A stretch of 64,000 nt of DNA from Prevotella sp. (GTDB lineage: Bacteria > Bacteroidota > Bacteroidia > Bacteroidales > Bacteroidaceae): positions 1 through 64,000 of the forward strand of contig JALFOF010000105.1 in NCBI GenBank assembly GCA_022773825.1. The letters run 5' to 3'. Every line of letters starts with the position of its first letter. The first letter of the stretch is position 1. Under the pieces are notes generated by a model. That model saw only the letters and a program-made list of their open reading frames with translations. It searched no databases and was not told the DNA's origin. Of this stretch, positions 1-64,000 are shown one piece after another. The translations under genes were made by a program, and so were the position numbers.

Positions 1-164
1 TACGCTTTTTCTGCTCATCAGCCGCTTCCCCTGCCCCTCCACTTTTTCATGCCTTATTAGGAATGATGGAGAGTAGATTATCTTAATAAAATGATTAACT
101 TTGCAGGTGCGTAAGAATTAAGTATATTCACAACGTCCAACTCGAAGCAATTAACGAATCCAAC

Positions 165-344
165 ATGAGATTATATTCAATTTCCCTTCTGCATCGCGCA
201 TGTAGTTTGATAGCGGTGCTCCTTCTCTCTTTGAACTTGCAGGCTGCGCCTCTGCTGAAAAGTCCCTCTGGCAATTTAACAGCCGAGGTTTCTCACCTCC
301 TTTATTATCTTCCTTTGTCTGTAACGGATTATCTGGATAAATGA
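165..344 (+). pseudogene. Truncated N-terminal remnant resembling a GH97/SusB-type alpha-glucosidase (59 aa)
   Basis: Manual translation MRLYSISLLHRACSLIAVLLLSLNLQAAPLLKSPSGNLTAEVSHLLYYLPLSVTDYLDK*: signal peptide followed by LKSPSGNLTAEV, typical of GH97 N-termini, then a divergent tail and a stop. A TAACTTTG -7 box lies at 96-103. Confidence 0.5.
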
Positions 345-402
345 CCCCATTTGTTCATTAGCTTTTCACGACCAATTGAGGAAAAAACTGTTTTAAGGCT
401 CA

Positions 403-505
403 CTTGAGTGGCGAGTGAAGCAAGAGTAAAAGTATTCTTGCCTCTCTTGAGTGGCGAGTGACCCAGGAGTAAAAGTATTCTTGCCTCACTCGAGTGGCGA
501 GTAAG
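403..505. repeat. 43-bp tandem repeat, about 2.4 imperfect copies
   Basis: CTTGAGTGGCGAGTGA...GAGTAAAAGTATTCTTGCCT begins at 403, 446 and (as CTCGAGTGGCGAGTAA) 489. Confidence 0.85.
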
Positions 506-537
506 ACTTTGTGCATATTTATATGGGGTTAATTAAA

Positions 538-583
538 TCACCAATCGGCCATCAGACAGAACTATCTAATGACCGATTGGTGA
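538..583. repeat. Near-perfect inverted repeat (19-bp arms, 8-nt loop)
   Basis: TCACCAATCGGCCATCAGA / TCTAATGACCGATTGGTGA; two mismatches, both G-U compatible. It lies just past the 3' end of asnA. Confidence 0.85.
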
Positions 584-603
584 AAGAGGGGGTGGTTAAC
601 ACC

Positions 604-1641
604 TTAAATGAGGCGAATGCCCATGCGACGGCATTCTTCACGCATGCTGTCGGGCCACAAACTGGCTTGAACTTCGCCAATGTGGGCTTTGTGAAGGAAG
701 AACATGCACAGACGAGACTGCCCGATACCTCCTCCGATGCTGAGCGGAAGTTCCCCGTTGAGCAACTTTTTGTGAAAGAAGAGTTCCTTGCGAGCCTCCA
801 GACCTGAATCATGGAGTTGTCGGAGTAAAGCTTCCTTGTCAACACGAATACCCATGGAACTTAATTCGAGAGAACGGCCCAAAATGCTGTCCCAAACCAA
901 AAGGTCGCCGTTCAAACCGGGTAAACCGTTCTCGGCAATGGTGGAGTAATCGTCGTAATCAGGTGCGCGAAGGTCGTGGGGCTGTCCGTCGCCGAGGGGA
1001 CAACCGATACCGATGATGAACACACTGCCTTTTTCACGGGTAATCAAGTCTTCACGTTCTTTGGCCGTTTTGTCGGGCCACAACTGACGCAGTTCCTCGG
1101 CGTGGATAAAGAAGATTTCTTCGTTCAGTTGGGGTTGAATCTGGGTATATTGCTCGCAAATGTTGAATTCGGTACGCAACATGGCTGAGTAGATACGCTT
1201 TACTACCTTTTTAAGAAAGGCCAAGGTGCGCTCTTTGGGTAGGATCACACGTTCCCAATCCCACTGATCAACATAAAGCGAATGGATGTTGTCGAGTTCT
1301 TCATCGGCACGAATGGCGTTCATGTCGGTATAGATGCCGTAACCCGGCTCTATGCCGTATTCTGCCAGCGTGAGCCGTTTCCATTTTGCGAGCGAATGCA
1401 CCACTTCCGCTTTCTGGTCGCCGAGGTCCTTGATGGGGAACGTCACGGCACGCTCCACGCCGTTGAGGTCGTCGTTGATGCCGAGACCCTGCAACACGAA
1501 CAGCGGAGCTGTGACACGGCGCAGGCGCAACTCCGTGGAAAGGTTCTGCTGGAAGAACTCTTTTATGAGCTTTATGCCTTGCTCCGTTTGTTTCAGGTCA
1601 AGAAGGGCTTTATAGTTCTTTGGTTTGATTAATTTACTCAT
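604..1641 (-). CDS. asnA: Aspartate--ammonia ligase (asparagine synthetase A)
   Basis: 345 aa; MSKLIKPKNYKALLDLKQTEQGIKLIKEFF..., GSVFIIGIGCPLGDGQPHDLRAPDYDDY, LSIGGGIGQSRLCMFFL are characteristic of AsnA. Confidence 0.97.
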   Translation of the reverse strand: MSKLIKPKNYKALLDLKQTEQGIKLIKEFFQQNLSTELRLRRVTAPLFVLQGLGINDDLNGVERAVTFPIKDLGDQKAEVVHSLAKWKRLTLAEYGIEPGYGIYTDMNAIRADEELDNIHSLYVDQWDWERVILPKERTLAFLKKVVKRIYSAMLRTEFNICEQYTQIQPQLNEEIFFIHAEELRQLWPDKTAKEREDLITREKGSVFIIGIGCPLGDGQPHDLRAPDYDDYSTIAENGLPGLNGDLLVWDSILGRSLELSSMGIRVDKEALLRQLHDSGLEARKELFFHKKLLNGELPLSIGGGIGQSRLCMFFLHKAHIGEVQASLWPDSMREECRRMGIRLI

Positions 1642-1672
1642 AATTGCTGTGTCTGTATTCTTATTGCGGATG

Positions 1673-1703
1673 CAAAGTTACTACTTTTTTATTAATTTGC
1701 AAA
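1673..1703 (-). promoter_or_regulatory. Bacteroidetes-type promoter for asnA
   Basis: On the minus strand TTTG-N19-TAACTTTG, 32 bp upstream of the asnA start. Confidence 0.7.
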
Positions 1704-1902
1704 CACAAACGGGTATTTATTTTACACAAAGCAAGTTTTTTAACCATTCTATTGACTATTTGCAAAGAAAAGAGTGACATAGCCTGGTTGCCTCGCATGA
1801 TTATGGGCCGCAGGTTGCAGGTCTTCCGTAGAAAAGGAAGCGACCTGCGACCTGCGACCCACAACCATGCGGCAGCGCGGCCTAACATCCCTATGTGTCT
1901 TT

Positions 1903-2952
1903 CTATCCCTCTCGCAAGAAGTCGAGGGCCTCTTCCATCTCCTTTACGGTGGCTGTCTGGTTGACGCGTATGTCTCCTATGCCGCCAAGCAGGGTGAAAT
2001 TGACTACTCCCGCCGTATTCTTCTTGTCGTGCGTCATAAGCTCCAGCAACTCAGGGTAGTCGTCGCACGTTATGGGAAGCACACCATATACCTCACGAAC
2101 ATAGCGCACCGCCTCGCGCATCACGCTCACGGGGAAGCCGGTTTTCATCGTGGCGAGGTATAGTTCCGGTATCAGTCCGTAGGCTACGGCATAGCCATGG
2201 AGTATTGGTTGTTGCTTCCTCATGGCCCAAGACTCAAAGGCATGGCCCATGGTATGCCCAAGGTTGAGGGCTTTGCGTATGCCGTTCTCGCGCGGGTCGA
2301 CCTCCACTATGTGCTCTTTCACTGCCACAGAGTCTGCCACCATGCGCTGAAGCTGACTGAGACAGGGGCGCGTTATGTCGAACGTCACAAGCTCGTCCCA
2401 CAGCTGGGGCGTGGAGATTAGCCCGTGTTTGAGCATCTCCGCATAGCCGGAACGCAGGTTCGCATCGTCGAGGGTCTTGAGGAAAGCGGTACAAAGAATG
2501 ACATAACGCGAGTCATTGAACACGCCAATCTCATTTTTCAACCCTCCGAAATTGATGCCTGTCTTGCCTCCCACGCTGGCATCAACCATAGATAGCAACG
2601 TTGTCGGTATGTTAATGAAGTTTATTCCGCGTTTGAACGTGCTGGCAGCGAAGCCTCCAAGGTCTGTCACCATGCCGCCGCCAAGGTTCACAAGGAGCGA
2701 GTGGCGCGTGGCACCGCCCTGTTGCAGGCACCGCCACACATGGGCAGTGCTCTCCAATGTCTTCTCAACGTCAGTGGAACCGATGGTTATCACGCTGGCA
2801 TCTCGCAGGCATGGAAAGTCCTTCACTAAGGGCAGACAGAGCGAGTGGGTAGTGGTGTCGGTGAGAACGAATATCTTGTCGTGCTCACAATCTTGTATTG
2901 AGGCGGTGAGTTCAGCCTCCAAATCGGTTGAAAGTATTATTCTTTGGTCCAT
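1903..2952 (-). CDS. aroB: 3-dehydroquinate synthase
   Basis: 349 aa; NLGGGMVTDLGGFAASTFKRGINFINIPTTLLSMVDASVGGKTGINF and LNLGHTMGHAFE motifs. Confidence 0.97.
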   Translation of the reverse strand: MDQRIILSTDLEAELTASIQDCEHDKIFVLTDTTTHSLCLPLVKDFPCLRDASVITIGSTDVEKTLESTAHVWRCLQQGGATRHSLLVNLGGGMVTDLGGFAASTFKRGINFINIPTTLLSMVDASVGGKTGINFGGLKNEIGVFNDSRYVILCTAFLKTLDDANLRSGYAEMLKHGLISTPQLWDELVTFDITRPCLSQLQRMVADSVAVKEHIVEVDPRENGIRKALNLGHTMGHAFESWAMRKQQPILHGYAVAYGLIPELYLATMKTGFPVSVMREAVRYVREVYGVLPITCDDYPELLELMTHDKKNTAGVVNFTLLGGIGDIRVNQTATVKEMEEALDFLREG

Positions 2953-2955
2953 TAT

Positions 2956-3125
2956 AGTTGTTTAGTTGTTTGGGGGGTTGGTGCTTTAGTTGTTTAGTGG
3001 TTTAGTCGTTTAGTGGTTTAGTCGTTTAGTTGTTTGGATGGCTTCGTGGTTTTCTGTTGTTTAGGCGGCTTGGTCACTTATCTACATTTAACTAAACAAC
3101 TAAAAAACTAAACAACTAAACAACC
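2956..3125. repeat. Octamer inverted-repeat array 1
   Basis: (TTTRGTYG)n left arm, core GGTCACTTATCTACATTTAACT, right arm (AAACAACT)n; lies between aroB and dacB. Confidence 0.85.
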
Positions 3126-3128
3126 CTC

Positions 3129-4445
3129 TCACCTGCACATCGCCGCGCAAACCTTGTCTTGAAACGCCTTTGCAACGGCGCTTTTCATCACGCCTTGGTT
3201 TATTATAGCGAAGCATAAGTCATGCCCATTGGCGGCGGTGCAGTAGCCCGCGAGGCTGCTTATGCCTGTCAATGTGCCCGTTTTGGCATGCACATTGCCT
3301 GCGGCAGCGGTGCGTGCCATTCGCTTTTCCAGCGTTCCGTCAACGGCAGCGACAGGCAATGCCGGCCGAAGGTTGGAGTAAATATCCGTGTTGTTGTAGG
3401 CATAGCGCAGGAAAGCTACCTCCATCTCTGCCGAAACATAGTTATATAGCGACAAGCCAGAGCCGTCAGCGAAGCGGTGGGGCTGCTTGTTAAGACCCAT
3501 TTTGCGCAGCAATGCCTCCATCACCGCTTTCGCCTTACGCGCCGTGGAGGGTCTTCCTTTCGTGAGACCTATCTGATAGAACATCGACTCCGCATAGAGA
3601 TTGTCGCTGTCTTTCATCATACGGTGCAGTATCTGCTCTATGGTATGCGTCTGAACGCACAGCTCTTTCGCCCCTGACGGGCACGCTTTTTCCAGCAATT
3701 CGCCATCAAGATATATGCCAGCATCTGCCAGAACGGAGCCAAATCTCTCCAGCATTTTGTCCTTCCTGCCGTACACCAATGGTGAGAGCACGGGGTTGTC
3801 GTCGTCCCAACACCACCCTTCGCCCAGCAAGTCGCTGTCTTTCATTGTTCTGTCGGCATAGACATTGCCACGTATGGTGTCCACCCCCAGTTCCTTAACT
3901 GCCATCGCAAACGAGCGCAGGTCATCGCGACCGAGACGCGGGTCCATTCCACCTATTATATATATGTCGCCTTCCAGCGTCTTAACGCTATCTACTACCG
4001 TCCCGGTGTGGCAGAGACGCGTCTTGTAGAGGTATGCGCTGCCCAGTTTGTCGAGCGCCGTCACGGCGGTGAGCAGTTTCATAGTGGAGGCAGGACGCAG
4101 TGTCTGCTTCTCGCCAAGGGTGTATAACACGGTGTCGTCAGTAAGGTCATAGACCATCAATCCCAGCTGCGATGTGTTCAGGAACGTGCTCTTTGCCACG
4201 ATGCTGTCTATGTCAGCCCGCAAGGACTGAGGCCATGGCAGGCTGGAGTGCGCGGTTTCTGACAGGGTGTCAACGCAGAGAGTGTCGCCCGACTCGATGC
4301 TTTCTTCCGCGCAAATTTCCTGCGTACAGGCTACTACAGTGTCTTGTTCGGAGGTGTAGGCCTGCGCTGTCATCGCCGGTAGCAGTGCCACGAGCACGCT
4401 ACTGACGACATTCCTCAGCCACGCCTTACATCTTGTCATAAGCAT
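3129..4445 (-). CDS. dacB: D-alanyl-D-alanine carboxypeptidase/endopeptidase (PBP4 family, S13)
   Basis: 438 aa with signal peptide; RPASTMKLLTAVTAL (SxxK), DGSGLSLYNYVS, HAKTGTLTGISSLAGYC (KTG). Confidence 0.9.
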   Translation of the reverse strand: MLMTRCKAWLRNVVSSVLVALLPAMTAQAYTSEQDTVVACTQEICAEESIESGDTLCVDTLSETAHSSLPWPQSLRADIDSIVAKSTFLNTSQLGLMVYDLTDDTVLYTLGEKQTLRPASTMKLLTAVTALDKLGSAYLYKTRLCHTGTVVDSVKTLEGDIYIIGGMDPRLGRDDLRSFAMAVKELGVDTIRGNVYADRTMKDSDLLGEGWCWDDDNPVLSPLVYGRKDKMLERFGSVLADAGIYLDGELLEKACPSGAKELCVQTHTIEQILHRMMKDSDNLYAESMFYQIGLTKGRPSTARKAKAVMEALLRKMGLNKQPHRFADGSGLSLYNYVSAEMEVAFLRYAYNNTDIYSNLRPALPVAAVDGTLEKRMARTAAAGNVHAKTGTLTGISSLAGYCTAANGHDLCFAIINQGVMKSAVAKAFQDKVCAAMCR

Positions 4446-6015
4446 GATGGGGATAATCCGTAGTGAAATGCAGTCCTCGGCACTCCTTGCGCTCTATTGC
4501 CCAACGTGTTATGAGGTAGCCCACGTTAATCATATTTCGTAGTTCGCATATATCGCGGCTTGCGTAAACATGCTTGAAGAGCGCCTCCGTCTCCTCGTAA
4601 AGCACGTCCAGTCTGCGCCATGCGCGCATCAGTCTGAGGTCGGAGCGCACTATGCCGACGTAGTTAGCCATTATCTGTCCTACCTCATGCACGCTCTGTG
4701 TTATGAGCACCTTTTCCTCATTTGACAGCGTGCCCTCATCGTTCCACTCGGGAACCATCGTGTTGAAGTCGTATTCGTCTATGTGTTCCAGCGAGTGTCG
4801 CGAAGCTGTCTCGGCGTACACCACGGCCTCTATCAGTGAGTTAGAGGCGAGTCTGTTGCCTCCATGCAGTCCTGTGCAGGAACATTCGCCTAAGGCGTAT
4901 AGTCTCTTGATGCTTGAACAGCCGTTGAGGTCCACCTTTATGCCGCCGCACATATAATGCGCCGCCGGGCGCACGGGTATGTAGTCCTTCGTTATGTCGA
5001 TGCCTATGGAGAGGCATTTCTGGTAGATATTCGGGAAATGGTGGCGTGTCTCCTCCGCGTCCTTGTGCGTAACGTCGAGGCACACATGGTCCAGACCGTG
5101 TATCTTCATCTCCTTGTCGATGGCACGAGCCACTATATCGCGCGGAGCCAGTGAGAGCCGCTCGTCGTACTTCTCCATGAACGTCTCGCCATTAGGCAGG
5201 CGCAGTATGCCGCCGTAGCCGCGCATTGCCTCTGTTATGAGGTATGCCGGGTGCGTTTCGCCTGGGTGGTAGAGTGCCGTAGGGTGGAACTGCACGAACT
5301 CCATGTCTGCCACCGTACCCTTGGCACGATACACCATGGCCTCGCCATCGCCCGTAGCGATGATGGGGTTGGTAGTGGTCTGATAGACAGCACCGCAGCC
5401 TCCCGTGCACATCAGCGTCACCTTGCTCAGGTAGGTATCCACCTTACCCGTGTCAGGGTTCAGCACGTAGGCTCCGTAACACTCTATGTCGGGTGTGCGT
5501 CGTGTCACCTCTATGCCGAGATGGTGCTGCGTTATTATCTCCACGGCGAAGTGATTTTCTTTCACCTCTATGTCGGGGTTGCTTCGCACCGCCTCTATCA
5601 GCCCGCGTTGTATCTCCGCCCCCGTGTCGTCGGCATGGTGTAGTATGCGGAACTCTGAGTGCCCGCCCTCACGATGCAAGTCGAACTCGCCGTCCTCCTT
5701 GCGGTCGAAGTTAACGCCCCAGTCCACAAGCTCCCGTATCTGCGCCGGTGCCATGCGCACCACCTGTTCCACGGCAGCGCGGTCAGATATATAGTCGCCC
5801 GCAATGATGGTGTCCTCGATGTGTTTTTCGAAGTCGTCCACAATGACGTTGGTTACCGAAGCTATGCCTCCCTGCGCAAAGTTTGTGTTGGCTTCTTCCA
5901 GCGTAGTCTTGCAAATGAGGCAAATCTTGCCCTTGTGGGCGCGCGCCACCTTCAGGGCATAACTCATACCAGCCACTCCTGAGCCGATGATGAGGAAATC
6001 GTATTTGTATATCAT
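4426..6015 (-). CDS. nadB: L-aspartate oxidase
   Basis: ORF extends to 6051, but the likely start is MIYKYDFLIIGSGVAGMSYALKV. FAD motif, ANTNFAQGGIASV, AAHYMCGGI, CTGLHGGNRLASNSLIE. Overlaps the start of dacB by 20 nt. Confidence 0.95.
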   Translation of the reverse strand: MIYKYDFLIIGSGVAGMSYALKVARAHKGKICLICKTTLEEANTNFAQGGIASVTNVIVDDFEKHIEDTIIAGDYISDRAAVEQVVRMAPAQIRELVDWGVNFDRKEDGEFDLHREGGHSEFRILHHADDTGAEIQRGLIEAVRSNPDIEVKENHFAVEIITQHHLGIEVTRRTPDIECYGAYVLNPDTGKVDTYLSKVTLMCTGGCGAVYQTTTNPIIATGDGEAMVYRAKGTVADMEFVQFHPTALYHPGETHPAYLITEAMRGYGGILRLPNGETFMEKYDERLSLAPRDIVARAIDKEMKIHGLDHVCLDVTHKDAEETRHHFPNIYQKCLSIGIDITKDYIPVRPAAHYMCGGIKVDLNGCSSIKRLYALGECSCTGLHGGNRLASNSLIEAVVYAETASRHSLEHIDEYDFNTMVPEWNDEGTLSNEEKVLITQSVHEVGQIMANYVGIVRSDLRLMRAWRRLDVLYEETEALFKHVYASRDICELRNMINVGYLITRWAIERKECRGLHFTTDYPHHAYDKM

Positions 6016-6122
6016 AATTCTATATGCCCCACCCTGTCTGCCTTTTAGCAAGGCTCACGGGGCGCATGCTTTGAGGGGTTGTTGTTTGGTTTTGGTCTGT
6101 ATTGTCGGAATAGTATGATGTG

Positions 6123-6154
6123 CAAAGTTACACAGTTTTTTCGATAACGCCAAA
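6123..6154 (-). promoter_or_regulatory. Bacteroidetes-type promoter for nadB
   Basis: Minus strand TTTG-N20-TAACTTTG. Confidence 0.7.
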
Positions 6155-6219
6155 TCTTTAAGCCCTTTTCTTGGTTTGACGAGTTACGGATTGCCACGCA
6201 AGCCGCGGGCAATGGTTTC

Positions 6220-6306
6220 GCAATAGCTATGTGATTGTCTGGTAATCGCTATGCTTTTACCATGCAATAGCTATGCTTTTACTTTGCAATAGCTATGCTT
6301 TTGCGA
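6220..6306. repeat. 22-bp-period repeat array (family B), about 4 copies
   Basis: CAATAGCTATGYGATT / TAATCGCTATGCTTTTACCATG / CAATAGCTATGCTTTTACTTTG / CAATAGCTATGCTTTTGCGACA. Confidence 0.85.
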
Positions 6307-6449
6307 CAGGAAGCGATACACCTACGCCCTCATAATGCAGCAACAAGCGCGTTATCAACCACATACACGAGCGTCACCAAGGGAGATTCTCAGCACGGAA
6401 GGCTTTGTTTCTCAATACGCCGTATGGCTTTTGTCCTCTAAAGCGTTTT

Positions 6450-9400
6450 TTATCGCGTCAGCGAGAACTTCATACTCAGTCCGAAGTCCTGCGTCACCGT
6501 GGGGTAGCTGCCAGCGGAGAGCAGCGGCGTATTGCTCTGACGGTCGTAGTAGAAACTCATGGTGAGCAGTCGCGAGAGGCTGTAATCCGCCGAGAAGGCG
6601 AGCTTGAAGGCATCGTTGCCCGAAGATGCTGATGAGGACATGGAAGCAATGTCGCGCGTAAGTGCCGCCTGCGAGCGTATGCTGATGTCGAGACGCAGGT
6701 TGAGGTCGTGCGCGAAGCCTGCCGACTTGGCGGTCGTCTTGCTGCCACTCTTTTTGTTATTGTCATCGGCGGCGTTGCCCTTGGTCTTGTTTCTTGCCGC
6801 CTGCAGAGCACGACTCTTGGTGAAGCGGAAGTCGGCTATCTTGTAACCGAGACCGAATACCCAGTCCTTTGATATGGCTTCATTTATCTGCACGCTGGTC
6901 ATGGAGAGGTTAAGCACACGGGTAGTGCGGTACTCTGCCTTGAAGGTGAGGTTGTTTGGCAGGGTGAAGTCGATGCCGAGCAGTGGTGAGAAGGCTTCGT
7001 TGATGCTGACGGTGGATATATTGTACATGGAGTTCGGCACGGGAGCACCGGTGGAGGCATCATTGACAAAGCCTATCATGTCGCCCATCAACTCCTTGTA
7101 AGTGGAGTAGGAACTGTATGAACCTATGGCGAAGACACTCTTGTAAGAGTGGTTGACGTTGACACTCTTGAAGTGGTCGCGCACCCATGGCAGCTGCGTC
7201 AGTCCGCTGTAGCGCAGCGTCCAGTTAGGCAGCATACGCTTCAGTGTGGGGAAGAGGCTCAGGTCGCTGTTGCCAGTGTAGGCATCGAGGAAGGCAGGCA
7301 CCATGACATCGGCACTGTATTTGTTCACGCCTCCGTTGGCAGGGTTGAACTTCTGCCCAGCGAGAGAGGTGCCACGGGGGTATATGGTTCCCTCATAGCG
7401 GCTCTGCACACGCGCTTGGTAATTGTCGAGCGAGCGACAGAACTTCTCAAAGGAGGCGGAGTAATAGCCGTTGTTGGCATCGCCCATGCCCTCAAAAGCC
7501 GACTTTATGCTTATGGTCGTCATGGAGAAGGAACCGCTCTGCGTGGTGGGGCTTCCGGAATACATATAATGTATAGACTTGGCGGTGGTCTTGGTGCGCG
7601 ACATGTTGAGGTCTATCTTGAGGTTGCGCAGTGGCTCAAGGGTCATCTTCACCTGCAAATCCTGGCTGGAGCTGGTAGTGGCGGGGGTAGCCACGGAGTC
7701 GTTCTCGCCGCCGAGAAGCCATCCGTTCGTGCGCGCCTTCTCTATGTAACTGTCGCCGATGAGACCGAAAGCGAAGTCGAGACCGGGGCGCATCAAGCCG
7801 CCACCCGTACGCTGTCCGAAGACATCACCTACGTTAGGCATGAAGCCCGGCAGCACCATAGAGTACTGGTTGCGGTAGGTGATGCCGATATTGCGCACCA
7901 TCATAAGTACCCTCGCAGTGCCCTGCGCCACCTTGTACCACGTCATGTTCTCCAATGGCTCAAGGGCGAGGACGGAAAGTTTCATCGTTACGGCGGAGTC
8001 TGCCTTGTTTATAATCTTTATCTTGTTCTCGTCCACCTTGCGATATTTCACCTCTATGGCCTTGCCGTTCTTGTCCTTGGCAGACACAAGGATGCGCTTC
8101 GACTTCTTACCGTGGGTGATGACGATGGCAGTATCGGCATTAACGGTTATCTCACGCGTGAAGGTGTTACGTTTTTTCCTCTCTTCCGCCCGCTTTTCTT
8201 TTTCCTCCTGCTCTTTCTTCTTTGCCTCCTCGGCTTGCTCCGGCGTCTCCTTGCCGTCCTTGGCGTCCTTGGCTTTCGCCTGTGGCGCTGGCTTTTTCTT
8301 AGCCCGGTTTATGACGGGCGTCTTGCTGAACTTGTCGTTTGCCTGCTTTAGGAAAGGCACATGGTTGTAGAGTTTGACAAGGTCGAGCGTGGAATTAATG
8401 TTTATGGAGCGGTTGCTGCTGATGGTATTGCCAAACGAGGTGCCGTCTTCCTGCTCCGTACCACGCGCCCACTGGTATGTGGCACTGTAGGTTGCATTGG
8501 CCTGCATCCAGTCGAAGATGGGCAGATAACTAAGCGGCAGCTTGTACGAGGCGGTGAAGTTCTGGTTGTAGTCCAAAGGCGTGCCGAGACGCTTTATGCT
8601 ACTCCACACCGAATCCTTCCACGCCTGATAACGCTCTGGGTAAAGGTCTTTGTTGACCTGGGTGTATGGTTCCTCTATCTCCGCCCTCGTAGAGCTTTGG
8701 AAACTCGCGTGAAGGTTGCTCGTAAAGTCCCAACGTATGGAGAACTCCCTATTCCAAAGGAACTGTGAACTGAAGGTGGCAGGGATGCTGTTGGTACTGC
8801 CGAGGTCGTCAAGGTCGCGCTCCTGTAACTCGTAATAGCTGCGCGTCATCTCGGAGTTAGCGGAGATATTCTGAGGCAACCAGTTAAAGGCGAACTTCTT
8901 GAAGATGTCGTAATACTTTGATTTGGACTTGATGCCCTTGAACGGAGTGAGAGACTTGTAAACGGGAGTCCATGAATAGTTTATCACGCCGCGCCACTGT
9001 TCCTCGTTCTCATACACCGTGGTCTGACCGTCAGTGTGCCTGTCGGAACGGCTGTAAGAGAAGGTAAAGTTGGCTGGGTCGTATGGCATGGGGTGACGTT
9101 TGGTCGCTATTCCCACCTTCATACCTGACACGGAGAAGTTCTTGCTCACGGTGTTGGTGATGGCAATGCTGCGTATTGAGTCCTTTTCGTGCTCGTTGGC
9201 AGCACCCTCCAGGGCGTCATCAAGCAGCATATCCGTATCAAGAGGATTGTATTTCGGCGTTGTCTTCTCGTGCGTTACGCTGTAATACACGGGTATAGAG
9301 ACCTTTGCCTTGTCGGGGAAGAACTTTCCAAGCTCGGCGTTAGCGGTGACAGTGTATGAGCCGAACTTGTCTGTTGTGCGCTCCATGACCTTCTGTTCCA

Positions 9401-12400
9401 GTCCGCCATAGCCGTCACTGATGTATTTACCCGATGCCGCCACGCTGCCAAAGTCTGACAATTGCACGTTAAGATTGGCGGCGGCAGCCCATCCTCCGTC
9501 ACTCTCCGGCTCCAGAAGTCGCATCTCGTTGACCCACACCTCGCCGTCCTTGACCTCGTTGGAGTTGTTTCTCACGCCTATCATCATAGTCTTTACCTCG
9601 CCAAGCGACGGGTTTCCCACGATAGACATCTTGTTACTCTGGTTGTCCGGGTCATACTCTGAATACACAACATTAAGCGACGCAAGGCCAACAGCCTTCT
9701 TCTTGTTGCGCTCTTTCTTCAAAGTAGTGAGCTTCTTCAGGCCTATGTCAAGCATATTAGCTTCCGGCCACACCGCCCGACAGTCAGCTACAGAGTAGGT
9801 ACTATAGTTACCCGGCGCGGTAAGTTGCAGCGGAATCTCGTACTCATAGTAGTTATTGTTATAGTCAGAGCCAAGGCGTACGAAGAGAGCGAGCTGCCCA
9901 TTCTGCAGATTTGTGGTGTTTTGCTCCAGCGCATTGGCATGAACGAACATCTGCAAGCGCTTGTAATAGCGCATATCATAGGTGGTATTTTTGTAAACAG
10001 CCACAGCGTCACCGTGCGACATGCTATTGATATCAAAGCGCATAGCTTGCTCATTGTTCTCCGTAAGCTGCGGCTGCGAAGGGTCAACGACACGTGATAT
10101 GCCCGGTGGCAATACGTAATTGACTGGCACCTTATCGTTATTCTCCTCTATATTGACCGAAGAGGTGGTAAATCGCGCCGTCGGGTTGGGCGAAGCGCCT
10201 TTTATTTGCTGTTCATACACACGCCAATCACCCCTCACAAGGTCAAGACTTGCCAAGCGTAACACTGTTGGTTCCTCGAAGCCCGTCATGTACATACGCA
10301 TGAAACGAATAGATGATATGTCGTTAATACCACCCACTGGCGTACCTTGGTTTATGGGAACGCGGAACTGATACCACGTGACTGTCTCCTTCTTGCCATT
10401 GCGCAGCGAGACGGTTGCCTCGCGTTTGTCCACGATATAATTGCTGCCTACCGCCATTTCTGATGGCGATATGTCCACGCTGTATTCGTAAAACTTCTCG
10501 TATTCGCCCAGTGTGTAGTCCTGATTAATATCCTCCACGTCGGGTGTTGTCTTGTAAGAGGTGTCGTATGCCTCTGTCCTTGAATCAGAATCGGGTGAGT
10601 TTCCCTGCGGATTGTTAATGTATTTGTAACGCTCAAGTATAGGGGATTTGCGGCTATCCCAATAGTCTCCGCGGAAATAGCGATAGTCATCGTTGGCAGG
10701 GTCCTGCACTATCTCGCGTATAACGGAATCGTTCTTCACCACGCCCGTTCCGTCAAAGCCCGCACCAACGGCAGTGGTCAGGAAGTCCTTGTATGGTTCC
10801 CACGAGCGTTCCTCTTCGTTTGTAAGCCCGTTGAAGCCCACATCTTGCTTGGCACGTGCCCCTGCTGTGGTGGCGAAAGCGTAGTTTATAGTGTTCTGCA
10901 CAGGCACTTTTCCCCACTGAGTGGTAGCAACTGAGTCGTTGTTATTTATGGGCATACCGCTCTCGTAGAACTTCTTTCCGTCGAGTAAGATATCCTCTGA
11001 CACCTCGCCAAGGTTGAAAACCAGCTTGCCGGAGTGCTTTGCTGCCGTTCCATCAGTGCGAGTATATACAAAGGGGTCAAGCATCCAGAACTCTATATAC
11101 TCTATGTTCGCCTCCTGAAAGTCATTCACATCCAGCTTACGCATCATGCCTCCCCACGACTGCTTCGGCGTGAGTAAGTGGCCATTTTCATCAATGGCTG
11201 GGTTAAAGTTGTAGGGACCACGCTCCTGAGGATAATAGGCGAGGTTCATTATGCTAAGAGTTGACGTCGCTCCGGCGTATGTGTTCACGTCGCGATTGGG
11301 GTACAGTTCCGACACGTACACCTCGCGAACATAATGGTTGGACAGCTGGTCCATATCCTCTTTTATATGTCCTGGCGTGAGCGTTGAAGAGCGACGGGTG
11401 AACAATGGGTCTATGGTGTACCACGCAAGCCGCGCGCGTCGATAGCCAGAGGTAAGGTCACTCTTGCTGTACGATACGCCCTCAAGGTTCTTTGGCACAC
11501 TTGACAGCGTCCAAGATGTTGGCGTCAGCATATTGATACCCATGGTTGTTGACTCAAAGTCGTCGATGTACGATGCGTTGTCCTGCGTTCCGCTCGCCAT
11601 ACTGCTGAACAATTTGGCGAACTCCGCGTTGAATTGTATGTTCGATGGCTGCGTGACGTGCAGGAAAGGCACCTTGTTTAGCATATTTGTAAGCCACTGA
11701 CTGTCCTTCTTCCAGTTAATGTTGAAGCCCACCAACGTATTGCTAACAGGCTCCGACCCCATGGTTACCTTTGAGGTAAGGCTTTGCTCTGAGAGGTGTT
11801 GCAACGTGCCACTAATCTGAAAATCCTTAGAGAAGTCGTACTCCCAGTTCACTCCGAACATCGTCTTACGTTCCATTCCGTATTCAGATTCGCTCTCCAG
11901 CGACACGTTGACGTTAGTGCCTGCGTCGATAATGCTTTGGTTAAGTATTGTGACCACTCCCGCAGCGTAGTCCACGGAGTAGTCCGAGCCCTCTACAAGC
12001 GTCACTCCTCCTGCCGTCACCACTACTGACCCCTGCGGCACATTGTACGCTCCGAGCGATATTTCGTTTGCTGATGTGCCCTTGTACTGGCCTGTTATCT
12101 GGAAGCGGTTCTTCTCCGCTATCTGCTTGGCGTAGGTGCGTGTGGAGTCGTAGAGAGCCTGATAGCGGTATTTTTCCGCCAAATCCACCTTGCCAGTGGC
12201 GGCAAACACGGCATCGCGCAGTCCCGTTCCGAACGGTTCGGCCTTAGGCAGGAACACACGTCCGTTGCTTACTGTGTAGCCGTCCACGAAGTCAAAGTAA
12301 CCGTTACTGTGCACACGGTTGTTGTTATCGAGGCGGTCTGCCCCGATGAGTTTTATGATTGGCGTCTGCTTCAGTTTCTCTTCCGGCAGGTAGTTAACAT

Positions 12401-14204
12401 ACACTCCCGCCGTATCGCTTTGGTATTTTATGTCGAGGCGGAACTTTTCCTTCTGCACTGACGATGCGAGATAGTACACATTGCGCATCATCATCTTCCA
12501 GTTAGGATGGCTTGGGGTGCAGCTTGTGTTTCTCAACGCCTTCACAAAGAGTGCCTGGTTCACGTCAGTATGGTCCGAGGAGAACTCTCCCACCTGATAG
12601 GTCACGCCGCCAGCGGTATATTCGTAAGCCACCGCCAGCACCTGGTCGCTCTGCAAGGTTGTCTTCAGCGAGATGTAGCCCATGGCCTTGTTCACAGTGT
12701 ATTCAGACGAGTTGAGCAGGCGTGCCTTCTCTATCTTCTCATAATCCACGCCGCCCGCCATCTCCATGTCGAGCACCGAGCTGGCCTGATTCACGTCGCG
12801 CGCCGCGGCATACGAGTTCACCATCATGCTGTATTCGCTGTTCGCGCCGTTAGAGGGAAGCGCCACCATCCCCGTACCGCCCCACTTCGTGTTCTTCGGA
12901 GTGCTCTCGGCAAGGTCAGAGAGGGCTATGATGTTTCGTGTGTTGGAGGACTGTCCCGTCTTGTTCGTCACCCACACCTCCACACGGTTTATGGTGATGC
13001 CCGTGGTGATGTTAGGAAGCGACTGCATCCACTTGTCGTAATTGGAGCGGAAGTACAGACCGAGGAAGAAGTGCCTGTTCTCCTCATAGTCTGCCACGTT
13101 TAGCTCAAACGGCGTGAGTTGCACACCGCCTTTGGACGAAACGCTTGACGATGAGGACTTCTTCTGCGACAAAACCGTCTGCAACTTCAACTTGCCGAAC
13201 TGCATATCCGTCCTTATTCCGAAGAGTGACGAAGCGCCCTGCACCAGCGATGAGTTGCTCGGGAAGCTCACATTTCCCGCCTCCACCAGCTTTATTATCT
13301 CGTCTTCCTTGCCGTCATACTTCAGCTTCATGTTCTGCGCGTCATAGTCAAAGGTGGCGTCAGTGTTGTAGTTGATGTTCATATTCATCTTGTCGCCCAC
13401 CTTTCCCGTGACGTTTATATTTATCTTCTCGTCGAAGTCTATGGTAGTAGTTTTGCGGTTTCGTATTGGCAGAGAGGGGTTGTCGATGCTCTTCAACGTA
13501 GCGCCGAGCTTCAGTTCCGCCGTTCCTTGCGTTTTCACGCGTATGCCTCCAGGACCGAATATCTTCTCCGCCGGACCGAGGTCGAAGTGCATATCCGTGA
13601 AGTCAAACTTCTCCTTGCCTTTCTTCTCGAATATCTCTGAGTTCTTGCTACGGAAGTAATTGGCGAAAAGGTTCTTCTCGCTCCACTTCTGATACTCCGT
13701 AAGGCTCATCATTATCGGTGCCGCCACCCACGTCTTACCCATGCGTGTGCCTATGACATACCTGTCGAGCGTGTCGTTATACTCCACCTCCTGCTTTATG
13801 TTGTCAGGCCTTTTGAGGTCTGCCGGCCCTTGTTTCAGGTCGTCATACGTCACGGGCACCGTCTTCTGTATCTTCCATCTGGGGTTGAGCAGGCTGTCGG
13901 GAATGGTGTCCTGCTGCAGCTTCAGCCTTGCCTGCCGCTCGCGATACTTCTCGAGCGACGACTTATTCAGCTTTTTCCGTATCTCTTCCTTCGTCGCCGC
14001 GGCCTTCTCCTCCTGCCGTGTCTCACCGCCCGTCTTGGCATCCTCGCCATCTGGAGCCACGGCGACACGTATCATAGCGGAGCCGGCAAGGGCAGAAAGC
14101 AGGAGCGCAGCCGCCACCAAAACGGCACGTCCCCTTCCTCTGTTGCAGAGGGGGGACATCTTGTCATATATGCGTTCTAATATCTTTTCCAGACCGTTTG
14201 CCAT
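6450..14204 (-). CDS. sprA: Cell surface protein SprA (T9SS outer membrane translocon, Sov/SprA)
   Basis: 2584 aa. Repeated SprA-like strands (SNIQFNAEFAKLFSSMASGTQDNASYIDDFESTTMGINM, VNEMRLLEPESDGGWAAAANLNVQLSDFGSVAASGKY). Adjacent to ruvA, a common Bacteroidetes arrangement. Confidence 0.95.
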   Translation of the reverse strand: MANGLEKILERIYDKMSPLCNRGRGRAVLVAAALLLSALAGSAMIRVAVAPDGEDAKTGGETRQEEKAAATKEEIRKKLNKSSLEKYRERQARLKLQQDTIPDSLLNPRWKIQKTVPVTYDDLKQGPADLKRPDNIKQEVEYNDTLDRYVIGTRMGKTWVAAPIMMSLTEYQKWSEKNLFANYFRSKNSEIFEKKGKEKFDFTDMHFDLGPAEKIFGPGGIRVKTQGTAELKLGATLKSIDNPSLPIRNRKTTTIDFDEKININVTGKVGDKMNMNINYNTDATFDYDAQNMKLKYDGKEDEIIKLVEAGNVSFPSNSSLVQGASSLFGIRTDMQFGKLKLQTVLSQKKSSSSSVSSKGGVQLTPFELNVADYEENRHFFLGLYFRSNYDKWMQSLPNITTGITINRVEVWVTNKTGQSSNTRNIIALSDLAESTPKNTKWGGTGMVALPSNGANSEYSMMVNSYAAARDVNQASSVLDMEMAGGVDYEKIEKARLLNSSEYTVNKAMGYISLKTTLQSDQVLAVAYEYTAGGVTYQVGEFSSDHTDVNQALFVKALRNTSCTPSHPNWKMMMRNVYYLASSVQKEKFRLDIKYQSDTAGVYVNYLPEEKLKQTPIIKLIGADRLDNNNRVHSNGYFDFVDGYTVSNGRVFLPKAEPFGTGLRDAVFAATGKVDLAEKYRYQALYDSTRTYAKQIAEKNRFQITGQYKGTSANEISLGAYNVPQGSVVVTAGGVTLVEGSDYSVDYAAGVVTILNQSIIDAGTNVNVSLESESEYGMERKTMFGVNWEYDFSKDFQISGTLQHLSEQSLTSKVTMGSEPVSNTLVGFNINWKKDSQWLTNMLNKVPFLHVTQPSNIQFNAEFAKLFSSMASGTQDNASYIDDFESTTMGINMLTPTSWTLSSVPKNLEGVSYSKSDLTSGYRRARLAWYTIDPLFTRRSSTLTPGHIKEDMDQLSNHYVREVYVSELYPNRDVNTYAGATSTLSIMNLAYYPQERGPYNFNPAIDENGHLLTPKQSWGGMMRKLDVNDFQEANIEYIEFWMLDPFVYTRTDGTAAKHSGKLVFNLGEVSEDILLDGKKFYESGMPINNNDSVATTQWGKVPVQNTINYAFATTAGARAKQDVGFNGLTNEEERSWEPYKDFLTTAVGAGFDGTGVVKNDSVIREIVQDPANDDYRYFRGDYWDSRKSPILERYKYINNPQGNSPDSDSRTEAYDTSYKTTPDVEDINQDYTLGEYEKFYEYSVDISPSEMAVGSNYIVDKREATVSLRNGKKETVTWYQFRVPINQGTPVGGINDISSIRFMRMYMTGFEEPTVLRLASLDLVRGDWRVYEQQIKGASPNPTARFTTSSVNIEENNDKVPVNYVLPPGISRVVDPSQPQLTENNEQAMRFDINSMSHGDAVAVYKNTTYDMRYYKRLQMFVHANALEQNTTNLQNGQLALFVRLGSDYNNNYYEYEIPLQLTAPGNYSTYSVADCRAVWPEANMLDIGLKKLTTLKKERNKKKAVGLASLNVVYSEYDPDNQSNKMSIVGNPSLGEVKTMMIGVRNNSNEVKDGEVWVNEMRLLEPESDGGWAAAANLNVQLSDFGSVAASGKYISDGYGGLEQKVMERTTDKFGSYTVTANAELGKFFPDKAKVSIPVYYSVTHEKTTPKYNPLDTDMLLDDALEGAANEHEKDSIRSIAITNTVSKNFSVSGMKVGIATKRHPMPYDPANFTFSYSRSDRHTDGQTTVYENEEQWRGVINYSWTPVYKSLTPFKGIKSKSKYYDIFKKFAFNWLPQNISANSEMTRSYYELQERDLDDLGSTNSIPATFSSQFLWNREFSIRWDFTSNLHASFQSSTRAEIEEPYTQVNKDLYPERYQAWKDSVWSSIKRLGTPLDYNQNFTASYKLPLSYLPIFDWMQANATYSATYQWARGTEQEDGTSFGNTISSNRSININSTLDLVKLYNHVPFLKQANDKFSKTPVINRAKKKPAPQAKAKDAKDGKETPEQAEEAKKKEQEEKEKRAEERKKRNTFTREITVNADTAIVITHGKKSKRILVSAKDKNGKAIEVKYRKVDENKIKIINKADSAVTMKLSVLALEPLENMTWYKVAQGTARVLMMVRNIGITYRNQYSMVLPGFMPNVGDVFGQRTGGGLMRPGLDFAFGLIGDSYIEKARTNGWLLGGENDSVATPATTSSSQDLQVKMTLEPLRNLKIDLNMSRTKTTAKSIHYMYSGSPTTQSGSFSMTTISIKSAFEGMGDANNGYYSASFEKFCRSLDNYQARVQSRYEGTIYPRGTSLAGQKFNPANGGVNKYSADVMVPAFLDAYTGNSDLSLFPTLKRMLPNWTLRYSGLTQLPWVRDHFKSVNVNHSYKSVFAIGSYSSYSTYKELMGDMIGFVNDASTGAPVPNSMYNISTVSINEAFSPLLGIDFTLPNNLTFKAEYRTTRVLNLSMTSVQINEAISKDWVFGLGYKIADFRFTKSRALQAARNKTKGNAADDNNKKSGSKTTAKSAGFAHDLNLRLDISIRSQAALTRDIASMSSSASSGNDAFKLAFSADYSLSRLLTMSFYYDRQSNTPLLSAGSYPTVTQDFGLSMKFSLTR

Positions 14205-14213
14205 GCTTTCTTT

Positions 14214-14834
14214 TTACCTTATCATCTTTAGTGCCTGCTTGATAACCTGCTCCACAGGCATCGCGGGCGAGCCTTGCAATATCTCCGTCACCACTTTAGC
14301 GCTCTGTGCCGGGGCGAAACCGAGCATCGTCAATGCTCCTACAGCCTCCTCGTGCACCTCTGAAGCCGCCGCTGGTACGGGCGTCGCGGTGCTGGTAAGA
14401 CCGGTGTCGGCGATAATTCCGCTGGCAGACATCTTGTCGCGCAAGTCCACTATTATTCTCTGCGCTGTCTTCAGCCCTATGCCCTTGACACCCTTCAGAG
14501 CCTTTTCGTTGCCCGACGCTATCACGTTCACCAGCTCTGCCGGCGCCAGCGCGCTGAGAATCATACGCGCCGTGTTACTTCCCACGCCGCTGACGGTCAC
14601 CAGCATACGGTAAATCTCACGCTCCCGCTTGTCGTAAAAGCCATAGAGCGTGTACGAATCGTCCCTGCCTCCCGTCATAATAGCCTCGTGCACATACAAT
14701 TTCACATCCCTCTTACCCTGTATGGCTGTGTAAGTATTGAGTGATATGTTTAGCATATACCCCACTCCATGCGCCTCCACCACCGCCTGTGTCGGTGTGG
14801 CCTCGGTCAGCTCACCTTTTATATATTCTATCAT
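14214..14834 (-). CDS. ruvA: Holliday junction branch migration protein RuvA
   Basis: 206 aa; [64 protein letters not shown] (HhH motifs). Confidence 0.96.
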
Positions 14835-15084
14835 TGCCTGTCTTTTCTTCTTAAATATCCCTGCGGTGCGTTATGCCCGCCATTCCCGCGCACGCGCCAT
14901 GCGGGCATATTTCCACACTCTATAATAACGAGAATACTACGATAATATTGCACGCGCCACCGCTTTTTAACATAGCGCGTCTTTTCTACGCTGTGCTAAT
15001 GTCCCCACCTCTCTGACAACGAGAAAATGGTAAATTGCAGAAACTCGGTGAAAGCATAGAGACCGCGCCGTAAAAACGCTGCTT

Positions 15085-15150
15085 TCGCGATGCTATCTCT
15101 ATGCTTTTACGATGTAATATCAATGCTATTACACCGTAATCTGAACGGTA
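15085..15150. repeat. Degenerate family B 22-bp repeat array
   Basis: CTATCTCTATGCTTTTACGATGTAATATCAATGCTATTACACCGTAATCTG; a further degenerate half in opposite orientation (GAAAGCATAGAGACC) near 15050. Confidence 0.6.
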
Positions 15151-15257
15151 TTGTTTTGCTATAACGTAAAACCCTGATTACCAACACCATCCTATCAGCA
15201 ATACACAGGATGGCGGAAATGGTAAATTTCACCACGAAGCGCACGAGGCGTGGCGCA

Positions 15258-16124
15258 TTATTCCCAGTCTGCAAGGTCTGCCTTGGCTTCCACCTCACGC
15301 TCCACTTCGTCGGGAAGGGCGGAGAAGAAGTCGAGCCCCGTGAGGCGCTCCACGTCGTCAACGGTGTTGACATACGACGACATCGTCTTGTTGTTGGCCT
15401 CGTTGCGGTATATGAAGCCGATGGCTTTGGGCTCGCCCTCCATGCACAGCACCACCTTAAAGAAGGCTTCGGGCACCACCACCTTGTTCTTGCCTATCGT
15501 CTTATGCTTCTTGTTGAGCAGCAACGGACCGCTGACGATATACACGCCACCGTACTGCTGCGCCCACTTACGGCACTTTCCCTCCAGCTCGTTCCAGTCG
15601 CCGGCGTTGAGGTTGTGCAACTGCGGGCAGCAGTTGGTGTAGAGGAAGGACTGTAGCTGTGCCTCCTCGCTCCACTTGTTGTCGCCAGAGGGGCAGATGT
15701 GCCCACGGTCGTAGCCGCTGTTAATGTAGTCCATGTTGGTTGCCCGCGGCACAGGCACGTCCTCGTCTTCCGCGAACTTTATGCCTTTGCGGCTGTAGGG
15801 GCCGTCGGTATGTTCTGCTGTGAGGTGCCACGCCACCCATACAGGCAGACGTGTGGCGGGGTTATAAGACAGTCGGTAGGCGGCACGCTCCAACGGTATG
15901 AAGCCGGAGGAGGCGGCACTGAGGGCGGAGCCTGGCTGCACGGTGGTGACGAGGAGGTCGCCGTGCAACTGCGTCTGCGCTGTGACTTTTCTTTGCGAAA
16001 AAGGGTCGAGCGGTGCGGAGACAGGCTCTTCGCTGACGGAAGGCTGGCGCGCGATGACATTACCCACGGCGAGTGCCACGGCGGTGAACAGTGTTCCGAA
16101 GAAAATTTTTGTTGCTTTGTTCAT
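15258..16124 (-). CDS. Secreted DNA/RNA non-specific endonuclease (NUC1 / beta-beta-alpha metal)
   Basis: 288 aa; N-terminal hydrophobic segment, YDRGHICPSGDNKWSEEAQLQSFLYTNCCPQLHNLNAGDWNELE (DRGH motif). Confidence 0.92.
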   Translation of the reverse strand: MNKATKIFFGTLFTAVALAVGNVIARQPSVSEEPVSAPLDPFSQRKVTAQTQLHGDLLVTTVQPGSALSAASSGFIPLERAAYRLSYNPATRLPVWVAWHLTAEHTDGPYSRKGIKFAEDEDVPVPRATNMDYINSGYDRGHICPSGDNKWSEEAQLQSFLYTNCCPQLHNLNAGDWNELEGKCRKWAQQYGGVYIVSGPLLLNKKHKTIGKNKVVVPEAFFKVVLCMEGEPKAIGFIYRNEANNKTMSSYVNTVDDVERLTGLDFFSALPDEVEREVEAKADLADWE

Positions 16125-16130
16125 GGGGAG

Positions 16131-16411
16131 TTGTTTAGTGGTTTAGTGGTTTGGTGGTTTAGTTGAGTGGTTGTTTAGTGGTTTAGTGGTTTGGTATATT
16201 GGTTGAGTGGTTGTTTGGTTGTTTAGTGGTTTGGTTGTTTGGGTATTTGGTGGTTTAGCTGTTTGGTGGTTTGTTTTAGCGGTTTTACATTTAACCAAAC
16301 AACCAAATAACTAAACCACCAAACCACTCGCTCGACCTTTGGTCGCTTTGCTTGCAAAGAAACCACTAAACCACCAAATAACTAAACGACTAAACGACCA
16401 AACCACCAAAT
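16131..16411. repeat. Octamer inverted-repeat array 2
   Basis: TTTAGTGG/TTTGGTTG units, core TTTTACATTTAACC, CCAAACAACC/ACTAAACCACC units, with insert CTCGCTCGACCTTTGGTCGCTTTGCTTGC; runs into the MATE CDS 3' end. Confidence 0.9.
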
Positions 16412-17692
16412 AGCCTGCTGTGCCGCGCCGCGCATGAAGAGATAGGCGCAGAAAGCGAGCCAGAGGGCGTGGTTGCCGAGGGAGTGACAGAGAGCGAAGT
16501 ACACGCCGAAGAAGGCTGTAGCACCGCAGAAAGTGCCCCACAGCATGCCCTTGGTGTTGGTGATGCCAACGAAAACGCCGTCCCATACGAAGGCTGCCAC
16601 ACCGCAAAAGGGTATGGCTACCGCCCAAGGCAGATAGTCCATGGCGGCATGGCGTATCACAGTGTCGTCGGTAAGCAGACGCAGGAACGCCTCGCCGCCT
16701 ACGGCATACGCCACCGTGTAGCAGGCGGTGAGGGCGAGCCCCCAGCGCCACACGCCACGGAGGGCGAGGCGGAAACGGGCACCATCGCCTGCACCGTAGT
16801 AGCGGCCGCACAGTGCCTCGGCGGCGAAGGCGAAGCCGTCCATGACGTATGTGTAGAGTATGAAGAGCTGCATGAGCACCGAGTTGACGGCGAGGATGAC
16901 GGCACCTCCCTTGGCTCCCGCCACGATGAGGTAGAGGTTGACCGCCACAAGGAAGAGGGTGCGGTAGAAGAGTATGCGGTTTACGGAGAAAAAACGCTTC
17001 ATCTGCTCCATCCTCACGGCCCCCTTCAGGCGCACTCCACGCCACAGCGTGCCGTAACCGCGGCGCAGCATGGCGACAGCCATCAGGACACCGCACCACT
17101 GCGCCACGAGGGTGCCAAGGGCAACGCCTTCTATCTTCATGCCGAAGGCATAGACGAAAAGGCAGGAGAGGCAGATGTTGACAATGTTCTGCGTGATGGA
17201 TATGACCATGGGCAGCGTTGTGTTCTGCATACCCACGAACCATCCCGTGACGGCATAGAGCGCCAACGAGGGCAGAGTGCCCCATATACATATATTATAA
17301 TAGGTGTGTATGGCGGGAAGCAGGCGCGCCTCCGGCTCAATGAACCACACGGCAAGGCGGTAGAGGGGCTGCTGAAGAAGGAGCAACAGCGCCGCCATGG
17401 CAAAGCCAGTGAGCAGCGCGCGCAGCAATATGTGACAGCACTCCTGACTGCCTCGCGCCCCCGTGGCGGTTGACTCGCCGTAGCTCTGCGCCGTAAGACC
17501 GCCCGTACCGAAGCGCAGGAAGGCGAAAAGCCAGTAGATTATGTTGAATATCATGGAGCCGACAGCGATGGCTGCCATATAGAGGGCATCGCCCATGTGC
17601 CCCGTAATGGCAACATCCACCAAGCCAAGAAGCGGCACGGTGATGTTGGAAACTATGGAAGGCAGGGCCAAATGGAGGATTTTCTTGTTCAT
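16382..17692 (-). CDS. MATE family efflux transporter (DinF/NorM type)
   Basis: ORF extends to 17761, but the plausible start is MNKKILHLALPSIVSNITVPLLGLVDVAITGHMGDALYMAAIAVGSMIFN. The upstream 23 codons are repeat-derived. The C-terminus IWWFGRLVV is also encoded by repeat DNA. Confidence 0.93.
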   Translation of the reverse strand: MNKKILHLALPSIVSNITVPLLGLVDVAITGHMGDALYMAAIAVGSMIFNIIYWLFAFLRFGTGGLTAQSYGESTATGARGSQECCHILLRALLTGFAMAALLLLLQQPLYRLAVWFIEPEARLLPAIHTYYNICIWGTLPSLALYAVTGWFVGMQNTTLPMVISITQNIVNICLSCLFVYAFGMKIEGVALGTLVAQWCGVLMAVAMLRRGYGTLWRGVRLKGAVRMEQMKRFFSVNRILFYRTLFLVAVNLYLIVAGAKGGAVILAVNSVLMQLFILYTYVMDGFAFAAEALCGRYYGAGDGARFRLALRGVWRWGLALTACYTVAYAVGGEAFLRLLTDDTVIRHAAMDYLPWAVAIPFCGVAAFVWDGVFVGITNTKGMLWGTFCGATAFFGVYFALCHSLGNHALWLAFCAYLFMRGAAQQAIWWFGRLVV

Positions 17693-17699
17693 AACCGGA

Positions 17700-17865
17700 T
17701 GGTTAAGTGGTTTAGTTGTATGGTGGTTTAGTTGTTTAGTTAAATGTTGCATAACAGTCAAACAACCAGATAACTAAACTGTCAGACTTGTTCTCTGGTC
17801 CTAAGCTGTTCCTTAATTGCCAAGCCAAACAACCAAACAACTAAACAACTAAACAACCAAACAAC
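17700..17865. repeat. Octamer inverted-repeat array 3
   Basis: TTTAGTTG units, core GTTAAATGTTGCATAACAGTC, then CAACYAAA units. Confidence 0.85.
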
Positions 17866-17947
17866 GTGGTTTCTACTCTTTTTCACCTGCAAAGGTAAGG
17901 CTTTTTAATGAAAAAAAAGCCCTAAACTGGTTTTTTCCCTAAATTAT

Positions 17948-17979
17948 TTTGCCTATATAAAATCTTTTACGTACTTTTG
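17948..17979 (+). promoter_or_regulatory. Bacteroidetes-type promoter for the DUF349 gene
   Basis: TTTG-N20-TACTTTTG, about 95 bp upstream of the CDS start. Confidence 0.65.
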
Positions 17980-18074
17980 TACGCAAAAACAACATGAAGA
18001 AGTCAAAACAGTGACTTCGCTTAAAGCCCCCAAAGGGTGGGTGACCGAACATCGATTCATTAACAACAACAACA

Positions 18075-19823
18075 ATGATGGACTCTCAAGAGATGGCGCA
18101 GCAGCCGCAGGAAGTGGCTCAGGAGAAGCGCCTTTACACCTCCAAGGAGGAAGTAATCGCACGTTTGAAGGAGCTTTCAAACGGCGAAGAAGAACCTACG
18201 AAAACTGAATTAGAACATCTCAAGACCGCTTTCTACCACCTGCTGAACAATGAACGCGAAGCAGCACAGAAGGCATACCTTGACGCAGGCGGAGACCCTA
18301 TGCAGTACGCAGTGCTGCCTGACCCGCTGGAAGAGGAGTTCAAGGCGGAGATGAACATTATAAAGGAACGCCGACAGCAGGCTATACAGAAGCTGGAAGA
18401 AGAGAAGCAACGCAACCTGAAGCGCAAAAAAGAGATACTGGAGCGCATAAAGGAACTGACGACAACGCCAGAAGAAGCTGCTAACGCCTTTCAGGAAGTG
18501 AAGCAACTGCAACAGGAATGGCGTGAGATAAAGACGGTACCAGCGGAGAATGTCACAGAGCTGTGGAACACATACAAGCTCGTGCAGGAACAGTTCTATG
18601 ACCTCCTGAAGATGAATTTCGAAGCTCGCGAATACGATTTCAAGAAAAATCTTGAGATGAAGACGGCACTGTGCGAAGCCGCGGAGAAGCTGGCTGAGGA
18701 GGAAGACGTGATAAGTGCCTTCCACCAGTTGCAGGAACTGCACAACCAATACCGTGAGATAGGACCCGTGGCGAAAGAGCTTCGCGAGGAGATATGGACG
18801 CGCTTCAAGCAGGCAAGCACCGCGGTGAACCGCAAACACGCGGCACACTACGAGGCAATACGCACACAACAGGAAGAGAACCTCGCAAAGAAAACCGAGC
18901 TGTGCGAAAAGGTTGAGATGGTATCAACGGACGATTGCAAGACGGCAGCAGACTGGGAGGCGAAGAGTAAGGAGATAATCGCGATACAAGCGGAGTGGAA
19001 AGCCATCGGCTTCGCACCGAAAGCGATGAACGTTAAGATATTTGAACGCTTCCGCACAGCGTGCGACCAGTTCTTCACAGCTAAGAACGAGTACTTCTCC
19101 GAACTGCGGACAAGATTCCAAGAGAACATAAAGAAGAAGGAGGAACTGGTGCGTCAGGCACAGGCTTTGCAAGACAGCACGGACTGGAGACAGACCTCCG
19201 AGAAGCTGGTGCAACTGCAAAAGGACTGGAAGACCATAGGCATGGTGCCGAAAAAAGTCGGCGACACGCTATGGAAAGACTTCCTTTCCGCTTGCGATAA
19301 GTTCTTCGAAGCACGCAATGCAGCCAACGCCGGCGAGCGAAACGAACAGCAAGAGAACCTCAAGAAGAAGCTGGACGTGGTGGAAAGGATGAAGGCACTC
19401 ATCGAAGAAGAGGCTGACGACCTGCGCCAGAAGATACAGGCTCTGACGGAAGAATACAACTCCATCGGCCACGTACCGTTCAAAGAGAAAGACAAAGTGT
19501 ACGCCGCATACCGCGAAGCACTTGATGCTCTCTACAAGAAACTGAACAAGACACGCGCCGACCGCCGCCTCAACGCCTTCAAACAGGGAATGAAAGAAGT
19601 GGCAAAACGTGGCGAAAACGCCGTAGAAACAGAGCGTATGCGTATGCAACGCCGCTTTGAGGCGATGAAAGAAGAGCTTGCCAACTACGAGACGAACCTC
19701 AGCTTCCTCTCCGCAAGCAGCAAAAAAGGCAACTCACTGATAGACGAAATGAACCGAAAGGCTGAGAAGCTCCGCGACGAACTGGAGCTGATGAAGCAGA
19801 AAATAAAGGTTATCAAAGAATAA
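18075..19823 (+). CDS. DUF349 domain-containing protein
   Basis: 582 aa, highly charged coiled-coil; repeated W..IG.V/A.....W..F......F pattern (EWKAIGFAPKAMNVKIFERFRTACDQFF; DWKTIGMVPKKVGDTLWKDFLSACDKFFEARN). Confidence 0.88.
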   Translation: MMDSQEMAQQPQEVAQEKRLYTSKEEVIARLKELSNGEEEPTKTELEHLKTAFYHLLNNEREAAQKAYLDAGGDPMQYAVLPDPLEEEFKAEMNIIKERRQQAIQKLEEEKQRNLKRKKEILERIKELTTTPEEAANAFQEVKQLQQEWREIKTVPAENVTELWNTYKLVQEQFYDLLKMNFEAREYDFKKNLEMKTALCEAAEKLAEEEDVISAFHQLQELHNQYREIGPVAKELREEIWTRFKQASTAVNRKHAAHYEAIRTQQEENLAKKTELCEKVEMVSTDDCKTAADWEAKSKEIIAIQAEWKAIGFAPKAMNVKIFERFRTACDQFFTAKNEYFSELRTRFQENIKKKEELVRQAQALQDSTDWRQTSEKLVQLQKDWKTIGMVPKKVGDTLWKDFLSACDKFFEARNAANAGERNEQQENLKKKLDVVERMKALIEEEADDLRQKIQALTEEYNSIGHVPFKEKDKVYAAYREALDALYKKLNKTRADRRLNAFKQGMKEVAKRGENAVETERMRMQRRFEAMKEELANYETNLSFLSASSKKGNSLIDEMNRKAEKLRDELELMKQKIKVIKE

Positions 19824-19824
19824 A

Positions 19825-19871
19825 CACAGCGAAGGCTGGTTCCTATATGGAGCCAGCCTTCGCGTGTTTTT
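19825..19871 (+). terminator. Rho-independent terminator after the DUF349 gene
   Basis: GCGAAGGCTGGTTCCTATATGGAGCCAGCCTTCGCGTGTTTTT. Confidence 0.85.
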
Positions 19872-20050
19872 AGAGGTTTTAGGTTAGTAGGGGGGAGGTT
19901 TGGGGTTGGAGGTTGGAGGTTTTGGGTCTTTAGGTTTGTGCAAATCGACCTACAACCTTCAACCTACAACCAAGCGAAGCGCAACCTAAAGACCTACAAC
20001 CTCAAACCTAAAACCTCCCAACCTAAAACCTCCAACCTACTAACCTCCTA
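19872..20050. repeat. Variant inverted-repeat array (AGGTTTTAGGTTGG type)
   Basis: AGGTTTTAGGTTAG...GGAGGTTGGAGGTTTTGGG arm against CCTACAACC...CCTAAAACCTCCAACC arm, with central CAAGCGAAGCGCAACC. Confidence 0.85.
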
Positions 20051-20638
20051 CTCGTAAATCGCCGCCAACGTATCGCTGAGGGAAGCATCGCGCAGATTTA
20101 CCGCCACGATGGTGCCGTTTTCATCGCACAGGAAGTTCCAAGGGATGTACTGAACGCCATACAATGCCACCGCAGGACTGTCGAACCCCTGAAGGTCGCA
20201 GAGCTGGTTCCAAGCGTAACCATTATTCGTTACCGCCATATTCCACGCCAAAGGGTCGCCGTCAAGCGACACTCCGACCACGTCAAAGCCCTTGGAACGG
20301 TATTTCTCCCAATTCCTTTTCACGTTCGGCATCTCCATCATGCACGGGCGGCACCAACTCGCCCAGAAGTCCACCAGCACGTATTTCTTCTTGCCTTTGA
20401 CAGCCTTTCCGCCGATATAGTCACTCAAACGGTGCTTCAAGCCGTCCATACCTGTCATGCTGAAGTCCTTGAATTTAGTGCCAACGAGTGCCTGATAAGG
20501 GTCAGAAGGGTCGGGATTAGCCGCCTTTGCCACACTCTCCGCACTGCTTTTCTGCGCTGCCGGCTGCGCCTTCTTGCGCTGACCGCAGGCTGTAAGGCAC
20601 ATCATGGCGATAAGAACAAAAACAATTTTCCTTTTCAT
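20048..20638 (-). CDS. TlpA-like thioredoxin-fold lipoprotein (thiol:disulfide / AhpC-TSA type)
   Basis: Likely start MKRKIVFVLIAMMCLTACGQRKK (lipobox); FWASWCRPCMMEMPNVKRNWEKY contains CxxC (WCRPC). Confidence 0.9.
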   Translation of the reverse strand: MKRKIVFVLIAMMCLTACGQRKKAQPAAQKSSAESVAKAANPDPSDPYQALVGTKFKDFSMTGMDGLKHRLSDYIGGKAVKGKKKYVLVDFWASWCRPCMMEMPNVKRNWEKYRSKGFDVVGVSLDGDPLAWNMAVTNNGYAWNQLCDLQGFDSPAVALYGVQYIPWNFLCDENGTIVAVNLRDASLSDTLAAIYE

Positions 20639-20667
20639 ATCTCTGTTTCTTTTGGTTATCAATAATG

Positions 20668-21801
20668 CTATACCGTTATCTCCGCCGAGCCATAGCAACG
20701 GTGGTGGCACTCGTCGTAGATGACGCAGAACTGCCCTGGCGCCACGCCGTGTATGGGTTCGCGGGCATGGACTATATATCTTCCCCCTTCGTCGAGCTCC
20801 AATGTCGCTGGCAGATACTCGGGTGTGTGGCGTATTTTTATGCACACCTCCACGCTATCGCCCTGCTCCAGCAGCTGTTTCCCTGCCACAGGCTGCCGTC
20901 CCTCCTCCGCCTTCCACGGGTTGCAGGTAAGGAAGTGCATATCGTGCACGGGGAAATGCTGGCGGTATGCGGTCTTGGGGTCGTAGCCGTTTGAGACGAA
21001 GAGTATGTTCTTCTTTATGTTCTTCTTCACCGCAAACCACGGTCCGCCACCGAAACCGAGGCCGTGCCGCTGCCCTATGGTGTGAAACCACAGCCCTTTG
21101 TGCATACCAATCTTCTTGCCAGTGGCTATGTCTATCACCAGTCCGGGGTTCTCTCCGAGGTAGCGTCGCAGGTAATCGTTGTAGTTAACTTTACCCAAGA
21201 AGCATATTCCCTGCGAGTCCTTACGCCGCGCATTGACAAGGTGCTCGCGCTCGGCGATGGCCCTCACCTCCCCTTTCTGATGGTGACCGATGGGGAAAAA
21301 GCTCTTTTTCAGTTGCCAATCGTACAGCTGCGCAAGGAAATCCGTTTGGTCTTTCACCGGGTCAGGTGATGTAACGAGCCATTTTCTGCCCTCGCTGTCT
21401 ATCTCCGTCTGTGCGTAATGCCCCGTGGCAATGATGTCATACTCGTGTCCTCGCTTCTCGTGGAACGCGCCAAACTTTATCATTCTGTTGCACATCACGT
21501 CAGGATTGGGCGTGAACCCGCTCCTCACCTTGTCCATAGTGTAGCGCGTCACGTTGTCCCAGTACTCCCTGTGGCAGTCCACCACCTCCAGTTTCAACCC
21601 AAAACGGTGCGCCACGGCGGTAGCCATCTCAAGGTCTTCCTCCGAGGTGCAGTCCCATTCCTCTTCCTCCTCCGGTCCTATCTTGATGTAGAAGCAGTCC
21701 GGTTTCAGTCCCATGGCGCACAGTTCGTACACTGCCACCGATGAGTCCACGCCACCAGAGAGCAGCAGGGCAATCTTCTTGTCTGTCAGTTCTTCGGTCA
21801 T
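20668..21801 (-). CDS. mnmA: tRNA-specific 2-thiouridylase MnmA
   Basis: 377 aa; IALLLSGGVDSSVAVYEL (PP-loop), GHYAQTE, RKDSQGICFLGKVN, IGQRHGLGFGGGPWFAV. Confidence 0.94.
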   Translation of the reverse strand: MTEELTDKKIALLLSGGVDSSVAVYELCAMGLKPDCFYIKIGPEEEEEWDCTSEEDLEMATAVAHRFGLKLEVVDCHREYWDNVTRYTMDKVRSGFTPNPDVMCNRMIKFGAFHEKRGHEYDIIATGHYAQTEIDSEGRKWLVTSPDPVKDQTDFLAQLYDWQLKKSFFPIGHHQKGEVRAIAEREHLVNARRKDSQGICFLGKVNYNDYLRRYLGENPGLVIDIATGKKIGMHKGLWFHTIGQRHGLGFGGGPWFAVKKNIKKNILFVSNGYDPKTAYRQHFPVHDMHFLTCNPWKAEEGRQPVAGKQLLEQGDSVEVCIKIRHTPEYLPATLELDEGGRYIVHAREPIHGVAPGQFCVIYDECHHRCYGSAEITV

Positions 21802-21803
21802 TG

Positions 21804-21940
21804 GGGGTTGGTTGGTTGTTTAGTTGTTTAGTTGTTTGGTTGTTTGGTCGTTTGGTTCTTGCCTTGGGCAGGAAGCGTCACTGCGTGTCGAGCGGTTTGG
21901 CTGTTATGCAACATTTAACCAAACAACTAAACAACCAAAT
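21804..21940. repeat. Octamer inverted-repeat array 4
   Basis: TTTAGTTG/TTTGGTTG units, core GGCTGTTATGCAACATTTAACC, CAACTAAA/CAACCAAA units. Confidence 0.88.
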
Positions 21941-21948
21941 ATACCTTA

Positions 21949-23190
21949 TCAGAATTCCACCTTTCCGCCTCTCTTCTTACGTTCGTACAGGTCTGCTGTA
22001 GCGGTGAACATAGCGTCTCCGCTGGAGTTAAGAGCCGTCTCCACAGAGTCCTGTATCACGCCGATGATGAAGCCTACGGCCACCACCTGCATAGCGACAT
22101 CGTTGCTTATGCCGAACAATGCGCACGCCATCGGTATGAGAAGCAGCGAGCCTCCTGCCACTCCTGACGCTCCGCAAGCTCCGAGTGTTGCCATAAGGCT
22201 AAGCACGAGTGCGCTGCCCAGTGACACATCGATGCCCATGGTGTGGCAAGTTGCCAGCGTCATCACGGTTATTGTGATAGCGGCACCGTCCATATTGATT
22301 GTGCATCCCAGCGGTATGCTGACGGAATAGAAGTCCTCGTCCAGTCCCATACTCTTGCACAACGTCATGTTCACCGGTATGTTGGCGGCGGAAGAGCGCG
22401 TGAAGAATGCGCTGACAGCACTGCCCTTGAGGCATTTCCACACCAAAGGATAGGGGTTTCTGCGCAGCATTATGCCCGAGATGAGCGGGTTTATGCCGAG
22501 GGAAACGGTCAACATACAGCCTACGAGCAACACGATGAGCTTGCCGTAGGTAGTGAATATCTCCAGACCGCTCTCGCCTACGGAGGTATATACCAGTCCT
22601 AATATACCGAATGGTGCGCACTGTATAATCCAGTACACCACGAGCGTTATGGCATCTGCCGTCTCGTGCACTATCCTCATGCCGCTATCAGACGCCTTCT
22701 TCTTAAATGCTATACCTATTATAATAGCCCAGAAGAGTATGCTGAGGTAGCTTGCCGAGCCAACGGCGGTGAGAGGGTTGCTCATAAGGTCACGGGCGAG
22801 GTTGTTGAACACGTCCGCCAACTCTCCCGGCGCAGCGTTTTCCGCGCCCCCTACCCCGGCAAGTGTGAGCTTGAGGGGGAAGAGTTGGCTTGCCATAACT
22901 GCCACCACGGCGGCGAGCAGGGTGCTCGCCATATAGAGTATGATAACGGTGCGGAAGCGGCTGCCAAGCCCTTCACGAGCTTTCGCCACGGACGACACCA
23001 CGAGTACCGCCACGAGCACGGGGGCTATGGCCTTCAGCGCGCCCACGAAGAGCGTGCCGAGGATGGAGATGGCATTGATGCCAGGGCAAGTGAGGGCAAG
23101 GATGGAACCGATGATAATGGCGAAGAAGATGCGCGCCATGAGGTGAACGTCACGCCATGCCCTCGCTACAGTCTTTAGGATTTCAGTCAT
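21949..23190 (-). CDS. sstT: Serine/threonine transporter SstT (dicarboxylate/amino acid:cation symporter)
   Basis: 413 aa; FTRSSAANIPVNMTLCKSMGLDEDFYSVSIPLGCTINMDGAAITITVMTLA. Confidence 0.92.
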   Translation of the reverse strand: MTEILKTVARAWRDVHLMARIFFAIIIGSILALTCPGINAISILGTLFVGALKAIAPVLVAVLVVSSVAKAREGLGSRFRTVIILYMASTLLAAVVAVMASQLFPLKLTLAGVGGAENAAPGELADVFNNLARDLMSNPLTAVGSASYLSILFWAIIIGIAFKKKASDSGMRIVHETADAITLVVYWIIQCAPFGILGLVYTSVGESGLEIFTTYGKLIVLLVGCMLTVSLGINPLISGIMLRRNPYPLVWKCLKGSAVSAFFTRSSAANIPVNMTLCKSMGLDEDFYSVSIPLGCTINMDGAAITITVMTLATCHTMGIDVSLGSALVLSLMATLGACGASGVAGGSLLLIPMACALFGISNDVAMQVVAVGFIIGVIQDSVETALNSSGDAMFTATADLYERKKRGGKVEF

Positions 23191-23240
23191 TTGTAAAGTA
23201 GTTTATTTTGGTTAATAAAGATTTGTCATACGTCTACCGC

Positions 23241-23262
23241 CGCAATCGCCATGCTTTTGCAA
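23241..23262. repeat. Single family B 22-bp repeat unit
   Basis: CGCAATCGCCATGCTTTTGCAA. Confidence 0.55.
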
Positions 23263-23327
23263 CGTGCCACGGATGCTGCCCTTGCGCGGACAACAGGCAT
23301 CAGGCGGCAGAACAAGCAGTTTCCCGC

Positions 23328-23969
23328 TTATTGTTTCGTCAGCCTCATGCCCACCTTCATGCCGTCCATGGACTTCAGGAGCGACGTTACGGTAGCGAGT
23401 TGAGACACGTTGGAGCCAATACCCTCGAAGAAAGTCTTCAGCTTCGTAACGTCCATCACCACCACCAGCGTACCGTTGTCCAGCTGAGGGGTCATCTTGC
23501 AAGGGGTCTTCCTGCCCTTGAAGGTGAGCGTCACCTCCCTGTTGGCTATGGTATATGTGCCCGTTGCCACCTTCTTGCCAGCGCGTAACACGTAGAATGT
23601 CTTGTCAGCCTCAAACGTGATGGACATCTTTCCTTTATTGATGCCCACCTTGGTGAGGTACGTCTGCAACTTTGTCTCTATCTGCTTTGACACCACCGAG
23701 CTTGTCGCACTCTTGAGAGCGTTGCTGCTTGTGAACATCACCGCAGGCTCTTTGTACGCCCATGTCCCCACTATCTGGGTGGAGGTAGGTATGAGTTTGC
23801 TTGAAATGACGTTGGTGATGGTTGACAGCACGCCTCCATCACCGCTATTAGTGACGGCCTGCACCTTGGATGCCACGTCGCCGAGGATGTTACTTAACTG
23901 TGCATTTGCATTGCCCGCCATGGCGGTAAGTGCCATGACGAACATGGCTTTTAATAGATTCTTTTTCAT
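23328..23969 (-). CDS. DUF4923-family secreted protein
   Basis: 213 aa, signal peptide; QIVGTWAYKEPAVMFTS, CKMTPQLDNGTLVVVMDVTKLKTFFEGI resembles the Bacteroidales DUF4923 family (from memory). Confidence 0.75.
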   Translation of the reverse strand: MKKNLLKAMFVMALTAMAGNANAQLSNILGDVASKVQAVTNSGDGGVLSTITNVISSKLIPTSTQIVGTWAYKEPAVMFTSSNALKSATSSVVSKQIETKLQTYLTKVGINKGKMSITFEADKTFYVLRAGKKVATGTYTIANREVTLTFKGRKTPCKMTPQLDNGTLVVVMDVTKLKTFFEGIGSNVSQLATVTSLLKSMDGMKVGMRLTKQ

Positions 23970-24032
23970 TTTATGTGTTGGATCGTATATATTTCATTCT
24001 TTCTCCCCCCTATTATCGCAGCTTATCCCGAC

Positions 24033-24824
24033 TCACAGCACCTCCGCCACCATGTTGGTAAGCTGCACGAACTCCTCGTGAGTGAGCTGCTCGGGGCGTT
24101 TGGTGAGGAAGTCCTGCTGGAAGAACTCGGGCGTCACGCTGCTGCTATCGGTGAACATCTGCTTCAGACTCACGCGGAGCATCTTGCGCCGTTGGTTGAA
24201 GACCGTCTTCACGATGCGGCGGAACAGCTGCCAGTCGCAGCCGAGGTCGGTGCGCTGGTTGCGCGTCATTCTGATGACGGCGGACTTCACTTTCGGCGGT
24301 GGATTGAAGACATCTTCATCTACCGTGAACAGGTATTCGGTGTCATACCACGCTTGTATCAGCACCGAGAGGATGCCGTAGGCCTTTGTTCCGGGCTGGG
24401 AGGCGATGCGCAGAGCCACCTCTCGCTGTATCATGCCAGTGCAACAGGGTATCAAATCCTTGTTGTCGAGCATCTTGAAGAATATCTGCGAGGATATGTC
24501 GTAGGGGTAATTACCCGTCAACACGAACTGCCTTCCGCCGAAAACGGTGCCGAGGTCCATGCGCAGGAAGTCGTCGCCGATGATGCCGTCGCGCAGCTTT
24601 GGGTATGTTTCTTGCAGGTATGCCACTGACTCTCGGTCTATTTCCACGCACTTGAACTCCCTGTCCTTGGGGTAAAGGTACTGCGTCATCACTCCCATGC
24701 CGGGGCCTATCTCCAGCACGGGGATGCCGGGGCAGGCATCAACGGTGTCTGCTATGCGCCTTGCTATGCCGAGGTCAGTGAGGAAATGCTGCCCGAGGTT
24801 TTTCTTTGGACGTACTTGTTTCAT
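24033..24824 (-). CDS. rsmA: 16S rRNA (adenine1518-N6/adenine1519-N6)-dimethyltransferase
   Basis: 263 aa; VRPKKNLGQHFLTDLGIARRIADTV, VLEIGPGMGVMTQYL, LTGNYPYDISSQIFF. Confidence 0.96.
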   Translation of the reverse strand: MKQVRPKKNLGQHFLTDLGIARRIADTVDACPGIPVLEIGPGMGVMTQYLYPKDREFKCVEIDRESVAYLQETYPKLRDGIIGDDFLRMDLGTVFGGRQFVLTGNYPYDISSQIFFKMLDNKDLIPCCTGMIQREVALRIASQPGTKAYGILSVLIQAWYDTEYLFTVDEDVFNPPPKVKSAVIRMTRNQRTDLGCDWQLFRRIVKTVFNQRRKMLRVSLKQMFTDSSSVTPEFFQQDFLTKRPEQLTHEEFVQLTNMVAEVL

Positions 24825-24827
24825 TCT

Positions 24828-25049
24828 CGTTGTTTAGTTGTTTAGTTGTTTGGTTGTTTAGTTATTTAGTTGTTTGGTTATTGCCGTTGGCCGTTCGCAC
24901 GTTGTTACGCTTCTTGTTAAGGCAAGCGACCATAGGTCGAGCGGCCCTGGGCAAGAAGCGGCACAGCCGAGTGGTTTGATTGTTTGGTAGTTAGTGGTCT
25001 CCGCAATCAACCAAACAACTAAACAACCAAACAACTAAACAACCAAACT
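24828..25049. repeat. Octamer inverted-repeat array 5
   Basis: TTTAGTTG units on the left, CAACTAAA/CAACCAAA on the right, and a long GC-rich insert with GGCAAGCGACCATAGGTCGAGCGGCC. Confidence 0.85.
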
Positions 25050-25123
25050 CCCCCCAAACTGTCAACAAAGGTACAACTTATTTATGAAAAAACACCATAG
25101 TTTTGGAAAAAAACAACGCTTTG

Positions 25124-25155
25124 TTTGGTTATTTCGACTAATTACTGTAATTTTG
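25124..25155 (+). promoter_or_regulatory. Bacteroidetes-type promoter
   Basis: TTTG-N20-TAATTTTG upstream of the 25197 gene. Confidence 0.65.
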
Positions 25156-25196
25156 CGCTGCATTTGCAATCATTTTCCACACTCTGACACATAAAA

Positions 25197-26198
25197 ATGA
25201 AACGTCATATCCGCAAAATCCTCAACGTACTGCTGTCCATCTTCCTGGGCGGCGCGATACTGTACTGGATGTACCGCGGCTTTGACATCGACACGATGAA
25301 GAGCGTGCTGGAGCGCGACGTGAACTGGTGGTGGATGATTGCCTCTTTCCCTTTCGGCATACTGGCACAGATGTTCAGGGGCTGGCGTTGGAAGCAGGCA
25401 TTGGAGCCTCTTGGCGAGCAGCCCCGCACGAGTACGTGCATCAATGCCATCTTCATCTCCTACGCTGCATCACTCATTGTGCCGCGCATAGGCGAGTTCA
25501 CACGCTGCGGGGTGCTGGCGAAGAAGGAGGGAACGAGCTTCCCCAAGGCTTTGGGCACGGTGGTGACAGAGCGCGCGGTGGACTCGCTCATCATTCTGCT
25601 GATAACCATTGCGGTGCTGCTATTGCAGATGCCAATGTTCCTGTCCTTCTTTTCCAAGACGGGAACACGGCTCGACGACCTGACGCTACTGCTGGGCACA
25701 TTCTCCAAGGCGGGCTACATAGTGACGGCGGTATGCGGCATCGCCACGCTGGTATGCTTCTACATCTTCCGTAAGAAGTTAGCGTTCTACGACCGGATGA
25801 AGGCCACCGCCCGCGGACTGCGTGACGGAGTGCTGTCGCTGAGAAACGTGCGCAACGTGCCATTGTTCCTGTTTTACAGCATAGCAATATGGGTGGCATA
25901 CTTCCTCCACTACTACCTCACCTTCTTCTGCTTCGAGGCCACGTCGGGAATGAGCGTGACCTGCGCCTTGGTGACGTTCATAGTAGGCTCCATAGCCGTG
26001 CTGGTGCCCACGCCAAACGGTGCCGGCTCATGGCACTTCGCCGTGAAAACAATGCTGATACTGTACGGTGTGGCGGAGACACCGGCACTGTATTTCGTGC
26101 TCGTGGTACACAGCGTGCAGACGCTCCTCGTGGCTCTGCTCGGCATATACGGCTGGCTCATGGTGGCATTGGGAACGGAACGCTCCGTAAAAGCATAG
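25197..26198 (+). CDS. Lysylphosphatidylglycerol synthase TM-region / UPF0104 (flippase-like) membrane protein
   Basis: 333 aa, multi-TM; AASLIVPRIGEFTRCGVLAKKEGTSFPKALGTVVTERAVDSL, VPTPNGAGSWHFAVKTML. Confidence 0.9.
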   Translation: MKRHIRKILNVLLSIFLGGAILYWMYRGFDIDTMKSVLERDVNWWWMIASFPFGILAQMFRGWRWKQALEPLGEQPRTSTCINAIFISYAASLIVPRIGEFTRCGVLAKKEGTSFPKALGTVVTERAVDSLIILLITIAVLLLQMPMFLSFFSKTGTRLDDLTLLLGTFSKAGYIVTAVCGIATLVCFYIFRKKLAFYDRMKATARGLRDGVLSLRNVRNVPLFLFYSIAIWVAYFLHYYLTFFCFEATSGMSVTCALVTFIVGSIAVLVPTPNGAGSWHFAVKTMLILYGVAETPALYFVLVVHSVQTLLVALLGIYGWLMVALGTERSVKA

Positions 26199-26272
26199 CG
26201 ATTACACAGTAAAAGCATAGCGATTGCGCGGTAAAAGCATAGCGATTACAATGTAAAAGGATAGCGATTACT
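26187..26272. repeat. 22-bp-period repeat array (family B), 4 copies
   Basis: GTAAAAGCATAGCGATTACACAGTAAAAGCATAGCGATTGCGCGGTAAAAGCATAGCGATTACAATGTAAAAGGATAGCGATTAC. Confidence 0.95.
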
Positions 26273-26294
26273 TCAGAACCACACGTTCATACTT

Positions 26295-28307
26295 ATGCTC
26301 AAGCTAATTATCACATCACTCATAGTACCCCTTTCGGTCCGCGCCCTCGCACAGACTGACACGGCAGCAGTCTCCTCGCACCTTGAGGAGGTGGAGATAG
26401 TGTCGCACCGTACCTTCTCAGATGTGATACCCTCGCAGAGCCTTGGCGGCAAGGAGCTGGAGCGGCTGAACTCGCTGAACATAGCCGACGCGCTGCGATA
26501 CTTCTCTGGGTTGCAGGTAAAGGACTACGGAGGCGTGGGGGGAATAAAGACGGTGAACATACGCTCCATGGGTTCGCAGCATCTCGGGGTGTACTATGAC
26601 GGCATAGAACTGGGCAACGCGCAAAACGGGCAGATAGACCTCGGGCAGTTCTCGCTCGACAACATAGAGGAGGTGACGCTCTATAACGGGCAGAAAAGCT
26701 CGCTGATGCAGACCGCCTCCGACTACGGCAACGCTGGCAGCGTGTACCTGCGCACCCGCCAGCCGCGCTTCAAAGGCGGCGAGACGCACCACCTGAAGGG
26801 GAAAGTGAAATACGGGCTGAGCAATATGCTCTGCCTCTCCATGCTCTACGAGCAACGTTTCTCCGACAACGTGAACGGCTCTTTCTCGCTCGGCACCGTC
26901 ACCTCCGACGGCAAGTACCAGTTCCGCTATATGCGGAAGAACAGCGACGGCACCACAGCCTACGACACAACGGCGGTGAGGCAGAACGGCGACATACAGT
27001 CGCTGCGCCTTGAAGGCAACGTGAACGGCACGATAGAGCGCGGCGCATGGAACGTGAAGGCATACACATACCTGTCTAACCGCGGCATACCCGGGGCGAT
27101 AGTCAACAACGTATGGCGCAGGGAGGAGAGGCAGGCAGACGCCAACACCTTCTTCCAAGGCTCGTGGCAGAAGGACGCCACGGACGCTTACAGCCTGCGC
27201 GTGATGGCGAAATACGCCAACTACCACACGCACTACCAGAACCGCGACACCACGACCATGACGGTGGACAACCGCTACCGCCAGCAGGAGGCATACCTCA
27301 GTTCCTCACACGCCGTGCGGCTGCTGCCGTGGCTGAGCGCATCCATGGCATACGACGTGCGCTACTCCACCCTTACCGCCGACACCTACACCTGTCCCGA
27401 GCCGCGGAGATGGGAGCACCTCGTGAGCCTTGCCACGGCAGTGGCGCTGAAACAGCTGTCGGCTCAGGCATCAATGCTCTACACATACGCTAAGGACAGC
27501 GGCAAGGAGGCTGCCAACGGAACCACGCCAGTGGGCGCAGGCATGAAGGTGTCACGCCTCACTCCTGCACTGTTCTTCAGCTATTACCCCCTGAACACAC
27601 GCTGCCTGTCGCTGCGCGGCTACGTGAAGCACAGCTTCAGGATGCCTACCTTCAACGACCTTTACTACACATCGATGGGCAACTCCAACCTCGCGCCGGA
27701 GAAAGCACTGCAATATGACCTCGGCATACAATATGACAAGCAGTGTCAGGGCATTCTCAGCAGCCTGCACCTGCAGGTGGATGGCTACTACAACTCGGTG
27801 AAAGACAAAATCATTGCCTACCCCAAAGGGCAGCAATTCCGTTGGACCATGCTCAACCTCGGTAAGGTGCACATCACGGGAATAGATGCGGAAGCAGCGG
27901 CAAGGGTACGCCTCGGCAGGGCGGAAGCAGGGCTAAGGGTGCAATACACCTATCAGAAAGCCATCGACGTGACCAGCTCTGGCGACTCTTACTACCATCA
28001 CCAGATACCCTATATCCCCCTGCACAGCGGGTCGGTGATACTCGATGCCGCATGGAGAGGGCTGACATTCACCTACTCCTTCATCTACACGGGCGAACGA
28101 TATTCACAGCAAGAGAACATTGCCTATAACCGATTGCAGCCGTGGTACACCTCGGATGCGTCGCTGTCGTACCGCGCCACCGTAGGGAAAACGGCGCTAC
28201 GCACCACCCTTGAGGTAAATAACCTGTTCTCACAGGACTACGACGTGATACTGAACTACCCCATGCCGCAGCGTAACTTCGCCGTGAGCGTGGATGTGGA
28301 GATATAG
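26295..28307 (+). CDS. TonB-dependent outer membrane receptor, probably cobalamin (BtuB-type)
   Basis: 670 aa; plug domain (LNIADALRYFSGLQVKDYGGVGGIKTVNIRSMGSQHLGVYYDGIELGNAQNGQIDLGQ) and C-terminal barrel (VEVNNLFSQDYDVILNYPMPQRNFAVSVDVEI). The following gene encodes a BtuG-like lipoprotein. Confidence 0.85.
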   Translation: MLKLIITSLIVPLSVRALAQTDTAAVSSHLEEVEIVSHRTFSDVIPSQSLGGKELERLNSLNIADALRYFSGLQVKDYGGVGGIKTVNIRSMGSQHLGVYYDGIELGNAQNGQIDLGQFSLDNIEEVTLYNGQKSSLMQTASDYGNAGSVYLRTRQPRFKGGETHHLKGKVKYGLSNMLCLSMLYEQRFSDNVNGSFSLGTVTSDGKYQFRYMRKNSDGTTAYDTTAVRQNGDIQSLRLEGNVNGTIERGAWNVKAYTYLSNRGIPGAIVNNVWRREERQADANTFFQGSWQKDATDAYSLRVMAKYANYHTHYQNRDTTTMTVDNRYRQQEAYLSSSHAVRLLPWLSASMAYDVRYSTLTADTYTCPEPRRWEHLVSLATAVALKQLSAQASMLYTYAKDSGKEAANGTTPVGAGMKVSRLTPALFFSYYPLNTRCLSLRGYVKHSFRMPTFNDLYYTSMGNSNLAPEKALQYDLGIQYDKQCQGILSSLHLQVDGYYNSVKDKIIAYPKGQQFRWTMLNLGKVHITGIDAEAAARVRLGRAEAGLRVQYTYQKAIDVTSSGDSYYHHQIPYIPLHSGSVILDAAWRGLTFTYSFIYTGERYSQQENIAYNRLQPWYTSDASLSYRATVGKTALRTTLEVNNLFSQDYDVILNYPMPQRNFAVSVDVEI

Positions 28308-28315
28308 AATATTCC

Positions 28316-28485
28316 TGTTGTTTAGTTGTTTAGTGGTTTGGTTGTTTAGTGGTTTAGTTGTTTAGTTAAATGTAGAGAAGTGACTAAACCAATATGCACC
28401 AAACAACTATCCACCAAACCACTAAACAACTAACTAAACAACTAAACAACCAAATAACAAAACAACTAAACAACTAAACAACCAA
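28316..28485. repeat. Octamer inverted-repeat array 6
   Basis: TTTAGTTG/TTTAGTGG arm, core TTAAATGTAGAGAAGTGACTAAACCAATATGCACC, CAACTAAA arm abutting the next start codon. Confidence 0.9.
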
Positions 28486-28486
28486 A

Positions 28487-30520
28487 ATGTCCACACCACA
28501 ACTCCTTCCTCCCCTGCCCCGCCTCAGAACGGGCTGGATATTGGGGCTTATAATCCTGTTATTCGCCTCCTGCCGCGGCGACGAGGCCGTCATAAGCATG
28601 GAGGACAGCACCATAAACACCGACGAACCGCAGAAAGGCAGCGCACGGGGGATGTACCTGTTGTGCGAAGGGAACATGGGTTCCAACAAGGCGACGATAG
28701 ACTATCTCGACCTCTCCGCTGCCGACGGACTGGTGCATTACCAGCGAAACATCTTCGCGTCGCGCAACCCTTCCGCCGTGAAAGAGCTGGGCGACGTTGG
28801 CAACGACATACAAATCTACGGCTCAAAGCTGTGGATTGTGCTCAACTGCTCCAACAAAGTGGAGGTGTGCAGCGCCGACTCCTGCAAGCGCATAGGGCAG
28901 GTCAACATACCGAACTGCCGCTATGTGGCGTTCGATGGCGACTATGCCTACGTGTCATCATACGCCGGACCCGTGCAGCTCGGCAACTCACAGCTCGGCA
29001 GGGTATATAAGGTTGACACGCTGACGCTACAGAAAGTGGACTCCGTCACCGTGGGACGACAGCCGGAGGAGATGGTAATAATGGGCGGAAAGCTCTATGT
29101 CGCCAACTCCGGCGGATACACCCCCGAGAACTACGACCGCACCGTCAGCGTGGTGTCGCTCGCCACCATGACCGAGGAACGCAAGATAGACGTTGCCCCA
29201 AACCTACACCGCCTGCGCCAAGACCACCTCGGGCAGCTGTGGGTGACGAGCCGCGGAGACTACGACGGCGTGGGGGCGGAGCTGTATTATCTCTCCACCG
29301 ACGCGGACGGAAAGATGCAACTACGCGGCAAAGTGCCCGTGGCGGTGAGCGAGATGTGCATCGTGGGCGACACATTGTATTATATTGGAGCCTCATACAG
29401 AAACGCCACACAGTCTAACACCATCAGCATGGGGCTGGTCAACGTGTCCACCCACCAGCCGATGAGCACCTCTCTCTTCTCCTCCGCCGAGGCGAAATCG
29501 GTACAGTTGCCATACGGCATCATCGTGAACCCCGAGACAAGATACTTCTACCTCATGGATGCCAAGAACTATGTGTCCTCCGGCGAACTGCTATGCTTCC
29601 GTCCCGACGGCTCCTTCGCATGGCGACAGTCCACTGGCGACATACCATCGAAGGCGGTGTTCTGTGGCTTTAGCACCATCACCGACACGCCCCCCACGCC
29701 GCCCACGCCACTGACGAGCGCATGGATAGCCGCCGTTGACGAATATGTGCCAGCGCCGGGGCAGTTCGTGAACACCCTGCCACTGTACGAAGCAGGTGAC
29801 GATGCCACCACCATGGCACGCAAATGCACCGGGCAGATAGGCGGCGAGACCATGGGGACGGTGAGCCTCGGAGGCTTCGGGGGATACATAACATTCCACT
29901 TTGACCACCCCGTGCGAAACGTACCCGGCGAATACGACCTTATGATTTATGGCAATGCGCACAGCGGAGGCAGCGAGCCCGGCATAGTGATGGTGGCACA
30001 CGACGATAATAACAACGGCATACCCGATGACGAATGGTACGAGCTCTCTGGCTCCGCCGACATCGACAGCATCGGAAAAGTCAGCTACGGCTACGAGGTG
30101 ACATACACCTACCGCCCCATGTCCGCCACGCCTTGGACCGACAACCGTGGCGGCAGCGGCGTCATCAGTCGCAACAACTTCCACACGCAGGAGTATTTCC
30201 CCCTGTGGCTCGCACCCACTGAGGGCGCAACCCTCACCCTGCACGGCACACTACTGCCCCCTAACGCCACCGACAAGTCAGGAAACGGCACGCTATGGGT
30301 GCTCAATGCCCTTCGCCACGGGTATGTTGACAACCTGCCAAACACTGACACCGAGGGCTGTTCTTTTGACATCAGCACCGCCGTACACCCCCTGACACGT
30401 CAGTCTGTAGCCCTGCCCGCCATCACCTTCGTGCGTGTTTACAGCGCGATGAACCAGCAATGCGGATGGATTGGCGAGACATCCACGGAGATAACGGCAG
30501 CGAAAGACCTGCACTGGTAA
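28487..30520 (+). CDS. Surface lipoprotein: BtuG-like beta-propeller (YncE/DUF5074-type) fused to a C-terminal cell-surface-protein domain
   Basis: 677 aa; lipobox LFASCRGD, MYLLCEGNMGSNKATIDYLDL..., VGRQPEEMVIMGGKLYVANSGG, PTPPTPL linker, then IMVMVAHDDNNNGIPDDEWYELSGS-type region. Confidence 0.78.
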   Translation: MSTPQLLPPLPRLRTGWILGLIILLFASCRGDEAVISMEDSTINTDEPQKGSARGMYLLCEGNMGSNKATIDYLDLSAADGLVHYQRNIFASRNPSAVKELGDVGNDIQIYGSKLWIVLNCSNKVEVCSADSCKRIGQVNIPNCRYVAFDGDYAYVSSYAGPVQLGNSQLGRVYKVDTLTLQKVDSVTVGRQPEEMVIMGGKLYVANSGGYTPENYDRTVSVVSLATMTEERKIDVAPNLHRLRQDHLGQLWVTSRGDYDGVGAELYYLSTDADGKMQLRGKVPVAVSEMCIVGDTLYYIGASYRNATQSNTISMGLVNVSTHQPMSTSLFSSAEAKSVQLPYGIIVNPETRYFYLMDAKNYVSSGELLCFRPDGSFAWRQSTGDIPSKAVFCGFSTITDTPPTPPTPLTSAWIAAVDEYVPAPGQFVNTLPLYEAGDDATTMARKCTGQIGGETMGTVSLGGFGGYITFHFDHPVRNVPGEYDLMIYGNAHSGGSEPGIVMVAHDDNNNGIPDDEWYELSGSADIDSIGKVSYGYEVTYTYRPMSATPWTDNRGGSGVISRNNFHTQEYFPLWLAPTEGATLTLHGTLLPPNATDKSGNGTLWVLNALRHGYVDNLPNTDTEGCSFDISTAVHPLTRQSVALPAITFVRVYSAMNQQCGWIGETSTEITAAKDLHW

Positions 30521-30756
30521 AGGACTGGGAATGCAAAAACATCAAGATTACGAGAGGAAAGAGGATATGTCAGGATAGGCACATCCTCTTTTCTCATATT
30601 GGCGGCAGTATATAAATGCCCACAAAACATATATCGCGTTTTGGCATCATCGTTTTTCTATGGTGTTTCTAAAATCTACAAGGGAAATAAAAAAATAATC
30701 CTCTGATGCAATGTATTTCTTTCTACCTGCGTATATATAGATAGAAAGCAAACAAA

Positions 30757-31314
30757 ATGACTGAGACAAAGATACAAATCATAGAGGGACTGAGACAGAG
30801 AAGTCCCAAATCGCAACGGGAAGCCTTTGAACTGTTTGGCAGCAATGTCTGGGCTCAGGTGGTGAGAATAGTATCTCGCCAGGAGGATGCGGAAGAGATA
30901 TATCAGGATGTCTTTGTCAAGGCTTTTAACAATATTGACAGGTATGACGGAGAGAAAGCGTCTTTCAATACATGGCTCCTGCGAATAGCCTACAACGAAG
31001 CAGTATCATTTCTCCGGAAGGGCAAGGCGAAGACAGTATATCTAAACGACTACGGCAACATTATAGACAATATCTCAGAGGAGGAGACGGAGAGGATTAT
31101 CGGCAAACCCGACCAAGAGACAATACAGATGATACGCTCTGCCATCCGACATCTTACGCCAGAGGAACAGGCACTCATCACAATGTTCTATTATGACGAA
31201 ATGAGTCTGCAGGATATTGCATATATCACAGAAACAATACCATCGACAGTGGCATCCAGACTATGTAGGACGAGAAAGAAACTATGCACTATAATAAAAA
31301 AAATACAGTCATGA
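30757..31314 (+). CDS. RNA polymerase sigma factor, ECF (sigma-70 family)
   Basis: 185 aa; VSRQEDAEEIYQDVFVKAFNNIDRYDGEKASFNTWLLRIAYNEAVSFLRK and LTPEEQALITMFYYDEMSLQDIAYITETIPSTVASRLCRTRKKL. Confidence 0.93.
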   Translation: MTETKIQIIEGLRQRSPKSQREAFELFGSNVWAQVVRIVSRQEDAEEIYQDVFVKAFNNIDRYDGEKASFNTWLLRIAYNEAVSFLRKGKAKTVYLNDYGNIIDNISEEETERIIGKPDQETIQMIRSAIRHLTPEEQALITMFYYDEMSLQDIAYITETIPSTVASRLCRTRKKLCTIIKKIQS

Positions 31315-32030
31315 GAAAAGAATACGACATAAGGAATAATCTCCATGAGGCGATAAGGCTGGAGGAGGATATGCGCCCTCCTATGCCGGCAGACCTTAAT
31401 GCCAGACTGGCGCGACGCTTGGAAGAGGAGACGGACAGTAATCATAAACCGAAACGACTCTATAGGCTTCTGCCATGGATTGCGGCGGCTTGCGCGGCGG
31501 CTTGCTTCACAATCCCTCTTGTGCCGCTTAACAACGGTAAAACGAATGATTCTCCCGTGGCGAACAAGTGGGCAGAGAAGAAACTGGAGAAACAGGCGGA
31601 AGTGACAGGGAAAACTGCTTTTGAACCTTTACTCTCCGCTGCCAACACACCCGCCCCAAAGCCAAAAGGGGAAACAAGAACCGCGGAAAAGCCTTGCTTA
31701 CAGGAAACTGTTTGCAAGGACATGAGGGAAGAAAGGGAAACAGAGGATAAGACACGTACGCAGGATATTCTCACAACGGAATGTCAGGAAAGTGTGGAGT
31801 GCGACTTGTCAGCAGTCGCAGAGGAACCCGCAACCACAGCTGACACGCAGAAACCGAGAATACTCACAGAGCGAGACATACCTGTCACACGGCCGGAAAA
31901 CCTGAAATATACGAAGGAGGAAATAGCCCTCTTGCAGAAACAGGCTAACGAGGCTTACATAAAATGGATGGAACTGGAACTTGAGATAGCGAAATACCAA
32001 TTGGAACAAACCGCAAACAATATAAGATAG
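31311..32030 (+). CDS. Putative anti-sigma factor / membrane protein
   Basis: Start ATGA overlaps the sigma factor stop. Single TM segment LYRLLPWIAAACAAACFTIPL after an ~50-aa cytoplasmic region; low-complexity C-terminal region. Confidence 0.65.
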   Translation: MRKEYDIRNNLHEAIRLEEDMRPPMPADLNARLARRLEEETDSNHKPKRLYRLLPWIAAACAAACFTIPLVPLNNGKTNDSPVANKWAEKKLEKQAEVTGKTAFEPLLSAANTPAPKPKGETRTAEKPCLQETVCKDMREERETEDKTRTQDILTTECQESVECDLSAVAEEPATTADTQKPRILTERDIPVTRPENLKYTKEEIALLQKQANEAYIKWMELELEIAKYQLEQTANNIR

Positions 32031-32032
32031 TT

Positions 32033-33460
32033 ATGAGAAGAATCCTTACATTGCTTGTCATTGCCACCATGGCAGTCACAACAGGAAATGCACAGTCATC
32101 TTCCAAACGACAGGCTAACAGGCCTGTCAATGTCATAAAACAATTCGAACGTATCATCAACCTCTACGCAGTAAAGAACGGGGAGACGTACTCTATGAAG
32201 AAACATCCCGACACAAATATCATAGAGTTGAGCGAACGCGTCACCAACTTCTCCATAAGCGACGCAAATGACAACTTGAACGTCGTGCGCAAGGCATTCC
32301 AGACAGATGAGCCGACGTGTTACCAGAACACACATATACAGCCAGGATCCAACGACCTCATTAGTCTCACGGTGATATCAGAGAACGACAAAACCTCAAA
32401 GACAGTCCGTATCAGAAGAAATCGTCAGGAGGAAATGCTGATGATGTGCTGCAAAAATGCCGAGAACCCACGGATGAGGGATGCCTATGCCATAGTATGG
32501 GAGCATCACGGGGATACTATCAACGGCACCATCTTCCAGATTACATCCTTACGCCCCGACCTTGTCGGCAACATGATAGATGCTTTGCGCAGCACTTTCA
32601 GGATAGAAGGACGCGTGGATGAGAATATCAAGGACTCGCTGTATAATATTTATATCGCTGACTCCTATGAGGAACTGAACCGTGTGGCGGATGATGACTA
32701 TGTGGCTTGCGTGCCTGTTGTCAACAAAAGGTTTGAATATAGCGTGGAACTGGACAAGCCAAAGGTGGGGCGCCTGCGTTGCATATTCCCTGACGGCTCT
32801 CTCTGCTCGGCAGGGATAGACCTTGACTTTGTGCCTGGCGAGACTTATCACATCACAGTACACAACGGATACTATGACGATGACTTTGACTATGAGAGAC
32901 GTGTGGGACGTAACTCCGGTAAAAGTCTGATAACTCCTTACCGCAATAGAATACGCGATACAGGTGCGGATGATGTTGTAATCACCGATACGGCAGATGT
33001 TATTCCTCCTGAAAGAAAAGGCCCTTCCATCATCTGGTTTGAAAGTCTCCCCGCCGCAAAGAGGGTTGAACTGGAAGCTATATCGGAACAGATAGAGGCT
33101 AGCATGAAAATTATCGAGCAGTACAAGAAGAAAATAGGCGAGATAATGATGCCAGAACACATTGGTACAGCAGACACGAAAAAGAAAGAAGCGGACAAAT
33201 GGTTCATACAGATATACAATCTGCACAGCAATCAGGACAAGAAGATAAAGAAATTTATCCGCTTCCTGGCAGACACCGCTTGCCCAACTCAGGACCGTTT
33301 CAACATGATTAAAAGTTATATCGAATACCTTAACAAGGAGGCAAAAGAACTAAACGCTTTCAATTTAAGCGAGCACTCCCTCAAGAATTCAATAAAATGC
33401 GGCAAGCTGCTCACGAAGCTATCTGGGGAATACCTCAAAATCGCAAGTCAATGGAAGTAG
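32033..33460 (+). CDS. Hypothetical secreted protein of the sigma/anti-sigma operon
   Basis: 475 aa; signal peptide MRRILTLLVIATMAVTTGNAQ; starts 2 nt after the preceding stop. Confidence 0.75.
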   Translation: MRRILTLLVIATMAVTTGNAQSSSKRQANRPVNVIKQFERIINLYAVKNGETYSMKKHPDTNIIELSERVTNFSISDANDNLNVVRKAFQTDEPTCYQNTHIQPGSNDLISLTVISENDKTSKTVRIRRNRQEEMLMMCCKNAENPRMRDAYAIVWEHHGDTINGTIFQITSLRPDLVGNMIDALRSTFRIEGRVDENIKDSLYNIYIADSYEELNRVADDDYVACVPVVNKRFEYSVELDKPKVGRLRCIFPDGSLCSAGIDLDFVPGETYHITVHNGYYDDDFDYERRVGRNSGKSLITPYRNRIRDTGADDVVITDTADVIPPERKGPSIIWFESLPAAKRVELEAISEQIEASMKIIEQYKKKIGEIMMPEHIGTADTKKKEADKWFIQIYNLHSNQDKKIKKFIRFLADTACPTQDRFNMIKSYIEYLNKEAKELNAFNLSEHSLKNSIKCGKLLTKLSGEYLKIASQWK

Positions 33461-33506
33461 TCCGAGACGAGAGAAAGCCATGAGTCGATGCCTTGCACAT
33501 ACGAGA

Positions 33507-33550
33507 ACAGCCCCCATGGACTGAGTATAGTCCTATGGGGGCTGTCTTTT
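33507..33550 (+). terminator. Rho-independent terminator (sigma operon)
   Basis: ACAGCCCCCATGGACTGAGTATAGTCCTATGGGGGCTGTCTTTT. Confidence 0.85.
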
Positions 33551-33568
33551 ATATGCTGTCGCCGATAC

Positions 33569-34894
33569 TTATTTCAGCCTTGCCTTAATCCATTCCATGT
33601 GCTGTCGCTCCATTGTCTCGGAGGTCCAGTGCTCGTTTATTGGTGTTATGAAAGGCTCTTTCGGGCATGTCAGCACGTTCCATGCGGCGTAACTGGTTGT
33701 TGGCGGACAGGTGCTGTCGTTGTACCCCCACGTCATACGCACGGGACAGGTAATCTGCCGGCAGAAGTTCACCACGTCATAGTATTGCAGTGTCCCGATA
33801 ACCCGCGGGGTGAGTATGCCTGCTGGATTACGATTAAAGTGCGGATAGCCACCAGTGCGTCCCTTTTCACTATATGCTGCCATGTCGGTTAACGCGGGAT
33901 GGTTGGCTACGCAGAGGGTGACACGCGGGTCAATGGCCGCGGTTACCAGTGCTAATGCGCCGCCCTGCGAGCCGCCCTGCACCGCCACGTTGCGGCCGTC
34001 CCACTCGGGCAGCGAGGTGAGGAAGTCTATGCAGCGCACCATGCCTGCATAGACGTGGCGCATATAGTAACGCTCGCGGCTCTCGATACCGTTGACAAGG
34101 TAACCGTTGTCTTTGCTACCAAAGGCGCTGGAGATGGCTTTGAAGTCGCTGTTAGACCAGCGTGGGTCAAGTCCGTGTATCTCTATCTCGAAGCGTATCA
34201 TGCCGTTTTCAGCATAATAGCTGTGGCGCAGCGGCTCCTTGATGGTCTTTATGCCTGCGCCGGGAGGGCAGAATACTACGGGATGGCTGCCCGCGCGCGC
34301 TCCCTTTGGCATGGTGAGGTAGCCGTACATATAGTGTTCACGGTCTATCTTCACCTTTATGAGCCAGCAGTCTATCTTGTCCGTGCAGTATTCTGGTGCC
34401 ACCTCACGTGTGAAGGAGACTGGTGTCTTGCGTGCCTCGGCTATGGTCTGCTGCCAGAACTGCGTGAAGTCGGCTGGCATCTTGGTGAAAGGCTGTATGT
34501 CTTGCACGCTGTAACCTACCTTGACGTGGTGTGATGTCTTCATGCCGCCTACGGTTGCGGTGAGGCGGAGGTCAAGGAAGCCGGGTGTCTTGCGTGTGCC
34601 TACGGGTATGGTTGCCTTGCCCTGCTTCAGCGTTACGCTGCCCTTGGAGGTTGGTTCGAGCATATCGGGGGCTATCTCGTAGCTCACTTCCGCGTCTGCC
34701 GCCACGCCATACTTGTATAGCTGCACGCTGACGGTGGCTTTCTCGCCCGTCTTGTAGAGCCAATCAGCAGGGTCGGGGGTGGTGACCCACAGGAAATCGC
34801 TGCGGTAGGGGTAATTCTCTGCTGAGAGACAGGCTGGCGACAGGAACAGGATAAGGAGGAGCAACAAGCCCGAAAGGTTCTGTATAGCTTTCAT
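33569..34894 (-). CDS. Acetylxylan esterase family protein (AXE1 / cephalosporin-C deacetylase-like)
   Basis: 441 aa, signal peptide; VAVQGGSQGGALALVTAAIDPRVTLCVANHPALTD (GxSxG) and FCRQITCPVRMTWGYNDSTCPPTTSYAAWNVL. Confidence 0.9.
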   Translation of the reverse strand: MKAIQNLSGLLLLLILFLSPACLSAENYPYRSDFLWVTTPDPADWLYKTGEKATVSVQLYKYGVAADAEVSYEIAPDMLEPTSKGSVTLKQGKATIPVGTRKTPGFLDLRLTATVGGMKTSHHVKVGYSVQDIQPFTKMPADFTQFWQQTIAEARKTPVSFTREVAPEYCTDKIDCWLIKVKIDREHYMYGYLTMPKGARAGSHPVVFCPPGAGIKTIKEPLRHSYYAENGMIRFEIEIHGLDPRWSNSDFKAISSAFGSKDNGYLVNGIESRERYYMRHVYAGMVRCIDFLTSLPEWDGRNVAVQGGSQGGALALVTAAIDPRVTLCVANHPALTDMAAYSEKGRTGGYPHFNRNPAGILTPRVIGTLQYYDVVNFCRQITCPVRMTWGYNDSTCPPTTSYAAWNVLTCPKEPFITPINEHWTSETMERQHMEWIKARLK

Positions 34895-34901
34895 TTATTG
34901 G

Positions 34902-35137
34902 ATTAGTGGTTTAGTTGGTTAGTGATTTAGTGGTTTAGTTGTTTGGTGGTTTGGTGGTTAGTGGTTAGTGGTTTAGTTAGTTAGTTGTTTAGTTATTTGG
35001 TTGTTTAGTTATTTGGTTGTTTGGTGCATATTGCTTTAGTCACTTCTCTACATTTAACTAAACAACCAAACAACTAAACAACCAAATAACCAAACCACCA
35101 AACAACCAAACCACCAAACAACCAAACCACTAATCAA
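34902..35137. repeat. Octamer inverted-repeat array 7
   Basis: TTTAGTTG/TTTGGTGG arm, core GGTGCATATTGCTTTAGTCACTTCTCTACATTTAA, CAACCAAA arm. Confidence 0.92.
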
Positions 35138-35141
35138 CTCT

Positions 35142-38060
<2,919 letters not shown>

Positions 38061-38146
38061 TTATTTAGTAGATTTCAATATAGTTGCAAGTCATTTATGT
38101 GCCTATATGCAGGGGGTCGCCACCAGGGGGATGCCCACCTGCCCTG

Positions 38147-38232
38147 CAATAGCATAGCGATTACTGTGTAAAAGCATAGAGATTGGTTAGTGAAAGCATA
38201 GCGATTACTGTGTAAAAGCATAGCGATTGGTT
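38147..38232. repeat. 22-bp-period repeat array (family B), 4 copies
   Basis: CAATAGCATAGCGATTACTGTGTAAAAGCATAGAGATTGGTTAGTGAAAGCATAGCGATTACTGTGTAAAAGCATAGCGATTGG. Confidence 0.92.
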
Positions 38233-38346
38233 TGACGGGTTAGTGGTTTGGTTATGCGGTTGTGTATTGTCTGTTTACATTAACGCAACGAGCAAGCCAC
38301 TACGCCTCCCCACCACCAGGTCAATAAACGACCCGGCACATTGCCG

Positions 38347-40431
38347 TCACTTTGCCGTCTCTTTCTTTTGCGCCTTCTCCCTCGCTTCCTTCATGTAGTC
38401 CTTCCACTTTTTCATGCCTTCAAAGATGCTGGGAGCCTTCTTGTGTTTCAACAGTCGGGGCTTGAACTTGAGGTCCTGCACGGAGTCTGTCTGCGTGTAC
38501 CAGAACATCACTGATATGTCAAACAGTTTCTTCGGCATGAACACCTCGCCCTCCGCCGTGGCACCGTCGCTGTGCACCATCGCCGTTATGCCGCTGAAGT
38601 TCATCCGCTTGAAGCGCACGCTGTCCACCTGAGCCTTGAGCCATCCTATGGGCAGCCTGCCGTTATGCTTTACCGGTCGCATGCGTTTTGACGCCACGCT
38701 GAAGCTGTACGTTGCGCTGGCATTGACATATCCCAGCCCCTTCACGTTCATCACGGTGCCAAGTTCCAAGGAGTCAGTGGCTATGTTGCCCGTCATCAGC
38801 TTCGTGTTGCCGTCTATGGTGAAGGCGAAATCAGCCTTGCCGTACTTGGTGAACAGCGTGCCAGAGAAGTCCTCGCGGCGGAAGTACACCGCCATCTGTC
38901 CGCGATAGCTTATATCGCCCAGCCTCCTCATCTGCCTGACCATCTTCATACGCACCTTCTTCGCAAAGTGCCCCACGATGGTTTCCTTTATCCCCTTGCG
39001 CGCGTTGAGGCTGATGTCGCTGAAACGCAGGCGCAGTTCGCGCCCTTTCAGCACGTCCAACATATTGCCTTGCGCAGTAAGGCGCAGGCGTTTGTCGCGG
39101 GTCGATATGTTGATATTACTGAAAGCCATCCTATTGAGCGTGCCACCGATGGTGACACTGAGGTGCAGCGGCGTGATGAAGTCGCTCAACACGGGTGCGA
39201 AAGGCCTGGCTATATCATGCAGAGTGACCCTCGCCGTCACAGGACAGTCACTCAACAGCACGTCCGTGAAGCGTCCGTCAGTGCCGCGCAGCAGTACGCC
39301 ATCCACCTTATTTATATGTATGGCAGTGTGCTGGAGTGCTATGTCGGCATCCGACAACGTCAGTGTGTCGCGCCGTTTCGCAATCTGTGCGGTGGCATCC
39401 ATGACATACAGCCCCGAAGCGCGGTCATAAGCGGAGAGCCGTCGCACCTCAGCCTTCACGCTGTCCGTGGTGGCGCACGTCACCGTGGCTTTCATGTTTA
39501 GCACTGCGTTGATATGCCCGGGGTCGAAATATCCGCGGTGTGGCCTGCCCGTCCGCTTGTGGGGGCGACCGTTGTCACGACGGTATGTCATGGTGTCCAC
39601 ACTTATTTCCATTGCCTTCGCCAGCGAGGGCTGCCAGCCTTCCTGCGTGGCGGTGAGCCTTGCGAAGCCCGACTGCCAGTCGCGGTAGCCGAACTTTGCC
39701 TGCTCCAGCACCGCTGTCCATCCTCCACGGCGTGTGGCATCATAGCTTGCCGCACCCAGTTCCATCGCCATTCCCGTCTTCTTCTCCCTCGCCGCCAAGC
39801 CTTCTAACAACACGGTGAGGCTGTCAGCCTCCTTTCTTATGCCACAACTCCGCAGTCCTACGTTGTCCAAACATAGGTGGTTGGCATCGAGGGTGTCGCC
39901 GCCGCGCATGGGTTCGGAGAGCACGTCCCATCGCAGGCATCCCCTGCTTAATGCCGCTGACAGCAGTTTCACGGTTATGCCGTGGGGTTCTCCCTGCCCT
40001 GCCGCATCGTCATCCTGCCGCTTTGCTGTCTTGAAGGCATCGAGGGCGAACTGGTAATTCGCCGCCGTGTCGCGCCGCACCTTATACATCACCGCACGCA
40101 CGCCGTGCAGTCTCACCTCGCTTACCACCACCTCCGAGCGCAACAGCGGCAACAGTTCCACCCTTGCGCTAAGCGTGTCCACGGCAAGCATCTCCACCCC
40201 TCGGCGGTCATCCACCCCCACTCCGTAGAGCACCACCCGCCTCTTTGCGAGGTTCACGCTGGCACTGTCGAGTCGCACCGCCGTGCCTAACTTCCCTGCG
40301 AGCATCTCCACGCCTCTGCCGCACAGCCAGTCACGCAGGTAGCGTGCGGCGAACACGCCGCCGATGACCACCGCGAGGAGGGTCACAGCAACCACGAGGA
40401 GCGGTATTATGTATGGTCTGCGGTGCGACAT
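38347..40431 (-). CDS. AsmA/DUF748-like membrane-anchored protein
   Basis: 694 aa; N-terminal TM, LGTAVRLDSASVNLAKRRVVLYGVGVDDRRGVEMLAVDTLSARVELLPLLRSEVVVSEVRLHG is AsmA-like. Confidence 0.65.
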   Translation of the reverse strand: MSHRRPYIIPLLVVAVTLLAVVIGGVFAARYLRDWLCGRGVEMLAGKLGTAVRLDSASVNLAKRRVVLYGVGVDDRRGVEMLAVDTLSARVELLPLLRSEVVVSEVRLHGVRAVMYKVRRDTAANYQFALDAFKTAKRQDDDAAGQGEPHGITVKLLSAALSRGCLRWDVLSEPMRGGDTLDANHLCLDNVGLRSCGIRKEADSLTVLLEGLAAREKKTGMAMELGAASYDATRRGGWTAVLEQAKFGYRDWQSGFARLTATQEGWQPSLAKAMEISVDTMTYRRDNGRPHKRTGRPHRGYFDPGHINAVLNMKATVTCATTDSVKAEVRRLSAYDRASGLYVMDATAQIAKRRDTLTLSDADIALQHTAIHINKVDGVLLRGTDGRFTDVLLSDCPVTARVTLHDIARPFAPVLSDFITPLHLSVTIGGTLNRMAFSNINISTRDKRLRLTAQGNMLDVLKGRELRLRFSDISLNARKGIKETIVGHFAKKVRMKMVRQMRRLGDISYRGQMAVYFRREDFSGTLFTKYGKADFAFTIDGNTKLMTGNIATDSLELGTVMNVKGLGYVNASATYSFSVASKRMRPVKHNGRLPIGWLKAQVDSVRFKRMNFSGITAMVHSDGATAEGEVFMPKKLFDISVMFWYTQTDSVQDLKFKPRLLKHKKAPSIFEGMKKWKDYMKEAREKAQKKETAK

Positions 40432-40435
40432 AGGG

Positions 40436-40624
40436 GTGTTTGGTGGTTTAGTTATTTTGGTGGTTTAGTTGTTTGGTGGTTTGGTTGTTTAGTTGTTTGA
40501 AAGCATCACTGCGTGCCGAGCGGTTTAGTTATTCGCAAGCGAATCGGCAAAGCCGAGCGATTTGTAAGTGACTGAATTGCTACATATAACCAAACAACTA
40601 AACAACTAAACAACCAAACAACTA
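40436..40624. repeat. Octamer inverted-repeat array 8
   Basis: TTTAGTTG/TTTGGTGG arm, GC-rich insert CACTGCGTGCCGAGCGGTTT, core TGAATTGCTACATATAACC, CAACTAAA arm. Confidence 0.9.
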
Positions 40625-43600
40625 TTCTGCCCTCACAGGGAAGACGTAGAACTGCCGTTCCTTGCGAAAATCTATCATCCATTGGTCCATGATGATATGG
40701 TCATCAAGGGCTGTTACGGTGATGGTGTGACCGCCTTGGGTAAGCTCCACGTCGAGAGTGCGCAGTGCCTGCCCCCTGAGCACGTTGGTCTTCCATCGCT
40801 CGGAGCGGTAAGGCTCTTTCAGAGAGTACACCGTCGGCGCACCGCCGTCTATGCTTACGGCATAGCGTATGTCGCCCCTGTCATTAGCCTGGGTGGGTAT
40901 CATCGCCGTGCGCAGCACCGCCTTGCCCACCCGCTCCGTATAGAAGTCGAAGCGAAGCGATGCGCCTTTGGCTATGCTCACAGCCTTCATGCTGTGACCG
41001 AGCATCTCCACTGGCCGCACATTGCCCGTGCTGCTGTCGTAGGTGCAGGCGTTTCGCACTATACAACCATCGAGGGCAGCCTTCGTAAGCGGTCTGCTCT
41101 TGCAGCGACGCAGTATCGTGCTGTCAGTGGTGGCATAGTCGGCAAAGACTGGAAGCCCACGCGGCGCGGCACTCATCAATCCCTTCCACTTGCCACCGCC
41201 GAGGCTGTTGTAGCGTGAGGTGAGGCGTTTTATCTCCTCTTGGTATGCCATCGCCGTCACGGTGTCGCCCAACTGCGCCTCCAGATGCTTGTGCGCCATG
41301 GCAGCGGCGCAGTGCACGGGATACGTGACGTGCGCGAAGTATGCGTCGTCCTCACGCCCCTCGCTGTCCACTATGGCACAGATGCTGTCGTAATCTTCAA
41401 GGTATCGTTCCAGTTCCCCGCCGAACTCCGTCTCCGAGAACTCTGTGTCTTTAGGCAGGGAGTTGCCGCGCGGATATTTCTTCTTGTCCAGTTCCGTCTG
41501 CGTCCAGCCCATAAACTCGGGCTTCCTCATGCCGCAGAGCTGGTAGTAACGCTCCATCGCCGGCGCAATCCTGCTGGCGGTGCGCTGCCCGAACTGCTGT
41601 GCGAGCCAGGAGCGGAGGTGGCTTCGCAGCGTGGTGGACGTGACACTGTTGATGTCCCAAGCCATGTCCATGGCGAGGGATAGCTGGTATGCCGCCACCT
41701 TAGGGTCGTGTACGTTTATTATCCACATCTTTTTCGCACCCATATCGTAAGCCAGTCGCAGCTCGTTATACACCAGCCCCGGCTGCGTTGTGGTGAGCCA
41801 TAGGTAGTCGTGAGGACGCCCCCAGTAGCTGAGGTGGTAGTACACGCCTGCCCCTCCGCTTCTCTTCTGCTGCTCCGCGTCGCTCAGCCGCGTCATGTAG
41901 CCATAGTTGTCGTCACACCACATCAGCGTCACGTCATCAGGCACACGCAGCCCGCTCTCGTAGATTTGCAGCACCTCCTTGTACGGTATGAACACCTGCG
42001 GCACATTGTCCACGTCCTTTGAGTAGTACTTCGCTATCAGTTCCCGCTGGCTGTCAATGACGCTTTGCAGTCCGCGGAGCTTCTCGTCCGCCGTCTTCAC
42101 GCCCTCCATGGAGCCGTCGTGTATGCCCCTCATGCCTATGGTGAACAGTGCTTCCTGCCCTTTCACCTCCACAAGGCGTTCTTTCCAGTAGTCGAGCACC
42201 GCGGAACGGTTGGTGATGAAGTTGTATGCGCCGCGCTTTTTCTTGTCCCATTCGCCTGTGTTGCTGCGCAGGATAGGCTCGCAGTGGGATGAACCTATCA
42301 CTATTCCGCACGAGTCTGCCATCTCCCTGTTTCCCTTTATGGTGAAAAACGGCTTGGTCACCTCGTGCATCGCCGGCCACAGGGCATTAGCTCTAAGCCT
42401 CAGCAGCAACTGGAATATGCGCTTGTATGTCTTCGGTCCTATCGCCCCCTTGGGCAGTTCGGGTTCCACTGTCTTGTTAGCCCATTGCAGGGTGCTCCAG
42501 TCTTCGTCGTTGATGAATATGCCCCTGTACTCCACGGAGGGGCTTTGCAGGGTCTCGTCCTCACTGCCGAAGGTCAGCGAGCCTTTCTTCTCCGGCACCA
42601 CGTCGCCCCACCACACCCACGGTGACACGCCCGCCTTGCGCGAAAGTTCAAGTATTCCGTATGCCGTACCCCTGCCATTGTTGCCCACGACGATGATTTT
42701 GCCGTCACGTTCTCCAAGGAAAAAGGCGTCCTTGGTGTCCATAAGGCGCGGTGTGAGCACGTTCATCTTGCTGAGAGCCTTCAGCGTCTTGGCGTTAGCC
42801 TCGTCCAGCTGGTATATCTCTATCTTCGCCTTGTGGCGGCTGTGCGCCTCCATGCCCGTGACAGCCTCCATGTCGCCGCGGAACATTTGCAGGGCTATAT
42901 CGACCACTGGCGATGCCTTTCCCACGACGTTGTAGCCCACGGGGTGCTGCCCGTCATACCACTGCACGGCGGAGAACGCTGGCAGTGAGAGGAAGAAGGC
43001 AAGGAGGAAGCAGAGCAGTCCGCCAGTCAGTCCGCCCAAGAACTCCTTTACATTATCCACCGCCATGCGCGTGAGCCTCTGACGGGCAGCCAGCGTAGCC
43101 CACGCTATATGGGGCGTTATGCAGCAGTTACGCGCCCCTATCAGCGGCGACCCATCCCGCGGCGGCTCTTCTTCCAGCACGTCAAGTCCCGCCGCCGCTA
43201 TCCTGCCGCTGTTCAGCGCAGCGGCGAGTGCCTGCTCGTCCACCAGCGGCCCGCGGCCGGTGTTTATCAGAACCGCCGTGGGTTTCATCATGGACAAGGT
43301 CTTTTCATTGATGATATGCCTCGTGGCATCGGTCAGCGGGCAGTGCAGGCTCACGATGTCAGCACTGCCGAAAAAGTCATCCATCGTGTCAGCCTGCGCC
43401 ACATAATCCGGCACGTCCGGGCGCGCCGCCGCGCCATCCCTCAGCGAGGGTGCCACCAGCACTCCCATTCCGAAGGCGCAGGCTATGGAAGCCACCGCCC
43501 TGCCCGTGTTGCCGAAGCCCACTATGCCGAGCGTCTGTCCTGCCAGCTCCACCTGCGGCGACACCGTATAGGTGAAGTCGGGACACCTGCCCCACTCGCC

Positions 43601-43999
43601 TTCGCTGACAGAACGCCCGTGGAGCGCCACGCCGTTGGCGATGTTGAGGATGTGGGCGAAGGTGAGCTGCGCCACCGAGGCGGTGCTGTATGCCGGCACG
43701 TTCCTAACAACTATGCCGCGCCTGCGTGCCGCCTCCATGTCAATCACGTTGCACCCCGTGGCAAGCACACCGATATACTTGAGCTTTGGCAGCCGCGCCA
43801 TCACCCCGTCGGTCATCAACACCTTGTTGGTGATGACGATATCAGCCTCCGCCGCGCGCTCCACCACCAGCTCCGGCGGCGTGCGTTCATACGTGGTGAA
43901 GGAGCAGTATCCGCCGCCCGGGGCGGGTATCGTCTGCCACTGCCGCAGGTTTATGTCGCCAGGGTTGGCGGCATAGCCGTCAAGTTGTACTATGTTCAT
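40622..43999 (-). CDS. Fusion protein: D-2-hydroxyacid (glycerate-type) dehydrogenase + signal peptide + GH115 glycoside hydrolase
   Basis: Residues ~1-323: NAD-binding dehydrogenase (GQTLGIVGFGNTGRAVA, LHCPLTDATRHIINEKTLSMMKPTAVLINTGRGPLVDEQALAAAL). Residues ~324-344: LTGGLLCFLLAFFLSLPAFSA. Residues ~345-1125: GH115-like (GRGTAYGILELSRKAGVSPWVWWGDVVPEKK, SPSVEYRGIFINDEDWSTLQWA, TIGMRGIHDGSM). Confidence 0.85.
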   Translation of the reverse strand: MNIVQLDGYAANPGDINLRQWQTIPAPGGGYCSFTTYERTPPELVVERAAEADIVITNKVLMTDGVMARLPKLKYIGVLATGCNVIDMEAARRRGIVVRNVPAYSTASVAQLTFAHILNIANGVALHGRSVSEGEWGRCPDFTYTVSPQVELAGQTLGIVGFGNTGRAVASIACAFGMGVLVAPSLRDGAAARPDVPDYVAQADTMDDFFGSADIVSLHCPLTDATRHIINEKTLSMMKPTAVLINTGRGPLVDEQALAAALNSGRIAAAGLDVLEEEPPRDGSPLIGARNCCITPHIAWATLAARQRLTRMAVDNVKEFLGGLTGGLLCFLLAFFLSLPAFSAVQWYDGQHPVGYNVVGKASPVVDIALQMFRGDMEAVTGMEAHSRHKAKIEIYQLDEANAKTLKALSKMNVLTPRLMDTKDAFFLGERDGKIIVVGNNGRGTAYGILELSRKAGVSPWVWWGDVVPEKKGSLTFGSEDETLQSPSVEYRGIFINDEDWSTLQWANKTVEPELPKGAIGPKTYKRIFQLLLRLRANALWPAMHEVTKPFFTIKGNREMADSCGIVIGSSHCEPILRSNTGEWDKKKRGAYNFITNRSAVLDYWKERLVEVKGQEALFTIGMRGIHDGSMEGVKTADEKLRGLQSVIDSQRELIAKYYSKDVDNVPQVFIPYKEVLQIYESGLRVPDDVTLMWCDDNYGYMTRLSDAEQQKRSGGAGVYYHLSYWGRPHDYLWLTTTQPGLVYNELRLAYDMGAKKMWIINVHDPKVAAYQLSLAMDMAWDINSVTSTTLRSHLRSWLAQQFGQRTASRIAPAMERYYQLCGMRKPEFMGWTQTELDKKKYPRGNSLPKDTEFSETEFGGELERYLEDYDSICAIVDSEGREDDAYFAHVTYPVHCAAAMAHKHLEAQLGDTVTAMAYQEEIKRLTSRYNSLGGGKWKGLMSAAPRGLPVFADYATTDSTILRRCKSRPLTKAALDGCIVRNACTYDSSTGNVRPVEMLGHSMKAVSIAKGASLRFDFYTERVGKAVLRTAMIPTQANDRGDIRYAVSIDGGAPTVYSLKEPYRSERWKTNVLRGQALRTLDVELTQGGHTITVTALDDHIIMDQWMIDFRKERQFYVFPVRAE

Positions 44000-44038
44000 A
44001 TTTGCTAAAGGTCAGTATGTTAATATTGTTGCTGATTG

Positions 44039-44070
44039 CAAAGGTAATCAAAACATTTGACACAAACAAA
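44039..44070 (-). promoter_or_regulatory. Bacteroidetes-type promoter for the fusion gene
   Basis: Minus strand TTTG-N20-TACCTTTG. Confidence 0.65.
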
Positions 44071-44332
44071 CTTTTGGCTGTATTTTTACGGGGAAGTGGC
44101 GGCGGTGTGCTGTATTCCACCGTGCATTGGTTTCGTTTCAAGATGTAAGCAAATAGGCTTTTTCCGTGACATATTGATTTTGAAAAATGCTTGCCGGAAA
44201 ATGCGAACCAGAGAATTACAGGTGGGGCGTGCGGTGTTTTTATCGATACATATTACCTTTACGAGAGTCAACAATACGGTTTTGCGACATTTTCGCATAT
44301 TCATTGCGCTGCGATAGCAGTGGTTTGGCGGT

Positions 44333-44400
44333 GTAATGGCTATGCTTTTGCATCCTTAAAGCATAGCTTTTGCATTGTAATCGCTATGCTTTTACAACGC
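44333..44400. repeat. Family B 22-bp repeats in both orientations
   Basis: TAATGGCTATGCTTTTGC...TTAAAGCATAGCTTTTGC...GTAATCGCTATGCTTTTAC. Confidence 0.8.
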
Positions 44401-44614
44401 TTGCGACTCCAAAACGAAGCCACAAAAGTATAACACACTAAAGCACAAAGGTTTAACTATTCTGTCCGAGATTTGCGTATTTCAAGGCGGATTGCGGTTT
44501 CGTGGATTTCACGGGCTTATTTTGGGGGACGTAAACGAGCAGAGTGTCACGTTTTGTGGTGGAAAGATGACAATATGAAAAACAAGCTGGAGCAGTGCCG
44601 CAGATATTCCGTTA

Positions 44615-44670
44615 GTCCTTAAAAGTGTCCTCTTTTGTCAACAGAATACAAAAGGGACACTTTTAAGGAC
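44615..44670. repeat. Long inverted repeat (23-24-bp arms)
   Basis: GTCCTTAAAAGTGTCCTCTTTTGT CAACAGAAT ACAAAAGGGACACTTTTAAGGAC; single bulge. Confidence 0.92.
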
Positions 44671-44787
44671 TTTCTGTTTCCATGCCTAAGCGTTTTAGAA
44701 GGAATACCGATAGTGCTGGTGAGCAATTTTTACGGGAACCTCAACACGGTGCTACGAGAGTTCCCTCTCGACGTTTTCTTCTCTTTA

Positions 44788-44893
44788 GTTGTTTAGTTGT
44801 TTGGTTGTTTGGTTGTTTAGTTGTTTAGTTGTTGGTCTTTCGGTTTGGAGCGAAGTGACCTCCAAACCTCCCACCCACAACCTCCAAACCTTC
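44788..44893. repeat. Hybrid repeat array
   Basis: Octamer TTTAGTTG x6 left arm combined with the AGGTTTGG-type inverted motif GGTTTGGAGCGAAGTGACCTCCAAACC. Confidence 0.75.
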
Positions 44894-44895
44894 AA

Positions 44896-45648
44896 CTATA
44901 TCTTCATCTTCAAGCCCAGGGAGAGGCTGAGGATGTCTTTTAGGGGGATGGAGCCGTTTACGAATTTGCTGACCACGTAGAGGTCGCAGGTGGATAGTTC
45001 CCATACGAAACTACATTCCTTGGCGAGGAAACGTTTTTCTTTTGGTATATGGATAGTATAGCGCTGACCGACGAAGAGGTGGAAACGTATCTTCGATGAG
45101 AACCTGTAATAGTCTCTATCGGGATAACGCTCTGGTTCTTTCGTCCAATAGTCTTTACTCAGCACGGAGTTGAGGAACAATCCGCAAGAAAGTGGTTGCC
45201 ACGTGAACCAATGTCTGCCGCCGTCACGTTCATGGGTGCGATACAAGCCCTTGGTCCACGGCACGTAAGTCTGGCGCAGGGTGAAGGTCACGAAAGCATC
45301 GTCCTTGTCGTATTTCGGCACAAAGCCGAACATCAAGTCTGTCTCCCACTGCCTATGCTTGCCATACTCCCAACCCACACCGAGGTTAACAAGTCCTATG
45401 CTGCCAGCATACTGGAGGCGATAGAAGCTGGGCAACAGTGCCATCCACACTCTGTGGCTGCGCGCTATGCGCTTTTCATATTGTTCTATCCTGCGGTTCA
45501 GCTTCGCTACGGTGTCTTGTTCCATTGTGTCAGCGATGACAATAGTGTCTTGTTTCATAGTGTCAGCGATGACTACGGTGTCTGCCTGCTCCTGCGAGAA
45601 TGTGGCAAGAGGCAGGAGTGTGAGCAGACTAATAATCAACTGTTTCAT
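44896..45648 (-). CDS. Hypothetical outer membrane protein
   Basis: 250 aa; signal peptide MKQLIISLLTLLPLATFSQ, tandem VVIADTMKQDT motif, aromatic beta-rich body. Confidence 0.65.
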   Translation of the reverse strand: MKQLIISLLTLLPLATFSQEQADTVVIADTMKQDTIVIADTMEQDTVAKLNRRIEQYEKRIARSHRVWMALLPSFYRLQYAGSIGLVNLGVGWEYGKHRQWETDLMFGFVPKYDKDDAFVTFTLRQTYVPWTKGLYRTHERDGGRHWFTWQPLSCGLFLNSVLSKDYWTKEPERYPDRDYYRFSSKIRFHLFVGQRYTIHIPKEKRFLAKECSFVWELSTCDLYVVSKFVNGSIPLKDILSLSLGLKMKI

Positions 45649-46438
45649 AGCTATACCCTTTCTCGTTTACGGTGAATACATAGTACTGTCTGTCTTTGGC
45701 GCAGGTTATCTGGTAATACATCATGCCATCGCCGAAAGGCTCGTGCGCTTCGGTGGCGTGACCATGACCGTGTATGCAGCAAAGTGGATTTTTAAGGGCG
45801 AGTATCTCATATTCGAAGGCCTTCGCTACGTTGTTGTTGAACTCGTCGCTGAACGGTCCCACGTGCATCACCATGATGGTGTTGGTGCTGAAGGTGTCGT
45901 CCCTGAAGCTCTCGATATACTGCAAGTCTGGCACAGGCAACGAGAAGTCGAACTCCAGTGCGTTGGTGTCAAGGCATATAAAACGTGTAGGACCAGCCAC
46001 GAATGAGAAGTTTTCTTTGCCGAACATTGTGCGGAAGACGTCTTTGCCGCTGCCTATGCAGTCGTGATTGCCAATGAGCACGACGTATGGCACGGTGAGT
46101 TTATTGAGGATTCTCTGCTGCCATTCAAACTCTTTCGTCACTCCAAAGTCGGTAAGGTCTCCGCCATGTATCACGAAGTCTATGTCCTTGCGGGCGTTGA
46201 TGTGCGCCACCTCGTCTTCCGTTTCATCGTACCACCGCTGCGTATCGCTGATAAAGGCGAAGCGTATCTCCGTCTTTCCTTTGGTGTTCTGCTCTATTCT
46301 CGCCATGTTGCGGGCGTTGATATCAGTGTCGCCATCAATGTTCCCGTCGTAGGGATGGATGTCTATGAGGTCGCAGGAGGCGCATAGTAACAATGCGGAA
46401 ATGCCTGTTCCTGCTGTTCTTAGGATGTTGTGTATCAT
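45629..46438 (-). CDS. Metallophosphoesterase lipoprotein
   Basis: 269 aa; LLLCASC lipobox, FAFISDTQRWYDET, DFVIHGGDLTDFG, VVLIGNHDCIG, HGHGHATE. Confidence 0.9.
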   Translation of the reverse strand: MIHNILRTAGTGISALLLCASCDLIDIHPYDGNIDGDTDINARNMARIEQNTKGKTEIRFAFISDTQRWYDETEDEVAHINARKDIDFVIHGGDLTDFGVTKEFEWQQRILNKLTVPYVVLIGNHDCIGSGKDVFRTMFGKENFSFVAGPTRFICLDTNALEFDFSLPVPDLQYIESFRDDTFSTNTIMVMHVGPFSDEFNNNVAKAFEYEILALKNPLCCIHGHGHATEAHEPFGDGMMYYQITCAKDRQYYVFTVNEKGYSYETVDY

Positions 46439-46562
46439 ATTGCTTAGGGGTTGGTAATGGTCTTGGTTGGGGTTCTTCCCGTTTAGGGGGAGTGATAGCC
46501 AGACGGAAGAATCCGCCGGGCACGAGGAGGAAGGGTGATTTCCTGGTGCAAATTTACGAATA

Positions 46563-46597
46563 AAAAAGGCGCAAGAGAAATTTCCTGCGCCTTTTTA
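46563..46597 (-). terminator. Rho-independent terminator downstream of 46618..47004
   Basis: AAAAAAGGCGCAAGAGAAATTTCCTGCGCCTTTTTATT; symmetric, possibly bidirectional. Confidence 0.75.
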
Positions 46598-46617
46598 TTG
46601 TTCTTTTTTGCATTTTT

Positions 46618-47004
46618 TCAGTCTGCTTTCTCTTGTTTTGAGTAATAGTCCTCCCAGTCCTTCATTGCTTTCTGCCAGTCGGCGGCTTCGTCGTGGGTTC
46701 CTTCCGCCATTTCCTCGCTGCGTTTCTGCTCCGCGTCACGTTGCTTGTCGCGCTCACGTTTCGCCTTCATATCGGCGATAGTGGCATCGTCGAGTATCAC
46801 GATGGCGTGGCGTTCTATTGCCGCATATAGCTCATCGAGTCCGAAGTTCTTACCCGGAACGTTGAAATCAGAGATGCTGAACTCGTAGTCAACGCGCAGT
46901 ACGTGGCGTATTGCCTTTTGCTTCAACCGGTTTGCCTTCTCTTTCATCTTGAGCAGCTTGGCTATCTCAAGTATCTCTTTCTGTGAAAATTTATTTCTTC
47001 CCAT
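46618..47004 (-). CDS. Conserved hypothetical protein
   Basis: 128 aa, charged; MGRNKFSQKEILEIAKLLKMKEKANRLKQKAIRHVLRVDYEFSISDFNVPGK. Confidence 0.75.
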   Translation of the reverse strand: MGRNKFSQKEILEIAKLLKMKEKANRLKQKAIRHVLRVDYEFSISDFNVPGKNFGLDELYAAIERHAIVILDDATIADMKAKRERDKQRDAEQKRSEEMAEGTHDEAADWQKAMKDWEDYYSKQEKAD

Positions 47005-47005
47005 G

Positions 47006-47138
47006 TGGTTGGTGGTTTGGTGGTTTAGTGTTTGGTGGTTTAGTTCTTGCCTGCGGCAAGCGGCAGAGCCGAGCGATTTAGTGGTTTAGCGCTCGTTACC
47101 ATTAACCAAACAACTAAACCACCAAACCACTAAACAAC
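47006..47138. repeat. Octamer inverted-repeat array 9
   Basis: TTTGGTGG/TTTAGTGG units, insert CTTGCCTGCGGCAAGCGGCAGAGCCGAGCG, CCATTAACC core, CAACTAAACCACC units. Confidence 0.85.
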
Positions 47139-47142
47139 TCCT

Positions 47143-47721
47143 TTAATATAATAGCAGCAGTCCGGCGAAGGCTGCGTACACTATCATGCGTATAGGGTTT
47201 ATCTTTACCATCTTCACGCCGATGAAGGTGGCGATGAACAGTGCCACGGAAACCCAGAAATGCCATGGCGACTGCGCTGTAGAGTTGAAGTTCTCTGTGT
47301 TACACAGCAGCAGCGTAGCGGCGGCGAGCAGTCCCACTACCGCAGGCCTCAGCCCGATGAAGATGCTCCGCACGGGCTGGGAGTCCATGTATTTTAGGAA
47401 CATTTTGCTTATCAGCAGCATCAATATGAACGATGGCAACACCAGCGCGGCGGTGGCGGTGACACTGCCGAGCACCGCGAGCGGCACGTTGCCGGTGGCG
47501 TGGAGCACTGCGGTATAGCCGCAATAGGTGGCGCTGTTGATGCCGATAGGCCCTGGTGTCATCTGCGATATTGCCACGATATTTGTGAACTCGGCTGATG
47601 TCATCCAGTGATGTGCCACCACTACCTCGTGTTGTATGAGCGACAACATACCGTACCCTCCGCCGAAACCGAACATCCCGATGAGGAAGAAAGTGTAAAA
47701 AAGTTTAAGGAAGAGGAGCAT
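47143..47721 (-). CDS. Chromate transporter family protein (short-chain CHR subunit)
   Basis: 192 aa; FGFGGGYGMLSLIQHEVV, ISQMTPGPIGINSATYCGY. Confidence 0.92.
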   Translation of the reverse strand: MLLFLKLFYTFFLIGMFGFGGGYGMLSLIQHEVVVAHHWMTSAEFTNIVAISQMTPGPIGINSATYCGYTAVLHATGNVPLAVLGSVTATAALVLPSFILMLLISKMFLKYMDSQPVRSIFIGLRPAVVGLLAAATLLLCNTENFNSTAQSPWHFWVSVALFIATFIGVKMVKINPIRMIVYAAFAGLLLLY

Positions 47722-47724
47722 TTG

Positions 47725-47873
47725 AGTTGTTTAGTTGTTTAGTTGCTTAGTTGTTTAGTTGTTTGGTGGGTGGGTTGTTTGGTTGGTTAGTAGGGTGGTG
47801 GGTTGTAAATTGACGGAATTGCTACATATAACTAAACCACTAAACAACTAAACCACCAAACAACTAAACAACT
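47725..47873. repeat. Octamer inverted-repeat array 10
   Basis: TTTAGTTG units, core GGAATTGCTACATATAACT, CAACTAAACCACC units. Confidence 0.88.
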
Positions 47874-48420
47874 ACTCACTCGGCTTGAGGAACTGTCCGT
47901 ATAGGTAGCCCCCCACGCCTGCGGCGAGGATTATGTATATAGGGTTCACTCCGAGCAGCCATATCAGCATGGCGGAGGCGATGGGTATCCAGCAGTTCAT
48001 GAGGTTTATGCCTGCTCCCTTCGCCATATTCCATGTGGGAATGGCTATCAATGCCACCACGGCGGGGCGTATGCCGGCAAAGACTGCCGCCACCCACGGC
48101 ACGTCCTGGAAGCTCTGGAAGAACATGGCTATGGCGAGAATGATGAGCAATGACGGCATCGCCGTACCCAGCGTGGTCATCGCCGCCCCCTTTATACCCT
48201 GCAACCTGTAGCCTATGAAGACCGACAGGTTGATGGCAAAGACGCCAGGGCATGACTGCGCCACGGCTATCAGGTCCAAGAACATCGTCTTGTCTATCCA
48301 CTTGCGCCTGTCCACCACCTCGGCTTCTATGAGGGGTATCATGGCGTATCCGCCGCCGAGGGTGAATAGTCCTATGCGGAAGAAGGTAAGGAAAAGGTCT
48401 TTTATCATAGGCATTGCCAC
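47872..48420 (-). CDS. Chromate transporter family protein (short-chain CHR subunit)
   Basis: 182 aa; LFTLGGGYAMIPLIEAEVVDRRKWID, AQSCPGVFAINLSVFIGYRL. Confidence 0.92.
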   Translation of the reverse strand: MAMPMIKDLFLTFFRIGLFTLGGGYAMIPLIEAEVVDRRKWIDKTMFLDLIAVAQSCPGVFAINLSVFIGYRLQGIKGAAMTTLGTAMPSLLIILAIAMFFQSFQDVPWVAAVFAGIRPAVVALIAIPTWNMAKGAGINLMNCWIPIASAMLIWLLGVNPIYIILAAGVGGYLYGQFLKPSE

Positions 48421-48453
48421 CTGTTTTAGGAATTACGAAGTAAAAGTTAAGAA

Positions 48454-48657
48454 TTAAACCCAAATCGGTCATTAGACCACAAAAGTTCAAAACTTCTTGT
48501 TTTTGTGTTGTTTCCTAACAGATTTTATTTTCTTGTCGGCATCTTGCCTGTCTTTGTGACTTGACGTAGCCCGCTATGCCTGCGTTACAAAGATAGCCAA
48601 TCTGCTCGACAATAAAACAAAATCTGTTTAGGCTCTAATGACCGATTTGGGTTAAAA
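48454..48657. mobile_element. MITE-like palindromic element (about 200 bp)
   Basis: Outer inverted repeats TAAACCCAAATCGGTCATTAGA / TCTAATGACCGATTTGGGTTAAA; inner arms CCTAACAGATTTTATTTTCTTGTCG / CGACAATAAAACAAAATCTGTTTAGG, continuing with GTCTTTGT / ACAAAGAT. No ORF. Confidence 0.7.
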
Positions 48658-48756
48658 ATTATGATTACGAAACGGAATGTTCATGATATCCTTTTGCGAT
48701 GTCGATAAAACCGCGCAACGCAATCATAATTTTTATTCTTAACTTCCAATCCTTAA

Positions 48757-51700
48757 TTACTGCTTCTCTATCCACTTGCGTGCGTTAACAAACGCCTCGT
48801 GCCATGGTGTCACCTCGTCTGTGAGGCGGCGCTGCTCCGGATAGTAGCCGCACTGCCATGGGAACTGCGTGCGCTCAGGGTGCGGCATTATAGCGAGATG
48901 CCTGCCGTCTTTTGATGCGAGGGCTGCCACGTCGTAGCAAGAGCCGTTAGGATTTGCGGGATACTCGCTGTGGTTATACTTGGCAGCGATGTTATATTCC
49001 GCCTCTGGCAGTGGCAGGTTGAACTTGCCCTCGCCGTGTGCCACCCACACGCCTATCTTCTCGCCGCTCAGCGAGCCGAGCATCACGGTGTCGTTCTCGG
49101 GTATCGCCAGCGTCACGAAGGTCGATTCAAACTTGTGGGAGTCGTTATGCAGCATCTCCGCGTAGTCCTTTGCGTTGTTCACCGCATGGTCGTTGTTCAG
49201 CAGTCCCAGTTCCACCATCAGCTGGCAGCCGTTGCATACGCCGAAGGACAGTGTGTCCTTGCGTGCATAGAACCTGTCGAGGGCTTCCTTTGCCTTGGGG
49301 TTGTAGAGGAAAGCGCCTGCCCATCCCTTCGCCGAACCAAGCACATCGGAGTTGGAGAAGCCGCCGCAGAACGCCACGAGGTTCACCTCTTCCAGCGTCT
49401 CCCTGCCCGTTATGAGGTCAGTCATCGTGACATCCTTCACGTCGAAGCCTGCCATATAGAAGGAATATGCCATCTCACGCTCGGAGTTGGTGCCCTTCTC
49501 GCGTATTATAGCCGCCACGGGCCGCTTGCCCTCGGGGCGCGGTGTTCTCTTCAATGGCGCGCCGCTGAGTGTCCACTCCACTGGTATCTCTTTGTAGCTG
49601 GCGTAGCGTTCCGCAGCCTTGCCGTTGAAACTCTGGCGGCGGTCAAGCAGGAATGAGGTCTTATACCATGCGTCGCGCATCTCGTCGATGTCAAACTCCA
49701 GCGTCAGCTCACGGTTGGCAATCTCGGCGTTAGGCACTGACTGGTTGCTCTGATGGCGCTTAATGGTGAGCTTACGCTCTGCCTGCGGCTTGCCAATCTT
49801 GGCATATCCCACGCCCGCGTCTTCCAGTATCTTCTTCACGCGCGGCGCGTCGGCATCGCTTACCTGTATCACTATGCCCGGGTTCTCGGCGAAGAGCACC
49901 TTCACTATGTCGTCACCCTTTATCTTGTCGAGGTCGAGTGCCAGTCCTCCCTTGGTGTTGGCGAAGGTCATTTCGAGCAGGGTCGTGATGAGACCGCCTG
50001 CTGATATGTCGTGACCAGCGAGAATCAGTCCTTCGCTAACGAGCCTCTGCACCGCCATGAAGGCGTCGCGGAAGTACTCGGCGTTCTTCACCGTGGGCAC
50101 GTCGGAACCCACCTTGCCCTGCGTCTGTGCAAAGGCTGAGCCGCCAAGCTGCAGTTCGTCGAAGGAGAAGTCTATGTGGTAGAGGCGTGATGCCGGCACA
50201 TCTTTTATTACGGGCGACACCACCTTGCGCACGTCAGACACCTCGCCGCCCGCGCTTACTATCACCGTTCCCGGTGCTATAATCTTCTTGCCGTCGGGGT
50301 ATTTCTGTGTCATAGACAGAGAGTCCTTACCCGTAGGCACGTTAATTTGCAGTTCGCAGCAGAAGTCTGACAGCGCTTTCACGGCAGTGTAGAGGCGTGC
50401 GTCCTCGCCCTCCTGCGCGCGGCAGGGCCACATCCAGTTAGCGCTGAGCGAGATACTGTCCATTCCGTCAGCCATCGGTGCCCACACAAGGTTTGTCAAT
50501 GCCTCTGCCACTGAGAGCACACTGCCTGCCGCTGGGTCTGCCAGTGCCGCCTGCGGGGCGTGTCCGAGCGAGGTGGCAATGCCCTTGCGGCCGTTGTAGT
50601 CGAGTGCCACCGCGCCGCAGTCCGACAGCGGCAGCTGCAACTCGCCCTGACACTGCTGGCGCGCCACGCGTCCCGTCACGGAGCGGTCCACCTTGTTGGT
50701 GAGCCAGTCCTTGCAGGCAACTGCCTCCAGCTGCAGCACGTTCTTCAGGTATGCGGCGAGTGTTTCGTTGAGCGTAGTGCTGGAGGAGAGGCCGGAAAGG
50801 TCGTAGGTAGCCACGTCGTAGTCGCGCCTTACGGTCTTGTCCACCATGTAAGTCTTTGGCGAAGAGCCGAACATCTGCTCCACGGCGAGGTCGAAGGGGC
50901 GCACTCCGTCAGCCTGCTCGAAGGCGAAACGGTGGTCGCCCGTGGTCTCACCGACGGTGTACATCGGCGCGCGCTCGCGGTCGGCAATCTGCTGCACGTG
51001 CTCTATGGCCCCCTCATCGATGAGCAATCCCATGCGCTCTTGTGACTCGTTGGCTATTATCTCCTTTGCCGACAGCGTCTTGTCGCCCACGGGGAGCTTG
51101 TCTATATGTATCAGTCCGCCGCACTCCTCCACGAGTTCCGATAGGCAGTTCACGTGACCCGCGCTGCCGTGGTCGTGTATGGAGACGATGGGGTTGCTGT
51201 CCTCCTCGCCCAAGGCGCGGATTACGTTGTATGTTCTTTTCTGCATCTCGGGGTTGGCACGCTGTACGGCGTTCAGCTCTATGCCGCTGGAATAGCGTCC
51301 TGTCTCCACTGATGACACGGAGCCGCCACCGAGACCGATGCGGTAGTTCTCGCCACCCATCACCACAACCTTGTTGCCCGGCTGTGGCTCACCTTTCAGG
51401 CAGTCGCGCTGTATGCCGTAGCCCACGCCGCCTGCCAGCATTATCACCTTGTCGTAAGCGTACTGCTCCTCCTTCTCTTGATGCTCGAAGGTGAGCACGG
51501 AGCCGCAGATGAGGGGCTGTCCGAATTTGTTGCCGAAGTCTGATGCGCCGTTTGATGCCTTTATGAGTATCTGCTCAGGCGTCTGATACAGCCACTGGCG
51601 CACGGGCAGTATTTTCTCCCATGCCTGGCAGTCCTTGTCGTTACTCCATGCCGGCGTGTTAGCGGGGTGTCCCTGCACTGGTGTGTCCTCTTCGTTCTTA

Positions 51701-52581
51701 CGTGGGTAGGAGGTCATGTAAACCGCCGTACCTGCTATTGGCCATGAGCCTACGCCACCGCCCATACGGTCGCGTATCTCACCACCTGTGCCTGTGGCGG
51801 CACCGTTGAACGGCTCCACCGTGGTGGGGAAGTTGTGCGTCTCGGCCTTCAGCGAGATGACACTCTTTACCGTCTTCGTGGTGTAGAAGTCGGGTTTGGT
51901 GTGGTCTGCCGGCGCGAACTGCTCTATCTCAGGACCTTCCGAGAAGGCGACGTTGTCCTTGTAGGCAGAGAGTATCTTGTTGGGGTTCTCCTGCGTTGTC
52001 TTCTTTATCATCTGGAAGAGGCTTGACTCTTTCTCCTCGCCGTCAATGACGAATGTGCCGCCGAAGATTTTGTGGCGGCAGTGCTCGGAGTTTATCTGTG
52101 CGAAGCCGAAGATTTCAGAGTCGGTGAGCGGCCTTCCCAGCTGCCCCTCCACCTTGTGCAGGTAGTCTATCTCCTCCTTTGACAAGGCGAGACCCTCCTG
52201 CTCGTTGTACTCCTCAAGGTTTTCAACATGCTTTATAGGCTCTGGCTTGATGTTGACGGTGAATATTTCCTGTCCTAAACCGTTGTACATACGCTGCAAC
52301 ATCGGGTCGTGGTCAGCGTCAACGGAGCTTACGGGAAAATACTCCTCTATGCGCGAGATGCCTTTCAGCGACATATTCTGCGTTATCTCCACGGCGTTGG
52401 TGCTCCACGGCGTAATCATCTCACGGCGCGGGCCAACAAAGAAGCCGTCTATACTCTGTGCGTCAAGCTGTGTGGCATTGCCATAAAGCCAGCACAATTC
52501 CTGTGTCTCCTGCTCACTGGGCTGATGGTCTATCTCAGTCGCAATGATGTGGTCTGAAGGTGTCTTGAAGAAAAGAACCAT
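48757..52581 (-). CDS. purL: Phosphoribosylformylglycinamidine synthase
   Basis: 1274 aa; FAQINSEHCRHKIFGGTF, SLKAETHNFPTTVEPFNGAATGTGGEIRDR, C-terminal glutaminase GVCNGCQLMVELG. Confidence 0.98.
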   Translation of the reverse strand: MVLFFKTPSDHIIATEIDHQPSEQETQELCWLYGNATQLDAQSIDGFFVGPRREMITPWSTNAVEITQNMSLKGISRIEEYFPVSSVDADHDPMLQRMYNGLGQEIFTVNIKPEPIKHVENLEEYNEQEGLALSKEEIDYLHKVEGQLGRPLTDSEIFGFAQINSEHCRHKIFGGTFVIDGEEKESSLFQMIKKTTQENPNKILSAYKDNVAFSEGPEIEQFAPADHTKPDFYTTKTVKSVISLKAETHNFPTTVEPFNGAATGTGGEIRDRMGGGVGSWPIAGTAVYMTSYPRKNEEDTPVQGHPANTPAWSNDKDCQAWEKILPVRQWLYQTPEQILIKASNGASDFGNKFGQPLICGSVLTFEHQEKEEQYAYDKVIMLAGGVGYGIQRDCLKGEPQPGNKVVVMGGENYRIGLGGGSVSSVETGRYSSGIELNAVQRANPEMQKRTYNVIRALGEEDSNPIVSIHDHGSAGHVNCLSELVEECGGLIHIDKLPVGDKTLSAKEIIANESQERMGLLIDEGAIEHVQQIADRERAPMYTVGETTGDHRFAFEQADGVRPFDLAVEQMFGSSPKTYMVDKTVRRDYDVATYDLSGLSSSTTLNETLAAYLKNVLQLEAVACKDWLTNKVDRSVTGRVARQQCQGELQLPLSDCGAVALDYNGRKGIATSLGHAPQAALADPAAGSVLSVAEALTNLVWAPMADGMDSISLSANWMWPCRAQEGEDARLYTAVKALSDFCCELQINVPTGKDSLSMTQKYPDGKKIIAPGTVIVSAGGEVSDVRKVVSPVIKDVPASRLYHIDFSFDELQLGGSAFAQTQGKVGSDVPTVKNAEYFRDAFMAVQRLVSEGLILAGHDISAGGLITTLLEMTFANTKGGLALDLDKIKGDDIVKVLFAENPGIVIQVSDADAPRVKKILEDAGVGYAKIGKPQAERKLTIKRHQSNQSVPNAEIANRELTLEFDIDEMRDAWYKTSFLLDRRQSFNGKAAERYASYKEIPVEWTLSGAPLKRTPRPEGKRPVAAIIREKGTNSEREMAYSFYMAGFDVKDVTMTDLITGRETLEEVNLVAFCGGFSNSDVLGSAKGWAGAFLYNPKAKEALDRFYARKDTLSFGVCNGCQLMVELGLLNNDHAVNNAKDYAEMLHNDSHKFESTFVTLAIPENDTVMLGSLSGEKIGVWVAHGEGKFNLPLPEAEYNIAAKYNHSEYPANPNGSCYDVAALASKDGRHLAIMPHPERTQFPWQCGYYPEQRRLTDEVTPWHEAFVNARKWIEKQ

Positions 52582-52635
52582 GTTATCTTGTCGTTATTTA
52601 TTGTTTATATTCTCCTGTGATATGCTTATTTCTTG

Positions 52636-52667
52636 CAAAGGTAAGGATATTTTCTGAATAAAACAAA
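52636..52667 (-). promoter_or_regulatory. Bacteroidetes-type promoter for purL
   Basis: Minus strand TTTG-N20-TACCTTTG. Confidence 0.7.
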
Positions 52668-52755
52668 AAATATTGCTTTTTTTGTGCATTTTGGTTGCCA
52701 CGAACCAGAAAACGCTTTCTGCCGCCCCTCTATCGCACTTGTCTTGCCGCCCCAC

Positions 52756-52868
52756 CGCAATCGCTATGCTTTTACTCGGTAATCACTACGCTTTTGCATT
52801 GTAATCACTATGCTTTTGCATTGTAATAGCTATGCTTTTACATTGCAATAGCTATGCTTTCGTATTGT
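52756..52868. repeat. 22-bp-period repeat array (family B), 5 copies
   Basis: CAATCGCTATGCTTTTACTCGG/TAATCACTACGCTTTTGCATTG/TAATCACTATGCTTTTGCATTG/TAATAGCTATGCTTTTACATTG/CAATAGCTATGCTTTCGTATTG. Confidence 0.95.
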
Positions 52869-53041
52869 GAGCCCCTTACAGGGGCGTGGTGAATGGTGCG
52901 GCTATCAGACAGGGGCGAGCCCCCGCCCTGTAATATGTGTCCACCTTCGGGGGCGTTGGGTTGTCCCTTTACCGCACAACCGTTATGCCTTTGATTACCA
53001 TCGCCAATGTATTCATTCCGCATCGTGCTTGTCCGCTCACT

Positions 53042-53122
53042 GCACGGCAAGGATGCCGTGCCTACATCTCTTCGCAAATCTTTTTCCGCCGACCATCGGT
53101 AGGCACGGCATCCCTGCCGTGC
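53042..53122. repeat. Nested inverted repeat
   Basis: GCACGGCAAGGATGCCGTGCCTAC / GTAGGCACGGCATCCCTGCCGTGC (24-bp arms, one mismatch); the left arm is itself a palindrome. Confidence 0.88.
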
Positions 53123-53214
53123 AACCGCCACATCGTGTGGGTTAACCATCGATGATGGGAATGGTTCCTTTCGCCCCTATACAGGGCTTTCCCTATATAT
53201 GCGCACCGTCCACG

Positions 53215-53236
53215 CCGTAATCGCTATGCTTTTGCG
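53215..53236. repeat. Single family B 22-bp repeat unit
   Basis: GTAATCGCTATGCTTTTGCGGC. Confidence 0.75.
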
Positions 53237-53400
53237 GCGGCACGGGGGAGTCATAGCGGGCGGAGGGCGGAGGAAAGCGGCTGTCAGCGAGGGGCTGGAA
53301 ACGGAGGGGACGCACGCCGCCGCTATACAGCCTCCGCCCCCTCCGGCCGCAATCTACGTCAACTTTTTCCGCACATAGCACAAGAAAATCAACAAAAGCC

Positions 53401-53431
53401 TTGGAGGTATGACAGAAAATGCGTACATTTG
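53401..53431 (+). promoter_or_regulatory. Putative promoter for typA
   Basis: TTG-N20-TACATTTG; start codon about 25 bp downstream. Confidence 0.5.
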
Positions 53432-53455
53432 CATTCGTATTTATTATTTAACAAA

Positions 53456-55258
53456 ATGCAGGATATTAGAAACATCGCAATCATCGCGCACGTGGACCAC
53501 GGAAAGACCACGCTCGTAGATAAGATGATGCTCGCTGGTAAGCTCTTCCGTGAGGGTCAGAACAACTCTGACCAAGTACTTGACGCTAACGACCTTGAGC
53601 GAGAACGAGGGATAACAATACTTTCCAAAAACGTTTCCATCAACTGGAAAGGGACGAAAATCAACATTATAGACACCCCGGGGCACTCTGACTTCGGCGG
53701 AGAAGTGGAGCGTGTGCTCAATATGGCGGACGGTTGCATACTGCTCGTCGATGCTTTCGAGGGACCTATGCCGCAGACGCGCTTCGTGTTGCAGAAGGCT
53801 CTGCAACTGGGACTGAAGCCCATAGTGGTGGTGAACAAGGTGGACAAGCCGAACTGTAGGCCTGAGGAGGTGTACGAAATGGTGTTCGACCTCATGTTCT
53901 CGCTTAACGCAACGGAGGACCAACTGGACTTCCCCGTTGTCTATGGCTCGGCAAAGAACGGTTGGATGGCAGAGGACTACAGCTGTCCGACGGACAACAT
54001 TGACTACCTGCTCGACAAGATTGTGGAGGTGATACCGCAGCCGCAGGTGCTGAAGGGCACACCGCAGATGCTGATAACATCGCTCGACTACTCTAACTAC
54101 ACTGGGCGTATTGCCGTGGGGCGCGTACACAGAGGCACGCTGAAGGAGGGAATGAACGTTACCATCTCACACCGCAACGGCTCTATGGAGAAGACAAAGA
54201 TAAAGGAGGTGCACGTGTTTGACGGCATGGGCCACGCAAAGGTGGAGGAAGCGCAGAGCGGTGACATCTGCGCCATCATCGGACTGGAGAAGTTTGAGAT
54301 AGGTGACACCATCTGCGACTTTGAGAACCCGGAGCCGTTGCCGCCGATTGCCATTGACGAGCCTACGATGTCGATGCTCTTTACCATTAACGACTCGCCA
54401 TTCTTCGGCAAGGAAGGAAAATTTGTCACCTCGCGCCACATCAACGACAGGCTGCAAAAGGAGCTGGAGAAGAACCTTGCGCTGCGCGTAACGCCCTTTG
54501 AGGACAGCACCGACAAGTGGATAGTGTCGGGAAGGGGCGTGCTGCACCTCTCCGTGCTCATAGAGACAATGCGCCGAGAGGGGTACGAACTGCAAGTGGG
54601 ACAGCCGCAGGTAATATACAAGGAGATAGACGGCACGAGGTGTGAGCCTGTGGAGGAGCTGACTATCAACGTGCCCGAGGAGTTCGCTTCGAAGATGATT
54701 GACATGGTGACACGCCGCAAAGGCGAGATGACATCAATGGAAAATCAGGGAGAACGCGTGAACATAGAGTTCGACATACCATCGCGCGGCATCATAGGAC
54801 TGCGCACCAACGTGCTGACGGCAAGTCAGGGAGAGGCGATAATGGCTCACCGTTTCAAGGAGTATCAGCCTTTCAAGGGCGAGATAGTGCGCCGCATGAA
54901 CGGCTCTATGATAGCCATGGAGACGGGAAACGCTTTCGCTTACTCCATAGACAAGCTGCAAGACCGTGGTAAGTTCTTCATTGACCCGGGCGAGGACGTG
55001 TACGCCGGTGAGGTGGTTGGAGAGCACATACACGATAACGACCTCGTGATAAACGTGACAAAAGCTAAGCAGCTCACCAACACACGTGCCTCCGGATCCG
55101 ACGACAAGGCGCGCATAGTGCCGAGGACAGTGCTCTCCTTGGAGGAAGCACTGGAGTATATAAAGGCTGACGAGCTGGTGGAAGTGACGCCAAAGTCAAT
55201 GAGAATGCGTAAGATAATACTCGACCACCTTGAGCGCAAGCGCGCCAACAAGGAATAG
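53456..55258 (+). CDS. typA: Translational GTPase TypA/BipA
   Basis: ORF begins at 53429 but MQDIRNIAIIAHVDHGKTTLVDKMM is the likely start; RERGITILSKNVSI, DTPGHSDFGGEVERVLNMADG, NKVDKP. Confidence 0.97.
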   Translation: MQDIRNIAIIAHVDHGKTTLVDKMMLAGKLFREGQNNSDQVLDANDLERERGITILSKNVSINWKGTKINIIDTPGHSDFGGEVERVLNMADGCILLVDAFEGPMPQTRFVLQKALQLGLKPIVVVNKVDKPNCRPEEVYEMVFDLMFSLNATEDQLDFPVVYGSAKNGWMAEDYSCPTDNIDYLLDKIVEVIPQPQVLKGTPQMLITSLDYSNYTGRIAVGRVHRGTLKEGMNVTISHRNGSMEKTKIKEVHVFDGMGHAKVEEAQSGDICAIIGLEKFEIGDTICDFENPEPLPPIAIDEPTMSMLFTINDSPFFGKEGKFVTSRHINDRLQKELEKNLALRVTPFEDSTDKWIVSGRGVLHLSVLIETMRREGYELQVGQPQVIYKEIDGTRCEPVEELTINVPEEFASKMIDMVTRRKGEMTSMENQGERVNIEFDIPSRGIIGLRTNVLTASQGEAIMAHRFKEYQPFKGEIVRRMNGSMIAMETGNAFAYSIDKLQDRGKFFIDPGEDVYAGEVVGEHIHDNDLVINVTKAKQLTNTRASGSDDKARIVPRTVLSLEEALEYIKADELVEVTPKSMRMRKIILDHLERKRANKE

Positions 55259-55262
55259 AATC

Positions 55263-55312
55263 TGCCTCACCGTCCCCCAAGGGCAGTGCCCGGACAGGGT
55301 GACGGTGAGGCA
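55263..55312 (+). other. GC-rich hairpin just downstream of typA (possible attenuator/terminator lacking a U-tract)
   Basis: TGCCTCACCGTC ... GACGGTGAGGCA, 12-bp perfect stem with 26-nt loop starting 5 nt after the stop codon. Confidence 0.6.
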
Positions 55313-55397
55313 ACGACAAACCGGACAGAATGGCAACACCGCGCCGGCGACGCCAAGCCGTACTACGAAATCTACCAACTACCCTTACGACAATGCC

Positions 55398-57917
55398 ATG
55401 AAAAAGAAGAAATATGTATTGTTTTCGTGCCTGATTGCCATGGGCGCAACGCAGGCACAGGCACAAAGTACGACCGTATCCAAGCCACAAGACAAAGGCG
55501 AAGAGACCGTGACTAACGTAGAAATAGACAACATCACGGTGACAGCGCCGCGCGGCATAGCGCGAAAGACGCCCATAGCCATGAGCAACGTGGACGCCAT
55601 ACAGGTGGACGAGAAGCTGGGCGGACAGGAGTTCCCAGAGGTATTAAACCAGACACCGGGCGTTTATGCCACGAAATTCAGCGGCGGACGAGGAGACTCT
55701 AAACTGAATGTGCGAGGCTTCCAGAACTACAACGTGGCGGTAATGATGAATGGCGTGCCCGTGAACGACATGGAATGGGGCGGCATATACTGGAGCAACT
55801 GGGCGGGATTGAGCGAAGTTGTGCGCTACGTGCAGGTGCAACGAGGACTCGGAGCAAGCAAGATAGCGGCGCCATCGGTAGGCGGAACGGTGAACATCGT
55901 GACCAAGACGACAGACTCAAAGAAAGGGGGCAGCGTGCTATACGGCATGGGTAACGATGGCTACAACACCTATTCGTTGGCTCTTTCCACTGGCTTGCTG
56001 CCAACAGGGTGGAACATGTCGGTGATGTTCACAAGGACATGGGGCAACGGATACATACAGGGAACGGAGTTCTCTGACTACACTTACTTCTTCTCCGTCA
56101 GCAAAAGGATTAACGACAGCCACCAACTGTCGGTGACAGGATTTGCCAGTCCGCAGTCGCACTACCAGCGTTCACAGTACGACGGGCTAAGTGTGGCTGG
56201 ATGGCAGAAGGCAAAAAACTTCATGAACGGCAAGAGCCAGTACAGGTATAACCCCACATACGGATTTGGAAAGAACGGCGAACGGAAGACGTCCGCATAC
56301 AACTACTACCACAAACCCCAGTTCTCCATGAACCACCAGTGGCAGATTAACGACAAGTCTTCGCTCAGTTCAGCGCTCTATCTCTCCATAGGACACGGCT
56401 ACGGCAACAGCGGTCAAGGCGTGAACTCAAGCTACGCAAACAACTGGTACGGCGCGAGCAACGGCGTACTGAACGAGGATTTCCACCACAGCGACGGCAC
56501 ATACGCCTACGATAAGGTGCAAGAGATAAACGAACAGAGCACCTCTGGCTCCAAGATGGTAATGGGACAGAGCTATAATAACCACGTGTGGTACGGACTG
56601 TTATCTACATATACCCGCAAGATAAACAAGGCCTTAAACCTCTATGCCGGAATAGACGTGAGGTCATATAAAGGCACCCACACAACAGAGATATCCGATT
56701 TGTACAACGGTGAGTACTACACCGACCTACGATACCGTAGCACCGTGAACCCAGAGCTTAACGCTAAGGCGGCGGACCCAGCGTGGCAATACGAGAAACT
56801 CGGCGTGGGAGACATCGTAAACCGTGACTATGACAGCCATATAGCACAGCAAGGTGTGTTCGCTCAGATGGAATACAGCAAGAACGACAAGCTCTCTGCC
56901 TTCGTCTCTGGTACGCTGTCGAACTCCACTTACTGGCGATATGACCGCTTTTATTATGACGCTGACCATGCGGAATCAGACAAGGCGAGCTTCATAAGCG
57001 GCAGCATCAAGGGCGGAGCGAACTACAATATCGACAAGAACCATAACGTTTACGCCAACGTTGGCTTCGTGAGCCGCGCGCCGATATTTGCTGGTGGCGT
57101 GTTCCTCATGTCGCAATCAAGCAACGTTATCAACAAAGACGCTGTCAACGAGAAGACGATTTCAGCGGAAATAGGCTACGGTTACCACAACAACTGGCTG
57201 TCAGCGAACGTCAATGCCTACTATACGCTGTGGAAAGACAAGACAACCTCCAAGTCAGGATATACGAATAACAACACAGACCTGTTCACAATGTACCTCG
57301 AAGGCGTGGATGCGAGGCACATAGGAATAGAGTTTGACGCTGTGGCAAAGCCGATGTCATGGGTCACCCTCAGAGGTATGTTGTCCTTAGGCAGCTGGAA
57401 ATGGGTGAGCGACGCTAACGCCTACTTCTACAATTCCGCCAACCAGCCGCTGGCAAACCTCACCACTGGCGAGGTGGCAAGTGGCGTAGGAGCACCTGAC
57501 CACTTGCTGTTCACACTGAAACAGAATGGCAACCACGTTGGCGGGTCGGCGCAAACGACGATGGCTTTGGGCTCTGATTTCAACATAACGAAGAACTTTA
57601 CCATCGGCGCCACATACACCTACTACGCCCGTAACTATGCGGACTTCGCCATGCCAACAAGTGGTACGGGCACGGAACTGACGCTATCAGAGCCTTGGAA
57701 GATACCCGGAGCGGGGCAACTGGACCTCAATGCGCGCTATAACTTCATGCTTGGCACGTGCAAGGCTTCGCTATACGCCAACGTACAGAACCTCCTCGAC
57801 TACGAATACATAAAGGATGCCTACTACGACGGTACGCACAACGGCTGGGAAGACGCCTATCGCATATTCTATTCTTACGGCCGCACCTTCACCATGAAGT
57901 TGCGAGTGGAGTTCTGA
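55398..57917 (+). CDS. TonB-dependent outer membrane receptor
   Basis: ORF starts at 55230, but MKKKKYVLFSCLIAMGATQAQAQ is a clear signal peptide. Plug LNQTPGVYATKFSGGRGDSKLNVRGFQNYNVAVMMNGVPVNDMEWGGIYWSNWAGLSEVVRYVQVQRGLGASKIAAPSVGGTVNIVTK. Confidence 0.93.
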   Translation: MKKKKYVLFSCLIAMGATQAQAQSTTVSKPQDKGEETVTNVEIDNITVTAPRGIARKTPIAMSNVDAIQVDEKLGGQEFPEVLNQTPGVYATKFSGGRGDSKLNVRGFQNYNVAVMMNGVPVNDMEWGGIYWSNWAGLSEVVRYVQVQRGLGASKIAAPSVGGTVNIVTKTTDSKKGGSVLYGMGNDGYNTYSLALSTGLLPTGWNMSVMFTRTWGNGYIQGTEFSDYTYFFSVSKRINDSHQLSVTGFASPQSHYQRSQYDGLSVAGWQKAKNFMNGKSQYRYNPTYGFGKNGERKTSAYNYYHKPQFSMNHQWQINDKSSLSSALYLSIGHGYGNSGQGVNSSYANNWYGASNGVLNEDFHHSDGTYAYDKVQEINEQSTSGSKMVMGQSYNNHVWYGLLSTYTRKINKALNLYAGIDVRSYKGTHTTEISDLYNGEYYTDLRYRSTVNPELNAKAADPAWQYEKLGVGDIVNRDYDSHIAQQGVFAQMEYSKNDKLSAFVSGTLSNSTYWRYDRFYYDADHAESDKASFISGSIKGGANYNIDKNHNVYANVGFVSRAPIFAGGVFLMSQSSNVINKDAVNEKTISAEIGYGYHNNWLSANVNAYYTLWKDKTTSKSGYTNNNTDLFTMYLEGVDARHIGIEFDAVAKPMSWVTLRGMLSLGSWKWVSDANAYFYNSANQPLANLTTGEVASGVGAPDHLLFTLKQNGNHVGGSAQTTMALGSDFNITKNFTIGATYTYYARNYADFAMPTSGTGTELTLSEPWKIPGAGQLDLNARYNFMLGTCKASLYANVQNLLDYEYIKDAYYDGTHNGWEDAYRIFYSYGRTFTMKLRVEF

Positions 57918-57951
57918 TACTACCCTATCTAAAACCCAACACTACATTATT

Positions 57952-59226
57952 ATGAGACATACACATTATATATATATAGGGCTGGCGACGCTGGCGATGG
58001 CTTCTTGCGGCGACTTTAACGACAAACTGGACGGCTATTGCGAGGACGACTATAAGCCAAAGGACGTCAAAAGCATAAAATACGAGCTGACAAGCAGCGA
58101 CTATGCCATGCTCTCCACGCTGTCCGGCGACAACAATATCAAGGCTAACCAGTACTTTTCAAGTGCCGATGACGCTCACACCTACATCCCCCAGTGGCTG
58201 GCTTACACCTACCCGACGGCTGATGACGGCTCCAGCGTGACGGTAACATACTGGCAAAAGGGCGGCGCAAGCCACTATCTGGCACCGTTGGGCAAGGCTA
58301 CGACATACACAATGGTGGCTGGTGACGACGCAAGCGACATGGACGCGCTGCTGAAAAGGGTGAAACCCGAGGCTGCGAAAGACGACATTGTGCTGGTAAG
58401 CCCTGGCGGCGACGGTACCATGGCAGCATACCAGTACAGCGGAAGCGCATGGAGGACGTTCACAAACACCACGACTGACATAACAGTCCTGCCGCAATCG
58501 GTGTATAATTCGCTGGGCAGCACTTTCGTAGAGGATGCCGGCAGCGTGATACCCACGTTCTTGAAGACTACCTATCCCTATGCTTCCAACGACGACACGA
58601 AGACGGTGATATACTATTATAATAAGTATAAGGACATCGGCGCACGCCAATACACACTGGAAGGCGGTGAGTGGACACTCACGACACTGTCGGAAAAGGT
58701 GGTGACGGAGAAGACATCCGCCCCCTTTGTCCTTACCAACGGCGCGTGGACTTACGACCCGAGCGTGACAATCACACTGCCTTACGTAAAGCAAGACCCC
58801 ACGAGCAAGGTGTTCTACCAAGCTGCCACTGACTGGGTGTGGGACAATATCGACACTCCAGCTGGCGTAGCGAAGGGACAGGGCTACGTGAGCAAATGGG
58901 GCAACAACGACTATTACACCGGCAGCAGTGCGTACAACAGTTGCGTTGACTGGACTCCGAAGAACGCGAAGGCACAGAATGCCGCGGCTTTCGAGGGCAA
59001 GGCAGACGAGGAAATCATTGCGTTCATGCAGCAGAACCTCACCAAGGTGTGGGCGGAGGTGCTCAAGACGCAGTACCCCGACGCACGGCCGGTGGACGGA
59101 ATAGAGGTAATCTACACCGTGAACTTCACCGCAACGATGCCTAACACCGTAGCCTACACCATACAATACAAGGTGACGGGCAACGCGGAGTTCACGTATG
59201 TGGAAGGCTCCATGAAACAGAAATAA
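57952..59226 (+). CDS. Hypothetical surface/periplasmic lipoprotein
   Basis: 424 aa; lipobox LAMASCGDFNDKLDGY; co-directional and adjacent to the TonB receptor. Confidence 0.75.
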   Translation: MRHTHYIYIGLATLAMASCGDFNDKLDGYCEDDYKPKDVKSIKYELTSSDYAMLSTLSGDNNIKANQYFSSADDAHTYIPQWLAYTYPTADDGSSVTVTYWQKGGASHYLAPLGKATTYTMVAGDDASDMDALLKRVKPEAAKDDIVLVSPGGDGTMAAYQYSGSAWRTFTNTTTDITVLPQSVYNSLGSTFVEDAGSVIPTFLKTTYPYASNDDTKTVIYYYNKYKDIGARQYTLEGGEWTLTTLSEKVVTEKTSAPFVLTNGAWTYDPSVTITLPYVKQDPTSKVFYQAATDWVWDNIDTPAGVAKGQGYVSKWGNNDYYTGSSAYNSCVDWTPKNAKAQNAAAFEGKADEEIIAFMQQNLTKVWAEVLKTQYPDARPVDGIEVIYTVNFTATMPNTVAYTIQYKVTGNAEFTYVEGSMKQK

Positions 59227-59335
59227 AACGTAAGACACCACTATGCCACCGCCGCCAGCACCCCGCGCCCGAAACAGACGCGAGGAATGACGGCACTAAC
59301 AGACTTATTCATCCCATCAATACGCATTTATTGAT

Positions 59336-61294
59336 ATGCCAAGAATAAAATGGTTGCTTACCGTGATGCTCGTTGCATGGACAGCACTCGTACACGGCAA
59401 GACAGCGGAAGCGAAGACGGCGGAAGACAATTCCGTGGTTATCGTCTCCTCATACAACCCGGACGTGAAGAGCATCAACGAGAACGTGGCGGCATTCTAC
59501 GAAGAGTGCACAAGGCGGAAACTGCCCAACACGGTCGCTCTGGAAGACATACACGCCCAGAACCTGCCTGACTGCTTCAACTGGAAACACCGTATGTGGG
59601 GCGTACTGAAGAAGTATTACGAGAACGGCAAGAAGCCCGCGGTGATAGTATTGTTAGGCAACGAGGCCAACACCGCCTTCTTCTCACTGGACAGACCGGA
59701 GCTGAAAGCAACGCCGGTGGTGACGGGTATGGGCAGTGCGACGCTCATAAAACTGCCCGACAACGACACCATCGACCTGAAACAATGGAATCCTAAGGCC
59801 TACGACATCACCAAAGACCTCAAGGACTACAACATAGTCGGCGGCAGACTGTACCGCTACGACATCAAGAAGAACCTCGAACTGATAAGATACTTCTACC
59901 CCAAGCGCGACACGCTGGTATTCATCTCGGACAATACCCTCGGCGGACTGGCCATGAGGGCCACCTTCGCGGCGCAGGCAGAAGGCAACACCAAGTTCCA
60001 CATCAAGTACATCGACGGGCGCGCCTTCACCTTCCTCGACATCAACGACTACCTCGCAAACCTCGGGGACGGCTCGTTGCTGCTGGTCGGCACGTGGCGC
60101 ATAGACAGCTCCAACCGCTTCCTCGTGCGCAACACCACCTACACCCTCGGCGCAAACAACCCGCAACTGCCGGCATTCACGCTATCTGACGTGGGCATGG
60201 GGCACTGGACCGTGGGCGGATACTCACCGAAATACCACACCATGGGCAAGTATCTCGCCGATGACGTGGCAGACTTCCTAAAGACGGGGAGTAAGAAAAT
60301 GCCCACCATTGTGCCCAACAAATACATCTTCGACCACGACAGACTGGAGATGCTCGGGCTGTCACTCAACGGCTTCATGCAAGAATACAAGATGGTGAAC
60401 GAACCCGTTTCGCCGCTGGAAGAGTACAAAATGACCATCCTCGGCGTGCTGGGACTCATCGTAATACTGACCTGCAGCCTGCTGACCTCGCTCACCTTCC
60501 TGAAGAAAAGCAAGAAACTGCAAAAAGAACTGATAGTACACGGCAAGGAACTGGAGCAGATGAAGGAGACGGCGGAGGAGGCAATGCTCGCCGCCGAAGA
60601 GGCAAACATGATGAAGTCGCGCTTCATAGCCGACATGAGCCATGAGATACGCACGCCACTGAACGCCGTGATAGGCTTCGCGCAAGTGCTGACAAGCACG
60701 GCGATAGAAACCAGCGACGCGGAGAAAGCGGAGTTCGGGAAACTCATAATGCTCAACAGCGAACTGCTGCTGAAGCTCGTCAACGACATACTCGACATCT
60801 CCAAAATCGACACAGGCAGGCTACAACTCGAAATAAAGAAGGTGGACATAGTGCAACTATGCAACCAAGCCGCCGTGTCAGCCTCCGCAATCCCCAAGCC
60901 AGGCGTGGAGATACGCACGGAGACAAGCCTCGACAGCCTACTCATCGACACCGACAAGAACCGCCTGCTGCAAGTGATGTCGAACCTGTTGAACAACGCC
61001 AAGAAATGCACAGAGAAAGGTTCCATCACCATAAGGTTGGAACTGTCGGACGAAGAGGACGCGGTGATAGTAAGCGTGACCGACACTGGCTGCGGCATAC
61101 CAAAGGAAAAGGCGGAGGCGGTGTTTGAACGCTTCAAGAAGCTCGACGCCTTCAAGCAGGGAACAGGACTCGGCCTCGCCATATCGCGCTCCATAATAGA
61201 GCAACTCGACGGCAGGATATGGGTGGACACCACCTACACCGGCGGCGCAAGGTTCATCTTCTCCCACCCCATACACACCCCGGAAGCCAAATAA
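59336..61294 (+). CDS. Sensor histidine kinase with periplasmic ABC-type substrate-binding-like domain
   Basis: 652 aa; VVIVSSYNPDVKSINENVAAFYEE... periplasmic domain, TM at ILGVLGLIVILTCSLLTSLTFL, SHEIRTPLNAVIGFAQVL (HisKA), VTDTGCGIPKEKAEAVFERF, GTGLGLAISRSIIEQLDG (HATPase). Confidence 0.93.
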   Translation: MPRIKWLLTVMLVAWTALVHGKTAEAKTAEDNSVVIVSSYNPDVKSINENVAAFYEECTRRKLPNTVALEDIHAQNLPDCFNWKHRMWGVLKKYYENGKKPAVIVLLGNEANTAFFSLDRPELKATPVVTGMGSATLIKLPDNDTIDLKQWNPKAYDITKDLKDYNIVGGRLYRYDIKKNLELIRYFYPKRDTLVFISDNTLGGLAMRATFAAQAEGNTKFHIKYIDGRAFTFLDINDYLANLGDGSLLLVGTWRIDSSNRFLVRNTTYTLGANNPQLPAFTLSDVGMGHWTVGGYSPKYHTMGKYLADDVADFLKTGSKKMPTIVPNKYIFDHDRLEMLGLSLNGFMQEYKMVNEPVSPLEEYKMTILGVLGLIVILTCSLLTSLTFLKKSKKLQKELIVHGKELEQMKETAEEAMLAAEEANMMKSRFIADMSHEIRTPLNAVIGFAQVLTSTAIETSDAEKAEFGKLIMLNSELLLKLVNDILDISKIDTGRLQLEIKKVDIVQLCNQAAVSASAIPKPGVEIRTETSLDSLLIDTDKNRLLQVMSNLLNNAKKCTEKGSITIRLELSDEEDAVIVSVTDTGCGIPKEKAEAVFERFKKLDAFKQGTGLGLAISRSIIEQLDGRIWVDTTYTGGARFIFSHPIHTPEAK

Positions 61295-61446
61295 AAGCAA
61301 GCCTGGCAACACGGAGGCACGACCGAAAACGAACAGTAACATAACACATAAGCGCGCCACCCACATACCCACGGCAGACACGCCAAATGTTGACAAGTGA
61401 ATTAGTATAAACAATCAAAAACTGTCAAGCGATTTTAGGAAAAGAC

Positions 61447-61531
61447 AATAGCATAGCGATTACACTGCAATAGCATAGCGATTACAACACAATCGCATAG
61501 CGTTTACAGTGTAATCGCTATGCTTTTATCG
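61447..61531. repeat. 22-bp-period repeat array (family B), 3 direct copies plus 1 inverted
   Basis: AATAGCATAGCGATTACACTGC/AATAGCATAGCGATTACAACAC/AATCGCATAGCGTTTACAGTGT/AATCGCTATGCTTTTATCG. Confidence 0.92.
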
Positions 61532-61568
61532 CTGCACCACATACCGTCCGCAAAACAGACGGCACTCC

Positions 61569-61753
61569 AACCCAAAACTGACTGTACCCAAATCCAAAGC
61601 TGACCGCACCCAATTACAAAGCTGATTGCACTCAATTACAAAGCTGATTGCACCCAATTACAAAGCTGACAGCACCCAATTCCAAAGCTGATTGTACCTC
61701 ACACTAAAGCAGACAGCACTCTATCGAAGAGCCGTAACACTCTATCGAAGAGC
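61569..61753. repeat. 22-bp tandem repeat array (AATTACAAAGCTGATTGCACCC), 7-8 degenerating copies
   Basis: AAATCCAAAGCTGACCGCACCC/AATTACAAAGCTGATTGCACTC/AATTACAAAGCTGATTGCACCC/AATTACAAAGCTGACAGCACCC/AATTCCAAAGCTGATTGTACCT/CACACTAAAGCAGACAGCACTC/TATCGAAGAGCCGTAACACTC. Confidence 0.92.
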
Positions 61754-61818
61754 CCAGAATGGGCGACATAATACAGCACAGGGTGTAAACCCTGTGTATC
61801 GTGAGCCCCCCACCCCCT

Positions 61819-61857
61819 CTTCCCTTGCCATGCACCGACGGTGCATGGCAAGGGAAG
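61819..61857. repeat. Perfect 18-bp stem hairpin, 3-nt loop
   Basis: CTTCCCTTGCCATGCACC GAC GGTGCATGGCAAGGGAAG. Confidence 0.95.
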
Positions 61858-61956
61858 AAGAAAAGAATAGTTGATTTGCGACAACCATCGCAGTTAAAAA
61901 AACATAAAAACAGCCCCTCGCCATATCAAACCCATCCGTATATCAATAATTATGAG

Positions 61957-61964
61957 TAACTTTG
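61957..61964 (+). promoter_or_regulatory. Putative -7 box for the ribosomal protein operon
   Basis: TAACTTTG about 140 bp upstream of rplM; -33 box not clear. Confidence 0.5.
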
Positions 61965-61969
61965 CGGAC

Positions 61970-62103
61970 CGATTATTGCAGGGGTACACTTAGAGCCCCA
62001 CGGGTGATGGTGTTAATAGCCGTGCGTCTGGCCGCGCCGGTGGTTAGTGAATCCACTCCCGAAACAATGTTTTTTAGTAGTAATAAAATTATTAAAGTTA
62101 AGA
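61970..62103 (+). ncRNA. Candidate structured 5' leader of the rplM operon
   Basis: Long untranslated region with possible helices GGGG..CCCC (61981-61999) and GTGGTTAGTGAATCCAC (62040-62056). Confidence 0.4.
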
Positions 62104-62565
62104 ATGAACACTTTAAGTTACAAGACAGTCTCCATCAACAAGGAGAATGCAAAGAAGGAGTGGGTCGTTATTGATGCCTCAGATCAGGTAGTAGGCCGTC
62201 TCGCTTCAAAAGTGGCAAAGTTGCTTCGCGGTAAGTACAAGCCAACCTTCACTCCAAACGCTGATTGTGGCGACAACGTTATCATCATCAACGCAGCCAA
62301 GATTGTTTTCACGGGCAAGAAGGAAACAGAAAAGGTTTACACACGTTACACTGGCTACCCGGGCGGTCAGCGCTTCAACACACCCGCACAGCTCCGCAAG
62401 AGGAACGACGGCGGCGAGAGAATACTGCGCCACGCCGTGAAGGGTATGCTGCCAAAAGGACCCCTCGGCCGCTCACTCATGAACAACCTCTACATCTACG
62501 AGGGTACGGAGCACAAGCAGGAGGCACAGCAGCCCAAGGCAATCGACATCAACCAGTACAAATAA
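62104..62565 (+). CDS. rplM: 50S ribosomal protein L13
   Basis: MNTLSYKTVSINKENAKKEWVVIDASDQVVGRLASKVAKLLRGKYKPTFTPNADCGDNVIIINA. Confidence 0.98.
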   Translation: MNTLSYKTVSINKENAKKEWVVIDASDQVVGRLASKVAKLLRGKYKPTFTPNADCGDNVIIINAAKIVFTGKKETEKVYTRYTGYPGGQRFNTPAQLRKRNDGGERILRHAVKGMLPKGPLGRSLMNNLYIYEGTEHKQEAQQPKAIDINQYK

Positions 62566-62582
62566 AATAGATATACATCAAC

Positions 62583-62969
62583 ATGGAAGTAATAAACGCA
62601 ATCGGTCGTCGCAAGAGCGCTGTCGCTCGTGTATATCTCTCAGAGGGCACCGGCAAGATAACTATCAACAAGGTAGATTTCACACAATATTTCCCATCTG
62701 CCATACTCCAGTACGTAGTAAAGCAGCCACTGGAGCTGCTCGAAGTCGCTGAGAAGTACGACATCAAGGCAAACCTCGACGGTGGTGGCTTCACGGGTCA
62801 GAGCCAGGCACTGCGCCTCGCTATAGCACGCGCACTCGTAAAAATCAACGCCGAAGACAAAAAGACCCTCAAGACACAGGGCTTACTCACACGCGACTCA
62901 CGTGAGGTAGAGCGTAAGAAGCCAGGTCGTCCAAAGGCTCGCCGCCGCTTCCAGTTCTCTAAGCGTTAA
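62583..62969 (+). CDS. rpsI: 30S ribosomal protein S9
   Basis: 128 aa; MEVINAIGRRKSAVARVYLSEGTGKITINK...; C-terminus KKPGRPKARRRFQFSKR. Confidence 0.98.
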   Translation: MEVINAIGRRKSAVARVYLSEGTGKITINKVDFTQYFPSAILQYVVKQPLELLEVAEKYDIKANLDGGGFTGQSQALRLAIARALVKINAEDKKTLKTQGLLTRDSREVERKKPGRPKARRRFQFSKR

Positions 62970-63119
62970 ACCACGGGAACAGGAACACAAACGTTTAGCA
63001 TCTAAACCTGCCAGACTCTGCACTCCTTATTATATATACAAGGCGCAGGCTACTTGCAGGCTGATTCTAACAAAAAGAATTAAAAAGAAAGTAAACACAT
63101 TAAAAAGAAACAAAAGACA

Positions 63120-63869
63120 ATGTCAAGAACCAATTTTGATCAGTTACTCCAAGCTGGTTGCCACTTCGGCCACCTCCGTCGTAAATGGAACCCTGCCATG
63201 GCTCCCTACATCTTCATGGAGCGCAACGGCATCCACATCATCGACCTCCACAAGACCGTAGCCAAGGTTGACGAGGCCGCTGAGGCACTGAAGAACATAG
63301 CAAAGCAGGGCAAGAAGATACTGTTCGTCGCTACTAAAAAACAAGCTAAGGACGTAATAGCCGAGAAGGCACAGAGCGTCAATATGCCTTACATCAACGA
63401 GCGCTGGGCTGGTGGTATGCTCACCAACTTCCAGACCATACGTAAGGCAATCAAAAAAATGGCGAACATCGACAAACTGACCGCTGACGGAACATACAGC
63501 AACCTCTCAAAGCGTGAGCTCCTGCAGATTTCACGCCAGCGTGCTAAGCTGGAGAAGAACCTCGGTTCCATTGCCGACCTTACACGCCTGCCATCAGCTA
63601 TCTTCGTCGTTGACGTAGAAAAAGAGCACATCGCAGTGAAGGAGGCTCACCGCCTCGGCATACCTGTCTTCGGTATCGTTGATACAAACGCTGACCCCAA
63701 CAAAGTAGACTTCGCCATACCCGCGAACGATGACGCAAAGGATTCAGTGGATGTGATACTCGCCGCTTGCTGCGAAGCTATCAACGAAGGACTCCAGGAG
63801 CGCAAGGTAGAGAAGGCAGACGAGAAAGCTGCCGCTCAGCAGGAGGACCAGCCCAAGACAGCTGAATAA
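63120..63869 (+). CDS. rpsB: 30S ribosomal protein S2
   Basis: 249 aa; MSRTNFDQLLQAGCHFGHLRRKWNPAMAPYIFMERNGIHIIDLHKT. Confidence 0.98.
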   Translation: MSRTNFDQLLQAGCHFGHLRRKWNPAMAPYIFMERNGIHIIDLHKTVAKVDEAAEALKNIAKQGKKILFVATKKQAKDVIAEKAQSVNMPYINERWAGGMLTNFQTIRKAIKKMANIDKLTADGTYSNLSKRELLQISRQRAKLEKNLGSIADLTRLPSAIFVVDVEKEHIAVKEAHRLGIPVFGIVDTNADPNKVDFAIPANDDAKDSVDVILAACCEAINEGLQERKVEKADEKAAAQQEDQPKTAE

Positions 63870-63982
63870 GTCTTAACAGAACAACCGCATAGTCGCTTGG
63901 CTGCCAATGCCACAATAAGGCACCCTGACAACCAGGCGACTAAACGGAAATAAAACACTTAACCACAAACATTTTTCACACA

Positions 63983-64000
63983 ATGGCTATAACAATGGAA
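63983..64000 (+). CDS. tsf: Start of elongation factor Ts (truncated by window edge)
   Basis: ATGGCTATAACAATGGAA (MAITME) directly after rpsB; conserved rpsB-tsf order. Only 6 codons visible. Confidence 0.6.

Follow-up and report, generated by a model that had tools for sequence, protein, structure and literature searches.

In the neisserial dRS3/NIME elements, short inverted-repeat units with a variable centre form intergenic arrays. The nearest described element to the repeat characterized here is BrickBuilt of Porphyromonas gingivalis, a minisatellite-MITE present in 19 copies with 1 to 22.8 direct 23-nt repeats and no spacer (Klein et al. 2015, PMC4596501). BrickBuilt is always intergenic, its full form consists of a leader, the tandem and a tail, it has IS5-like inverted ends (GAGACCTTTGCA), and some of its loci are common to strains and to P. 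gulae (PMC4596501). As far as the citations in that paper go, MITE464/PgRS has 41-nt repeats, and 22-nt repeats are mentioned there for P. gingivalis W83 without a location. REP/BIME elements with RAYT are made of GTAG- and CGTC-tagged repeats (PMC3733652). Operators of the Lrp family are 13-17 bp semi-palindromes in clusters, spaced two or three helical turns from centre to centre and bound by DNA-wrapping octamers (PMC2995911); RemA is another DNA-wrapping ring protein (PMC8481266).

We analysed a 64,000-nt stretch of Prevotella sp. DNA (the window), which is contig C86 of a 2.24 Mb assembly of 109 contigs that is 86.6% complete, and in which an earlier note had described a dispersed repeat with a 22-bp period. 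With records very close to the window excluded, the closest named relatives of the LPG-synthase gene beside one of the arrays are in Prevotella/Prevotellaceae metagenome assemblies (85% aa to RGIG8630 and SUG853, 80% to S34M_St_53), which fits Prevotella in the broad GTDB sense. The repeat is real and under-described: it is genus-specific, of fixed size and phased on a lattice, and at conserved loci sister species have different cores. Two outcomes had been named in the note as refuting it, identification as a known named repeat and absence of the periodicity elsewhere in the genome. Neither was met, as no description was found in the open-access papers searched (most subscription journals lay outside this scope) and the periodicity extends through the genome and the genus.

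Like BrickBuilt, the arrays are intergenic tandems of about 22/23 nt in Bacteroidales with shared loci, and in one genome (G012) they have a leader-tandem-tail organization. Unlike BrickBuilt, the Prevotella lattice is built as 19 + 3 bp, its units can be inverted in phase, their number is fixed at four, sister species have unlike cores at corresponding loci and the copy number is higher. A leader and a tail flank the arrays in G012, a composite flank accompanies part of the arrays in the sister species G415, and the window's genome (G000) has neither. IS5-like terminal inverted repeats were not recovered, the ends of the G012 element (CCCTGAATTATC / ACAAAATCAC) being different from those of BrickBuilt. 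Because the unit, the direct-only repeats in free number, the inverted ends and the copy number all differ, we do not claim membership in BrickBuilt. MITE464/PgRS, to the extent that it is covered by the source cited above, is alike in that its dispersed intergenic elements contain tandem repeats of comparable size and unlike in its 41-nt unit. The arrays may resemble dRS3/NIME in general form; sequence and spacing are different.

Structure of the repeat unit and of the arrays

The motif ATAGCGATTAC, with at most one mismatch, has 17 matches in the window versus 0.73 expected and a maximum of 3 in 100 shuffles. The genome-wide scan that had been proposed as a check, performed with AGCATAGCGATTAC and at most two mismatches, returned 596 matches (291 + 305) versus 10 (7 + 3) for the backward pattern. 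All positions given in the earlier note hold units when listed one by one, every listed array has the strict 22-bp period, and an independent call by Tandem Repeats Finder gives period 22 at 6244, 15080, 26187, 38151, 44332, 52759 and 61446. The unit as it had been proposed (AAAAGCATAGCGATTACNNNGT) is a repeat but only half of the structure. It is better parsed as GTAA-AAGCATAGCGA-TTAC followed by a 3-bp gap, that is, a 19-bp pseudo-palindrome GTAA-N11-TTAC plus 3 bp, and the variable 3 nt are the gap between pseudo-palindromes. Gaps of only 3 nt also bear out its exclusion of CRISPR, which requires spacers of at least 20 nt.

Because 3 bp separate the two halves at the core centre and likewise adjacent units, an array is a chain of 8-bp half-sites (GTAAnnnn) in alternating orientation, with 3-bp gaps at both dyads and one half-site per 11 bp. 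The gap letters are biased to A-N-T, which extends the palindrome to TTACA-N-TGTAA. Inverted units (at 44333, 61445 and many other places) keep the 22-bp phase, and the mixed arrays at the two named positions agree with the statement that copies occur in either orientation. The second dyad, the constant count of four units, the switch of core from species to species and a tandem at 61599-61727 go beyond what had been noted before.

On the minus strand of the window, the array at 6220..6304 has four CATAG-core units of which the first is degenerate, the array at 52757..52863, in the divergent intergene of purL and bipA, has five units, and single units lie at 23242..23260 and 53217..53235. Four-unit arrays on the plus strand are found at 26187..26271 (at the junction of an LPG-synthase-like gene and a TonB-receptor gene), at 38146..38230 and at 61445..61529, the last with its units oriented +++-. 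The degenerate array at 15048..15154, to which no strand is assigned, has mixed cores on the 22-bp lattice, and 44333..44395, likewise without an overall strand, holds three units oriented - + - on one lattice. The second 22-bp tandem, at 61599..61727 on the minus strand (unit GTAATTGGGTGCaatCAGC), has the core GGTGC as in the sister species and shares the lattice of the array at 61445.

A detector that used only the GTAA/TTAC frame and no core sequence found 51 arrays in 427 kb of G000 and 142 arrays in 1,079 kb of G415, with none in reversed or shuffled controls of either; at least one of the 51 (L032:8790) resembles an unrelated 22-bp minisatellite. The claim that copies are intergenic holds with a qualification: only 3 of the 51 arrays lie inside an ORF, and the array at 26187 supplies the TAG stop of the LPG-synthase-like gene (ORF 25197-26198). 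Arrays occur about once per 8 kb. Core-defined arrays of at least three units have exactly four units in 30 of 44 cases in G000 and 90 of 103 in G415, longer arrays are rare, isolated units are near the background of reversed DNA, and P. bivia arrays mostly have about four full units too. In G415 the half-sites differ by position, with AA-GG at about 61% of the outermost (1 and 8) and TC-AG at about 83% of their neighbours (2 and 7). Given the fixed count and the symmetric outer half-sites, the four-unit array is a module with defined, symmetric ends.

One G000 array (L043:9761-10262, contig C75) is expanded to 23 head-to-tail units versus the usual four. We considered it as a master locus and rejected this, the neighbours being large unannotated ORFs (1352, 524 and 702 aa), none of which looked like a small regulator gene.

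Substitutions at the junction between units

At the junction TTAC-N3-GTAA, pairs in which both partners had changed were depleted at positions 2/18 (3 observed versus 9.5 expected, p=0.005) and 3/17 (0 versus 5.7, p=0.001) in G000 and at positions 2/18 in G415 (8 versus 15.5, p=0.013). The signal is limited to inner junctions of core-defined arrays; a first test on loosely called arrays with their edges included gave none. Within units of G415, positions 2/18 were also depleted (28 versus 45), and the detection cut-off may contribute to this. Intact halves made up 40% and 31% at the outermost positions versus 58% and 65% at inner ones. A hairpin would favour a compensated pair, while a dimer that tolerates one bad half would produce depletion, so the pattern, as far as substitutions can tell, appears to favour a double-stranded protein site over a hairpin. 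The inference in the earlier note that the spacing would put protein sites on one DNA face gains support from the 11-bp dyads and the eight half-sites, and further from the junction depletion in two genomes, the weaker outermost halves and the lack of compensatory pairing; no binding protein has been shown.

The same data bear on the idea that the arrays are REP-like palindromes moved by RAYT (a Y1 transposase), or RNA hairpins that serve as terminators, which we regard as very improbable. It would account for pseudo-palindromes that are dispersed between genes in either orientation and share a conserved tetranucleotide, for the enrichment between convergent genes described below and for some mixed-orientation arrays that fold well (61445, z=-9.7), but arrays in direct orientation are hardly more foldable than their shuffles (26187, z about -1.6 to -1.9) and both-changed pairs are depleted, not enriched as compensatory pairing would have them. 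The Y1 transposase (PF01797) is absent from G000, G202, G186, G021, G213, G012, G100, G017 and others and present in several array-free genomes, with no association in the 40 genomes searched. REP/BIME elements are like the arrays in being short, dispersed and clustered intergenic pseudo-palindromes with a species-specific body and a conserved tetranucleotide (PMC3733652), and unlike them in that the Prevotella arrays have GTAA at both ends, a strict lattice and no hairpin selection. No Rfam match above the gathering score lies at the arrays, and REP/RAYT, CRISPR and known RNA families are not supported as their identity.

Distribution and core sequences

Prevotella are common in mouth, rumen, gut and vaginal communities. 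A two-junction frame pattern was matched in 41 of the 200 genomes sampled from the GTDB genus Prevotella, with up to 258 copies; most sampled genomes of the genus had no match, so that carriers are a minority of species. Named carriers are P. bivia DSM 20514, Hallella multisaccharivorax DSM 17128, Hoylesella loescheii, Segatella maculosa, Candidatus Prevotella equi and Prevotella sp. oral taxon 299. Outside the genus, no more than two matches per genome, the chance level, were seen in about 700 sampled genomes (188 from other genera of the family, about 245 from the rest of the order and about 297 from the rest of the phylum). The annotated phages that were scanned had no match, and among the annotated plasmids scanned only Prevotella sp. 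oral taxon 299 had one.

The core follows lineage. It is CATAG in the window's genome (GTAAAAGC-ATA-GCGATTAC) and GGTGC in the sister species, where the G415/G416 line has both GTAATCAG-GTG-CTGATTAC and GTAAAAGG-GTG-CTGATTAC. P. bivia has GTAAAA(GG, GA, CA) around TNA, and other cores are GTAATCGT in G613, AAGACCTACTA in G186 and GTAAAGGC in Hallella. Since the outgroups G417 and G612 have GTAAAAGC with an ATA/TAT centre in common with G000, the GGTGC core is, judged from these comparisons of sequence, the derived state in the G415/G416 line. In G001 a single module has four different cores in its four units and is present at two loci; one core per protein is therefore not universal.

Arrays at the same loci in sister species

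We aligned G000 and G415, which have about 80% nucleotide identity over much of the aligned sequence, by reciprocal best genes. Among 132 conserved neighbour pairs, all nine that have a G000 array also have a G415 array, six have a G415 array only and 117 have none (Fisher 2e-10); with intergenes over 200 bp only, co-occurrence remained significant (p=5e-5). Arrays in these orthologous intergenes have CATAG cores in G000 and GGTGC cores in G415, and their distances to conserved flanking blocks are often alike by eye, as for 38146..38230, whose orthologous intergene in G415 has a GGTGC-core array (L031:10869). The test is limited by the nine G000 arrays, and the length strata are only a partial control for repeated insertion into permissive intergenes.

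Individual loci of the window were also compared. The intergenic stretch that matches 15048..15154 holds an array in G415, the one that matches 44333..44395 holds a GGTGC-core array in G416, and the purL/bipA intergene (52757..52863) has arrays with other cores in G415 and G416. G417 has no array at this last locus or at the locus of 26187..26271. The G415 purL/bipA intergene (L202:16621-17838) also contains an additional open frame, about 200 aa long, that the window lacks.

In the window the TTACs at 61460, 61482, 61504, 61614, 61636 and 61658 are all multiples of 22 apart, so the tandem at 61599-61727, which reads GTAATTG-GGTGC-AATCAGC, is in phase with the CATAG array at 61445-61529. We take this shared lattice as no more than suggestive because agreement in phase alone has a chance of 1 in 22.

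Fixed loci with different cores are what would be expected if arrays evolved in concert by ectopic gene conversion, with unequal pairing on the 22-bp lattice and no trans-acting reader. Mixtures of old and new cores in register (L042:10294, L047:16067 and window 61445-61719) also fit, as does the sharing of spacers in G000 (0.18 within an array versus 0.088 between arrays), which indicates some local duplication of units. Nevertheless we consider conversion by itself improbable: within-array spacer sharing is not raised in G415 (0.089 versus 0.10), spacers are linked only weakly across modules (16 versus 9.4), the G000 and G415 cores are rather dissimilar for homologous pairing, and neither the exact four units nor the dependence between paired junction positions is explained.

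Flanking sequence and genomic placement

In G012 the arrays lie inside a non-coding leader-array-tail element of 372 bp with a constant leader and tail, found in 23 copies in the sampled stretches and always with both ends (for instance L052:8302-8673, within L051-L067), which reads CCCTGAATTATCTTTACATATACC ... TCTGACAAAATCAC with the 22-bp array in the middle. A longer autonomous form was sought in 18 sampled stretches, in which only intact elements of about 370 bp were present. In G415, 63 of 180 array sides have a related flank (TTAC at -14), often as a shared hairpin-plus-linker sequence, in which a dispersed hairpin, CGGACGCACCAAGGTGCGTCC, is followed by a linker and often stands directly beside the array (L203 and L207 are examples). 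G000 arrays share no extended flank and have only a weak bias within about 30 bp. Flanking repeats of at least 4 bp were found at 0 of 49 G000 arrays, and visual inspection showed no target-site duplication in G012. We rejected a transposition mechanism that duplicates 3 bp, in which the NNN would be the duplicated target; neighbouring spacers are not generally equal and there are no flanking duplications. Relative to intergenic length, arrays are enriched between convergent genes (14 versus 7.1 expected in G000, 43 versus 25.7 in G415) and rarer between divergent genes (5 versus 9.1 and 15 versus 23.1).

These flanks are evidence for regarding the arrays as passive mobile minisatellites, MITE-like or BrickBuilt-like, whose internal 22-bp tandem is amplified by borrowed transposases; the dialect of a genome would then be the subfamily amplified last, and the frame a need of the transposition or replication machinery. 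The G012 element with its invariable ends, the full or partial shared flank on about a third of G415 array sides, the four-core module copied at two G001 loci and the avoidance of divergent intergenes all agree with this. We nonetheless hold it rather unlikely, as G000 and G415 have different cores in the same intergenes, G000 arrays have neither target-site duplication nor shared flank beyond the weak bias, and a fixed count of four, symmetric ends and epistasis at the junction are unexpected of passive tandem repeats. Even if passive, the arrays would be an extreme example of a bacterial repeat that evolves in concert.

A putative protein reader

We lean, without strong confidence, towards another reading of the observed lattice, fixed size, junction selection signature, module copying and orthologous loci with different cores, namely that the arrays are modular docking strips for an oligomeric sequence-specific protein that is as yet unidentified. 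Inferred here are the protein itself, how it oligomerizes and what it does, be it to shape the chromosome on a large scale or to insulate adjacent transcription units. Eight 8-bp half-sites one helical turn apart would accommodate four dimers on four 22-bp units (88 bp, eight turns), and the reader could be dimeric, with four dimers that cooperate, or octameric, as a tetramer of dimers. The four-unit module would be dispersed through intergenic DNA within non-coding mobile composites and preferentially retained near the ends of genes and where genes converge. The motif centre may drift by lineage, probably with the protein, which would give one dialect per genome in nearly all arrays, with old loci converted in place to the new core. 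Placement is compatible with a presumed role in architecture or insulation; the avoidance of divergent intergenes makes direct control of promoters a poorer fit. Against a docking function, copying as composites could explain much of the data without any role for the host.

Arrays of four semi-palindromic sites two turns apart meet the description of operators for Lrp/AsnC octamers, which have four dimers per octamer (PMC2995911), although there are no binding data and, unlike such operators, the Prevotella arrays occur in hundreds of copies per genome. Two conserved Lrp/AsnC orthologs were examined as the reader and rejected: both are present alike in array-bearing and array-free genomes, and their DNA-recognition helices, SRAA[VI]HQRV and SGAAIHQRIQKL, are unchanged across dialects and in array-free species in nearly all members examined. 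As these orthologs track neither dialect nor array presence, the reader remains unidentified.

A wider proposal, which is possible but which we can put forward only tentatively, is chromosome-wide addressing, in which hundreds of strips with a fixed size of eight half-sites would be read by one fast-evolving oligomeric protein, would nearly all follow shifts of its specificity in place and would have a role in chromosome folding or insulation; this would be a bacterial parallel to the co-evolution of satellites with centromere proteins or of uptake-sequence dialects. If a protein does read the strips, the chromosome of Prevotella would be densely set with sequence-specific binding sites, a system overlooked so far, and the change of core at conserved loci of sister species would be a natural experiment on hundreds of dispersed sites co-evolving with one reader. 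The cultured carriers P. bivia DSM 20514 and Hallella multisaccharivorax DSM 17128 make the arrays testable.

Other repeats and RNA features of the window

An 8-bp repeat family, GTTGTTTA / TAAACAAC, probably the one that the earlier note counted as its first, occurs as pairs of facing arrays, which would fold into long intergenic hairpins, at 2955-3124, 16129-16412, 24829-25048, 28317-28486, 34903-35138, 40438-40624, 47005-47135 and 47725-47874. Palindromes of the form GGCACGGCATCC..GCCGTGCC at 53045-53133 are another dispersed repeat, also found beside the LPG-synthase gene of L083. Elsewhere in the window Rfam matches an Acido-Lenti-1 RNA at 61751-61796 on the minus strand (47.5 bits, cut-off 37) and an L13-Bacteroidia ribosomal protein leader at 61981-62053 on the plus strand (59 bits, cut-off 38).
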